43,475 nucleotides of DNA, taken from assembly GCA_001823875.1 (NCBI GenBank), contig MHVX01000028.1, positions 1-43,475 of the forward strand, given 5' to 3'. A program made the translations under genes and the position numbers. Shown here one piece after another: positions 1 through 43,475 of the stretch (positions within the stretch are counted from its first letter, which is position 1; each line of letters opens with the position of its first letter). Below the pieces are notes generated by a model. That model was not told the origin of the DNA. It saw nothing but the letters and a program-made list of their open reading frames with translations, and ran no database searches. This DNA comes from Candidatus Zambryskibacteria bacterium RIFCSPHIGHO2_12_FULL_43_12b. Lineage in GTDB: Bacteria > Patescibacteriota > Minisyncoccia > Phycocordibacterales > Zambryskibacteraceae.

Positions 1-378
1 AAACTGAATGAACTCTCGAAATCTCCCAGCCTGAGGCTTCTCTCCCCTCCAAACCTTCCCCATCTGGTAGCGCTTGAATGGACGTTCTACTTTATCTCCA
101 TACTGAGCTACCACTCTAGCCAGAGGAACAGTAAGATCAAAGCGAAGGGCAAGCTTATCCTCGTCACCTCCTCTTAGGCCCGCACGAAAGATCTGCATCC
201 GGAAATTTGGATCCCCTCCAGTAAGGATTTCCTCAACTTCTAGACCAGGCGTATCAAGCGGCACAAATCCGAACGATTCGAACACAGTTCGAATCGTGTC
301 GAGCATCTTCTGTCGAGGAATCATATCCTCCGGCAGATAGTCCCTCATTCCTGAAGCCAGTCTCGGTTCTATAGTCAT
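1..378 (-). CDS. hisS: Histidyl-tRNA synthetase, N-terminal 126 codons (runs off the window)
   Basis: Charges tRNA-His with histidine in the cytoplasm (class II aaRS). Translating the minus strand from the ATG at 378 gives an open frame to the window edge. It contains the HisRS N-terminal pattern (RLASGMRDYLPEDM, then ESFGFVPLDTPGLE), the motif around LALRFDLTVPLARVVAQYG, and class II motif 2 (FKRYQMGKVWRGEKPQAGR), where the window cuts it. The start is supported by AAAGGAG (388-395) about ten bases upstream and by a promoter at 437-465. The rest of the catalytic core and the anticodon-binding domain lie outside. It is read divergently from the deacylase at 532. Its leader of about 50 nt has no T-box. 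HisZ (the HisRS-like ATP-PRT subunit) is the alternative, less likely because no his-biosynthesis gene is nearby. Confidence 0.9.
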   Translation of the reverse strand, partial: MTIEPRLASGMRDYLPEDMIPRQKMLDTIRTVFESFGFVPLDTPGLEVEEILTGGDPNFRMQIFRAGLRGGDEDKLALRFDLTVPLARVVAQYGDKVERPFKRYQMGKVWRGEKPQAGRFREFIQF

Positions 379-436
379 ATAACAAGTCTCCTTTGATGAA
401 ATCTGTGGGATAAATAACCAGACAAACTCTAAGTGA

Positions 437-465
437 TTTTTAGCATTATTTATTAACGTAGTCAA
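437..465 (-). promoter_or_regulatory. Candidate promoter of hisS
   Basis: On the minus strand, TTGACT (465-460) and TAAAAA (442-437) are separated by 17 nt. A TG one base before the -10 makes it an extended -10. Predicted start of transcription is near 430, giving a leader of about 50 nt that contains the Shine-Dalgarno sequence. No antiterminator or T-box sequence is present in it. Confidence 0.6.
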
Positions 466-496
466 CCAATCAGGCTCCAAAAAATTTATGTGGTTT

Positions 497-525
497 TTTA
501 CAAAAGAGATCATTAGACATATGAT
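497..525 (+). promoter_or_regulatory. Candidate promoter giving a leaderless mRNA for the deacylase at 532
   Basis: TTTACA (497-502) and TATGAT (520-525) are spaced by exactly 17 nt. The -10 box ends six bases before the ATG at 532, so transcription would start at or next to the start codon. No Shine-Dalgarno sequence precedes the ATG, which fits a leaderless message. Confidence 0.6.
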
Positions 526-531
526 ATTCCA

Positions 532-1362
532 ATGAGCCTATCCTTAGAAAATCCAATCCAGATAATTGAGAGCGGTAAACCTGGTAAAACTGTCGCTATT
601 TTTGCGGGTATTCACGGGAATGAACAAGTGGGTGTCAGGGCACTACAGATGATTACAAAGGATCTTAAGATTAAGAGTGGAAAAGTCTACCTTGTCTTAG
701 CAAACCCCGAAGCGATCAAGCAGAATATACGCGAAATCAATAAAAATTTAAACAGGCTTTTTTTGGTCAATAATTCCGGCAACACTTTTGAAGATGCATT
801 GGCCAAAGATCTAATGAAGATACTCGACAAGTCTGACGCATTACTAGACATACATGCTAGCAATAGCAAAATTACTAAGCCTTTTGTCATATTTAACAAA
901 TATGCATCTGATATTGCCAAAAAATTGAACTTTGAAATTATATCCACTGGCTGGAACAAGTTTCATCATGGTTCAACCGACGAATATATGGAAACCATTG
1001 GAAAACCTGGTTTATGTACTGAATGTGGTTCTGTGTTTGAAACCGAAAAAGACATTCCACTTGCAATCCAATCTATTTATCAATTTTTGAAATATTTTGA
1101 CTTAATTGACTCTGAGGTTAAATACAATGACAAACCGCAGAAATATCTATCCATTTTGAATATGGCTATTAAAGAGACTTCCGACTTTAGATTCACCAAG
1201 ACATTCAATGATTTCGATATATTAGATGAAGGTGAAGTCTTTGCCACTGACGGAGAGAAAAGATACGTTGCAGGATCTAATGAATGCATAATATTCCCCA
1301 GGGAAAACAAGCCTATTGGTGGTGAAGTTTTTGTTTTGTGCAAAATTCAAGAGACCATATAA
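532..1362 (+). CDS. Succinylglutamate desuccinylase/aspartoacylase-family zinc deacylase
   Basis: Predicted zinc-dependent hydrolase that removes an acyl group from an N-acyl amino acid (AstE/AspA branch of the M14-like carboxypeptidase fold). The first zinc motif is GIHGNEQVG (His28, Glu31); the third ligand is in LLDIHAS (His108). NPEA (about 58-61) and NLNRLF (about 72-77) are family signatures, and TECGS (Glu164) fits the position of the catalytic base. Length (276 aa) is slightly below AstE (about 320). There is no signal peptide, so it is cytoplasmic. No astABCD genes are nearby, so succinylglutamate is not a safe substrate; N-acetyl or other N-acyl amino acids are possible. The gene looks more AT-rich than hisS and the GNAT beside it. 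It has its own leaderless-type promoter and ends at a bidirectional terminator. Confidence 0.8.
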   Translation: MSLSLENPIQIIESGKPGKTVAIFAGIHGNEQVGVRALQMITKDLKIKSGKVYLVLANPEAIKQNIREINKNLNRLFLVNNSGNTFEDALAKDLMKILDKSDALLDIHASNSKITKPFVIFNKYASDIAKKLNFEIISTGWNKFHHGSTDEYMETIGKPGLCTECGSVFETEKDIPLAIQSIYQFLKYFDLIDSEVKYNDKPQKYLSILNMAIKETSDFRFTKTFNDFDILDEGEVFATDGEKRYVAGSNECIIFPRENKPIGGEVFVLCKIQETI

Positions 1363-1392
1363 AATTGCCACACCATGTGATGTGGCAATTTT
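1361..1392. terminator. Bidirectional intrinsic terminator between convergent genes
   Basis: AAAATTGCCACA (1361-1372) pairs perfectly with TGTGGCAATTTT (1381-1392) across an 8-nt loop. Each arm ends in an A or T run, so it can work in both directions. It sits between the deacylase and the convergent GNAT gene. Confidence 0.8.
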
Positions 1393-1402
1393 CAAACGTG
1401 AG

Positions 1403-2080
1403 CTAATCCCTCTCAAAGGAAAGACCTTGGAGACCTCTAGCCAAGATCACCCTATCCTCTAAATCACCATACTCGGAGACAAGCTGAAATCCTCTTTTGC
1501 TGTACCAAGTATATGTGACTGAGGGAGGGGTTCGTTTGACCCTCACGATACCAACTCTTAGATCCTGATCCCTCTGTTCCTCTAAACGCCTTTGAGCAAG
1601 CCTAGTGGCGATCCCTCTACGCTGGAATTCCTTCAATACTCCGATTTCAGAAAGGTACGCGATTCTATTCTGGTGATCCCAACCGGCACTGATTGTCGCC
1701 GGTAGATCTGGCCTTCCTAGCTTTGCAACCAGAGCATCGAGTGTTATGGGAAAAGCCCAAGCAAAACCCACAACTTGTCCATATTCTGTCATGGCAATCC
1801 AAGATGAGGTCTCAGCTCGAACTTCATCCTGGATTTGTTCCAACACACGTTGGATCGAATGGTAATCCTTAACCTCCTGTCCGCAGTGCATGTAATTTGC
1901 ACCACTGAGGACCTCCAAAGAGGAGATTCCCCATTTTGTTCCGCAAACTTCACACTTCTTCCACTCATCCCAAGGGAATTCTGCAAAAACATTGCGGTAA
2001 CAGTCCACCACCTGAGAAAGCAAATGTCGATGGTACATGAGGTCAAATCTCATGAAACTGATTCCTTCATGGCTCTTCAT
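1403..2080 (-). CDS. GNAT-family N-acetyltransferase with a cysteine-rich (possibly zinc-binding) insertion
   Basis: Acetyl-CoA-dependent N-acyltransferase of unknown substrate, cytoplasmic. The acetyl-CoA-binding motif A is visible as IGVLKEFQRRGIATRLA in the C-terminal half, followed by the motif B region (TYTWYSKRGFQLV). The N-terminal third holds an unusual segment with CEVCG and, about 20 residues later, MHCG, which could bind a metal. I chose the ATG at 2080 (225 aa). It has AGGGGG six bases upstream, and the predicted -10 box (2108-2113) lies downstream of the longer alternative start at 2119, so that start could not be in the transcript. Base composition looks richer in GC than the deacylase and hutH beside it. 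Family is certain; the substrate cannot be read from sequence. Confidence 0.85.
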   Translation of the reverse strand: MKSHEGISFMRFDLMYHRHLLSQVVDCYRNVFAEFPWDEWKKCEVCGTKWGISSLEVLSGANYMHCGQEVKDYHSIQRVLEQIQDEVRAETSSWIAMTEYGQVVGFAWAFPITLDALVAKLGRPDLPATISAGWDHQNRIAYLSEIGVLKEFQRRGIATRLAQRRLEEQRDQDLRVGIVRVKRTPPSVTYTWYSKRGFQLVSEYGDLEDRVILARGLQGLSFERD

Positions 2081-2107
2081 TTCATCCCCCTTCGTCGCTT
2101 GATAGGC

Positions 2108-2135
2108 ATTATAACGCAAAGAAAAGATCTTCTAA
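2108..2135 (-). promoter_or_regulatory. Candidate promoter of the GNAT gene
   Basis: A perfect TATAAT lies on the minus strand at 2113-2108. A weak -35 (TTAGAA, 2135-2130) is 16 nt upstream. Predicted start is near 2101, leaving a leader of about 20 nt with the AGGGGG ribosome-binding site. This decides the start codon at 2080. Confidence 0.55.
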
Positions 2136-2177
2136 AATAAAACTATACTGGAGATTAGTCACTGTCAATAGGAATGT

Positions 2178-3752
2178 TTAGTTTAAAATTCTATCAACTT
2201 TATTATATATTTGTGGTAGCAAAGTTCTCACTTTTGCAATATCAGTTGCCACTTCTCTGTCTCGAGCCATAAAAGTAACATTCTTACGTACAAATTTGTA
2301 TATTTCTTTAGTTGTCTTGCCTAAATGATTCGGATTTCTGAAATCAATTGCTTGACATGCTGAAAGGATTTCAATAGCTAAAACATTTTCAACGTTTTCC
2401 AAAATCTTTAACGATTTTCTAACTGCAATAGTTCCCATACTTACGTGGTCCTCTTGATTTGCTGAAGTAGGAATTGAATCCACAGAAGCAGGATGTGCAA
2501 GGACCTTATTTTCAGAGACTAACGCAGCCGCTGTGTATTGAGGGATCATAAAGCCACTATGTAGACCTCCATTTTTCAACGGGACCAAGAAGGGTGGTAG
2601 ACCATTGCTAGTAGAAGGATCCACCAACTTTGCTGTCCGTCTTTCAGAGATATTCGCTAATTCAGAGAGTGCAATACCTAAGGTATCGAAACTAATTGCA
2701 ATTGGCTCACCGTGAAAATTTCCACCCGAGAGTGCCTCATTCTGATTTGGAAAGATTAAAGGGTTATCTGTAACAGAATTTATTTCTTTGTCCAAAACAT
2801 CCTCAACGTATGAGTAAGCATCTCTGATAGCGCCATGCACTTGTGGTGAGCATCTTAAGGAGTATGAGTCCTGTATACGATCAGGTACAGAATTTACCAA
2901 GCGAGATTGCGAAACAAAATTAAGAATATTTTTGGCCACTGTCATTTGTCCAGGATGAGGTCTTAACTTGTGAATTCTTTCATCATATGCCGAGGAAACT
3001 CCACAGACAGCCTCTAGCGTAAGTGCACATGCGATGTCAGCTAACTCAATTATTTTTTTGGATCGTAGGAGAATAAGAGCCGCAATACCAGTCATGACAG
3101 AAGTACCATTATTGAAAGCTAACCCCTCTTTTGCTGCCAAGCTTATCGGTTTCAGACCAACCCTTTTTAAAGCGTCTCTTCCTGATATTAGTTTGTCTTT
3201 ATAGAAAGCTTTGCCTTCTCCCATTAAAACAAGTCCAATGTGAGAAAGTGGCGCTAAATCTCCTGATGAACCCACAGACCCCTGAGAAGGAACCGCGGGC
3301 GTAACGTTTTTATTTATTAAATTACAAAGTAACTCTAATAATTCCAGTCTTACACCGGAATATCCTTGAACTAAAGAATTCAATCGAACCAGCATAGCCG
3401 CCCTAACCTGCTCATTAGAAAACAACTCTCCGACGCCGGATGCATGACTCCTGATCAAATTCCTTTGTAATTCCTCAACATCCTCCGGAGAGATCATTTT
3501 GTCCTTGAAGTTTCCGAATCCTGTCGTAACTCCGTAGACTACTCTCCTTTCATTAAGCATCTTCTCGATAACTTCTCGAGACCTTTTTATTTTTCTTTTT
3601 GCAACTATCGATAATTTTATCTTGTAGAAACCCTTAGAAACGTCATCCACTTGCTGGAATGAGAGATGGTGATCTGGTCCAATTTCTAGAATACCCCTAG
3701 CCATTTGGGCCACTCTACGCTCATTTGCTAAAAAAAGCAATTCCCCCACCAT
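2178..3752 (-). CDS. hutH: Histidine ammonia-lyase (MIO-type aromatic amino acid lyase)
   Basis: Deaminates L-histidine to urocanate and ammonia using an autocatalytic MIO prosthetic group. In the 524-aa form used here, VYGVTTGFGNF (about 72-82) carries the catalytic Tyr. RSHASGVG carries the His typical of histidine lyases. GSVGSSGDLAPLSH holds the MIO triad at about 162-164. SENKVLAHPASVDSIPTSAN matches the HAL signature including its active-site Glu. The triad is Ser-Ser-Gly rather than the usual Ala-Ser-Gly. Length matches HAL (about 510). The start at 3752 is chosen over 3770 because GAGGGGAG lies four bases upstream. hutU, hutI and hutG are not nearby, so histidine catabolism to glutamate is not supported here. 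Tyr/Phe lyase activity is less likely given the His motif. Confidence 0.9.
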   Translation of the reverse strand: MVGELLFLANERRVAQMARGILEIGPDHHLSFQQVDDVSKGFYKIKLSIVAKRKIKRSREVIEKMLNERRVVYGVTTGFGNFKDKMISPEDVEELQRNLIRSHASGVGELFSNEQVRAAMLVRLNSLVQGYSGVRLELLELLCNLINKNVTPAVPSQGSVGSSGDLAPLSHIGLVLMGEGKAFYKDKLISGRDALKRVGLKPISLAAKEGLAFNNGTSVMTGIAALILLRSKKIIELADIACALTLEAVCGVSSAYDERIHKLRPHPGQMTVAKNILNFVSQSRLVNSVPDRIQDSYSLRCSPQVHGAIRDAYSYVEDVLDKEINSVTDNPLIFPNQNEALSGGNFHGEPIAISFDTLGIALSELANISERRTAKLVDPSTSNGLPPFLVPLKNGGLHSGFMIPQYTAAALVSENKVLAHPASVDSIPTSANQEDHVSMGTIAVRKSLKILENVENVLAIEILSACQAIDFRNPNHLGKTTKEIYKFVRKNVTFMARDREVATDIAKVRTLLPQIYNKVDRILN

Positions 3753-3808
3753 GTTGCTCCCCTCGTACACTTATGCAACAATAACATTCCTATATAAGAA
3801 TATTTAAC

Positions 3809-4384
3809 ATGCGTAAGATTGTATTTGACATAGAAACTTCAAATCTATTTTTTGATGTGGGCACAAATGACCCCGCATCTTTAGAGCTCGCTGTTGTCTG
3901 TATATACGATTATGAACGTGACGTATACGAATCATACCTTTTAGAGGACCTTCCTAAGCTTTGGCCGATTATTGAAAAAGCTGACATGCTCATAGGGTAT
4001 AACAGCGACCATTTTGACATTCCACTTCTCAACAAATACTACTCCGGCAACCTTACAAAAATAAGAAGTCTAGATATTTTAAATGAGATTAAAAAATCAT
4101 ACGGAAGAAGAATGAAGCTAGACCAGATTGCTCAGGGTACCTTTGGAGCAAGCAAAATCTCAAATGGTTTAGAAGCAACAAAATGGTGGAAACAAGGTTT
4201 AAAAGATAAAGTGATTGAATATTGCCTTCAGGATGTTAAGTTTACAAAAGAGGCCTATGACTATGCCCTTGCAAACCAAAAGCTTTTATTCAAAGAAGGT
4301 GGAAAAATGAATATTATCCCCCTGAATACATCTCACTGGGAAACAAAGCAGGACTCTAAACTCACTCACACGCTTCCTTTTTAA
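3809..4384 (+). CDS. DEDD-family 3'-5' exonuclease (RNase H-like fold)
   Basis: Predicted metal-dependent 3'-5' exonuclease on DNA or RNA. The acidic motifs are in order: Exo I FDIETS (Asp6, Glu8), Exo II YNSDHFDIPLL, and Exo III YCLQDVKF, whose Y-x3-D spacing places it in the DEDDy subgroup. At 191 aa it is a stand-alone nuclease domain without polymerase, resembling the YprB/COG3359 ribonuclease H-like group and the family B polymerase proofreading domain. It is transcribed away from hutH. Its TATAAG box (3793-3798) ends ten bases before the ATG and there is no Shine-Dalgarno sequence, so the mRNA is probably leaderless. The biological substrate is unknown. Confidence 0.8.
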   Translation: MRKIVFDIETSNLFFDVGTNDPASLELAVVCIYDYERDVYESYLLEDLPKLWPIIEKADMLIGYNSDHFDIPLLNKYYSGNLTKIRSLDILNEIKKSYGRRMKLDQIAQGTFGASKISNGLEATKWWKQGLKDKVIEYCLQDVKFTKEAYDYALANQKLLFKEGGKMNIIPLNTSHWETKQDSKLTHTLPF

Positions 4385-4421
4385 ATCTCACCTGTATAAA
4401 GTAACTAACCTTACGACGGAA

Positions 4422-4450
4422 ATGCGGCCAGACTCGCCGGCTGTCCGCAT
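4422..4450. terminator. Weak hairpin between convergent genes
   Basis: ATGCGG (4422-4427) pairs with CCGCAT (4445-4450), with CAG/CTG inside after a one-base mismatch. No good T tract follows on either strand, so this is only a possible terminator for the exonuclease and uppP. Confidence 0.35.
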
Positions 4451-4463
4451 ACGGCAATTCAAT

Positions 4464-5255
4464 TTAGAGAAAGATGATGATTAAGAAAGCAAGAATCAGT
4501 CTGTACCAGACAAATATGTGCAAGTTGTGATTCTTCAAATATCTTAAGAGCAAATCAATTGATAACAAACCGACAAGAAACGAAAGGATAAATGATAAGA
4601 CGAGTGGAGCGCCAATATCAAAAAGACTTCCTGAAGCGCTTAAATCCAGAAACTTCTTAAGGCCTGACCCGACAATTATGGGAAAAGACAAAACAAAGCT
4701 AAATCTTGTGGCCGCCTCACGACTCAAACCAGCCAATAGTCCGCCTGAAATCGTAGCTCCGGAGCGAGATATTCCCGGCACAAGGGCTAGAGCTTGAAAA
4801 CAACCGACCATGAACCCTCGCTTTGCGTTCAATTCGCGATTTTTGAGCGCGTATCTTTCCGCAAAAAACATAATGGCGCTCCCTGCAATAAGTGCATACG
4901 CGACCAGATGCGCGCTTCTGAAAACCGTCTCCATCTTAGACTCCAGAAGAATGCCAAGAACAAAAGCTGGTATCGTTCCAAGAACAATTGCATACAGGAG
5001 GTTCTTGTCTCCCTGCTCCACGCCTTTGCCTGCAATATGGCGAAACAGCGTGCTCACAACCCGGACAATATCGATTCTAAAATAGATTAGGACTGCCAAA
5101 ATTGAGGCCAGCTGCAATATGGCGTCAACGGACAAGTCTATTCCCGTCTCACCGAAAATATTATGGACAAGTATCAAGTGCCCTGAAGAAGAAATAGGCA
5201 CAAACTCGGTAAGCCCTTGAACAACTCCCAATATAATTGCTTCAATATAGCTCAT
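4464..5255 (-). CDS. uppP: Undecaprenyl-diphosphatase
   Basis: Membrane phosphatase that recycles undecaprenyl pyrophosphate to the monophosphate lipid carrier for peptidoglycan and surface glycans. At 263 aa it is normal length. The two UppP/BacA signatures are both present: GLTEFVPISSSGHLI near the N-terminus and PGISRSGATISGGLLAGLSR around the middle. The protein is almost wholly hydrophobic, with about seven or eight membrane segments. It is convergent with the exonuclease and divergent from the DsbA-like gene. The start has no clear Shine-Dalgarno sequence; a GGGGA is about 15 bases upstream, too far to be convincing. Confidence 0.95.
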   Translation of the reverse strand: MSYIEAIILGVVQGLTEFVPISSSGHLILVHNIFGETGIDLSVDAILQLASILAVLIYFRIDIVRVVSTLFRHIAGKGVEQGDKNLLYAIVLGTIPAFVLGILLESKMETVFRSAHLVAYALIAGSAIMFFAERYALKNRELNAKRGFMVGCFQALALVPGISRSGATISGGLLAGLSREAATRFSFVLSFPIIVGSGLKKFLDLSASGSLFDIGAPLVLSFILSFLVGLLSIDLLLRYLKNHNLHIFVWYRLILAFLIIIFL

Positions 5256-5336
5256 TGGAATATAGATTCCCCATGATACTATATATATCGTTAGAATAAA
5301 ATCAGACGTATTGGAATTATATTCTTATTTACTATT

Positions 5337-5342
5337 TATAAT
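5337..5342 (+). promoter_or_regulatory. -10 box of the DsbA-like gene
   Basis: A perfect TATAAT ends 11 nt before the ATG at 5354, predicting a 5' leader of only about four bases. No convincing -35 is seen; the surrounding sequence is very AT-rich, so chance matches are more likely here than elsewhere. Confidence 0.45.
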
Positions 5343-5353
5343 TTATTTTCATC

Positions 5354-6076
5354 ATGCCTCCAGAAACAAGCCAATCCTCCGCGCCTACCAATCACTGGAT
5401 TGTACCCTTTTCAATTATCATTGCGGGCGCTTTGATTGGCGCTGGTATATATCTTTCCGGAACAACACCTAAGAAACTCGCCAACACTCAAAGACAGATC
5501 GCTCAAATTGAAAATATAAATGTGAAACCGCTTAGTGAGGATGATCATATTCGCGGTAACCCAAATGCTGATGTTGTAATAATTGAATTTTCAGATACTG
5601 AGTGTCCTTTCTGTAAGCAGTTCCATTTAACAATGAAAAGGATAATGGAAGAATACGGCGCTTCTGGTAAAGTGGCTTGGGTGTACAGACAACTTCCCAT
5701 AGATGAACTCCATACAAGAGCAAGAAACGAAGCTCTGGCAACAGAATGCGCCGCTGACATTGGGGGCAATGGAAAGTTCTGGGAATACCTTGACGAAATA
5801 TTTGAACGCACAAACTCAAATGACTCCCTTGACCCGGCAGAGTTGCCCAAGATTGCGAAGGATATCGGTTTAGACACAAAAAAATTTGATGAATGCTTGG
5901 GAAGCAAGCGCCTGGCAGGAAAGGTGGAAGAAGACAAGATTGACGCCGCAAATGTCGGAGCGAGAGGCACTCCTTATAGCGTCATCATCACGAAAGACGG
6001 CGAAAAGGCATCAATAAAAGGCTCTCAACCTTATGATGTGCTAAAGGCTGTCATTGATGCCGCTATTGGCTATTAG
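5354..6076 (+). CDS. Membrane-anchored DsbA-family thiol oxidoreductase
   Basis: Predicted to form or rearrange disulfide bonds in exported proteins. One N-terminal membrane segment (about 17-35) anchors it with the catalytic domain outside. The thioredoxin-like domain has the CPFC redox motif (Cys84, Cys87) in EFSDTECPFCKQF, an inserted helical region, and the cis-proline loop in GARGTPYSVI near the C-terminus. At 240 aa the length matches the DSBA/BdbD-like proteins of Gram-positive and CPR bacteria. No DsbB or VKOR partner is in the window. It overlaps the end of the convergent helicase-nuclease gene by four bases. Confidence 0.9.
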   Translation: MPPETSQSSAPTNHWIVPFSIIIAGALIGAGIYLSGTTPKKLANTQRQIAQIENINVKPLSEDDHIRGNPNADVVIIEFSDTECPFCKQFHLTMKRIMEEYGASGKVAWVYRQLPIDELHTRARNEALATECAADIGGNGKFWEYLDEIFERTNSNDSLDPAELPKIAKDIGLDTKKFDECLGSKRLAGKVEEDKIDAANVGARGTPYSVIITKDGEKASIKGSQPYDVLKAVIDAAIGY

Positions 6077-9066
6077 TTACTCTCAAGCACAATCGTCTTG
6101 AGTGAGCAGTATTCACAATCTTTTTCCCCGCATCCCTTATTCCAAAACTCAAAGTTAACTATTTCTTTCGCTACTCGCAGAATCTCCTGAGAGAGATTCT
6201 CTGCGTCTGCGTGTGTAATCTCAAAATGTTCTTTGCGTAGCTTTCCTTTCTCATCCGCCTCTATAAAATCCACATCCCCTGAAATCATCTCATATTTGCC
6301 GTCAGCATGAAGCTCCAATAACAGCCGGTAGAAATCCAGCTGTCTCTTTATGTTTCCGTCTGAACTCTTGGTTTTCCCCAATATTTCATTTCTAGTTTTA
6401 GGTCTTCCTGTCTTATAGTCCACCACATTCACTTCATTCCCAGAAAGAATTTCCAGCTTATCCAATCTGCCACGCAGAGTCAAAATCTCTCCCGAGTGAA
6501 GTTTGATGGATGCGTCTGCAATGTCGTATTCACAAAGCGTATTTTCATGCCATCCGTCCACCCTAGCGTTAAAATAAATTGGAAGCTTCTTGCGACCCTT
6601 TTCCAGGGCTTTCTCCAGATCTGATACTGAAAGCGGCCTGCGCGCCAAATCCCTCTCAAACACAGCCAAGAAATCATGCACTTCAAATCGTTTGCCTTCT
6701 CTCTTCGCATCAGAAAGAGCTTTAAGCGCACTATGGACCGCATTGCCAAAATGGAGATAGGGCTCAGGTGCGTCTGGCAGTCTTACCAGATTTTTAAAAA
6801 AATATTTCCAAGGACATTCAATATAATTATTGAACGCTGTGGTATTGAGACCTTGATCAAGAAAGACATCTCTTAAGTATTTCTTATCAAATACGGTTCT
6901 CGTAATAAGCTCTTGCTCATTCTGAGCACGTGAAAGACGCTCCGAAGGAGAATAGGTCTTTCCTTCTGTCACCTCAATCAAATCCTTTGGCAACTCTTCT
7001 ACAAATTGGGAAGCTAATCTATCTTTGCCATTGGCATCCACCTTTGCGTACGATAGATAGACATTCTCCTTTGCGCGCGTCAGTGCCACATAAAAGAGCC
7101 TTCTTTCATCTTCATCCCTCTCACTATCTTCTCCGCTACCAAGAGGTTCTGGCAGATGAAAGCCCCCCACTCCCCTTCTTTTTCCCCAAATTCTATCAGC
7201 TACATTGACCACATATACCTGCCTCCATTCCAAACCTTTTGATTTGTGAGCTGTCATTATGGAAACACCCTTAGTCCCAAACGCGCGTCCGGAAAACGAG
7301 ATTGAACCGCCATGCTTGAGAAGCGTGTCAAGCGAAACAACAAAATCCTTTAAAGTCGCGTCTTTTCTGGATGTAAGAAATACTTTTATTTCATCATATA
7401 GCTTTGCGAGCTTCTCCACTTTTTCCAATGACTCACGTTTATTCAATAAATATTCCTGAAATTTAGTCTCTGCCACTATCGCCAAAAAAGAGTCTAAGGC
7501 GCTTTCATTATTGGCATGTAGCATCCATTTATTGAATCGCTCCGAAAGGACACGCAGAGCTTCCGGATTAGAAACTTCTGGCAATTGTCCATTTGAAATG
7601 ACTTCCAATGGCGACAATCTCTTCTCTTTAGCAAAACGATTTATTTTGACTGCATCTACCGGATGAAGTCCGAGGAAGTCTATAAAAAGCGCCGCGCCTA
7701 AAAATTCGTCATTTTCTGGATATACTACCGCGCGCAAGAGAAGGATGAGTTTTGCTATATCCGAATCACTAAGCACATTATTGTCGCTAAACTGCGTATA
7801 CGGCACATTAAACCCTGCCAAAGCTCTGCTCATATGGTTTACTTCTGCATTCGTTCGCACCAATACGACTATCTCTTCTGGAGGAACTCCGCTTTCAATT
7901 TCCGTTTTTATTTGCTCAGCCACGCCTTCTCGCTCGTCATCTTCACTTTCGTATAAAACCAAGCTCATTGCCTTCTCTCTAATCTCGTCTTTGTTTGCGG
8001 ATTGGAGCCTAGGCCTCATCTCAGGATCAGGCGCGTTTTGAGACATTAAAGCATGGCTTGCGTCTAGGATTTTTTGAGTAGAGCGATAATTTTTGTCCAG
8101 AAATATCACTACTGCCTCTGGAAACTTCTTCTGAAAGTAGAGAAAGTTTTCAAGAGACGCGCCCTGAAATCTATATATTGCCTGCTTCTCATCGCCCACA
8201 ATAAAAAGGTTGGGATTGTCATGAAAGCCAGAGAGCAGTTCCAAAACCGCGTTTTGTGAATTATTGGCGTCCTGATGCTCATCCGCGAGAATATAGAGAT
8301 ATTCTTCCTGAAGAGTCCTGAGCAAATCCTCGTTTCCCTTTAGGGCGCTCACAAGCTCCAAGAGCATGTCATCGTAATCATAGAGATTCTTCTCCCGCAA
8401 AGCTTTCTCATAATTTGCATACAACCTAGCCAACTCCTTATTCTTTGCATTATTGCGTAGCGTTTCCGCGTAAATGCTTTTAACATTGCCTTTGAATCTC
8501 CCTTTTTCATGCTTAAGATCTTCAGCGTTTAAAACTTTCTCTTCTTCACTCTTAAGCAAGACTTCAAAATCAGACGGACTTACTCCATCACGTTTAAGGT
8601 CAGATATCGCTCGCAATGCTTTGTTCACATAGAGAGTCGGCTTGCCGTATGGACGGACAATGTCATATTCACCTTCCAGGATTTCTTTTTCAATCAATGC
8701 AAATTTTTCGCTGTCACTGGCTACAGAACCACCGATAACCTTAGGAAAATATTCTGGAAATTTGGAAATTATTTCTTGAGCAAAACCATGAAATGTATAT
8801 ATGTGAATCCTGTAGGCCTGAGCTCCAATGTAGCTAACAAGCTTTTTTCTCATTGCATTGACTCCGGACTCCGTGAAAGTCAATGCGAGTATCCCATTGG
8901 CAGGAGTGTCGGTCCTAGCTAAAATATTGGCAATACGAAGCGTAAGGATGGATGTTTTGCCTGTGCCCGGACCCGCAATGACCATTACAGGGCCCTCAAT
9001 CGTGTCCACAGCGCTTTTCTGTTCAGGATTGAGTCCTGAATAGGCCTTCTTAAAAGAATCTTCCAT
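6073..9066 (-). CDS. UvrD-like superfamily 1 helicase fused to a PD-(D/E)XK nuclease with an iron-sulfur-type cysteine motif
   Basis: Likely double-strand-break end-resection motor, a single-chain relative of AddAB/AdnAB. The helicase half has Walker A GPGTGKTS (about 32-39), motif II LADEHQDANNSQ, motif III-like VGDEKQAIYRFQGA, a DKNYRST motif, and motif VI ALTRAKENVYLSY. The C-terminal third is a RecB-family nuclease: YIECPWKYFF, HFGNAVHSAL, the catalytic VDYKTGRPKT, and CGEKDCEYC. With the upstream Cys these form the C...C-x4-C-x2-C arrangement of Fe-S-stabilised AddB/Cas4-type nucleases. Length is 997 aa. The -10 box (TAAAAT) ends six bases before the ATG, and an inverted repeat covers the promoter. 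No addB, recC or recD is nearby. Confidence 0.9.
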   Translation of the reverse strand: MEDSFKKAYSGLNPEQKSAVDTIEGPVMVIAGPGTGKTSILTLRIANILARTDTPANGILALTFTESGVNAMRKKLVSYIGAQAYRIHIYTFHGFAQEIISKFPEYFPKVIGGSVASDSEKFALIEKEILEGEYDIVRPYGKPTLYVNKALRAISDLKRDGVSPSDFEVLLKSEEEKVLNAEDLKHEKGRFKGNVKSIYAETLRNNAKNKELARLYANYEKALREKNLYDYDDMLLELVSALKGNEDLLRTLQEEYLYILADEHQDANNSQNAVLELLSGFHDNPNLFIVGDEKQAIYRFQGASLENFLYFQKKFPEAVVIFLDKNYRSTQKILDASHALMSQNAPDPEMRPRLQSANKDEIREKAMSLVLYESEDDEREGVAEQIKTEIESGVPPEEIVVLVRTNAEVNHMSRALAGFNVPYTQFSDNNVLSDSDIAKLILLLRAVVYPENDEFLGAALFIDFLGLHPVDAVKINRFAKEKRLSPLEVISNGQLPEVSNPEALRVLSERFNKWMLHANNESALDSFLAIVAETKFQEYLLNKRESLEKVEKLAKLYDEIKVFLTSRKDATLKDFVVSLDTLLKHGGSISFSGRAFGTKGVSIMTAHKSKGLEWRQVYVVNVADRIWGKRRGVGGFHLPEPLGSGEDSERDEDERRLFYVALTRAKENVYLSYAKVDANGKDRLASQFVEELPKDLIEVTEGKTYSPSERLSRAQNEQELITRTVFDKKYLRDVFLDQGLNTTAFNNYIECPWKYFFKNLVRLPDAPEPYLHFGNAVHSALKALSDAKREGKRFEVHDFLAVFERDLARRPLSVSDLEKALEKGRKKLPIYFNARVDGWHENTLCEYDIADASIKLHSGEILTLRGRLDKLEILSGNEVNVVDYKTGRPKTRNEILGKTKSSDGNIKRQLDFYRLLLELHADGKYEMISGDVDFIEADEKGKLRKEHFEITHADAENLSQEILRVAKEIVNFEFWNKGCGEKDCEYCSLKTIVLESN

Positions 9067-9072
9067 TCGCGA

Positions 9073-9100
9073 ATTTTAGCACAAGACTGACCCCAGTCTT
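9073..9100 (-). promoter_or_regulatory. Extended -10 promoter of the helicase-nuclease with an overlapping inverted repeat (candidate operator)
   Basis: On the minus strand TGC-TAAAAT (9081-9073) ends six bases before the ATG at 9066, predicting a leaderless mRNA. Immediately upstream, AAGACTG (9083-9089) and CAGTCTT (9094-9100) form a perfect 7-4-7 inverted repeat between the -10 and -35 positions, where a repressor would block polymerase. A second pair, GCACAA/TTGTGC, partly nests with it. Confidence 0.5.
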
Positions 9101-9248
9101 AGGGCTAGTTTTGTGCTTGCATTATTGTAAATACGTGATGTAACTTATTTTAGGATTTCTCTTTTCAAATCTAACGGGGGCAGCATTCCGAATCAGAGAA
9201 ACAGCACAGCTTATTACCGGTATTCTGTCACAGCGATAGTGTCTAGCG

Positions 9249-9288
9249 CACCAAGCGAGTTTTCGGACTTGCTTGGTGTTTTGTTTTG
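9249..9288 (+). terminator. Intrinsic terminator with no recognised gene upstream
   Basis: CACCAAGCGAG (9249-9259) pairs with CTTGCTTGGTG (9268-9278) with one mismatch, followed by TTTTGTTTTG. It points in the plus direction. The only plus-strand sequence before it back to 9067 has no convincing reading frame with a normal start codon, so it may end a small RNA or an unseen small gene. Confidence 0.65.
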
Positions 9289-9313
9289 ACAAAATACGCT
9301 TATATGTAAGGAT
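9286..9313 (+). promoter_or_regulatory. Candidate promoter of the small membrane protein gene
   Basis: A consensus TTGACA (9286-9291) is followed after 16 nt by AAGGAT (9308-9313), with TG one base before the -10. The -10 match is poor (3 of 6). The leader would be about 22 nt and would include the GGAGGGG ribosome-binding site. Confidence 0.4.
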
Positions 9314-9341
9314 AGTTCCAAACCTGTACATTCGGAGGGGT

Positions 9342-9524
9342 ATGCCCAATATTAATTGGTTTTTGGATTGGCTGACTCTTCTGTCAGCACCTAGCAGTCT
9401 CGTACTCTTTTTCCACGCTCGCATTGCGCCAGATGATACAATCTACGAAAAGAGGATTGGCAGAGCGTGGTTGAGCTTGGCAGTATTTGTTCTCCTTGTG
9501 ATGTCCACATGCCTAAAGATATAA
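9342..9524 (+). CDS. Small membrane protein of unknown function (60 aa)
   Basis: Not recognised. Two hydrophobic segments are visible (about 7-24 and 42-58), separated by a short polar loop containing HARIAPDDTIYEKR, so a two-pass membrane hairpin is likely. The start at 9342 is preferred over an upstream ATG at 9273 because GGAGGGG lies just before it and 9273 lies upstream of the predicted promoter. The gene stands alone, on the opposite strand to both neighbours (helicase-nuclease and rpoD). It has its own promoter and a strong terminator that begins at its stop codon. It resembles three other small orphan genes here (25859, 33381, 36026) in gene architecture but not in sequence. Confidence 0.65.
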   Translation: MPNINWFLDWLTLLSAPSSLVLFFHARIAPDDTIYEKRIGRAWLSLAVFVLLVMSTCLKI

Positions 9525-9547
9525 CCCCCCACTGCATGTGGGGGGTT
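9523..9547. terminator. Strong bidirectional intrinsic terminator
   Basis: AACCCCCCAC (9523-9532) pairs perfectly with GTGGGGGGTT (9538-9547) over a 5-nt loop. It is followed by ATTTGT on the plus strand and TATATCTTT on the minus strand. It overlaps the stop codon of the small membrane protein gene and lies just after the end of rpoD. Confidence 0.8.
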
Positions 9548-9555
9548 ATTTGTAA

Positions 9556-10800
9556 TTAGTAGTTTCTCAACCTTGTAATCTTGTCATTCTGTCTTATCTT
9601 TTCATGAGCCTTTGCTTCAATCTGTCTGATACGCTCTCTTGTAACGCCAAATACCTTACCTACTTCTTCTAGAGTGTGAGTAATTCCATCTACTAGCCCA
9701 TGCCTCATCTCAAGAATTTTTCTTTCCTTCGGAGGTAGGTCATTTAGAATTTGTTTCACCTGATCGGCAATAATTCTTCGGGACGATTCCTGATCTGGAG
9801 AAAGTATTTTGTCATCCGCAAGAAAGTCTCCGAGCTTTGATTTATCATCTCCATCATCTCCCACTGGAGACTCCAGAGACACAGTTGCTTGGTCAATCTT
9901 TTCAATCTGGTAAATCTTATCTACTTCCAGATTCATTTCAGTTGCCACTTCTTCAGGTAGTGGATCACGCCCTAGATCCTGCGTGAGCCTTCTCACAACT
10001 TGTTTATATTTGGCAATTGTCTCCACCATGTGTACTGGCACGCGGATTGTACGAGACTGGTCAGCCAGAGCTCTCGTAATTGCCTGTCTTATCCACCATG
10101 TGGCATAAGTTGAGAATTTGTATCCTTTAGTCCAGTCAAATTTATCCACGGCTTTGAAGAGACCAAGATTCCCTTCCTGTATTAGATCAAGGAGTGTAAG
10201 GTCTGGACTTCTCCCGACGTATTTTTTGGCAATTGAGACCACAAGACGCAGGTTTGCGCGCGCTAGAAGATTTTTTGCTTCTTCATCCCCTGCTTCAATT
10301 CTCTTTGCAAGCTCCTTCTCCTGCGCACCAGAGATCAGCGGATACTGTCCGATCTCTTTGAGATACATTTGTATTGAGTCATAGGAAGAATCTCCTTTAT
10401 TGTATTCGTACTTTCCTCCAGTGGTTTCTTCCTCGTGCGCAAAATCAAGAAGTCCTCCTCCCTCCAAGATGTCAACCCCAGCCGTATGAAGTCTTTCATA
10501 AAAACTCTCTAGAAATAAAATATCCTGCTCAATTGTGGGAAACTCCTTTAAAATCTCATCATAAGTGACAAATCCCTTAGTCTTTCCCTTTTCCAAAAGA
10601 CGGCCAACCTTAGCCTCAATTTCAACAGCCTTTTTTGTGAGTTTTACAACTTTTTCTTTTACTGGCTTACGAGCTTTCTTGGCAATTTTTTTTGCTTTTG
10701 TCTTCGTTGCGCGCGCTTTTTTGGGCGACTTTCGCTTCTTCAAAGATTTTTTGATTTTCTTTTTTGTGATTTTCTTTTTTGTCATTTTTTTCTTTGCCAT
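9556..10800 (-). CDS. rpoD: Primary RNA polymerase sigma factor (sigma-70)
   Basis: Directs RNA polymerase to housekeeping promoters. Domains in order: a highly lysine-rich N-terminal tail (about 1-75, mostly Lys/Ala/Arg), a short region 1.1-like segment ([15 protein letters not shown]), region 1.2 ([12 protein letters not shown]), region 2 ([19 protein letters not shown], then [17 protein letters not shown]), region 3 ([14 protein letters not shown]), and region 4 with its helix-turn-helix ([20 protein letters not shown]). At 414 aa it is a compact primary sigma. The window's promoters (TTGACA and TATAAT types) fit this factor. It follows dnaG by nine bases, as in the classical macromolecular-synthesis operon, but here after rpoBC. 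Confidence 0.97.
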
Positions 10801-10809
10801 GTTTTTATT

Positions 10810-12534
10810 CTAATTTAACGCGCGCTTTTTTGATAATTCTGCCAACTGCTCAGTTATCTCCTGGCACCGTTTCAATAATTCCTTCGCTTTTTTATCATCT
10901 TTCTTATCCTCTGCCTCCTGCAATTCTTTCATTACAATTACAAAACGTTTCCTCAAGGAATCCTCTTTAAAATTCATTAGGAGTTCCTCAAGCTCTTTTT
11001 CTACTCCGTCTTTATTCTCATAGTACTGTTCGGCTTCAAAAATAAGTTCGTTTTTTTGCTCCTCATAGCCCCTCAAAGCTTCCACCATCTCCTTCTCACC
11101 AAGTATTGTCAAAATATTCAATCTCAATTTCTCCGTATCAAATAATCTATTTTTCTCTCCCTCCTGCCAGAAAAGAATTCCATACAATCTCCGCTCCAAA
11201 TGATTTTTGCTTTTACCTTCATAGTGCGTAAATTCTTTATTCTCTTTGGCAGAGATTTCAGTTCGTGCTGTCCTACGAAGATCATCCCAGATGGCTTCCT
11301 CCTTTATCCCCGCTTTCTTGGCAATCTGACTGACAAAATGTGATTGCTCAATTGAGCTTTGTAGCTTAGTAACATATGGCAATATCTTTTTTTCAATTTC
11401 TTTTATAAGGTTTCTATCTTCAAATCCGGAAGCTAGCAGACGGTCAAGATGGAAATCAATCAGATGTTTGGAATTCTTTATAGAATTCCTGAAAGCATCT
11501 AAATCCTTTTTAATAAGCTCTGCTGGATCTTCGCCCTTAGGCAATTCTGCAAGTTTGACCTCCATACCAAGTGATAGGGCCAGAGTAGCGCTTTTAAGCG
11601 ATGCCTGAAAACCTGCGCTATCCGAGTCAAAGACGAATATTATACGATTGGAAAGACGCTTTAGTCTCTCTAAGTGGGCCTCGGTAAAGGCGGTGCCAGA
11701 AGAAGCCACCGCATTGTCAAAACCAGCTTGATGACACATTAGAAGGTCCATCTGACCTTCTACAAGCATAGAATAATCTTTTTTTCTAATGCCGATTTTT
11801 GCCTTATCTAAGCCGTATAGCGTCTCAGATTTGACAAAAAGTGGAGTCTCCGGGCTATTAAGATATTTGGGCGCATCTGGCGCCTCATCAAATATTCTTC
11901 CGCTAAAAGCCACTGGTCGGCCAGAGACATCAAAAATGGGAAAAATTATGCGGCCGCGGAAGACATCATAATATCCATCTTCGCGTAGAGTATCGCTTCT
12001 TTTTATAAGACCCGCTTCAATCATCTTCTTCGCGGACATTCCAAGCGAGATAAAGTGCGAATACAGATTTCTCCATTCATTCTGCGCGTATCCAAGCCTC
12101 CAAGTTTTAACCGTCTCCTCTTTTAGGCCTCTGTCCGTAAGATACTCTATCGCTTTTTTATTCTCGTTTAGATTTTCGGTAAAGTAACTCCTGGCTGTTT
12201 CTAAGATACTATAGAGCTCATCTCGTTCTCCCCTGTTTTTTGGATCAAATCGTTCAAGCTCTACTCCAGCGCGTTCAGCAAGCATTTTGAGAGCACCGAT
12301 GAAATCTAGTCCTTCAAACTCTTGTGCAAACGTGAATATGTCTCCCTTAGCTCCACAGCCAAAGCAGTAGTAGCTATTGCGAGATGGCGACACAAAGAAA
12401 GACGGGGTCTTCTCGTTATGAAACGGGCAACGAGCCTTGAAATTACTACCAGCTTTTTCAAGCTTAAGATAAGAACCTACGACAGATACAATATCCAGTC
12501 GCTCCTTAATCTTATCTACTGAAGAAGATTTCAT
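10810..12534 (-). CDS. dnaG: DNA primase
   Basis: Makes RNA primers for replication. The N-terminal CHC2 zinc ribbon has Cys36, His39, Cys57 and Cys60 (CPFHNEKTPSFF, YYCFGCG). The TOPRIM catalytic core shows MLVEGQMDLL and FVFDSDSAGFQAS, with the expected Glu and Asp metal ligands. The C-terminal helical part (about 430-574) is charged and low in conservation, as expected for the helicase-interaction region. At 574 aa it is normal length. It sits 40 bases after rpoC and nine before rpoD, so it is probably co-transcribed with the polymerase genes. Confidence 0.97.
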   Translation of the reverse strand: MKSSSVDKIKERLDIVSVVGSYLKLEKAGSNFKARCPFHNEKTPSFFVSPSRNSYYCFGCGAKGDIFTFAQEFEGLDFIGALKMLAERAGVELERFDPKNRGERDELYSILETARSYFTENLNENKKAIEYLTDRGLKEETVKTWRLGYAQNEWRNLYSHFISLGMSAKKMIEAGLIKRSDTLREDGYYDVFRGRIIFPIFDVSGRPVAFSGRIFDEAPDAPKYLNSPETPLFVKSETLYGLDKAKIGIRKKDYSMLVEGQMDLLMCHQAGFDNAVASSGTAFTEAHLERLKRLSNRIIFVFDSDSAGFQASLKSATLALSLGMEVKLAELPKGEDPAELIKKDLDAFRNSIKNSKHLIDFHLDRLLASGFEDRNLIKEIEKKILPYVTKLQSSIEQSHFVSQIAKKAGIKEEAIWDDLRRTARTEISAKENKEFTHYEGKSKNHLERRLYGILFWQEGEKNRLFDTEKLRLNILTILGEKEMVEALRGYEEQKNELIFEAEQYYENKDGVEKELEELLMNFKEDSLRKRFVIVMKELQEAEDKKDDKKAKELLKRCQEITEQLAELSKKRALN

Positions 12535-12574
12535 AGAGAATACGCTTTTTATTAAGCGAATAATCTCACGCTCC

Positions 12575-15500
12575 TTATGCTACTCCTCCCCCTCTTTGAA
12601 TATCCTCGATCATCTTTTGTTTCGGACTGCCGGCAAATCCCGTACCTGCTGGAATTATCCTACCGATGATGACATTTTCTTTGAGTCCTACCAGCTTGTC
12701 ATCCACTCCCCTAATGGCCGCGGCAATAAGCACTCTGGTAGTATGCTGGAAGGAAGCAGCGGAAAGGAAACTCCTTCTTGAAAGCGATACTTCGGTAATT
12801 CCCATAAACACATCCTCAACTTTAGCTTCCTCGCCTTTTTTCTCTTTGGCACTAGCGTTTGCCTCCTTAAGTTCAGTCGGCTCAACAAGGTCACCCTTAA
12901 CAAGAGATGTGTCTCCTGGATCTTTGATTTTCTTTCTGGCGAACATCTGTTTCACTATGACCTCAATGTGTTTTCTAGACACAGTCTCTCCCTGCAATTC
13001 ATAGGGTTTGGAAATTTCTTTAATTATATAGTTCTGAGCAACTTCCTTTCCTCCATATTTGAAGAGCTCATCAATATCCGCTGATCCATCGGTAAGAAGA
13101 TCTCCTCTCCTAACACTGTCCCCTGTCTTCACTAGGACCATTCTGGCAGCAGTGACGAGGTATTCTATTTTATCCTTTGTCTTTGACTTCTCATCTGGAA
13201 GAATGGCAATGATTTTCTCGCTTCCTTCCTTTTTAATCTCGGTTATAGTTCCATCCACATGAGAAACAACTGCGGGATTTTTAGGTGTGCGGTTTTCAAA
13301 CACTTCTTCCACACGTGGCAAACCCGAAGTAATATCTCCTCCAACAGAAGCCGTACCTCCAGCGTGGAAAGTTCTCATAGTAAGCTGTGTACCAGGCTCT
13401 CCAATAGCTTGAGCGGCAATAGTTCCTACTGCCTCACCAATATCAATAATTTTGTGCTTTCCAAGATCAGCCCCGTAACATTTCACGCAGACTCCAAGTG
13501 CAGATTTACATGTCAGTGGTGATCGAACTGATGCTGATGTTACACCCTTTGATTCAACAAGTTGGGAATCTCTTTTAGAGAGCAGATCGCCCTTTTTGAA
13601 TAGCACTTCTCCCTCCGCGGTCAGTATATCCTCTGATAAGAATCTGCCTCGGATATTTTTAGCAATTGATGTCTCTAGTCCAGCAGAATTAACTGAACTT
13701 ATGATAATGCTTTCCTTTGTTCCACAATCTTCTTCAGTCACAATAGCGTCTTGAGCCACGTCGAAGAGTCTTCGGGTTAGATACCCTGCTTTTGCGGTGT
13801 TAAGAGCCGTATCGGTAAGTCCCTTTCTAGAACCGTGAGTAGTGATGAAGTATTCTAGTGGAGTAAGACCTTCCTTTGAACAAGAAATGATTGGGAATTC
13901 AATCGTCTCTCCAGCTGTATTCGTAATAAGACCCTTCATCCCCGCCATCTGAGTAAGCTGAGAGAGTGATCCTCTGGCACCGGACTTAAGCATGTCATAC
14001 ACTGGCCCGTTTTTGTCCAATGATTCAGGAACAAGCTTTTCCACCTCGCCTTTAGCCGCATGCCAAATCTCGGTATGCTTGCGAAGCCTCTCATCCTCAG
14101 AAAGAAGTCCTGTGTTAAATTGGTCTGTCACAATGTCAGCTTCTTTCTTTGCTTTCTTTATCACTTCTCCTTTGCCTTCTGGAATCTGAACATCATCAAT
14201 ACCCCAAGTGATACCTGAGTATGTTGTGTACTTGAAACCGAAGGCTTTTATTTTGTCCAAGATTGGGGGAACATTGTTTACTCCGTATTTCTCAATAAGA
14301 TCATCCACCAAAGCTGCCATTTTCTTTCTGTCAATTTCCTGATTTACAAATGGATAATCAGAAGGCAAAACGCTGTTGAATAGGAGTCTTCCTACGGTGG
14401 TCTCAAAAAGCTTTCCGTTAAACTCATTATATTTCTGATTTTCTGTACCCAAAACTTTGATTTGTGCTCTAAATCCGACTTCACCAAAGTCATAGGCTGT
14501 GATGGCGCTGTTTGGAGTGTGAAAGATTTTTCCTTCGCCTTTTTCCCCTGCAACTACTTTTGTCATCCAGTAGCATCCCAAAACGATATCAAGCATCTTT
14601 GCCACAACAGTAGGCTCACCATTTCCCGGCTTAAGAATATTCTTATCTGATGCCATAATCTCCCTTGCTTCAGCTTGAGCCTCAATAGAAAGAGGAACAT
14701 GAACAGCCATCTGGTCTCCATCAAAGTCAGCGTTGAATGCGGCGCAAACCAGAGGATGCACTTGAATGGCATTTCCCTCTGTAAGAACTGGTTTAAATGC
14801 CTGTATACCCAGACGGTGAAGAGTGGGTGCGCGGTTTAGAAGCACATATTTATTCTTTGTAATTTCTTCAAGAATCGCCCAGACTTCTGGAATACCATCA
14901 TCAATCAATCTGCTTGCTCCGCGAATGTTGAACGCAAGTTCTTTTTTCAGCAGTTCCGAAATAACAAACGGCTTGAAAAGCTCCAAGGCCATGTGCTTTG
15001 GGAGTCCGCATTCATTCATTTTTAGCTCGGGTCCGACGACAATAACGGAGCGTCCGGAATAATCCACACGTTTTCCAAGAAGATTCTGACGGAATATTCC
15101 TCTTTTACCTTTTAGGTTATCAGCAAGAGATTTAAGCGGCCTTCTTTGCGCTTGATTTACCCCTGCTGAAATCGCCGAACCATGGCGAATGGAGTTATCA
15201 ATCAAAGCGTCCACTGCTTCTTGCAAGATTCTCTTCTCGTTTCGCAATATTACATCTGGAGCAAAGATCTCTTTGAGTTTCTTCAGACGATTGTTTCTGT
15301 TAATTACACGCCTGTATAGGTCGTTAACATCTGAAGTAGCATAACGTCCGCCATCAAGCGGCACCATGGGTCTTAGGGCTGGAGGAATGACAGGAATCCT
15401 CGTCATAAACATCCATTCAGGACGGACTCCGGATTTAATCATTTGCTGAATGAGACTGATTCTCTTGGCAATCTTGGGAGATTCCAATGCGCTCGCCTTT

Positions 15501-16222
15501 TCATAGCTCACTCTAAGGTCCTCAAGAAGTTTTGCTAAATCAAGTTTTTTAAGAATGTTATAGATTGCTTCAGCTCCAATACCCGCTTCAAAAAGCGTGG
15601 AATACTTCATTGAGTAAGCGTGGTACTCAACCTCATCAAGGACTTTCCCTGGAACAATACTCTCAATATCGTGCTTGGTGCTACTTAGAAGTTCTTTTAA
15701 CGCTTCCTTGGATTTCTCATCCTGCAAATTCTTTACCTTTGATTTAAATTCAGAATCAACATCTTTAAGAATTCTTGCTTTTTCTGATTCAGAAACATTG
15801 GTAACAATGTATCCCGCAAAGTAGATTACTTTTTCAAGCTCAGATGAAGGAATGCCCATGATCAGAGCAAGGCGCGATGGCATGGACTTCAGAAACCAAA
15901 TGTGAGAAACAGGAGACGCGAGCTCAATATGTCCCATTCTCTCTCGGCGAACTATTGAGCGAGTAATCTCCACCCCGCATTTTTCACACACAATTCCCTT
16001 GTATCTAATTCCTCTGTATTTTCCGCAATAACACTCGTAATCTTTGTCAGGACCGAATATCTTCTCGTCAAAGAGACCGTTTCTTTCACTTCTTTGTGTT
16101 CGATAGTTGATAGTCTCTGGCTTGGTGATTTCACCAAATGACCATTCTTTTATCCTCTCAGGTGAAGCGAGGCGAAGGCTCAATATGTCAAACTGTTTTT
16201 TCTCTGCAAATTTTGGTTTCAT
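12575..16222 (-). CDS. rpoC: DNA-directed RNA polymerase subunit beta'
   Basis: Catalytic large subunit of RNA polymerase. The N-terminal zinc ribbon is [20 protein letters not shown]. The catalytic magnesium loop is [12 protein letters not shown]. The switch/bridge-helix region is present ([24 protein letters not shown]). The second zinc site includes CGTKES and [13 protein letters not shown], and [25 protein letters not shown] follows near the C-terminus. Length (1215 aa) is normal. It starts 20 bases after rpoB, so the two are in one operon. Confidence 0.98.
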
Positions 16223-16242
16223 GTTAGTTTAACTTATGAGTT

Positions 16243-19200
16243 TTATTGTTCATCTTCGCTCTCTTCTTCATTCGACCCGTCCATATATCCCATATCCACA
16301 TCAAGTGAAAGTCCGCGTAGATTGTTTAACAAAACGTTAAATGAAGCCGGGGCATGCATTTCTCCAATTTTTTCTCCCTTCACAATCGCGTCAAATGCGG
16401 CGGAGCGTCCGACAATATCGTCAGACTTGATTGTGAGCATTTCTCGCAGTGTATGCGCTACACCGTGACCGAGAAGCGCCCATACTTCCATCTCTCCAAA
16501 CCTCTGTCCTCCACCCTGGGCTTTTCCGCCAAGAGGCTGCTGAGTAATGAGAGAGTATGGACCGATTGATCGCATGTGGATTTTATCTTCCACCATGTGA
16601 TGGAGCTTCAAGATATACATATATCCGACAGCAACCCTCTGGTCAAAAGCCATTCCTGTTCTTCCGTCAAAGAGAATCATTTTGCCGTCTGATGCAAACC
16701 CAGCTTTCTGCAATTCTTCTTTTATCTCAGTGTCCGTTGCCCCAGCAAATGGAGGAACGATGGCCTGATAGCCAAGAGTGCTTGCCGCAAGCCCAAGGTG
16801 AAGCTCCAAAATCTGTCCGAGGTTCATACGACTAGGCACACCAAGAGGAGTGAGAATCAAATCTATTGGAGTGCCATCTGCCATATATGGCATATCTTCC
16901 ACTGGAAGAACTTTAGAGATGACCCCTTTGTTTCCGTGTCGCCCTGCCAATTTATCTCCAACCTGAAGATGACGAAGCTGAGCTACCTCAATATGAATCC
17001 TCTTTATAATTCCGCTTTCAAGCTTGTCTCCTTTCTCTCGAGAGAATACTTGGACGTTTACAATTCGTCCTCGCTTTCCTCCTTCCATTCTCTTGGAAGT
17101 ATCTTTGACATCGCGCGCCTTCTCACCGAATAGCGAGCGAAGAAGTCTTTCTTCTGGTGTAAGCTGAGTTTCACCCTTGGGAGTAATCTTTCCCACTAAT
17201 ATGTCTCCTGATCTGACCTCAGCGCCGACTCGAATAATCCCATCCTCTGCTAGATTTTTGAGCTTTGCCTCTCCAACATTTGGAATATCACAGGTAGTAA
17301 CCTCGGGACCGAGTTTTGTATCACGTACATTCACCACAAACTCTTCTAGGTGAATTGATGTAAACTTGCTTTCTCTCACAAGTCTCTCTGACACGATAAT
17401 AGCGTCTTCGTAGTTTGATCCAGACCAAGACATGAAGGCAATGAGTACGTTATGTCCCAGCGCCATCTCTCCGTGGTCAGATGAAGATGTGTCAGCGAGT
17501 ACTTCTCCCCTTTTTACTTTTTGGCCATGCTCAACAGATGGTCTCTGATGAAACACCGTAAATCCGTTCGTTCTGGAAAAATTGATGAGTTTGTACTCCT
17601 TCTCCTTTCCTTTGTCACTCTTAACTTTTATTTTCTTTCCATCTACATATGTAACTGTTCCCGACTCTTCTGCAATTAGAAGTCTTCCGGTGTCACGCAC
17701 CGCCTCTCCCTCTATTCCCGTAGCTACAAATGGAGCTTCTGGCACGATTGATGGTGTTGCCTGCCTTTGCATGTTTGATCCCATCAGTGCTCTGTTTGCG
17801 TCATCGTGGTTAATGAATGGAATCATAGAAGTAGCAATGGAGAAGGATTGGTTCGTGGCTACATCCATATAGTGCACCTCGTCTTTAGCAACAGAGATAG
17901 GCTTGCCTTGATGTCTAACCTCAACTTCAGAAACGAGAATCTTTCCGTTATCATCAAATGGGGTTGCCGCGTGAGCAATGTTGAATTTCTCTTCCTCAAG
18001 AGCGTTTAAAAACTCCACTTCCCCCGTTACTCTACCGTCTTTTACCTTTACATAAGGAGCTTCAATCATTCCAAACTCATTTACACGAGCGTACGTGGCT
18101 AAACGCAAGATAAGACCGATGTTTGGACCTTCTGGAGTCTGGATTGGACAGAGCCTTCCATAGTGAGATGGGTGCACGTCACGCACTTCAAAGCCAGCGC
18201 GAGCTCTGTTTAGACCTCCCTGACCAAGAGCCGAGAGAGTGCGCAAGTGCTCAATTTCCTGAAGAGCGTTTTCCTGCGCCATGAACTGTGATAGCTGGTT
18301 TGTGGTGAAGAACTCTTTAATTCTCGCTTGAAGCGGCTTTGGAGAAATAAAATTCACTGGAAGTGTCACATCTGTATCAACAGTGGACATTCTGTTTTGA
18401 ATATTCCTCTTGATTTGAGACATTCCCACGCGAATCTTTTGCTGGAACATTTCTCCAACATATCGCACACGCCTGCTTCCAAGATGGTCAATGTCGTCAT
18501 CCTTTGCATCCGGTGTGTTGTTGAGAGTAATCACATAATCAACAATAGTGGCAATATCATCAAGATTAAGTGTCCTTCTTTCAATTTCCTTATCAGACAT
18601 GCTCTTTTCAAAGCGATTGTTGAAACGAAATCGTCCAACCTTGTGCAGGTCATATCTGTCAGTACCAAAAATTGAGTTGAAAAATTCTTTGGCATTCTCT
18701 GCGGTAGCTAGGTCGCCATCTCGGAGTCTCTTGTGAATTTCTATAAATGCCTCGTCCTGCGTCTTGGCATGGTCTTTTGCAATTGTCTTGTCCAAGTGAG
18801 CCTTTGAAAAATCATTTTTCTTAAGAAGCTCATAGATATCCTTGTCAGTCTTTGCTCCAAGGGCCCGTAGAAGCACAGATACCGGGAATTTTCTCTTCTT
18901 ATCAATACGCACATAGAGAACCCCTTCAATATCTGTCTCAAACTCAATCCAAGCGCCGCGGGAAGGAATAATCTTGGCGCCGAAAAGCTGCTTTCCTCTT
19001 ATACTCTGCGAGGTGAAGAAGACTCCGAATGAGCGGGAGAGCTGTGGCACGACCACTCTTTCAATGCCGGAGATGATGAAAGTTCCGTGCGGAGTCATTA
19101 AAGGAAAATCCGCCATGAAGATTTCCTGTTCTTTCTCTGTGTTCTGGATATGGTTCTTCAACCTTACCTTCACCTTGAGTGGCGCTTCGTAGGAGAGTTT

Positions 19201-19446
19201 ATTATCTTTTGCATAATACTCATCGTACTTGGGTTCTGCCAGTTCAAAACCGGCAAAGTCCAATGTGAATTTCTTTTCAGAAAAATCCTTTATGGAAGAA
19301 TATTCTTGAAAGACTTCTTTGAGTCCTTCTTTGACGAGCCATTTAAAAGATTCAATCTGTGCTTCTACAAGATTGGGAATCTCCGTCATCGGCTTCCTAA
19401 ATTTGCTGAAATACTTTTTCTCTCGCTTTGCTGTTTTTGTTGCCAT
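16243..19446 (-). CDS. rpoB: DNA-directed RNA polymerase subunit beta
   Basis: Second large catalytic subunit. Signatures include RPMTEIPNLVEAQIESFKW at the N-terminus, the rifampicin-region sequence SQFMAQENALQEIEHLRTLSALG, RDVHPSHYGRLCPIQTPEGPN, and GDKLAGRHGNKGVIS. In the rifampicin region an N-A-L-Q-E-I stretch replaces the common N-P-L-S-E-[IL], while the H-R-R equivalent reads L-R-T. At 1067 aa it is shorter than the E. coli subunit (1342), as in lineages lacking its lineage-specific insertions. No rplJ/rplL precede it; it has its own long leader and promoter. The ATG has no Shine-Dalgarno sequence at normal distance. Confidence 0.98.
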   Translation of the reverse strand: MATKTAKREKKYFSKFRKPMTEIPNLVEAQIESFKWLVKEGLKEVFQEYSSIKDFSEKKFTLDFAGFELAEPKYDEYYAKDNKLSYEAPLKVKVRLKNHIQNTEKEQEIFMADFPLMTPHGTFIISGIERVVVPQLSRSFGVFFTSQSIRGKQLFGAKIIPSRGAWIEFETDIEGVLYVRIDKKRKFPVSVLLRALGAKTDKDIYELLKKNDFSKAHLDKTIAKDHAKTQDEAFIEIHKRLRDGDLATAENAKEFFNSIFGTDRYDLHKVGRFRFNNRFEKSMSDKEIERRTLNLDDIATIVDYVITLNNTPDAKDDDIDHLGSRRVRYVGEMFQQKIRVGMSQIKRNIQNRMSTVDTDVTLPVNFISPKPLQARIKEFFTTNQLSQFMAQENALQEIEHLRTLSALGQGGLNRARAGFEVRDVHPSHYGRLCPIQTPEGPNIGLILRLATYARVNEFGMIEAPYVKVKDGRVTGEVEFLNALEEEKFNIAHAATPFDDNGKILVSEVEVRHQGKPISVAKDEVHYMDVATNQSFSIATSMIPFINHDDANRALMGSNMQRQATPSIVPEAPFVATGIEGEAVRDTGRLLIAEESGTVTYVDGKKIKVKSDKGKEKEYKLINFSRTNGFTVFHQRPSVEHGQKVKRGEVLADTSSSDHGEMALGHNVLIAFMSWSGSNYEDAIIVSERLVRESKFTSIHLEEFVVNVRDTKLGPEVTTCDIPNVGEAKLKNLAEDGIIRVGAEVRSGDILVGKITPKGETQLTPEERLLRSLFGEKARDVKDTSKRMEGGKRGRIVNVQVFSREKGDKLESGIIKRIHIEVAQLRHLQVGDKLAGRHGNKGVISKVLPVEDMPYMADGTPIDLILTPLGVPSRMNLGQILELHLGLAASTLGYQAIVPPFAGATDTEIKEELQKAGFASDGKMILFDGRTGMAFDQRVAVGYMYILKLHHMVEDKIHMRSIGPYSLITQQPLGGKAQGGGQRFGEMEVWALLGHGVAHTLREMLTIKSDDIVGRSAAFDAIVKGEKIGEMHAPASFNVLLNNLRGLSLDVDMGYMDGSNEEESEDEQ

Positions 19447-19593
19447 AAAAATACAAAAGAAAACTCCCCTTCGTTAAAGGGTCTTATAATAAATTATTAA
19501 ATTATGAGGATGTAGGTCGCAAGACTTACCTATGATTAACCCCGCAACACGTTAATCTTCGTCTTCTCGTCGTAACTCAATCTTGCCGAAGTG
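19447..19593 (-). promoter_or_regulatory. Long structured 5' leader of rpoB (untranslated)
   Basis: About 147 nt lie between the predicted transcription start and the rpoB ATG, unusual in a window where many genes look leaderless. Visible foldings include ATTAAC/GTTAAT around a G-rich loop, AGGT/ACCT, and, nearest the start, CCCTT-TAACG-AAGGG followed by a T-rich run that ends at the ATG. The last resembles a weak intrinsic terminator and could act as an attenuator. No open reading frame is convincing here. Confidence 0.4.
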
Positions 19594-19599
19594 GGGGTT

Positions 19600-19627
19600 A
19601 GTATATATGAACCATTTTTCCTGTCAA
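19600..19627 (-). promoter_or_regulatory. Candidate promoter of the rpoBC-dnaG-rpoD array
   Basis: On the minus strand a consensus TTGACA (19627-19622) and TATACT (19605-19600) are 16 nt apart. This is the best promoter match upstream of rpoB. A weaker second candidate starts with TTGACC at 19725-19720. Confidence 0.65.
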
Positions 19628-19721
19628 CCCCGTTAGAGAACCTCTGGGGATAATGTAAAGTCGGGCCTACTTACCTTATCTAAAGTGGCAAAATAGTCTT
19701 AACAAGTCCTCTCTAATGGGG
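19628..19721. repeat. Inverted repeat pair abutting the rpoB promoter elements
   Basis: CCCCGTTAGAGA (19628-19639) and TCTCTAATGGGG (19710-19721) are inverted copies with one mismatch in 12. The inner copy directly touches the -35 box of the rpoB promoter, and the outer copy overlaps a second -35-like TTGACC. They could be paired operator sites or arms of a long-range hairpin. Confidence 0.6.
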
Positions 19722-19742
19722 TCAATACCTTATCCACAGTAA

Positions 19743-20381
19743 TCACTTCCCCTTTTTCCACTCCTCTATTTTTGCCTGGTGACCTGACAGAAGCACCTTT
19801 GGCACTCTGTATTTTTTGCCCTTATAAGCGAAGATTTCAGGTCTAGTGTAAACATCATGTGAGCTTATTCTCTTCTCCTCCACAGATTCAAAAGTCCCTA
19901 ACACTCCCTCCACTTGTCTAGATACAGCATCCATTACTATCATTGCTGGAAGCTCCCCTCCCGTAAGTACAAACTGTCCTACTGATATCTCGTTTACCTT
20001 GTAGACTTTTTTTACTCTTGCGTCTATTCCTTCATAGCGACCACACACGATTATAATATTCGAATATTTTTTCGCGGTTTTGATTGCAAAATCGTTAGTA
20101 AATTGCTTGCCTCCCGGAGTTAGCCAGACTATTAGAGCTTTTTGCTTTGATACTTTGAGAGCTCTTTCAATAGCCTTAATAACAGGCTCTGCCTGAATCA
20201 CCATCCCCGGCCCCCCACCATAAGGCTTCCTATCCACCCTAGCCCCCTTCTCCAACGAGTAATCGCGGGGATTGTAGAATTTGACCTTAATCTTTTTATC
20301 CTCAATGGCGTGCTTCAAAATACTCTCGCCCAAATACGATTTAAAAGCTCCAGGAAATAATGTGATGATATGGAAAGTCAT
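19743..20381 (-). CDS. trmD: tRNA (guanine37-N1)-methyltransferase
   Basis: Methylates G37 of tRNAs using S-adenosylmethionine, preventing +1 frameshifting. The knotted SPOUT fold signatures are all visible: GGGPGMVIQAEPV, LTPGGKQF, CGRYEGIDARV, and ISVGQFVLTGGELPA, followed by EISSHDVYTRPE-like and VLLSGHQAKIEEW sequences. At 212 aa it ends soon after GHQAKIEEW, lacking about 30 residues of the usual C-terminal helical extension, which takes part in tRNA binding. It follows rpsP and khpA, but a terminator lies between and rimM is absent from the cluster. Confidence 0.96.
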   Translation of the reverse strand: MTFHIITLFPGAFKSYLGESILKHAIEDKKIKVKFYNPRDYSLEKGARVDRKPYGGGPGMVIQAEPVIKAIERALKVSKQKALIVWLTPGGKQFTNDFAIKTAKKYSNIIIVCGRYEGIDARVKKVYKVNEISVGQFVLTGGELPAMIVMDAVSRQVEGVLGTFESVEEKRISSHDVYTRPEIFAYKGKKYRVPKVLLSGHQAKIEEWKKGK

Positions 20382-20405
20382 TTGGATTGGCTTATAGCTA
20401 CTAGC

Positions 20406-20523
20406 TTGTAGCTTTTAGTACTTAAATGCAACAAAAAAATACTGCTTACTGATATACAAAAACCCCGAACTACGGGGTCTTTGTATTTCCTAAAAGCTAA
20501 CAGCAATAAGCTAAAAGCTACAA
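20406..20523. repeat. 13-bp perfect inverted repeat flanking a terminator, plus a third internal copy
   Basis: TTGTAGCTTTTAG (20406-20418) and CTAAAAGCTACAA (20511-20523) are perfect inverted copies, and CTAAAAGCTA occurs again at 20490-20499. The outer right copy overlaps the khpA stop codon. The enclosed segment holds the khpA terminator. Confidence 0.7.
20462..20478 (-). terminator. Intrinsic terminator after khpA
   Basis: ACCCCG and CGGGGT pair over a 5-nt loop, and on the minus strand the stem runs into TTTTTGT. It would end the rpsP-khpA message before trmD, so trmD may need read-through or its own promoter. Confidence 0.75.
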
Positions 20524-20826
20524 TTTAAGGTCTTCCATTGCCTGATCAAAGTCTTTTACCACTTGAGTATTCACCTTACCCCCCTCTGGCTCATTAATCT
20601 TCAAGTTCACTCTCGCATTATTCTTCATACCCACGACTCGAAGGAGAGTGCGGATGGCCTTGGCAGTATTGCCCTGTCGGCCAATGATCTTACCCATATC
20701 CGCAGGATTCACATCTAGAGAAATGAGCACTCCCATCTCATCCACTGTCCTATTTATCTTTACATCATTCGGATTATCTACCAGCGCTTTCACCACCATT
20801 TCCAAAAATTGTACGTCTCTTTCCAT
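20518..20826 (-). CDS. khpA: KH-domain RNA-binding protein KhpA
   Basis: Small RNA-binding protein of the rpsP-linked KH family, which in Gram-positive bacteria works with KhpB in RNA binding and cell-envelope control. The single KH domain has the GxxG loop in MGKIIGRQGNTAKAIRTLLR. The start at 20826 (102 aa) is chosen because MERDVQFLEMVVKALVD matches the usual KhpA beginning and AGGA lies about 11 bases upstream; an upstream start at 20880 would add 18 unlike residues. It has about 25 extra residues after the KH domain compared with the usual 76-80 aa. It follows rpsP, the common order. Confidence 0.9.
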   Translation of the reverse strand: MERDVQFLEMVVKALVDNPNDVKINRTVDEMGVLISLDVNPADMGKIIGRQGNTAKAIRTLLRVVGMKNNARVNLKINEPEGGKVNTQVVKDFDQAMEDLKL

Positions 20827-20912
20827 GTTCTGATATTTCCTAACTTCTAATACGGCAGTTCTGACTATGATACTGTCCAATCAAATTTTATCACAAACCT
20901 GCAAATTGAGAA

Positions 20913-21380
20913 CTATGCGGCAGGCACCTCGGGCTTCGCCTCTTCCGCTGGAGTCTCTGAAGGTGCTTCGGCAACAGCCTCCTCTTTCGGAGCCTCTGCT
21001 TCTGGAGCGGTAGTCTCTGCTTTCACTTGCGGCACTGCTTCAACAGCAGGAGCACTTGTTTCTTGCCCGCCTGAATTCTCTTGAGAATTCTCGGCGGGTT
21101 TCTTTATAGGAGATTTCTTAGGAAGCACGTTTACTTTCTTCCCCTCAATAATCTTGTGAGTAACAAGTAGATTGTGAAGGGTGTCTGAGAGCTTGGCGCC
21201 TTTGCCCATCCACTCCTTTATCCTCTCGCCTTGAAATACCTCTGTAGTCTTACGAGGGTCAAATGAGCCAAGCACTTCCAAGTACTTTCCGCTCTTTGTG
21301 CTATTTTTTGAGTCAGTCAAAACAACACGAAACGTTGGCTCGTGCTTTCTTCCTACCCTCTGAAGTCTGATTTTCAACAT
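20913..21380 (-). CDS. rpsP: Small ribosomal subunit protein bS16 with an acidic C-terminal tail
   Basis: Structural protein of the 30S subunit. The conserved start MLKIRLQRVGRKHEPTFRVV fixes the ATG at 21380 and gives 155 aa. Residues 1 to about 90 are S16 proper, including GKYLEVLGSFDPRK and the helical KEWMGKGAKLSDTLHNLL. The rest (about 95-155) is a low-complexity Ala/Glu/Pro tail, strongly acidic, nearly doubling the usual length. The promoter (TTGACC, TACTAT) ends seven bases before the ATG, so the message is probably leaderless. It is divergent from rnr. Confidence 0.95.
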   Translation of the reverse strand: MLKIRLQRVGRKHEPTFRVVLTDSKNSTKSGKYLEVLGSFDPRKTTEVFQGERIKEWMGKGAKLSDTLHNLLVTHKIIEGKKVNVLPKKSPIKKPAENSQENSGGQETSAPAVEAVPQVKAETTAPEAEAPKEEAVAEAPSETPAEEAKPEVPAA

Positions 21381-21387
21381 GGACGCT

Positions 21388-21415
21388 ATAGTAACATAAC
21401 TCAAAGCCTGGTCAA
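21388..21415 (-). promoter_or_regulatory. Leaderless-type promoter of rpsP
   Basis: TTGACC (21415-21410), 16 nt, then TACTAT (21393-21388) preceded by TG as an extended -10. The -10 ends seven bases before the rpsP ATG, so transcription would begin at the start codon. Confidence 0.6.
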
Positions 21416-21422
21416 GGTAAAT

Positions 21423-21451
21423 TTGGAAATGAACTTCAAATCTGCTATATT
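21423..21451 (+). promoter_or_regulatory. Candidate promoter of rnr
   Basis: TTGGAA (21423-21428), 17 nt, then TATATT (21446-21451) with TG one base before it. The ATG is 18 nt further, so the leader is about 11 nt. This is longer than in the leaderless genes but too short for a normal Shine-Dalgarno arrangement. Confidence 0.55.
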
Positions 21452-21469
21452 GTCTGGAAATAAGTCTTA

Positions 21470-23401
21470 ATGGGCGAACATACTACATATACAGGGACTA
21501 TTTCTGTCAGCGCACGAGGAGTGGGTTATTTTACTATTCCAGAATTTGAGGAGGACATTGAGATACAAACTCCCTTTCTGAGAACAGCCCTGCATAATGA
21601 TGAGGTAGAAGTTGCCTTACTGGCAGAAAAGCAGGGCGAGAGACGACAAGGTGAAGTCATCAAAATTATAAAAAGGGCCAAGGAGCAATTCGTCGGAACT
21701 CTTGAAAGCAACAATGGGAATGACTTTTTCTTTCTAAAGCCAGATGACAGAAGAATGTATCGCGATCTATTCATTCACAGCTCAAAAGCGATGCGGGCAA
21801 AAAGTGGTGACAAAGTTCTGGCCAAAATCACAGGCTGGAAGGACCCCATGAAGAGCCCTGAAGGTCAGGTACTAAGAGTATTGGGAAGGAAAGGTATTCA
21901 CGAAGTGGAAATGCAGGCTATCGTGCTAGAGAAAGGATTTGACACTAAGTTTCCTCCTGAAGTAGAGAGTGAGGCGCAAAAAGTCAAAGACGAGCAATTA
22001 AGTAAAAAAGAAGCCGAGATTGCCAAGAGAAGAGACTTCCGTCAAACACTTACATTTACAATTGACCCTATAGACGCAAAAGATTTTGACGATGCCATAT
22101 CATTTAAGGACTTGGGTAATAGGAAATATGAAATCGGCATTCATATTGCGGATGTTTCCCACTTCGTCACAGAAGGCACAGAACTGGATAAGGAAGCTCG
22201 TAAGCGTGGTACATCGGTCTATCTTGTGGACAGGACCATCCCCATGCTTCCAGAAATCCTCTCCAATGACCTCTGTAGCTTAAACGCCAATGAAGACAAA
22301 TTTACATTCTCTGCGGTATTCACAATGGATGATGGAGGAAAAGTCAGTGACAAATGGTTTGGAAAGACTGTAATACACTCCGACAAGCGGTTTACATACG
22401 AGGAAGCACAAGATATTTTGGATAAAAAGACGGGTTTACACTTCAATGAATTAGATACCCTAAACAAGATCGCTAAAGTTCTTCAAAAAAAGAAATTTGA
22501 AAATGGAGCAATAGAATTTGAAACTGATGAGATAAAGTTTGAGCTAGACCCAGACGGCAAGCCCATAAGAGTCTTTCGTAAAGTTCGTAAAGATATACAT
22601 AAGCTTGTGGAAGAATTTATGCTCCTCGCAAATCAAGAAGTGGCTACTTACATGAATAAAGAAACTGGGGCAAAAGAGCTTAAGACTCCGTTTATTTACC
22701 GAATCCACGATGTCCCAGACAAAGACAAAATAGCCAACCTCAAGATTTTTCTAAAGTCTCTTGGATACGACTTGAAGTCATCCCACGGGGAAATTACGGC
22801 AACAGAAATCAATAGACTCCTCAAGGAGGTAACGGGCAAGCCTGAGGAATCTTTAGTGAAAACAGCCACAATTCGCGCCATGTCAAAAGCGATTTACTCC
22901 ACAAAAAATATCGGACACTTCGGACTTGGATTTGAATTCTATACTCATTTCACCTCCCCTATTCGCCGATATCCAGACATGCTCGTGCACAGACTTCTTT
23001 TCCGTCTCCTCTCAAAAGGCAAAGTGGGTCAAGACGAGCTTGTAAATCTTGAGCGTCTTGCGGAAAACACAACAGATAAGGAGATTTCGGCGGCAGAAGC
23101 TGAAAGATCTTCAATCAAGTACAAGCAAGTGGAATATATGCTGGACAAAGTCGGTCAAGAATTCAACGCTACAATTTCCGGAGTCTCAGAATGGGGTATA
23201 TATGTAGAGGAAGATAGCATAAAGGCTGAAGGAATGGTGCGAATGCGAGATATGACTGATGATTTCTATTCACTGGATGAGAAAAATTATTGCATCGTTG
23301 GGAAAGACACAAAGAAAAAGTACACTCTGGGAGATAGAGTAAATGTGAAGCTCAAAAGCGCCGATTTGGATAAGAAAACTTTAGATTTTATCCTCATCTA
23401 A
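21470..23401 (+). CDS. rnr: Ribonuclease R (RNB-family 3'-5' exoribonuclease)
   Basis: Processive 3'-5' RNA decay enzyme able to digest structured RNA. N-terminal cold-shock-like domains occupy about 1-170 (FTIPEFEEDIEIQTP, FIHSSKAMRAKSGDKVLAKI). The RNB catalytic core carries TIDPIDAKDFDDAISF with the metal-binding Asp cluster, VYLVDRTIPMLPEILSNDLCSLN, and HFTSPIRRYPDMLVHR. A C-terminal S1 domain (about 555-643) includes SGVSEWGIYVEE. At 643 aa it is shorter than E. coli RNase R (813), lacking the N-terminal helix-turn-helix and the basic C-tail. It converges on smc with a six-base gap and no visible terminator. Confidence 0.95.
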   Translation: MGEHTTYTGTISVSARGVGYFTIPEFEEDIEIQTPFLRTALHNDEVEVALLAEKQGERRQGEVIKIIKRAKEQFVGTLESNNGNDFFFLKPDDRRMYRDLFIHSSKAMRAKSGDKVLAKITGWKDPMKSPEGQVLRVLGRKGIHEVEMQAIVLEKGFDTKFPPEVESEAQKVKDEQLSKKEAEIAKRRDFRQTLTFTIDPIDAKDFDDAISFKDLGNRKYEIGIHIADVSHFVTEGTELDKEARKRGTSVYLVDRTIPMLPEILSNDLCSLNANEDKFTFSAVFTMDDGGKVSDKWFGKTVIHSDKRFTYEEAQDILDKKTGLHFNELDTLNKIAKVLQKKKFENGAIEFETDEIKFELDPDGKPIRVFRKVRKDIHKLVEEFMLLANQEVATYMNKETGAKELKTPFIYRIHDVPDKDKIANLKIFLKSLGYDLKSSHGEITATEINRLLKEVTGKPEESLVKTATIRAMSKAIYSTKNIGHFGLGFEFYTHFTSPIRRYPDMLVHRLLFRLLSKGKVGQDELVNLERLAENTTDKEISAAEAERSSIKYKQVEYMLDKVGQEFNATISGVSEWGIYVEEDSIKAEGMVRMRDMTDDFYSLDEKNYCIVGKDTKKKYTLGDRVNVKLKSADLDKKTLDFILI

Positions 23402-23407
23402 AACGAA

Positions 23408-25672
23408 CTATTTAGCGACTGACACGGCCTCCTCAAACTGTATTGAAAGAACCTTTGATACCCCGCCCCCGCCCATTGTAACTCCATAAATTATGCCCGC
23501 TCGGGACATTGTCTCTCTGTTGTGAGTAATCAAAATAAGTTGAGATTGTTTTGCTAGATTTTCTATCATATCCCCGTATTTGCGAGAATTGGCTTCATCA
23601 AGCGCCGCATCTGTCTCGTCTAAAATAATAAATGGTGGTGGGTTTACCTGCGACATAGCAAATAGAAGCGCGATGGAGGTAAGTGCTCTTTCCCCGCCTG
23701 AAAGCATCATTAGGCCTTTTATCTTTTTGCGAGGAAGATTCACTTCAATCTCAATACCCTCTTTATCCGCCAAACTTTCTTCCAAAGTTTCGGCGGACCC
23801 CTCCAGCATTTCCTCATCCATTTCCAAATCTGTATCGCTCTTTATTTTCACTTTTTCTCTTACGACCTTGAGCCCAGCAGTTCCACCTCCAAACATTAGA
23901 GCGAAATATTTCTGGAATTCTTCGTTTATTTTATTGATTCCCTCCTTAAATTCTATATCAAGCTTTTCACCAAGCTCAGCAATAAGCTCTCGGAGAGACT
24001 CTGCTGATTTTGTAAGGTCCTCTAGCTCTCGAGCCAAGAAAGTATCCCTTTCGCTTGTCTCTTGATACTCCTTCATGGTTTCATCAGAGCCACCAAGACC
24101 GGAATCTTCCAAACGTATTTTTATTTTCTGCAATTCTCTCCGCCTTTCATCTTGTATGGACCTCTCTTCCAGACCTTCTTCTAAAACTAGTGACGCATAA
24201 TCCAGAACTTCTCTTCCCCCGAGCATGGCGCACTCTTCTCTTTCACGATTAAAGTCTGCTTCTACTAAGGCTAAGGTATTTAACTTTTCCTTCTCTTGAG
24301 CAAGCTCTATCACTACAGTATTCTCCTCCGACATTATTCTAAAAAGAGATTTCTCGGCATCACGGCTCGTATCTTTCTCTTTCTCTATAGCGCTCTGAAT
24401 TTTCTGATATTCCTTCTGAAGTGACTCTTCTCGCCCTTTAGCTAAAGCAAGTTTCCCATCTATTTCCTTCCTCTTAGCTCCGAGCTCCGCAAGAGCTTCT
24501 TCCGACTCTTTTATAACCTTATCATCCGCTTTTTCCCTATGAGACTTTATGAAATCAGAAAATATCTGCCGGATTTCCTCCGCGATTTTTTTAATTATTG
24601 ACACTTCCCCTTGAGCCAAAATAGCCGAGACTTTCTCTTTAATATTGCTTGCAAATGACTCCACGTCCACAAGAAGCACTGTCTTCCCGGCAGCACTCGC
24701 AACAATCTCTTTCTGCTTTTTCAAGATTCTCTCTTCAGAATCAATCTGACCTTGTATTCTGCCAAGCTCTTGAATAAGAGAATCACGCTCGGACCTAGCT
24801 CCCTGGATTTTACGCTCAAGCTCTATCACCTCTTCCCGTTTGGCGTCTTTATCTTTAGAGTCTTCTAGAACTTTTCTAGCTTGAGCAAGCTCTCCCTCAA
24901 GCTCTTTTTTCTTTTTTTCTAATGGCGCAATTTTTCCCTCAATGTTTTTTCTGTTTGCTTTTACATAAATATCTTCGCGCTTAAGGTAATGCTTTGCGAG
25001 AGTTACAAGTGTGTTTTTTAGCTCTACCGCTTTTTCCATTTTCTCCACTTGCTTCTTGAGGAATCTCAAATGCGGCGCAATCTCTCTGCGTAGTGATTCC
25101 ACAGAAGCAATATTTTCTACCGTCTTTTCCAGCTTTCTTTCGCTCTCCGCTCTTTTGTATTGATATATTTTAAGTCCAAGCGCGTCCTCTAGCATTGCCC
25201 TACGTTCTCGCATATTTGAATTTAGAATTCTGTCTGCCTCACCTTGAGAAATAATATGATGCCCAGAGGAGCCAATATGCGCTGAAGCGAGGAGCTCAAT
25301 GACATCCTTAAGTCTCACCGCAGAGCCATTAATAAGATACTCATTCACACCATCACGATGCACCACTCTCTCAATCGCAACTTCAGGAAAATCAATATTT
25401 AAAAATTTTTTTGTATTATCAAAAACAAGTTTCGCTGATGCCCTGTTTGCCCGAGCGCTATCTCCCGCTCCATTGAAAATGAGATCTTCACCTTTCTTAC
25501 CGCGTAAGGATTTAATAGACTGCTCCCCCAATACAAAACGAAAAGCCTCGGCAACATTTGATTTGCCTGATCCATTTGGCCCCACTATTGCGGATATGGG
25601 AGAGCTAAATTCAAGCGTGCTTTTCTTTGCAAAGGACTTGAATCCTGAAAGTTCTATGCTTTTGAGGAGCAT
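23408..25672 (-). CDS. smc: Short SMC chromosome-segregation ATPase lacking a recognisable hinge
   Basis: SMC proteins form ring-shaped ATPases that organise chromosomes. The N-terminal ABC half has Walker A GPNGSGKSN (about 31-39) and the SMC pattern FVLGEQSIKSLRG. The C-terminal half has the signature LSGGERALTSIALLFAM and Walker B PFIILDETDAALDE with D-loop. Two charged coiled-coil arms (about 170-325 and 385-585) are much shorter than usual. Between them lie only about 55 residues (VLLVDVESFASNIKEK and following) with no match to the glycine-rich SMC hinge. Total length is 754 aa versus about 1150-1200. The ATG at 25672 is preferred over an in-frame TTG two codons upstream. ScpA and ScpB are not in the window. 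An SbcC/RecN-like role is possible, but the head is SMC-like. Confidence 0.9.
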   Translation of the reverse strand: MLLKSIELSGFKSFAKKSTLEFSSPISAIVGPNGSGKSNVAEAFRFVLGEQSIKSLRGKKGEDLIFNGAGDSARANRASAKLVFDNTKKFLNIDFPEVAIERVVHRDGVNEYLINGSAVRLKDVIELLASAHIGSSGHHIISQGEADRILNSNMRERRAMLEDALGLKIYQYKRAESERKLEKTVENIASVESLRREIAPHLRFLKKQVEKMEKAVELKNTLVTLAKHYLKREDIYVKANRKNIEGKIAPLEKKKKELEGELAQARKVLEDSKDKDAKREEVIELERKIQGARSERDSLIQELGRIQGQIDSEERILKKQKEIVASAAGKTVLLVDVESFASNIKEKVSAILAQGEVSIIKKIAEEIRQIFSDFIKSHREKADDKVIKESEEALAELGAKRKEIDGKLALAKGREESLQKEYQKIQSAIEKEKDTSRDAEKSLFRIMSEENTVVIELAQEKEKLNTLALVEADFNREREECAMLGGREVLDYASLVLEEGLEERSIQDERRRELQKIKIRLEDSGLGGSDETMKEYQETSERDTFLARELEDLTKSAESLRELIAELGEKLDIEFKEGINKINEEFQKYFALMFGGGTAGLKVVREKVKIKSDTDLEMDEEMLEGSAETLEESLADKEGIEIEVNLPRKKIKGLMMLSGGERALTSIALLFAMSQVNPPPFIILDETDAALDEANSRKYGDMIENLAKQSQLILITHNRETMSRAGIIYGVTMGGGGVSKVLSIQFEEAVSVAK

Positions 25673-25681
25673 GGGCAAATT

Positions 25682-25687
25682 AGTTTA
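25682..25687 (-). promoter_or_regulatory. -10 box of smc (leaderless type)
   Basis: TAAACT on the minus strand ends nine bases before the smc ATG. There is no Shine-Dalgarno sequence. Upstream, CTGAAT and ATTCAG form a small inverted repeat around the expected -35 region. Confidence 0.4.
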
Positions 25688-25783
25688 ATAAGCTGAATAA
25701 GTTTAATTCAGTGGCTAATTTTAACACTTTTTTTTCTAAAACCTAACACCTAAAACCTCCTTTAACTGGGCCACTTCTAACTA

Positions 25784-25813
25784 TTGACTTCTATAGACTT
25801 ATTGTGATATAAT
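25784..25813 (+). promoter_or_regulatory. Strong promoter of the small membrane protein at 25859
   Basis: TTGACT (25784-25789), 18 nt, then a perfect TATAAT (25808-25813) preceded by TG as an extended -10. Predicted start is near 25820, leaving a leader of about 39 nt with AAGGA placed eight bases before the ATG. It is one of the best promoter matches in the window. Confidence 0.75.
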
Positions 25814-25858
25814 GGTAGCGGAATACAAGATTAAACCTTCCAAACAAGGAACCCCCCT

Positions 25859-26065
25859 ATGTCCCGTTTCGAACGAGTAAGACTGTTCGTTCTAGGCATC
25901 ATCCTTTTCCTGTTCGCAGCTTGGGAGCGGACTCATCACTCCCATGTTGGTACAGCGTGGATCGTAGGCGGAACTTTAGCACTCGGAATTGGCGCTATAA
26001 CCCTTGCCTACTGGTGGCCATCGGAAAGGGAAATTGCAGAACGATCCAGTTCCAACAGTGCTTGA
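25859..26065 (+). CDS. Small two-pass membrane protein of unknown function (68 aa)
   Basis: Not recognised. Two hydrophobic segments (about 7-21 and 31-52) flank a short HTHHSHVG-type histidine-rich turn (WERTHHSHVGTAW). The C-terminus is polar (SEREIAERSSSNSA). The gene has a consensus promoter, a good ribosome-binding site and a GC-rich intrinsic terminator. It is inserted on the opposite strand between rnc and smc, which are neighbours in many bacteria. Its composition looks clearly richer in GC than the flanking genes. The histidines in the turn might bind metal, but this is speculation. Confidence 0.7.
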   Translation: MSRFERVRLFVLGIILFLFAAWERTHHSHVGTAWIVGGTLALGIGAITLAYWWPSEREIAERSSSNSA

Positions 26066-26074
26066 AGGGGGCCG

Positions 26075-26103
26075 AGCGCGCGTTCAGTAGGACGCGCGCT
26101 TTC
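26075..26103 (+). terminator. Intrinsic terminator of the small membrane protein gene
   Basis: AGCGCGCGT (26075-26083) pairs perfectly with ACGCGCGCT (26092-26100) over an 8-nt loop, followed by TTCTCT. It separates the gene from the convergent rnc. Confidence 0.75.
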
Positions 26104-26104
26104 T

Positions 26105-26800
26105 CTATTCCCATCCCTTAGCCTCAAGCGCCTTTCTAGCCGCATCTTGCTCAGCATCTTGCTTAGAATCCCCTCTTCCTTCCGCGATAAGATCATTTTT
26201 TATATAAACTCCAACCGTAAAATGCTTATCATGGTCCGGCCCTTCTTCTTTTAGAGTCTTATATGCAGGAGTAGCGCCATCATGCTCTTGAGCCTGCTCT
26301 TGAAAAAGACTTTTAGCATCAATCCAGCTTTCTTCTTCAATCACCTTATCAATAAGCGGAGTTATATGTGTGTATATAAAATCCTTGGCTTTTTCATACC
26401 CCCTATCAAGATAGATAGCCCCAATAAGAGACTCCATAGTATTCGCCAAAATATATTGTCGCGCCCTGCCCGTATCTTTTGCTTCACCACGAGAAAGCAG
26501 AAGAAAGTCGTTAATACCTAGATTATTCCCCACTTGATAGAGGGTATTTGCATTCACAAGTGCAGAGCGAAGTGATGTCATCTCTCCCTCATTTTTCTCG
26601 GGATATTTTGTATATAAATAATCAGTAATCACAAGCTCAAGCACTGCATCACCAAGAAACTCCAGCCTTTCATTGTGTCCCAAAGGAAATCCCCTATTTT
26701 CATTTAAATATGAACGATGAACAAAAGCTTGCTTAAGCAAGTCTTTATTTTCAAACACGACACCTGCGCGTTCCTCAAGTTGTGACCAATCAGCTGACAT
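26105..26800 (-). CDS. rnc: Ribonuclease III
   Basis: Cleaves double-stranded RNA, including rRNA precursors. The catalytic domain carries the signature NERLEFLGDAVLELVITDYLY and the second acidic patch (NTMESLIGAIYLDRGYEKA). The C-terminal double-stranded RNA-binding domain begins near DAKSLFQEQAQEH and ends KQDAEQDAARKALEAKGWE. Length of 231 aa is normal. It starts one base after the nusB-Nudix stop, so the two are likely translationally coupled. Confidence 0.97.
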   Translation of the reverse strand: MSADWSQLEERAGVVFENKDLLKQAFVHRSYLNENRGFPLGHNERLEFLGDAVLELVITDYLYTKYPEKNEGEMTSLRSALVNANTLYQVGNNLGINDFLLLSRGEAKDTGRARQYILANTMESLIGAIYLDRGYEKAKDFIYTHITPLIDKVIEEESWIDAKSLFQEQAQEHDGATPAYKTLKEEGPDHDKHFTVGVYIKNDLIAEGRGDSKQDAEQDAARKALEAKGWE

Positions 26801-26801
26801 T

Positions 26802-27704
26802 TTATTTTTTAGTAGAAAGTATCTTTAGCCCCTTTGTTATTAGCGGAAGAATATCATCATAGAAATTGAGCAGAGCGAGCTCCTCTGCCGGAAACCATCT
26901 TGCATCGGTCAATCCTCCAGAGACCTCAAGAGTGATGGGAGTAAACTCTGACTTTGCTAAAAAGTAGTGCACCCTTTTCCTAATCTTGCCTTTCTCCGGA
27001 TGATAGGCGGTATATTCATTCGTTCCCAAGTCATCTTCTATCTCCACATCAAGTCCTATTTCTTCTTTTATTTCTCTTTTTGTACCATCTTTCACGTCCT
27101 CTCCATCCTCAAGCTTGCCCTTGGAGAGGGTCCAATGGCCGAATACATCATGCACTAGCGCCACATAGAGTATCCCATTGTCCCTCCCGTATACTATGGC
27201 TCCACCAAGTTGCTCCAGCGGCAACTCGCTGTCAGGGACGTTATTTGAAAATTTCTTTTTTGGACTCTGCTCGTCTTTGCCCGGCTCGCCCATCTCTTTG
27301 TACACTGCTCCGAGCACTCCATTTACGAACTTTCCAGACGTATCACCGCCAAAAGTCTTGGCAAGCTCAATGGCCTCGTTTATCGCCACCTTAGGAGGCA
27401 CTTCCGCGTGGTTAGCAAAAAGAAGTTCGTATAGACCTATACGCAGGATATTCCTATCAATTGTTGAAATTTTCTCTAGTGGCCAATCCGGAGCAGCTTT
27501 GGTAATGACAGAATCCAAATCTTTTCTCTTGTTCATAACACCAGAAAGAAGTTCGTCCATAAAGGAAGTGTCAGCTATGCCGGGAGCAAATTCTCCGGCA
27601 TTTCGGGATAGAATATCTCTAGCTTCCTTACTAGCTTTCTTAGCAAAGTCCCACTCAAAGAGGGACTGCATTACGATTGATCTTGCCAGATGCCTATTTG
27701 CCAT
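26802..27704 (-). CDS. nusB: Fusion of NusB antitermination factor and a Nudix hydrolase
   Basis: Residues 1 to about 137 are NusB, the all-helical factor that with S10 (NusE) promotes rRNA antitermination (RHLARSIVMQSLFEWDF; ISTIDRNILRIGLYELLF; VAINEAIELAKTFGGDTSGKFVNGVLGAV). After a charged linker (about 138-163) comes a full Nudix domain (about 165-300). Its box, starting at Gly196, follows GX5EX7REUXEEXGU exactly (GKLEDGE, then KREIKEEIGLDV). The Nudix half resembles the house-cleaning or Ap4A-type enzymes, which hydrolyse nucleoside diphosphates linked to another group. Both halves look intact, and there is no internal stop or good internal start with a ribosome-binding site. The gene lies between rpmF and rnc. 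Confidence 0.93.
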   Translation of the reverse strand: MANRHLARSIVMQSLFEWDFAKKASKEARDILSRNAGEFAPGIADTSFMDELLSGVMNKRKDLDSVITKAAPDWPLEKISTIDRNILRIGLYELLFANHAEVPPKVAINEAIELAKTFGGDTSGKFVNGVLGAVYKEMGEPGKDEQSPKKKFSNNVPDSELPLEQLGGAIVYGRDNGILYVALVHDVFGHWTLSKGKLEDGEDVKDGTKREIKEEIGLDVEIEDDLGTNEYTAYHPEKGKIRKRVHYFLAKSEFTPITLEVSGGLTDARWFPAEELALLNFYDDILPLITKGLKILSTKK

Positions 27705-27751
27705 GATTTGAAAGGTACAAAATTTTTAGAACTACACCCTCCTTTTCACTC

Positions 27752-27982
27752 CTACTTAGCTCCCGCCTTCTCCTTCTCTTTCCTCTTCTGGGCTTTCTTT
27801 GCGGCTCTCCCTATAACATCTACCGCGTCCCTGCCCTTGTATTTGCCGCATGTCTGGCAAACCGTGTGTTTAGGACGCTTAGCGCCGCAATTGCCGCATA
27901 CAGCCAAAGAACGGCTCGTGAGAGCGTGATGTGATCTTCGGTTCGCTGTATGCGAACGGGTATGACGCATTCGTACAACCAT
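27752..27982 (-). CDS. rpmF: Large ribosomal subunit protein bL32
   Basis: Small 50S zinc protein, 76 aa. The N-terminus is basic (RMRHTRSHTANRRSHHALT), and the zinc ribbon has Cys29, Cys32, Cys42 and Cys45 (CGNC, CQTC). A Lys/Ala-rich tail extends the C-terminus. The ATG at 27982 fits the TATACT box eight bases upstream; an internal Met5 is the alternative. It begins the rpmF-nusB-rnc run, a common neighbourhood. Confidence 0.93.
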   Translation of the reverse strand: MVVRMRHTRSHTANRRSHHALTSRSLAVCGNCGAKRPKHTVCQTCGKYKGRDAVDVIGRAAKKAQKRKEKEKAGAK

Positions 27983-27990
27983 AGAATATG

Positions 27991-28019
27991 AGTATATCTT
28001 TTTAGGTTAAATTTGCAAA
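27991..28019 (-). promoter_or_regulatory. Leaderless-type promoter of rpmF
   Basis: TTTGCA (28019-28014), 17 nt, then TATACT (27996-27991). The -10 ends eight bases before the rpmF ATG. The -35 begins directly after the rnhB stop codon, so rpmF-nusB-rnc can be expressed apart from rnhB. Confidence 0.55.
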
Positions 28020-28607
28020 TTAGAAATGTATGTATGTTTTCCTGTGCAAAATGCAGACTCCATGCTTTCTAATGAGCTTCCTGTGAAGGGTTGTGCCATA
28101 ACCTTTGTGAACATTGAAGCAGTATTTGGGATATTTCTTTGAGAAAGCAATCATCTTCCTATCTCTAAAAACTTTTGCAACGATAGATGCCAGAGCAATA
28201 ACTGGAATCTTCTCATCTCCCTTGATAATTGTCTTCTGCTTAAATCTATCTGGAGCACGAAGTCCTCCGTCTAAAAAAACCCTCATTTCAGCGTGTTTTT
28301 TTCCAAATCCTTCTAAACAAATTTTTACAGATTCTTTAAGCGCCCACGACATTCCGAGTGAATCTAATTTTTGAGCGGAGATAAAAACATGTTTATAAGA
28401 GAGATTGCCATCTTTCTTCCATGTCTTAATTTTTTTAAACCACTCCTCTCTGGCTTTATAAGAGAGCTTTTTTGAATCCTTTAGCCCGTGCAAAGGTAGC
28501 TTCTCGCCTGCCTTTATGACAACTACAGCCATAGAAAGCGGACCGGCAAGAGGGCCTCTACCAGCCTCGTCTATACCCGCAATATGTGAGTTTTTCCACC
28601 TAGCCAT
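28020..28607 (-). CDS. rnhB: Ribonuclease HII
   Basis: Removes RNA, including single misincorporated ribonucleotides, from DNA-RNA hybrids. The N-terminal active-site motif GIDEAGRGPLAGP carries the catalytic Asp-Glu pair. Further conserved parts are LKDSKKLSYKAREEW, FLDGGLRAP, and IVAKVFRDRKM with the KKYPKYCFNVHKGYGT sequence typical of the family. Length of 195 aa is normal. It is divergent from dnaE. Its -10 box (TATGAT) ends nine bases before the ATG. Confidence 0.95.
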   Translation of the reverse strand: MARWKNSHIAGIDEAGRGPLAGPLSMAVVVIKAGEKLPLHGLKDSKKLSYKAREEWFKKIKTWKKDGNLSYKHVFISAQKLDSLGMSWALKESVKICLEGFGKKHAEMRVFLDGGLRAPDRFKQKTIIKGDEKIPVIALASIVAKVFRDRKMIAFSKKYPKYCFNVHKGYGTTLHRKLIRKHGVCILHRKTYIHF

Positions 28608-28616
28608 GTTTCATAC

Positions 28617-28681
28617 ATCATATCCCGACATACTAGATTGCAGAAGTGAAGACGGGATTGATTAAGCGAGCGTAGTATAAT
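28617..28681. promoter_or_regulatory. Divergent leaderless-type promoters of rnhB and dnaE
   Basis: For rnhB, TATGAT (28622-28617, minus) ends nine bases before the ATG at 28607. For dnaE, a perfect TATAAT (28676-28681, plus) ends nine bases before the ATG at 28691. No good -35 is visible for either, and neither gene has a Shine-Dalgarno sequence. Confidence 0.5.
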
Positions 28682-28690
28682 CTCTGCATT

Positions 28691-31600
28691 ATGTCGTTTA
28701 GCCACTTACACGTTCACTCCCACTACAGCTTGCTTAATGCCCTGCCTAAGATTCCCGACCTAATTGAAGCGGCAAGAAAGGATGGGATGTCGGCACTGGC
28801 TCTCACTGACAATGGCAACTTATATGGAGCAATTGAATTTTATAAAGATTGTCAAAAAGCCGGAATAAAGCCAATCATCGGAGTTGACGCGTACGTAGCT
28901 CAAAGAGGGCGCGCGGATAAGCAAGCAGGCGTAGATAACAACAGATACAGGCTTGTGCTTCTTGCTAAAAACGAAGTCGGATACAAAAATTTAATTAAGA
29001 TAGTTACCATCTCTCATTTTGAAGGCTTTTACTACAAACCGCGAATTGACAAAGAACTCATTGAGAGATTCCATGAAGGGCTTATAGCTATTTCTTCGTC
29101 ATTTGCAGGAGAAATTGCCCGAACTCTGCTCGGATCGGAGAGCGCAAAAGCGGAAGAAGCGGCTCTTTGGTACAAACAAGTTTTTGGTGACGATTTATAT
29201 ATTGAAATTTCAATTCATCCGGAAATCACCGGGCACAACGAACGAATGCAGGCGCTTTCACGGTTTGCGAGAGAGAATAACATCAAGACCGTGGCGGCAC
29301 ATGATGTTTATTATATTAGTCCTGAAGACAAGCCCGCAAGAGACACTCTCCTTTCTGTTCAAACAAACCCCGAGAGAGACAGAGGTGGGTGGAATGACGG
29401 AGAAGAAGATTTTTCTTTCATAAACCAAGCGAAGGCGAATGAATACTTCAAAGAATTTCCTGAAGCGTTGGAAAACGTGCAAGAAGTCGTGGATAAATGC
29501 AATCTGACATTAAGTCTTGGCTCGTGGGTATTTCCCGATTTTAAAATACCAGCAGGCACAACTCACGATGAAGAACTCAAAAGAGTGGTATATGAAGGAC
29601 TTTCAAAAAGAGGGCTTAAGAAGACAAAAGAGGTTGAAGAGCGTATTGAATATGAGCTTAAGATTATTAAAAACAAAGGATATTCCCCCTACTTTTTGGT
29701 GATGGCGGACCTTATTAGATATGCCAGAGAAAACAAAATCCTTACAAATACTAGAGGATCCGTGGCGGGCTCCATAGTGTCTTACCTGACCTTCATAACC
29801 ACCGTTGACCCGATTGACTACAAACTCCCATTTGAGAGATTCCTGAACCCAGAAAGGCCGAGCGCGCCAGATATTGACTTAGACATTGCTGACAACAGGC
29901 GTGATGAAATGATTGACTATGCGCGGAAAAAATATGGCGAGGACAAAGTTGCTCAAATTGGAACATTTGGGACGATGCTTGCTCGCGGGGTTGTGCGAGA
30001 CGTTGCCAGAGCGCTCGGATACCCCTATGCACTCGGAGACAGGATTGCCAAACTCATTCCATTTGGTTCGCAAGGCTTCCCCATGTCTATAGATCGCGCG
30101 TTTGAGCTGGTATCAGAACTCAAGGAGATGTACAGCGCAGATTCCGATGTCAGAAAGATTATTGATCTAGGAAAAAAGATTGAAGGTTGCGCCCGGCACA
30201 TCTCCGTGCACGCTGCCGGAGTGGTGATATCACCCGAGCCTCTCACAAACTATGTACCGCTTCAGTTTGACCCGAAAGGTGAAGGAAAAATAATCACTCA
30301 ATACGATATGTATGCGATTGAAGATGCGGGTCTGCTCAAATTTGATTTCCTCGGCATAAAAAATTTGGCCATTATCGCAGACACTCTTCACAGAGTGGAA
30401 GCTATTGAAAACAAAATTATTGATATTGACAACATTCCTCTTGATGACAAAAGCACCTTTAAGCTTCTTGCCCGAGGCGAGACTGAAGGCCTCTTTCAGC
30501 TCAATGGCGACGGAATGACTAAATTTCTGGTAGATCTCAAGCCCACTTCTATCCACGACATTAATGCCATGGTGGCTCTCTACCGTCCGGGACCGATGGA
30601 AGTGATTCCAGAATATATAAAGAGAAAAAATAATCCAAAACTAATTTCCTACATTGATCCACGAATGGAAAAATTTCTGAAGGAATCATACGGCCTCATC
30701 GTCTATCAGGATGACCTCTTGTTCTCTGCCATAGAGCTTGCAGGATACAGCTGGCTTGAAGCAGACAAATTCAGAAAGGCTGTTGGAAAAAAGATTCCAG
30801 CGGAAATGGCCGCTCAGAAGGAAAAATTCATTGAAGGTGTGGTAAAAAACGGACAGACAAAGAAATTTGCCGAAGATTTGTGGCGACTCTTTGAGCCGTT
30901 CCAAGCATACGGTTTCAACAAAGCCCATGCCGCAAGCTACGGCCGTGTGGCCTACCAAACTGCCTACTTGAAGGCCAACTTCCCTGCAATATACATGTCT
31001 GCCGTGATGACTGCCGAGTCCGGGAATATTGAAAAAATTGGGGAAATGGTGGTGGAATGCAAGCGTATGGGTATTCCCGTGCTTCCTCCGTCTGTAAATG
31101 AAAGTTACCAGGGATTTTCGGTAGTAAGAAAGCAAGGTGAGCCAGACACAATCCGCTTTGGATTGACGACTGTAAAAAATTTCGGAGAAGGAATCGCCAA
31201 TTCAATTGTGAAGGAGCGCAAAACAAATGGAAAATTCAAATCACTCGCTGATTTTATAGACAGGATCAAAGACAGAAATCTCAACAAGAAATCTCTTGAA
31301 GCTTTGATCAAGTGTGGGGCGTTAGACGAATTCGGCGAGAGAGGCGTCATGATGGCAAATATAGACCTTTTGCTTGAATACCATAAGGAGAGAATGAAGG
31401 ACGCAAGCAATCAAGACTCTCTATTCACTTCCGCTCTGGGAACACAAGTGCCTTCCCTCTCACTTCCACCGGCCCCAGAAGCCACAATGGAAGAAAAACT
31501 TCTCTGGGAAAAGGAACTTCTTGGTCTATTTATTTCTGGCCATCCTCTTGATAAACACAAAGAAAAGCTAGAAAAATTGGATTTGAGCATTGCAAAAATC

Positions 31601-31864
31601 AAATCTGGATCATCCAAAAAGAGCGACGTGATGGTGGTTGGAATTGTGGACGCTGTAAGAGAAGTGATTACAAAAAACAATGAGCCAATGCTTTTCATCA
31701 CAGTTTCCGACTACACTGGCAGTATTGAAAGCGTGGTATTCCCCAGCACTTATCAGAAACTCAAAGACATCCTCAAACTGGACGCATGTGTGGCTATAGT
31801 TGGCAAGCTTTCCAAGAGAAATGACGAAATCTCCTTAATAGCAGAAAAGGCTAAGCTCTGCTAA
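28691..31864 (+). CDS. dnaE: DNA polymerase III subunit alpha
   Basis: Replicative polymerase. The N-terminal PHP domain starts FSHLHVHSHYSLLNALPKI with its metal-type histidines intact. The polymerase core carries TRGSVAGSIVSYLT and the catalytic PDIDLDIAD, then FGFNKAHAASYGRVAYQTAYLKANFP-type sequence (QAYGFNKAHAASYG) at the thumb/fingers. A helix-hairpin-helix and an OB-fold region occupy the last 250 residues (MVVGIVDAVREVITKNNEPMLF). At 1057 aa it is slightly shorter than E. coli DnaE (1160). It is the DnaE1 type rather than PolC, as no exonuclease domain is inserted. Confidence 0.97.
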   Translation: MSFSHLHVHSHYSLLNALPKIPDLIEAARKDGMSALALTDNGNLYGAIEFYKDCQKAGIKPIIGVDAYVAQRGRADKQAGVDNNRYRLVLLAKNEVGYKNLIKIVTISHFEGFYYKPRIDKELIERFHEGLIAISSSFAGEIARTLLGSESAKAEEAALWYKQVFGDDLYIEISIHPEITGHNERMQALSRFARENNIKTVAAHDVYYISPEDKPARDTLLSVQTNPERDRGGWNDGEEDFSFINQAKANEYFKEFPEALENVQEVVDKCNLTLSLGSWVFPDFKIPAGTTHDEELKRVVYEGLSKRGLKKTKEVEERIEYELKIIKNKGYSPYFLVMADLIRYARENKILTNTRGSVAGSIVSYLTFITTVDPIDYKLPFERFLNPERPSAPDIDLDIADNRRDEMIDYARKKYGEDKVAQIGTFGTMLARGVVRDVARALGYPYALGDRIAKLIPFGSQGFPMSIDRAFELVSELKEMYSADSDVRKIIDLGKKIEGCARHISVHAAGVVISPEPLTNYVPLQFDPKGEGKIITQYDMYAIEDAGLLKFDFLGIKNLAIIADTLHRVEAIENKIIDIDNIPLDDKSTFKLLARGETEGLFQLNGDGMTKFLVDLKPTSIHDINAMVALYRPGPMEVIPEYIKRKNNPKLISYIDPRMEKFLKESYGLIVYQDDLLFSAIELAGYSWLEADKFRKAVGKKIPAEMAAQKEKFIEGVVKNGQTKKFAEDLWRLFEPFQAYGFNKAHAASYGRVAYQTAYLKANFPAIYMSAVMTAESGNIEKIGEMVVECKRMGIPVLPPSVNESYQGFSVVRKQGEPDTIRFGLTTVKNFGEGIANSIVKERKTNGKFKSLADFIDRIKDRNLNKKSLEALIKCGALDEFGERGVMMANIDLLLEYHKERMKDASNQDSLFTSALGTQVPSLSLPPAPEATMEEKLLWEKELLGLFISGHPLDKHKEKLEKLDLSIAKIKSGSSKKSDVMVVGIVDAVREVITKNNEPMLFITVSDYTGSIESVVFPSTYQKLKDILKLDACVAIVGKLSKRNDEISLIAEKAKLC

Positions 31865-31871
31865 ATGTGAA

Positions 31872-31900
31872 TTGACACTATAGCCAGCGCAATATAGGAT
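31872..31900 (+). promoter_or_regulatory. Promoter of the thrS T-box leader
   Basis: A consensus TTGACA (31872-31877), exactly 17 nt, then TAGGAT (31895-31900). It begins eight bases after the dnaE stop codon. Predicted transcription start is near 31907, just before the first leader helix. Confidence 0.7.
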
Positions 31901-31906
31901 TAAATT

Positions 31907-32078
31907 GACAAGAAGATTGCTGTGGCGACCAACCACAGTCCCGAAACGGAGCGAGAGCCTAATTCTTGGATTAAATGAGTGCCCTGAGCGTAGTCGAAGG
32001 GAAACTAGGTGGAACCGCGATAATTCGCCCTAGTAAATTCGCAACTTTGATTGCGCATTTACTAGGGCGTTTTAAATT
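31907..32078 (+). ncRNA. T-box riboswitch (threonine) with an unusually short stem I
   Basis: tRNA-sensing leader controlling thrS. The T-box itself is AGGTGGAACCGCG (32007-32019). The antiterminator folds as ACTAGG, a UGGAACC bulge, GCGA-TAAU-UCGC, and CCTAGT (32004-32035). The competing terminator is CGCCCTAGTAAATTCGCAA (32026-32044) pairing with 32051-32069 with one mismatch, followed by TTTT. Upstream, CTGTGG-CGACCAA-CCACAG (31920-31938) is a hairpin whose loop shows the threonine codon ACC. CCG-AAA-CGG (31941-31949) and a CCCT/AGGG stem (31982-32001) follow. CAAGAA (31909-31914) can pair with TTCTTG (31963-31968). In known T-boxes, uncharged tRNA pairs with the codon and the UGGN bulge to block the terminator. 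The whole leader is about 170 nt, shorter than the usual 200-300. Confidence 0.87.
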
Positions 32079-32084
32079 AAAACT

Positions 32085-33314
32085 ATGGCAGACGACAGAG
32101 ATCATAAAAAACTTGGAAAGGAGCTTGAGATATTCACCTTTTCAGATACAGTGGGCAAAGGTCTGCCTCTTTGGTTGCCTAAAGGTGCAACTATAAGACG
32201 GGAACTGGAACGCTTCATTGTCGATGAAGAAATTCGACGAGGTTACCTTCATGTACGAACTCCAGACATTGCCAAGTTGGAACTCTATAAAAAGTCAGGT
32301 CACTATCCATACTACAAAGATAGTATGTATGCACCGATTGTAATTGACGATGAGGAGTTTATGCTTCGTCCCATGACCTGCCCTCATCATTTTGAGCTTT
32401 ATCTTTCAAAACCAAGAAGCTACAGGGATTTACCTATGCGTATTGCTGAGCTTGCCCAGCTCTACCGCTACGAACAATCAGGAGAGCTGATGGGGCTTCA
32501 AAGGGTGAGAGCGTTTTGTCTTTCTGATGCGCACATAATTTGTGTAGACGAAGCGCAAGCAGTAGAGGAAATGGGAAAAGCTCTTGATTTGATTGAGTAT
32601 GTAAATAAAGTTTTTCACCTTGAATACGGGAAGGACTTTAGATACCGACTTTCTCTTGGAGATAGGAACAATACTGAAAAATATTTTAAAGATGATGCTG
32701 GATGGGACAAAGCAGAAAAACTCCTGCGTGAACTCATGGAAAAACGCAAAGCAGAGTTTGAAGAGGCAAAGGATGAGGCCGCATTCTATGGCCCAAAGAT
32801 TGATGTGCAGATGAAAAATGTGAATGGAAAGGAGGACACGGCTTTTACAGTGCAATACGACCTTTCTTCATCACATCGATTTGATCTTAACTACACAGGA
32901 GAAGACGGAAAGGCCCACAAGGCTTTTGTGGTGCATCGTTCATCAATTGGTGCAATAGAGCGCATTGTTGCATTTCTCATTGAAAAATATGCAGGAGCAT
33001 TCCCCCTTTGGCTCTCCCCTGTTCAGGCAAAGATACTGCCAATTGGCGAAGCGCACTTAGACTTTGCCAAAAAAATATTTGAAAATCTCAAGGAAAATAA
33101 TATTCGCGCAGAACTAGATGACAGCAGTGAAAACCTTGGCAAGAAAATCCGCAGTGCGAAAGTAGAAAAAGTTCCCTACACTATTGTCATTGGCGACAAG
33201 GAAGTTGAAGCAAATATGATAACCCTAGAATCCCGCGATTCTGGCAATCTTGGACAAATATCTCCTGAGGAACTGTTATCTAAACTCAAAGAAGAAATAT
33301 CTGCAAAGAGGTAG
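32085..33314 (+). CDS. thrS: Short threonyl-tRNA synthetase without TGS and editing domains
   Basis: Charges tRNA-Thr. The protein (409 aa versus about 640) consists only of the class II catalytic domain (1 to about 305) and the C-terminal anticodon-binding domain (about 306-409). The catalytic zinc ligands are present: Cys99 in RPMTCPHH, His150 in SDAHII, and His284 in VVHRSS. Motif 2 is YRYEQSGELMGLQRVRAF and motif 3 is SSIGAIERIVAFLIEKY. The N-terminal TGS domain and the N2 editing domain that clears Ser-tRNA-Thr are absent. The intact T-box directly upstream shows this is the true gene start and not decay. The ATG has no clear Shine-Dalgarno sequence. Confidence 0.95.
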   Translation: MADDRDHKKLGKELEIFTFSDTVGKGLPLWLPKGATIRRELERFIVDEEIRRGYLHVRTPDIAKLELYKKSGHYPYYKDSMYAPIVIDDEEFMLRPMTCPHHFELYLSKPRSYRDLPMRIAELAQLYRYEQSGELMGLQRVRAFCLSDAHIICVDEAQAVEEMGKALDLIEYVNKVFHLEYGKDFRYRLSLGDRNNTEKYFKDDAGWDKAEKLLRELMEKRKAEFEEAKDEAAFYGPKIDVQMKNVNGKEDTAFTVQYDLSSSHRFDLNYTGEDGKAHKAFVVHRSSIGAIERIVAFLIEKYAGAFPLWLSPVQAKILPIGEAHLDFAKKIFENLKENNIRAELDDSSENLGKKIRSAKVEKVPYTIVIGDKEVEANMITLESRDSGNLGQISPEELLSKLKEEISAKR

Positions 33315-33380
33315 TTCTAATTGACAGGGAATGAGTATTTAGTAAGTTTATGTGAGAATCGTCATTACAAGGAGCCGGAG

Positions 33381-33725
33381 ATGACCAAAACTAAACTTTT
33401 GGCGCTATTGAGAGCGATCATTTCCAATAGTATATTGCACGCAACTCTGTACTCTAAGGAATTAACCCATGCGCTTGCTGTTTACGGCTCGGAGCAATTA
33501 AACATCACTCTTAAGGATCTCCCAAAACGCATGGAAATCAAAACCTTTGCGGTGGGAGACATTGTCCTTGCAAACAATACCAACAAGCAAGCTCTGGGTC
33601 TATACGGAAGTGGTTCCTTCACGGTCACCGGGATTGGATTCAATGGACACGAGGATTGTCTCCATATCAGAGGCGAGGATTGCTCTTACTTCGCCGTAGC
33701 GAGCGACTTCGTCGCTATGCATTAA
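33381..33725 (+). CDS. Small orphan protein of unknown function (114 aa)
   Basis: Not recognised. The N-terminal half is helical-looking (KLLALLRAIISNSILHATLY). The C-terminal half is rich in beta-type sequence with glycines (FAVGDIVLANN, GSFTVTGIGFNGHEDCLHIR, YFAVASDF) and could be an SH3-like barrel, but that is a guess. The start at 33381 has an excellent AAGGAG six bases upstream. A longer frame beginning with TTG at 33321 would use the TTGACA promoter box as its start codon and is rejected. It stands alone between thrS and the convergent gyrB and ends in a strong terminator. A weak promoter (TTGACA 33321-33326, TAAGTT 33343-33348) lies just after thrS. Confidence 0.7.
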   Translation: MTKTKLLALLRAIISNSILHATLYSKELTHALAVYGSEQLNITLKDLPKRMEIKTFAVGDIVLANNTNKQALGLYGSGSFTVTGIGFNGHEDCLHIRGEDCSYFAVASDFVAMH

Positions 33726-33726
33726 T

Positions 33727-33764
33727 CCCCCGACGCATGAGCGTCGGGGGTTCTTTTCATTTTT
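33727..33764 (+). terminator. Strong intrinsic terminator of the 114-aa orphan gene
   Basis: CCCCCGACGC (33727-33736) pairs perfectly with GCGTCGGGGG (33741-33750) over ATGA. A T-rich tail (TTCTTTTCATTTTT) follows. It begins two bases after the stop codon. Confidence 0.9.
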
Positions 33765-33798
33765 CTGACAACCCAATACTGTCTACTGAAAACTTGCT

Positions 33799-35841
33799 CT
33801 AGATATCTAACCTCGCCATTTTGGCATTTGACTGTATGAAAGACTTTCGTGCTGGAACATCCGTACCCATAAGAATATCAAACACTTTATCCGCTTCTTG
33901 AGCATCATCTACATTTACTTGCTTAAGTATTCTTTTAGCTGGATCCATAGTAGTCTCCCAGAGTTCATCCGAATTCATTTCTCCAAGACCTTTGTATCTC
34001 TGAATTGATACTTTTGCTGTTTTAGTCTTAACTTCAACATCCTCAGCTTCTTCTCCAACTGATTCAGATTCTGTTTCAATTAATTCCTCACCCACCTCTT
34101 CCTTCCCCACAATCTTATGTTTTTCTTCATCCGAGTACGCATAGAAAACCTCTTTGCCTTTTTTTATCTTATAAAGAGGCGGTTGAGCAATATAAACATG
34201 TCCTGCATCAATTAACGGTCGGAAAAATCTATAAAGCAACGTGAGAAGGAGAGTGCGAATATGCGCACCATCCACATCGGCATCTGTAGCGATAATAATT
34301 TTGTGATAACGAAGCTTTTCAATATCAAATGTATCGCCTATTGCAGTGCCTAGAGCTACCACTAAGTTCTTGATTTGCTCAGAACCGAGCATTTTATCGA
34401 GTCTCGCTCTCTCAATATTAAGAATTTTTCCGCGAAGCGGGAGTATAGCCTGTGTGCGTCTGTCTCTACCCATTTTAGCGGTACCACCTGCCGAATCTCC
34501 CTCCACAATAAATAGCTCTGATTCTTCTGCAGACTTTGACTGACAATCTGCAAGTTTCCCTGGGAGTGTCATTCCCTCTAGAGCGCCTTTGCGGAGCACG
34601 GAATCTTTAGCGGCTTTGGCAGCCTTGCGAGCTTTTAGGGCCAAAATAACCTTATTCACCATAGCCCTAGCATCATCAGGATTTTCCTCTAAAAAGGCTT
34701 CAAAAGCCTCTCCAAAGACGCTTTCCACCATTCCTCGAGCTTCCACAGTGCCGAGCTTGGCTTTTGTCTGCCCTTCAAACTGCACCTCTCGGAGCTTGAC
34801 TGAAATAACAGCTGTCAGGCCTTCTTGAACATCTTCTCCAGTAAAACCGTCTTCGCTATCTTTTGTATAGCCATTTTTCTTAGCATAAGTATTCAAAGTC
34901 CTAGTGAGAGAGGTTTTAAAACCTGTTACGTGCGTTCCACCTTCAGGATTGTAAATATTGTTTGCAAATGGCACTACGCGGGATGAGATGTCATCTACAT
35001 ATTGGAGCGCAACTTCTACAGATTCGTACTCATTTGTCTTCTTCTCAATATAGAAAATATTTTTGTGAATTGGCTTTTGTGTCTGATTGTAAAACTTAAC
35101 AAGAGAAAGTAATCCTCCTTCGAAATAAAACGTAACTGATGGAATATCCAGACCAAGGTCCGCTAGATAAAATGACTCATCATCAATCTTTCCTTTATAC
35201 TCTCGCGCATCGAGGACGACAATTCTCAAACCTTTCACCAAATATGCCTGCTGTCGCAAGTGATTTACAACTCTACTGAATTCAAAATTGATTTCTGGAA
35301 AAATTTCTCCGTCTGGCTCAAACGTAACAATCGTTCCGTTCAATTTTGACGCCTCAACCTTTTTTACAGCAGCTTTTCTCTTCCCTTTGGCATACTCCTG
35401 CATATACTTTCCTCCGTCACGATGCACCTCCGCTTTCATGTAAAGTGACAAAGCATTCACAACTGAAGCTCCCACTCCATGAAGCCCTCCTGAAACTTTA
35501 TACCCCTCCCCGCCAAACTTTCCTCCGGCGTGAAGCGTGGTCATAATTGTTTCCAAAGCAGAAACTTTTGTCTGCTTATGAATGTCCACTGGAATACCTC
35601 TTCCGTTATCAGCTACACGAATGCGGTTGCCAGGGAGAAGCGCCACTTCAATATGATTGGCGAAACCTCCCATCGCTTCGTCGCGAGAGTTGTCAAAGAC
35701 TTCCCAAATCAAATGATGCAGTCCGTCAGGACCTGTGGTACCAATATACATTCCAGGGCGTCTGCGGACAGGGTCCAGCCCTTCAAGGACAGTAATATCC
35801 TCGGCGCTATATTTAGATTTTTTTATTTTTTCATCAGCCAT
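33799..35841 (-). CDS. gyrB: DNA gyrase subunit B
   Basis: ATPase subunit of gyrase, which introduces negative supercoils. The GHKL ATPase domain carries WEVFDNSRDEAM, ADNGRGIPVD and GGLHGVGASVVNAL. The transducer domain follows. The TOPRIM domain has LFIVEGDSAGGTAKMGRDR, LRGKILNIERAR and IIATDADVDGAHIRTLLLT, and the C-terminus ends with RYKGLGEMNSDELWETTMD and MARLDI. An acidic, Glu-rich insertion of about 30 residues (EEVGEELIETESESVGEEAE) lies just before RYKGLG. Length is 680 aa. ParE is the alternative, but no parC or gyrA is in the window to decide. No clear promoter is seen within 15 bases; a GGCCT/AGGCC inverted repeat lies about 15 bases upstream of the ATG. Confidence 0.93.
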   Translation of the reverse strand: MADEKIKKSKYSAEDITVLEGLDPVRRRPGMYIGTTGPDGLHHLIWEVFDNSRDEAMGGFANHIEVALLPGNRIRVADNGRGIPVDIHKQTKVSALETIMTTLHAGGKFGGEGYKVSGGLHGVGASVVNALSLYMKAEVHRDGGKYMQEYAKGKRKAAVKKVEASKLNGTIVTFEPDGEIFPEINFEFSRVVNHLRQQAYLVKGLRIVVLDAREYKGKIDDESFYLADLGLDIPSVTFYFEGGLLSLVKFYNQTQKPIHKNIFYIEKKTNEYESVEVALQYVDDISSRVVPFANNIYNPEGGTHVTGFKTSLTRTLNTYAKKNGYTKDSEDGFTGEDVQEGLTAVISVKLREVQFEGQTKAKLGTVEARGMVESVFGEAFEAFLEENPDDARAMVNKVILALKARKAAKAAKDSVLRKGALEGMTLPGKLADCQSKSAEESELFIVEGDSAGGTAKMGRDRRTQAILPLRGKILNIERARLDKMLGSEQIKNLVVALGTAIGDTFDIEKLRYHKIIIATDADVDGAHIRTLLLTLLYRFFRPLIDAGHVYIAQPPLYKIKKGKEVFYAYSDEEKHKIVGKEEVGEELIETESESVGEEAEDVEVKTKTAKVSIQRYKGLGEMNSDELWETTMDPAKRILKQVNVDDAQEADKVFDILMGTDVPARKSFIQSNAKMARLDI

Positions 35842-35959
35842 TTAACAATGAAATTTGGCCTTATTTTAGGCCATATAAGCGTCCCGAATTGCTCTCTTTT
35901 TGCCCCTGAATTATAGCAAATTTGAGAGTATAAAGAAAGGACGGAAAACGCCTCAAATG

Positions 35960-35989
35960 TTGATAATCATAGTCAAATATGGTTATCTT
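35960..35989 (+). promoter_or_regulatory. Candidate promoter of the RHH-like gene
   Basis: TTGATA (35960-35965), 18 nt, then TATCTT (35984-35989). The predicted leader of about 30 nt contains GAGGAG five bases before the ATG at 36026. The rest of the gap back to gyrB (35842-35959) shows only the GGCCT/AGGCC repeat. Confidence 0.45.
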
Positions 35990-36025
35990 GTGCTAGATAA
36001 ACTGCACCAATTACGAGGAGATTTT

Positions 36026-36268
36026 ATGCGCCGTTTTAACATTGAAGTGACCGACTCTTTCTATCTGAGAATTGAAAGAATCCTTTCTTACATTGACGGG
36101 AAAGTCAGCAATAAGGACCTGGCTAGTTCTGCCTTCATGCGTTTGGAATCGACTCTGCGCCAGCAAGCGAGTGGACGAAAGATTATCGCTGTTGATCCGC
36201 GTGTTACTATTCCGAATTCTGTCGAATTCAATGATAACCTTGCAATCAAAAGGACTGAGACTGTCTGA
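36026..36268 (+). CDS. Small ribbon-helix-helix-like protein (80 aa), putative DNA-binding regulator
   Basis: The sequence suggests an Arc/MetJ-type ribbon-helix-helix. A beta-forming start (RFNIEVTDSFYLRIERIL) is followed by two helices (VSNKDLASSAFMRLESTLRQ), then a short basic linker and a hydrophobic strand ending in D-P (GRKIIAVDPR), the ending often seen in RHH antitoxins and regulators. The start is fixed by GAGGAG five bases before the ATG. No toxin gene follows: the gene is alone between gyrB and the PheRS gene and closes with a strong terminator. It would bind DNA as a dimer if the fold is right; this is inference from pattern only. Confidence 0.6.
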   Translation: MRRFNIEVTDSFYLRIERILSYIDGKVSNKDLASSAFMRLESTLRQQASGRKIIAVDPRVTIPNSVEFNDNLAIKRTETV

Positions 36269-36270
36269 TC

Positions 36271-36308
36271 CCGCGTTCCGACCATGTCGGAACGCGGTTT
36301 CTTTTTAT
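36271..36308 (+). terminator. Strong intrinsic terminator of the RHH-like gene
   Basis: CCGCGTTCCGA (36271-36281) pairs perfectly with TCGGAACGCGG (36287-36297) over CCATG, followed by TTTCTTTTTATTT. It begins two bases after the stop codon, and its tail runs into the next gene's -35 box. Confidence 0.9.
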
Positions 36309-36337
36309 TTGAGTTTTATTCAAATCTTAATTAGAAT
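36309..36337 (+). promoter_or_regulatory. Leaderless-type promoter of the PheRS gene
   Basis: TTGAGT (36309-36314), exactly 17 nt, then TAGAAT (36332-36337). The -10 ends eight bases before the ATG at 36346, so the message would start about at the ATG. A GAGG within those eight bases would then not be transcribed. Confidence 0.6.
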
Positions 36338-36345
36338 GAGGCCTT

Positions 36346-37482
36346 ATGGGAGTAACATACAATATACCGCTTGCTGATCAAGAGAGGATCCTTCAAGAAT
36401 CCGACAAGCGTTCGGATCCAGAAATTGCTCGAATCAAACGCTATTTGGCTATGCCTGACCTTTCACGTACAGAGGGTAGTCCTCTTTTTGACCTAGCCGA
36501 ACGCGTAAAGAACGTTCCCTCTCTAAAGGACTTTGACAATATCATTATCCCCGAAGTTGTACCCACAGATGTGAGCTTCGACCTATTCAATTTTTCTGCT
36601 GACCATCCTGCACGTAGCAAGTCTGACACATATTATGTGAACGAAACAAATATTCTTCGTACACATGACACTGTGATGTGGTACTACTACCTCAATCTCC
36701 CTGAGATCAAGGATAAAATCAGCCGCAATGAATCATTTGGGGTGCTCTGCTACGGAAAGGTATACAGAAAAGACGAGATTGATCGCCGCCACATGAATAT
36801 CTTCCACCAAATGGGGGGTCTCTACATGGTCCCCGACTCTAAAGAAATCCTCTCACTTGATGATCTGAAAAGTGTACTTACTGAAATCGTGCAGACAATC
36901 TTTGGGAAAGACATAGAGTTTCGTTTCAACGTAGACACATTCCCCTACACAGACCCCAGTCTTGAGGTAGAAGTGAAGATAAATGGAGATTGGGTAGAAA
37001 TACTGGGAAGCGGAATGCCTAGAAAGGAAGTAATGGCAAACTTCGGTCTAGAGGGCTACAACGGCTGGGCATTCGGATTCGGCTTGGAAAGACTAGCTAT
37101 AATCGGTATGGAGCTTCCAGATATACGTCTCCTTTGGTCAGACGATCCAAGAGTAAAGAAACAACTCAAATTGGGGCAAAAATTCGTACAAGTTAGTAAA
37201 TACCCACCTGTTACACGTGATATTTCCTTTGTTGTAGATAGTGATTTTGCGCCCAACAATTACTTTGATTTGGTGCGAGATGTTGCGGGTGATCTGGTGG
37301 AGGAAATGACCCTTCTAGACAAATACGAAAACATAAAGAAATTTGGAGCGGGAAAAACAAGCTATGCTTACCGAATTGTTTACCGTAGTCTAGACAGAAC
37401 TCTTACAAATGCCGAAGTGGATAAACTGCACAAAGAGCTTGAGAACTTCACGGTAAAGACCTACAACGCCGTCATTCGCTGA
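36346..37482 (+). CDS. Single-chain phenylalanyl-tRNA synthetase of mitochondrial type (catalytic core + FDX-ACB domain)
   Basis: Predicted to charge tRNA-Phe as one polypeptide. Residues 1 to about 275 are a PheS-like class II core: NFSADHPARSKSDTYYVNET, ILRTHDTVM, motif 2 GKVYRKDEIDRRHMNIFHQ, DTFPYTDPSLEVEV, and motif 3 WAFGFGLERLAIIGMELPDI. The last 95 residues are a ferredoxin-fold anticodon-binding domain (KYPPVTRDISFVV, DLVEEMTLLDKY, AYRIVYRSLDRTLTNAEVD), which in ordinary bacteria ends the beta subunit PheT. This order and length (378 aa) match mitochondrial PheRS. No pheT is nearby. Residues lining the Phe pocket differ from the canonical enzyme: Thr109 for Ser, Gly157 for Glu, Tyr201 for Phe. 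A different amino-acid specificity cannot be excluded. Confidence 0.88.
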   Translation: MGVTYNIPLADQERILQESDKRSDPEIARIKRYLAMPDLSRTEGSPLFDLAERVKNVPSLKDFDNIIIPEVVPTDVSFDLFNFSADHPARSKSDTYYVNETNILRTHDTVMWYYYLNLPEIKDKISRNESFGVLCYGKVYRKDEIDRRHMNIFHQMGGLYMVPDSKEILSLDDLKSVLTEIVQTIFGKDIEFRFNVDTFPYTDPSLEVEVKINGDWVEILGSGMPRKEVMANFGLEGYNGWAFGFGLERLAIIGMELPDIRLLWSDDPRVKKQLKLGQKFVQVSKYPPVTRDISFVVDSDFAPNNYFDLVRDVAGDLVEEMTLLDKYENIKKFGAGKTSYAYRIVYRSLDRTLTNAEVDKLHKELENFTVKTYNAVIR

Positions 37483-37497
37483 GAGCGGTTTAAAGTT

Positions 37498-38382
37498 CTA
37501 TGCTTGGTTTAGTACAAATATCTGTCTGGCTTTCTTGATATAGATTTGGTCTCCTTCTAAGATTCTAAAGTCATAACCTCCCCCTTCCACTATTTTTTGG
37601 ACGTTTTGTTTAGAACGATCATCTATCTCACTTACATAAATTCCATTTTCAAGACTCATTATTATTAAATCTTCACGTCCAGGAAAGAAGTCAAAATGTT
37701 TGATCTTTGAGTTCGGGTTTATAATAATTTCCTCTTTGCAAATTTCATTTCTACAGAAATAGCCCGGGATATCATCCATGTTCCCTAGCCACGTGACTCT
37801 TAGAATATCGCCATCACGCAAAACGCTAAGTTTCCTAGACACTTTCTCAATATCAGTGGATGTTGCCTTCTTTAGAGTTGAAGTCTTTATAGGCTCAAAG
37901 AGTTTAATCGCAATGTCATATTCAGGGTTCTTAATCTGTTTTATGGAGGTAGTCGCTGTCGAGGTGGCTCTGTCTCCGTCAGTCTCAGCGCTTACGAGAG
38001 AGCGGACCTCTACGAGAACGGGCTCTTTTCTCAGGAGAAACGAATGCGCTTCTGTCACCGTCTCTGGAAATACACTCAAAATCTTGCTCCACTCTTGGTA
38101 ATCTTCCTTTGTAACACGAATCTCATAATCCGCAGGTTTCAAGTTCTGAACAAAAGCGTTTTTTTGAAATGCGCTTGTCTTCCTTATCAACTCATTGTCA
38201 ACGTATATTTCCACCCCAGATTGAGGAGCACTTATATATATTCCTCCGGTAGAAGCAAGTTTAAAAGCGTCATCCAATCTGTAACCGCTTGCATAAAGGA
38301 TCAAAAGCGGCGCGGCGATAACAAAAATTACCGCCAATGAAATGCGATACCAGAGTCGTTTTTTAGATGAAAGAGAATACAT
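37498..38382 (-). CDS. Membrane-anchored PEGA-domain surface protein
   Basis: One N-terminal membrane segment (about 11-30) is followed by a PEGA-like domain (about 44-118; GGIYISAPQSGVEIYVDNEL, then LKPADYEIRVTKEDYQEW). PEGA domains are small beta-sandwiches common on bacterial surfaces, thought to mediate binding. The region around 125-180 is rich in Thr/Ser/Ala (DRATSTATTSI). The C-terminal part has beta-propeller-like strands (LRVTWLGN, HFDFFPGREDLIIMSLENGIYV). Enzymatic residues are not seen. It is the last gene of the carbohydrate operon, 19 bases after the GT2 gene, and converges on the PheRS gene. Confidence 0.75.
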   Translation of the reverse strand: MYSLSSKKRLWYRISLAVIFVIAAPLLILYASGYRLDDAFKLASTGGIYISAPQSGVEIYVDNELIRKTSAFQKNAFVQNLKPADYEIRVTKEDYQEWSKILSVFPETVTEAHSFLLRKEPVLVEVRSLVSAETDGDRATSTATTSIKQIKNPEYDIAIKLFEPIKTSTLKKATSTDIEKVSRKLSVLRDGDILRVTWLGNMDDIPGYFCRNEICKEEIIINPNSKIKHFDFFPGREDLIIMSLENGIYVSEIDDRSKQNVQKIVEGGGYDFRILEGDQIYIKKARQIFVLNQA

Positions 38383-38401
38383 AGTTATAACCTGTCGGCA
38401 G

Positions 38402-39937
38402 TCAGTTCTTTCTGTGCTTTGGTGTTACCCAAAAACCCATATATTTGCCAAGCATCAGTCTTGTCTGCGCTTCTAGGCCTGGAAACGCACCGAAAATAGT
38501 AATGGTAAATGGAATTAATACCCACTGAAACACCATAGATAATTTAGCATATTTGCTTCTATTTTTGGGCCTCTCCGGCAAGAAGGAGATGAAAATTACA
38601 GCGGATAGAACTAGTCCTAGCATCGCTATAATCATTATATTTCTGGTTAGAAAAGGAAGATTGTAAGAAAGAATAGTCTTATTAAATTTGTCCCCGCCAA
38701 TCACCACAGGTAGCCAACCCAAAAGGAAAATCATGATGGGGTTTGTGGCAAGTGACCAAAATCCTTCAATCTGGACTATAGAAGTTTTCAATTTAGTTAG
38801 AAAAGGTACTTTTTTATTTTTTATAAAGCCGAACAGTATGTAGGGCAAATTTTCCACTCCCCAAGTCCAACGGCGATTTTGCTTGTAGACATTTTTTGCC
38901 GTCTGCCAGAGAGTTGGAGCTAGATTTGCGTCCATTGATACAGGATAAGAAAGTGGTAAAACTCCATAGTTGCCATTCCGCGCAAGAAAGAGGTTCCAAT
39001 AAATGCGAGAGTCCTCGGAGACCATATTCTTCTGCCAATAGCCGACTTCATAGAGAGATTTGAAGCTTACAGAGTGTGATGAAAATGTCGCAAGCTTTTC
39101 TGGTCTCTCTTGCTGCATCATCTGCCAAAAGGTGCTCGAACCAGCAACTACTCTGGAAAACGCTGGAGCATGCCAAATATTGTTGTTATAAAAAGGAACT
39201 GGCTGAAATGAAACGCTATGTGGATCTGGCGCTGTTAGAAAATGCCAAGTCAATGTGAGAAAATAATCCTTATAGGGTACCGTGTCAACGTCAAAAGCGG
39301 AGACAATCACATCCTCATACAAGAGAGATTTCTTGTCCAAAATTTCCTTTCGTGCCATTTCGGTAGCATAGGAAATATTTGAACCTTTGCCCGCCATCTC
39401 ACCAGGCAATCCTGCCGGATGCGCGGTAATCAAGAAATCACCAAAAATACTTCCATATCTGTGTTTTATAGTCTCCGCAATCTCTTTTGATTTATCCCCT
39501 GCCTTTTCCTCCCTCGCCAACACCAAAGCGATTTTCTTTTTGTCATAATTTACAGAAGCAAGAGCCGACACGGAATGTTCCACCACTTCCAAACTTTCTG
39601 TATGGTACGGTAAAATCACCAAATGAAAGATATGCTCATACTTCAGTTTGGAAAGCATGTCTTGCCAATCCAGTGCAAGGTTATATCTAATCCTCCTCCA
39701 GTTGTGCCTTAAATGAACCGAGAGATATATGGTCTTTAAAAACCAGTAAAGATCAAAGGCGATAATGAAATACGCCGCCACGATAGGGGCAAAAAAGGAC
39801 AGAAGGATTGTCCCTATAATTGTTCCCCAAGACAAAAAACCGGGAAAAATCTCTAAAAGCCTATATACTAGGCGGTCGCTTCCTGTAAGGTCAGAAGCCC
39901 GACCAACCTTAAAATAAGGGGTGTCAGAATACTTCAT
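38402..39937 (-). CDS. Membrane-bound family 2 glycosyltransferase
   Basis: Predicted processive or polymerising glycosyltransferase of the inner membrane. Two membrane segments lie near the N-terminus (about 32-75) and several more in the last 150 residues. The GT-A domain has VILPYHTE, the metal-binding DxD in SAFDVDTVP, the SEDSRIYW acceptor/base region and KQNRRWTWG, the (Q/R)xxRW motif of cellulose/hyaluronan synthase-like enzymes. The ATG at 39937 (511 aa) is chosen over an in-frame TTG eight codons upstream. It lies 51 bases after the GH-A gene in the same operon. The sugar is not readable from sequence. Confidence 0.85.
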   Translation of the reverse strand: MKYSDTPYFKVGRASDLTGSDRLVYRLLEIFPGFLSWGTIIGTILLSFFAPIVAAYFIIAFDLYWFLKTIYLSVHLRHNWRRIRYNLALDWQDMLSKLKYEHIFHLVILPYHTESLEVVEHSVSALASVNYDKKKIALVLAREEKAGDKSKEIAETIKHRYGSIFGDFLITAHPAGLPGEMAGKGSNISYATEMARKEILDKKSLLYEDVIVSAFDVDTVPYKDYFLTLTWHFLTAPDPHSVSFQPVPFYNNNIWHAPAFSRVVAGSSTFWQMMQQERPEKLATFSSHSVSFKSLYEVGYWQKNMVSEDSRIYWNLFLARNGNYGVLPLSYPVSMDANLAPTLWQTAKNVYKQNRRWTWGVENLPYILFGFIKNKKVPFLTKLKTSIVQIEGFWSLATNPIMIFLLGWLPVVIGGDKFNKTILSYNLPFLTRNIMIIAMLGLVLSAVIFISFLPERPKNRSKYAKLSMVFQWVLIPFTITIFGAFPGLEAQTRLMLGKYMGFWVTPKHRKN

Positions 39938-39988
39938 AAAATAGATTAGACACTCTATCAAAAGAGCCTCTTTGAAGCCAGCCGGAAT

Positions 39989-40990
39989 CTAATCGTCAAA
40001 AAGAACTTTTGCTTCCTCCCAATACTCATCGTGGCCTTTTTGCTTCATCCAATACCACCACTCTGCACCCCATAAATACTGCTTTTCAAAACCGGTCCGT
40101 TTTGCAAATTTAATGACCTCATTGAATTTATCTATGCTCATCCTCTGAAGTTGAACATCAAGCGGCGCAGAAATCGCGGGCTCTAGAAGCCATGGTTCCA
40201 ATGACAACTCAATGAGCATGCTCTCTTTCTCTCCAAAAAGTAATTCAGATATGCTAGTTTTCACTCGGTACACAGAAGGTCTATACACTGTTCTAACTTG
40301 TCCAATCGTAGGATTCCAAAGATATAGATAAACGCTGGTTCCGAACACATCTCCCGCTCTCCATGCCCCACCCCACAATCCCAAGTTACCGCTATCGGTA
40401 ACAAGAATCTTGCGGGATGAATCCAGATCCCTTACTAAGGCGATTTCTTCCGCTAGAAAACCCTTATCCAGATCACCACAATGATCTTTTGCAAACACTT
40501 CCAAGAAAGGCTCGTTCTCAACCTGCCAGTATTTTATATTCGCGTATCCCTTATATCTCATTACGGTCGTCTCTATATAAGCACTAAGTTTTTCTTTTTT
40601 TTCTTCCCATGAAAGATCACTTGCCCAAGCAGGAGTATGACACTCCGGCCATCCAGGAAGCCTTCTTCCTACGGCAAGTATCACCTCTACCCCACTTTTT
40701 TGCGCTTCACTGACTTGATAATCAAGAGAACTGAAATCATAGATATCTTTTTTCGGCTCTATCATTGGCCAATGCGCAGACAGGCGTAAATTTCTCACCT
40801 GTAAATCATCAAGCAGCGCCGAGTAAACTTCTTTCCATGACAAAGCAAGTTCATCCGCATGAAGTTTGCTAAAAGAAACACCATAGGCGATTTCCCTTGG
40901 TATTTTGCGAAAGGATAATAAGCAATACATAAGAAACAAGAAGAAAAGAAACAACAATAAGACCTTGGCAAAGTTTATGAAATGCCTCAT
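39989..40990 (-). CDS. Membrane-anchored clan GH-A glycoside hydrolase
   Basis: TIM-barrel retaining glycosidase anchored by one N-terminal membrane segment (about 7-26). The acid/base is Glu160 in YWQVENEP, at the end of strand 4. The nucleophile is probably Glu261 in MLIELSLEPW, about 100 residues later, as expected for clan GH-A. Other barrel landmarks are VRNLRLSAHWPMIEP and VEVILAVGRRLPGWPE. It resembles the GH5/GH39-like groups but cannot be placed in one family by eye. Length is 333 aa. Its ATG overlaps the stop of the transporter gene by four bases (ATGA), implying coupled translation. Confidence 0.8.
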   Translation of the reverse strand: MRHFINFAKVLLLFLFFLFLMYCLLSFRKIPREIAYGVSFSKLHADELALSWKEVYSALLDDLQVRNLRLSAHWPMIEPKKDIYDFSSLDYQVSEAQKSGVEVILAVGRRLPGWPECHTPAWASDLSWEEKKEKLSAYIETTVMRYKGYANIKYWQVENEPFLEVFAKDHCGDLDKGFLAEEIALVRDLDSSRKILVTDSGNLGLWGGAWRAGDVFGTSVYLYLWNPTIGQVRTVYRPSVYRVKTSISELLFGEKESMLIELSLEPWLLEPAISAPLDVQLQRMSIDKFNEVIKFAKRTGFEKQYLWGAEWWYWMKQKGHDEYWEEAKVLFDD

Positions 40991-41883
40991 AGAAATAGAA
41001 CTATAAAACCTGCTCCGATAAGTATCATAGAAATTACCTTGTGGAGAATATGTCCCGGACGAAATTCGTGCTCGTAAAGGTGGGGTAATTGCTTAGCCAT
41101 GAGAAACACAAGTAAAAAAATGAATACAAATTGCAAAGATGAAAGCGAATTTACCACAGAAACAGAGCCAATACGAATGGCATAGAGTATGCAGAGAAAC
41201 GCCACTCCACCCAATACCCTATTGAGAATAATTAGTGAAGATGTTTTGTGAGAGACTTGTTTTGAAGTCTGAAATATTGAGTGTCTGATTGAAGGAACAA
41301 AAAGTAGCGACAATGCTCCCACCACATTCCCCATACGCGACCAGAAGAAACCGTCAATAAAGCCAACATGGCTAAAAAGAATCTTCACAAGTACGGCTGA
41401 AAGACCAAACAATATTCCCGAGAAGACAACGAAAATAAAAGATTTCGCATGAAAGCGAAAATGTCCCACTAAAGCCATGCCTAACACAAATAATGCCAGC
41501 GCATACGGAAAGGACTGCGGCAATGTCTCAGAAAGAAAATAGTACCCGAATAGAAAAGTGGTGACTGTCGAGATTACGGTAAGCCAAGCGACAACATCTG
41601 TAGCATTGGCAGATTTAAGAGCGGTAAACAAAAGAATAATTGAAGCGATAAAACTAAAACCCCCTAGAAGCGACAGGAAAATTACTTGAGAAGTTGGTAT
41701 ATGTACCACTCCAAAAGGAACTAGGAAGATGACCACTCCAGAGATCATTGCCACATAGAAAGCATAGACTCCCGGTCGTGACACAGAAGTGCGTGTCACA
41801 ATGTATTTATCAATAAGAACAATCCCCGCATTAAGGAACTGTCCGAATATTACAAAAAGGATAGAGACTAAAAACGGATCCAT
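40987..41883 (-). CDS. DMT-superfamily (EamA-type) transporter
   Basis: About ten hydrophobic membrane segments over 298 aa, arranged as two similar halves of five, the EamA/DMT layout. The first half ends with sequences such as SANATDVVAWLTVISTVTTFLFGYYFLSE-like (the FLSETLPQSFPYALALFVLG region), and the second half repeats the pattern with NSLSSLQFVFIFLLVFL. Such proteins move small metabolites, nucleotide sugars or drugs. Its place between two glycosidases suggests a sugar-related substrate, but this is inference. It begins four bases after the GH1 gene. Confidence 0.8.
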   Translation of the reverse strand: MDPFLVSILFVIFGQFLNAGIVLIDKYIVTRTSVSRPGVYAFYVAMISGVVIFLVPFGVVHIPTSQVIFLSLLGGFSFIASIILLFTALKSANATDVVAWLTVISTVTTFLFGYYFLSETLPQSFPYALALFVLGMALVGHFRFHAKSFIFVVFSGILFGLSAVLVKILFSHVGFIDGFFWSRMGNVVGALSLLFVPSIRHSIFQTSKQVSHKTSSLIILNRVLGGVAFLCILYAIRIGSVSVVNSLSSLQFVFIFLLVFLMAKQLPHLYEHEFRPGHILHKVISMILIGAGFIVLFL

Positions 41884-41887
41884 ACTT

Positions 41888-43030
41888 CTATATTACGTTA
41901 CTTTCTGCAATCTTCTTGTAGATAAAAGCCGAGGGTCTAATCTTCCTCTCCAAAGTCCCGTAGTCCACCTCTACAAGGCCAAATCTCTCCTTAAAACCAA
42001 ATGCCCATTCATAATTGTCCAATAGTGACCAATAGAAATATCCTCTAACGTCCACACCTTCTTTGATAGCCTTTTCCACATTTGAAATATAATCCTTTAT
42101 ATAATTTGCCCTTCTATCATCCTTTGCGTCAGCCAATCCGCTCTCAGTAACATAAACTGGCAAATTGTACTTTTTCAGACCAATCAAACATCCATAAATT
42201 GCCTCAGGATAGATATCCCAACCCATATCAGTTTGTGGCAAATTTACCTTCTTGCCAAATTTTTTGTAAAAATAGTGATTTAACCCAATGAAGTCCTGGT
42301 ATCCCCGTATTCTATTTAGAAATCTTTCATTCCAAAACCAATTCATAAATCCTGAAACTATATTTGCCCACCAGTAACCATTTGAGGCGAAATGGATATT
42401 GTGTTTTGCAATCCCAATCTGAATGTTGGGAAATATTTTTTTTATTCTTTTATATGCAAGTATATGAGATCTAGCAAGCGCGGACTGGACAGTAACAAAA
42501 TAGTAGAGATTTTTCTTGAATGGCGGCCATTTCCCTGTTCGATATCCCCCTGATGCCCAGACAAGAGGCTCATTCATTGTCATCCAATACTTCGCTTTAT
42601 TGCCTAGTCTTGACACTACATATTCGCAATATCGCGCAAACATTTCCGGGGCATCTTTGTTTTGGAAACCTCCTTTTTTACTAAACCAAATTGGCAGCGT
42701 AAAGTGCCATAGTGTTACAAAGGGTTCCAATCCGCGCACTTTAAGCGCATGGAGTACTTTTATATAGTGCTCAATTTCTTCCTCATCAAACTTCCCCTCC
42801 TCTGGCTCAATGCGTGCCCATTCAATAGAGAAACGGTGGGCATTCTGTCCCAGAGATTTAACAATATCAAAATCACTTTCAAAGCGATTGTAGTGGTCAG
42901 TTGCTCGCCCACAGGTTGGCACCCTACCATCGCGAGCACCCTCTGCCCAATCATTATTTTCTATACCACCCTCAACTTGGTATGAAGCAGTCGCAGAGCC
43001 CCATAAAAAACCCTCTGGAAATTTTCCCAT
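41888..43030 (-). CDS. Family GH1 beta-glycosidase
   Basis: Retaining beta-glucosidase/galactosidase type enzyme, cytoplasmic (no signal). The N-terminal GH1 signature is FPEGFLWGSATASYQVEGG. His109 lies in TLWHFTLP, acid/base Glu154 in WMTMNEPLVW, nucleophile Glu296 in VYVTESGLAD (usually TENG). The substrate-binding segment DNYEWAFGFKERFGLVEVDY is near the end. Length is 380 aa versus the usual 440-470, so some loops are shortened. The ATG at 43030 is chosen over two upstream in-frame TTG codons because TATAAT ends six bases before it. It is the first gene of the five-gene operon. Confidence 0.93.
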   Translation of the reverse strand: MGKFPEGFLWGSATASYQVEGGIENNDWAEGARDGRVPTCGRATDHYNRFESDFDIVKSLGQNAHRFSIEWARIEPEEGKFDEEEIEHYIKVLHALKVRGLEPFVTLWHFTLPIWFSKKGGFQNKDAPEMFARYCEYVVSRLGNKAKYWMTMNEPLVWASGGYRTGKWPPFKKNLYYFVTVQSALARSHILAYKRIKKIFPNIQIGIAKHNIHFASNGYWWANIVSGFMNWFWNERFLNRIRGYQDFIGLNHYFYKKFGKKVNLPQTDMGWDIYPEAIYGCLIGLKKYNLPVYVTESGLADAKDDRRANYIKDYISNVEKAIKEGVDVRGYFYWSLLDNYEWAFGFKERFGLVEVDYGTLERKIRPSAFIYKKIAESNVI

Positions 43031-43036
43031 CAACAA

Positions 43037-43042
43037 ATTATA
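43037..43042 (-). promoter_or_regulatory. -10 box of the carbohydrate operon
   Basis: A perfect TATAAT on the minus strand with TG one base before it (extended -10) ends six bases before the GH1 ATG. It predicts a leaderless mRNA for the five-gene operon. No Shine-Dalgarno sequence is present. Confidence 0.6.
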
Positions 43043-43064
43043 TCAGATAGATTTTCTTCTTTTG

Positions 43065-43093
43065 AGCCGCCTCTCGGATTTGAACCGAGGACC
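43065..43093 (-). pseudogene. tRNA 3' fragment (T arm and acceptor strand only)
   Basis: On the minus strand CTCGG-TTCAAAT-CCGAG is a perfect T stem and loop, followed by AGGCGGC, which looks like the 3' acceptor strand, and a T in discriminator position. No matching 5' strand (GCCGCCT), D arm or anticodon arm is found between it and tRNA-Thr, and CCA is not encoded. It is a tRNA remnant or an attachment-site copy, not a working tRNA. Confidence 0.6.
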
Positions 43094-43124
43094 TTCACTT
43101 TATCCCAGAACAATGCCTAACATT

Positions 43125-43200
43125 TGGAGCCGAGAAGAGGGATCGAACCTCCGACCTGCTGTTTACAAAACAGCTGCTCTACCAACTGAGCTATCTCGGC
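43125..43200 (-). tRNA. tRNA-Thr (anticodon UGU), CCA encoded
   Basis: The minus strand folds into a full cloverleaf: acceptor GCCGAGA/TCTCGGC, D arm GCTC...GAGC, anticodon arm GCTGT-TTTGTAA-ACAGC with anticodon TGT, variable AGGTC, and T arm GGAGG-TTCGATC-CCTCT (one mismatched closing pair). The discriminator base is U and CCA is in the gene. The anticodon reads ACA. The UCCA end is complementary to the UGGA of the thrS T-box. A weak promoter with TGTTAGAAT lies about 50 bases upstream. Confidence 0.95.
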
Positions 43201-43278
43201 ATTGTACGGGACAGGCAAAACTATTGCTATATTTATCCGCAAGATTCTAACACAAAATTTGCATTAACCAACTGTTTA

Positions 43279-43324
43279 CCCCGTATGAAATAGTCCCGCA
43301 TGCGGGACGCAATTTCGCTCGGGG
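43279..43324. repeat. 46-nt imperfect palindrome (REP-like)
   Basis: The core GTCCCGCATGCGGGAC (43293-43308) is a perfect 16-bp palindrome. Around it GAAAT (43287-43291) pairs with ATTTC (43312-43316), and CCCCG (43279-43283) pairs with CGGGG (43320-43324), separated by 1-3 nt internal loops. No T tract follows on either strand, so it is not a typical terminator. It lies between a partial gene and tRNA-Thr. Confidence 0.75.
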
Positions 43325-43345
43325 AGCTAAGGCGGCGAACCTTGA

Positions 43346-43372
43346 ACTTATCAAACTTATGAAACTTATTCA
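43346..43372. repeat. Three tandem 9-bp repeats
   Basis: ACTTATCAA, ACTTATGAA and ACTTATTCA follow each other without gap. They overlap the stop codon and last codon of the partial gene on the minus strand. Similar AATAAGTTT sequence occurs once upstream of smc. Confidence 0.6.
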
Positions 43373-43475
43373 ACTTTTGACTGATCGTTCGTAAATTCTT
43401 CATCAATCCTCCCTCCTCCATTCTCCTCCTTATGTTTTGCAATATCACGAAGAAAAGCCGAGACATCTTTATTCT
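43366..43475 (-). CDS. C-terminal end (35 codons) of an unidentified protein
   Basis: The minus-strand frame entering at 43473 is open to a TAA at 43366 and gives a hydrophilic, acidic tail (DVSAFLRDIAKHKEEN, then GGGRIDEEFTNDQSKVE), which looks like a normal protein C-terminus. The start and the body of the gene lie beyond the window, so I cannot name it. A competing frame with a ribosome-binding site (ATG at 43403, 56 codons) runs through the tandem repeats and the 46-nt palindrome and is less plausible. Confidence 0.5.
   Translation of the reverse strand, partial: NKDVSAFLRDIAKHKEENGGGRIDEEFTNDQSKVE

Follow-up and report, generated by a model that had tools for sequence, protein, structure and literature searches.

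A predicted miniature transcriptional T-box riboswitch upstream of thrS in Candidatus Zambryskibacteria and other CPR bacteria

The thrS leader of Candidatus Zambryskibacteria bacterium RIFCSPHIGHO2_12_FULL_43_12b is very probably a T-box riboswitch that attenuates transcription and has tRNA-Thr(GGU) as its ligand. Judged from the sequences, it has the T-box elements and their covariation, the agreement of the specifier codon with the downstream gene and of the bulge with the tRNA discriminator base, and two mutually exclusive hairpins. T-boxes of this general kind are already known; the reduced architecture, combined with a terminator, appears to be new.

The locus and the leader

The window (the whole 43,475-nt stretch analysed, contig C28 of a 588-kb genome that is 96% complete) carries the leader between dnaE (28691-31864, upstream) and thrS (32085-33314, + strand), which encodes a 409-aa threonine--tRNA ligase (TIGR00418, 490.6 bits, cut-off 383.65); gyrB (33799-35841) comes next after thrS on the opposite strand. 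The closest ThrRS relatives are from Parcubacteria, Paceibacterota or Zambryskibacteria, and so the assignment to a CPR-type genome, made earlier in a sequence-only reading of the window, holds. The window ThrRS comprises just a catalytic and an anticodon-binding domain, without TGS or editing domain, and long versions (about 580-650 aa) are also present in the window's family of genomes.

A sigma-70-type promoter (TTGACA 31872-31877, 17 nt, TAGGAT 31895-31900, + strand) lies just upstream of the leader; it had been noted before together with the antiterminator and the UGGA bulge, and all three are present. The sensor, about 60 nt in size, is closed by the base helix P0 (CAAGAA 31909-31914 with UUCUUG 31963-31968, + strand), which encloses the specifier hairpin and two short hairpins, making a junction. 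The conserved GAUUG linker (31915-31919) leads from P0 to the specifier hairpin P1 (31920-31938), where CUGUGG (31920-31925) and CCACAG (31933-31938) form 6 bp around the 7-nt loop CGACCAA (31926-31932), with the Thr codon ACC (31928-31930) followed by A31931. The last linker base, G31919, pairs with C31959, and this G-C pair is changed to C-G at locus L072. Two predicted mini-hairpins, UCC-CGAAAC-GGA and GC-GAGA-GC, occupy 31939-31958; similar ones of varying length occur in many, not all, homologues. The 6-bp hairpin with its ACC-bearing loop had been described from the sequence as a very short stem I and the only candidate for one; the short hairpin is found and covaries, but it is not the sole one, since P0 is a second covarying helix and closes the junction.

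After 8 nt, P0 is followed by GAGUG (31977-31981), stem III (CCCU..AGGG) and AAA (32002-32004), together at 31977-32004 on the + strand. This arrangement matches the purine string RRRxG-stem III-AA (PMC7583486) and is kept in most homologues, while the leaders L169, L172, L175 and L178 are seemingly without even stem III. The stem III sequence, CCCTGAGCGTAGTCGAAGGG (31982-32001), resembles hairpin sequences of other genomes, for instance near L054. The stem III hairpin CCCUGAGCGUAGUCGAAGGG was also considered as a dispersed genome repeat, which was rejected, as it has a single copy in the genome.

The antiterminator (32005-32033, + strand) consists of helix A1 (CUAGG/CCUAG), the T-box bulge UGGAACC (32010-32016, of the form UGGNACC) and helix A2 (GCGA/UCGC). 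The terminal pair of A2 is G-C in the window, where a G-U pair has been described as the aminoacyl sensor; G-U is found in about half of the family. The intrinsic terminator hairpin (32026-32069, with its U tract to 32073, + strand) has its 5' arm in common with the antiterminator. It had been read as a near-perfect 19-bp helix; the competing terminator is there, but its helix has 13 + 5 bp, interrupted by a single mismatch (about -27 kcal/mol), and is followed by UUUU.

Covariation across thrS leaders

We compared 74 thrS loci from named genomes, 15 of them with a leader of the window's kind, and aligned the 16 leaders (window and 15 relatives) by MAFFT without structure. Over the 22 named pairs, 94.9% of the cells were paired as standard, and sliding the partner by 1-3 columns cut the pairing to 30-51%. 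Double changes were detected in 16 of the 22 pairs (shuffle mean 7.5; 0/500 shuffles as high), including all 5 counted pairs of P0, 5/6 pairs of P1 and 3/5 pairs of A1, in which all pairs are standard in 16/16 leaders. The covariation expected for CTGTGG/CCACAG and for the antiterminator in related thrS leaders was thus found, and the proposal of a T-box upstream of thrS agrees with the bulge, the antiterminator, the Thr codon and the covarying helices in these 16 leaders.

A covariance model of the Thr-type leaders (R1) was used to find more leaders, giving an alignment of 28, in which 21/22 pairs covary, P1 with 6/6, the alignment being fitted to the covariance model and therefore biased towards it. 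RNAalifold, unaided, recovers the specifier hairpin, stem III and the antiterminator; P0 is absent from its consensus of the leaders, and so P0 is taken from the pair counts. In these sequence comparisons, all proposed helices among the 22 named pairs covary. Related thrS leaders devoid of both T-box sequence and terminator had been named as evidence that would count against the riboswitch; several close relatives indeed lack a T-box at thrS, a patchy occurrence that answers in part to this objection.

Folding, output and proposed mechanism

The antiterminator and terminator are mutually exclusive in the computed folds, with the common arm 32026-32033. Folded without the 3' arm of the terminator, the leader forms P0 and P1 together with the two mini-hairpins and the antiterminator, while the whole leader folds into the terminator (z = -3.7 vs shuffles). 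When the antiterminator is imposed on the complete leader, the energy is -52.8 vs -55.7, a penalty of about 3 kcal/mol, which in this folding model is plausibly a margin that a ligand could bridge.

In each of the 28 Thr-type leaders a strong hairpin overlaps or adjoins the antiterminator 3' arm. It averages -27 kcal/mol, with a mean z of -7.6 relative to mononucleotide shuffles, and on average about six T are found in the next eight bases; by automatic reading, the hairpin is weaker or displaced in L090, L095 and L176. We infer from the recurrence of the strong hairpin and T-rich tail that the output is likely termination, not sequestration, in line with the earlier suggestion of a transcription terminator in place of a sequestrator.

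By analogy with known T-boxes, tRNA binding, a charging-dependent switch and termination would work as follows. Transcription would start at about 31907, and the RNA would fold as a compact junction, offering ACC to the anticodon in the apical 7-nt loop. The UCCA end of an uncharged tRNA would pair with the UGGA of the bulge and hold the antiterminator, so that thrS is transcribed; with charged tRNA, the terminator would form and transcription would end ahead of thrS. Several features speak against this mechanism: the U tract of the window is short (UUUU, then AAA), the A2 terminal pair is G-C, the RF00230 score is far under the gathering score, and the elbow-binding stem I and stem II/IIA-B are missing.

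The best surviving alternative, although improbable, is translational action as in the actinobacterial ultrashort T-boxes, which is consistent with the specifier in an apical loop and with a hairpin that ends 15 nt before the start codon and could also hinder ribosomes. Against translational action, the competing hairpin is a terminator with a U-rich tail in nearly all of the 28 leaders, stem II and IIA/B are not recognisable, and the window has no visible Shine-Dalgarno sequence for the hairpin to hide, the terminator and U-rich tail standing in the place of a sequestrator.

Comparison with known T-box classes

Attenuation by a T-box of the ordinary kind, with a long stem I overlooked further upstream, was weighed against the Rfam model and the promoter position. 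At the gathering threshold, the Rfam search of the window matched only a tRNA. On the leader, RF00230 scores 30.1 bits (E 7e-5 for a 600-nt search), where the gathering score is 93, and its alignment runs over the full model length (31812-32035), as a long stem I would have it. However, the 5' half of this match lies in the dnaE coding sequence and the promoter, and so only the 3' part is meaningful. In most homologous leaders the spacing between the -35/-10-like boxes and the base helix is roughly constant, and in most the boxes stop about 14 nt ahead of GAUUG, which puts the likely transcript start at P0 or immediately ahead of it and leaves no room for a further stem I. A hidden long stem I is accordingly very unlikely. 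Between the transcript start and the P0 3' strand we detected only the 6-bp hairpin and the two mini-hairpins, and no distal stem I/IDTM; the apparent absence of the elbow-contacting part had also been noted from the sequence at the outset.

Stem I is considered obligate and stem II optional; a long stem I that includes the elbow-binding IDTM is generally required in transcriptional T-boxes, and stem II turns essential once stem I is truncated. For tRNA affinity, the elbow-binding stem I is important in transcriptional T-boxes and stem II-IIA/B in ultrashort ones (PMC7583486). No stem II with S-turn and no IIA/B pseudoknot (F-box) was recognisable in the window, where the 8 nt between P0 and GAGUG leave no room for them. 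Of the Thr leaders, 4/44 contain the F-box-like CCGUNA, and of the Ile leaders 16/23. An S-turn may be hidden in the mini-hairpins.

The leader shares with the transcriptional class I T-boxes (RF00230) the UGGNACC bulge in a two-helix antiterminator, the RRRxG-stem III-AA string, the competing intrinsic terminator and the site upstream of an aminoacyl-tRNA synthetase gene, whereas it differs by the absence of distal stem I/IDTM and of a recognisable stem II and IIA/B and by its score (30 vs 93 bits). The likeness to the actinobacterial ultrashort class II (translational, e.g. ileS), proposed in the sequence-only reading, stands for the absence of an elbow-binding part and for a short hairpin with the codon in its apical loop. 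It fails for the stem II S-turn and IIA/B pseudoknot, which are essential there (PMC7583486, PMC10651847) and missing here; moreover, the CPR leader has a terminator rather than a Shine-Dalgarno sequestrator, is related to Thr and not Ile, and holds its specifier hairpin inside a multi-helix junction.

The glyQS T-boxes share with the CPR leader the absence of the stem II domain, but unlike it they retain stem I at full length, elbow-binding module included. With no distal stem I and no recognisable stem II/IIA-B, the leader is set apart from both the canonical and the ultrashort classes. As a guess, the missing tRNA contacts may be made up for by the junction that P0 closes and by its mini-hairpins.

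Codon and discriminator specificity

The specifier codon is ACC in 15/16 thrS leaders and ACG in L077, a synonymous Thr codon swap. The loop is NNACCAA in nearly all leaders, and Thr codons are found in the loops of further leaders of the 28-leader set too. These loops also bear on a tRNA mimic bound by ThrRS, as at the thrS operator of E. coli. A hairpin upstream of thrS that resembles an anticodon arm, with 7 nt in its loop, would suit the mimic, but this loop displays a codon (ACC, ACG) rather than an anticodon, and downstream of it stand the T-box bulge and antiterminator in full, making the mimic hardly credible. A leader-peptide attenuator, for which a terminator and an alternative hairpin are present, is practically dismissed by the finding of no reading frame with a Thr codon run in the leader.

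For the preferred T-box, the UGGA of the bulge (32010-32013, + strand) is the predicted partner of the tRNA-Thr 3' end UCCA. The genome has three tRNA-Thr genes (UGU, CGU, GGU), all with U73, which complements the A of UGGA, and most other tRNAs of the genome carry a different base, usually A. A tRNA-Thr(UGU) gene with encoded CCA lies on the window contig (43128-43200, - strand).

Among the leaders fetched across the class, the bulge base tracks the downstream gene: A for Thr (41/44), T for Ile (22/23), A for Gly (15/16) and C for Asp (9/11). The discriminator bases of tRNA-Ile and tRNA-Asp are A73 and G73. Discriminator pairing predicts the bulge bases found for Thr, Ile and Asp, the three covered by this comparison. 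When cognate codons in hairpin loops were tabulated automatically, the matrix was clear for Thr and Ile and noisy for Gly and Asp, and for this reason the Gly and Asp assignments are based on the bulge base and hand-read loops.

Distribution in CPR bacteria

The T-box was first thought to be exceptional in this group, which proved wrong: RF00230 at E <= 0.01 gives weak matches in 82 of the 384 genomes of the class, the best with 81.3 bits and none reaching the cut-off. A lone oddity of this genome was rejected as well, since matches occur in many class and phylum genomes. The R1 model matches in 39/384 genomes of the class and 25/380 across the phylum; some of the phylum matches, L196-L199, are thrS leaders from families that do not belong to the class, and their loop is CUACCAA. 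NCBIfam confirmed thrS, glyS, ileS, aspS, serS and trpE, among others, as downstream genes. The RF00230 gathering score of 93 leaves out every T-box candidate in the 384 class genomes, and the Rfam threshold thus conceals most or all T-boxes of this group.

We lean towards the broader proposal that CPR bacteria use distinct, widespread miniature transcriptional T-boxes without elbow-binding distal stem I and stem II/IIA-B. The only hold on the tRNA would then come from its codon-anticodon and NCCA contacts and from a compact junction in the Thr type, or from a single hairpin in the extreme Gly type. If true, a natural transcriptional T-box with neither long stem I nor stem II would be a minimal tRNA sensor, small enough for direct tests, and would provide a regulatory mechanism for CPR bacteria, a group in which very little is known of gene regulation. 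In the open-access full-text literature, the scope of our search, as distinct from subscription papers and preprints, we found no description of T-boxes in CPR. TBDB confined its search for class II members to Actinobacteria and used RF00230 to find those of class I, and CPR T-boxes would therefore be easily missed.

In the window's own family, among the short-type thrS genes, besides the window only G004 (L006 = L063) has a T-box; other short-type thrS genes of this family adjoin dnaE with a short gap. On a ThrRS tree of 71 sequences, 19 with a T-box, 12 label changes were counted vs 17.0 in shuffles (2/500 as low), two of the 19 labels (L120 and L126) being weaker R1 matches with 30.1 and 17.4 bits. 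From this tree, the thrS T-box is patchy and clustered, pointing to repeated loss and/or transfer.

Other genes show further variants. The glyS leaders L184, L186, L189, L190, L213 and L242 have, some 100 nt ahead of TGGAACC, one short hairpin with GGC in the loop (e.g. GAAGG-GAUUGGCU-CCUUC). Stem III, the antiterminator and the terminator come next, again without stem II; these are possibly the smallest T-boxes seen. The ileS leaders (L033, L036, L038, L050, L224 and others) have an ultrashort stem I with AUC in the apical loop and terminator ends, many with a IIA/B-like CCGUUA, as in the actinobacterial class. T-boxes upstream of aspS (L042, L048, L221, L251, L255) have the loop GAC and the bulge UGGC, and more were found at trpE/trpB (L043, L047, L266), serS (L039) and a ProRS-like gene (L203). 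At L271, a PemK/MazF-like toxin gene (L271:316-790; Pfam PF02452, E 1.3e-8) lies between the T-box terminator and thrS, a position that would bring the toxin under tRNA-Thr control.
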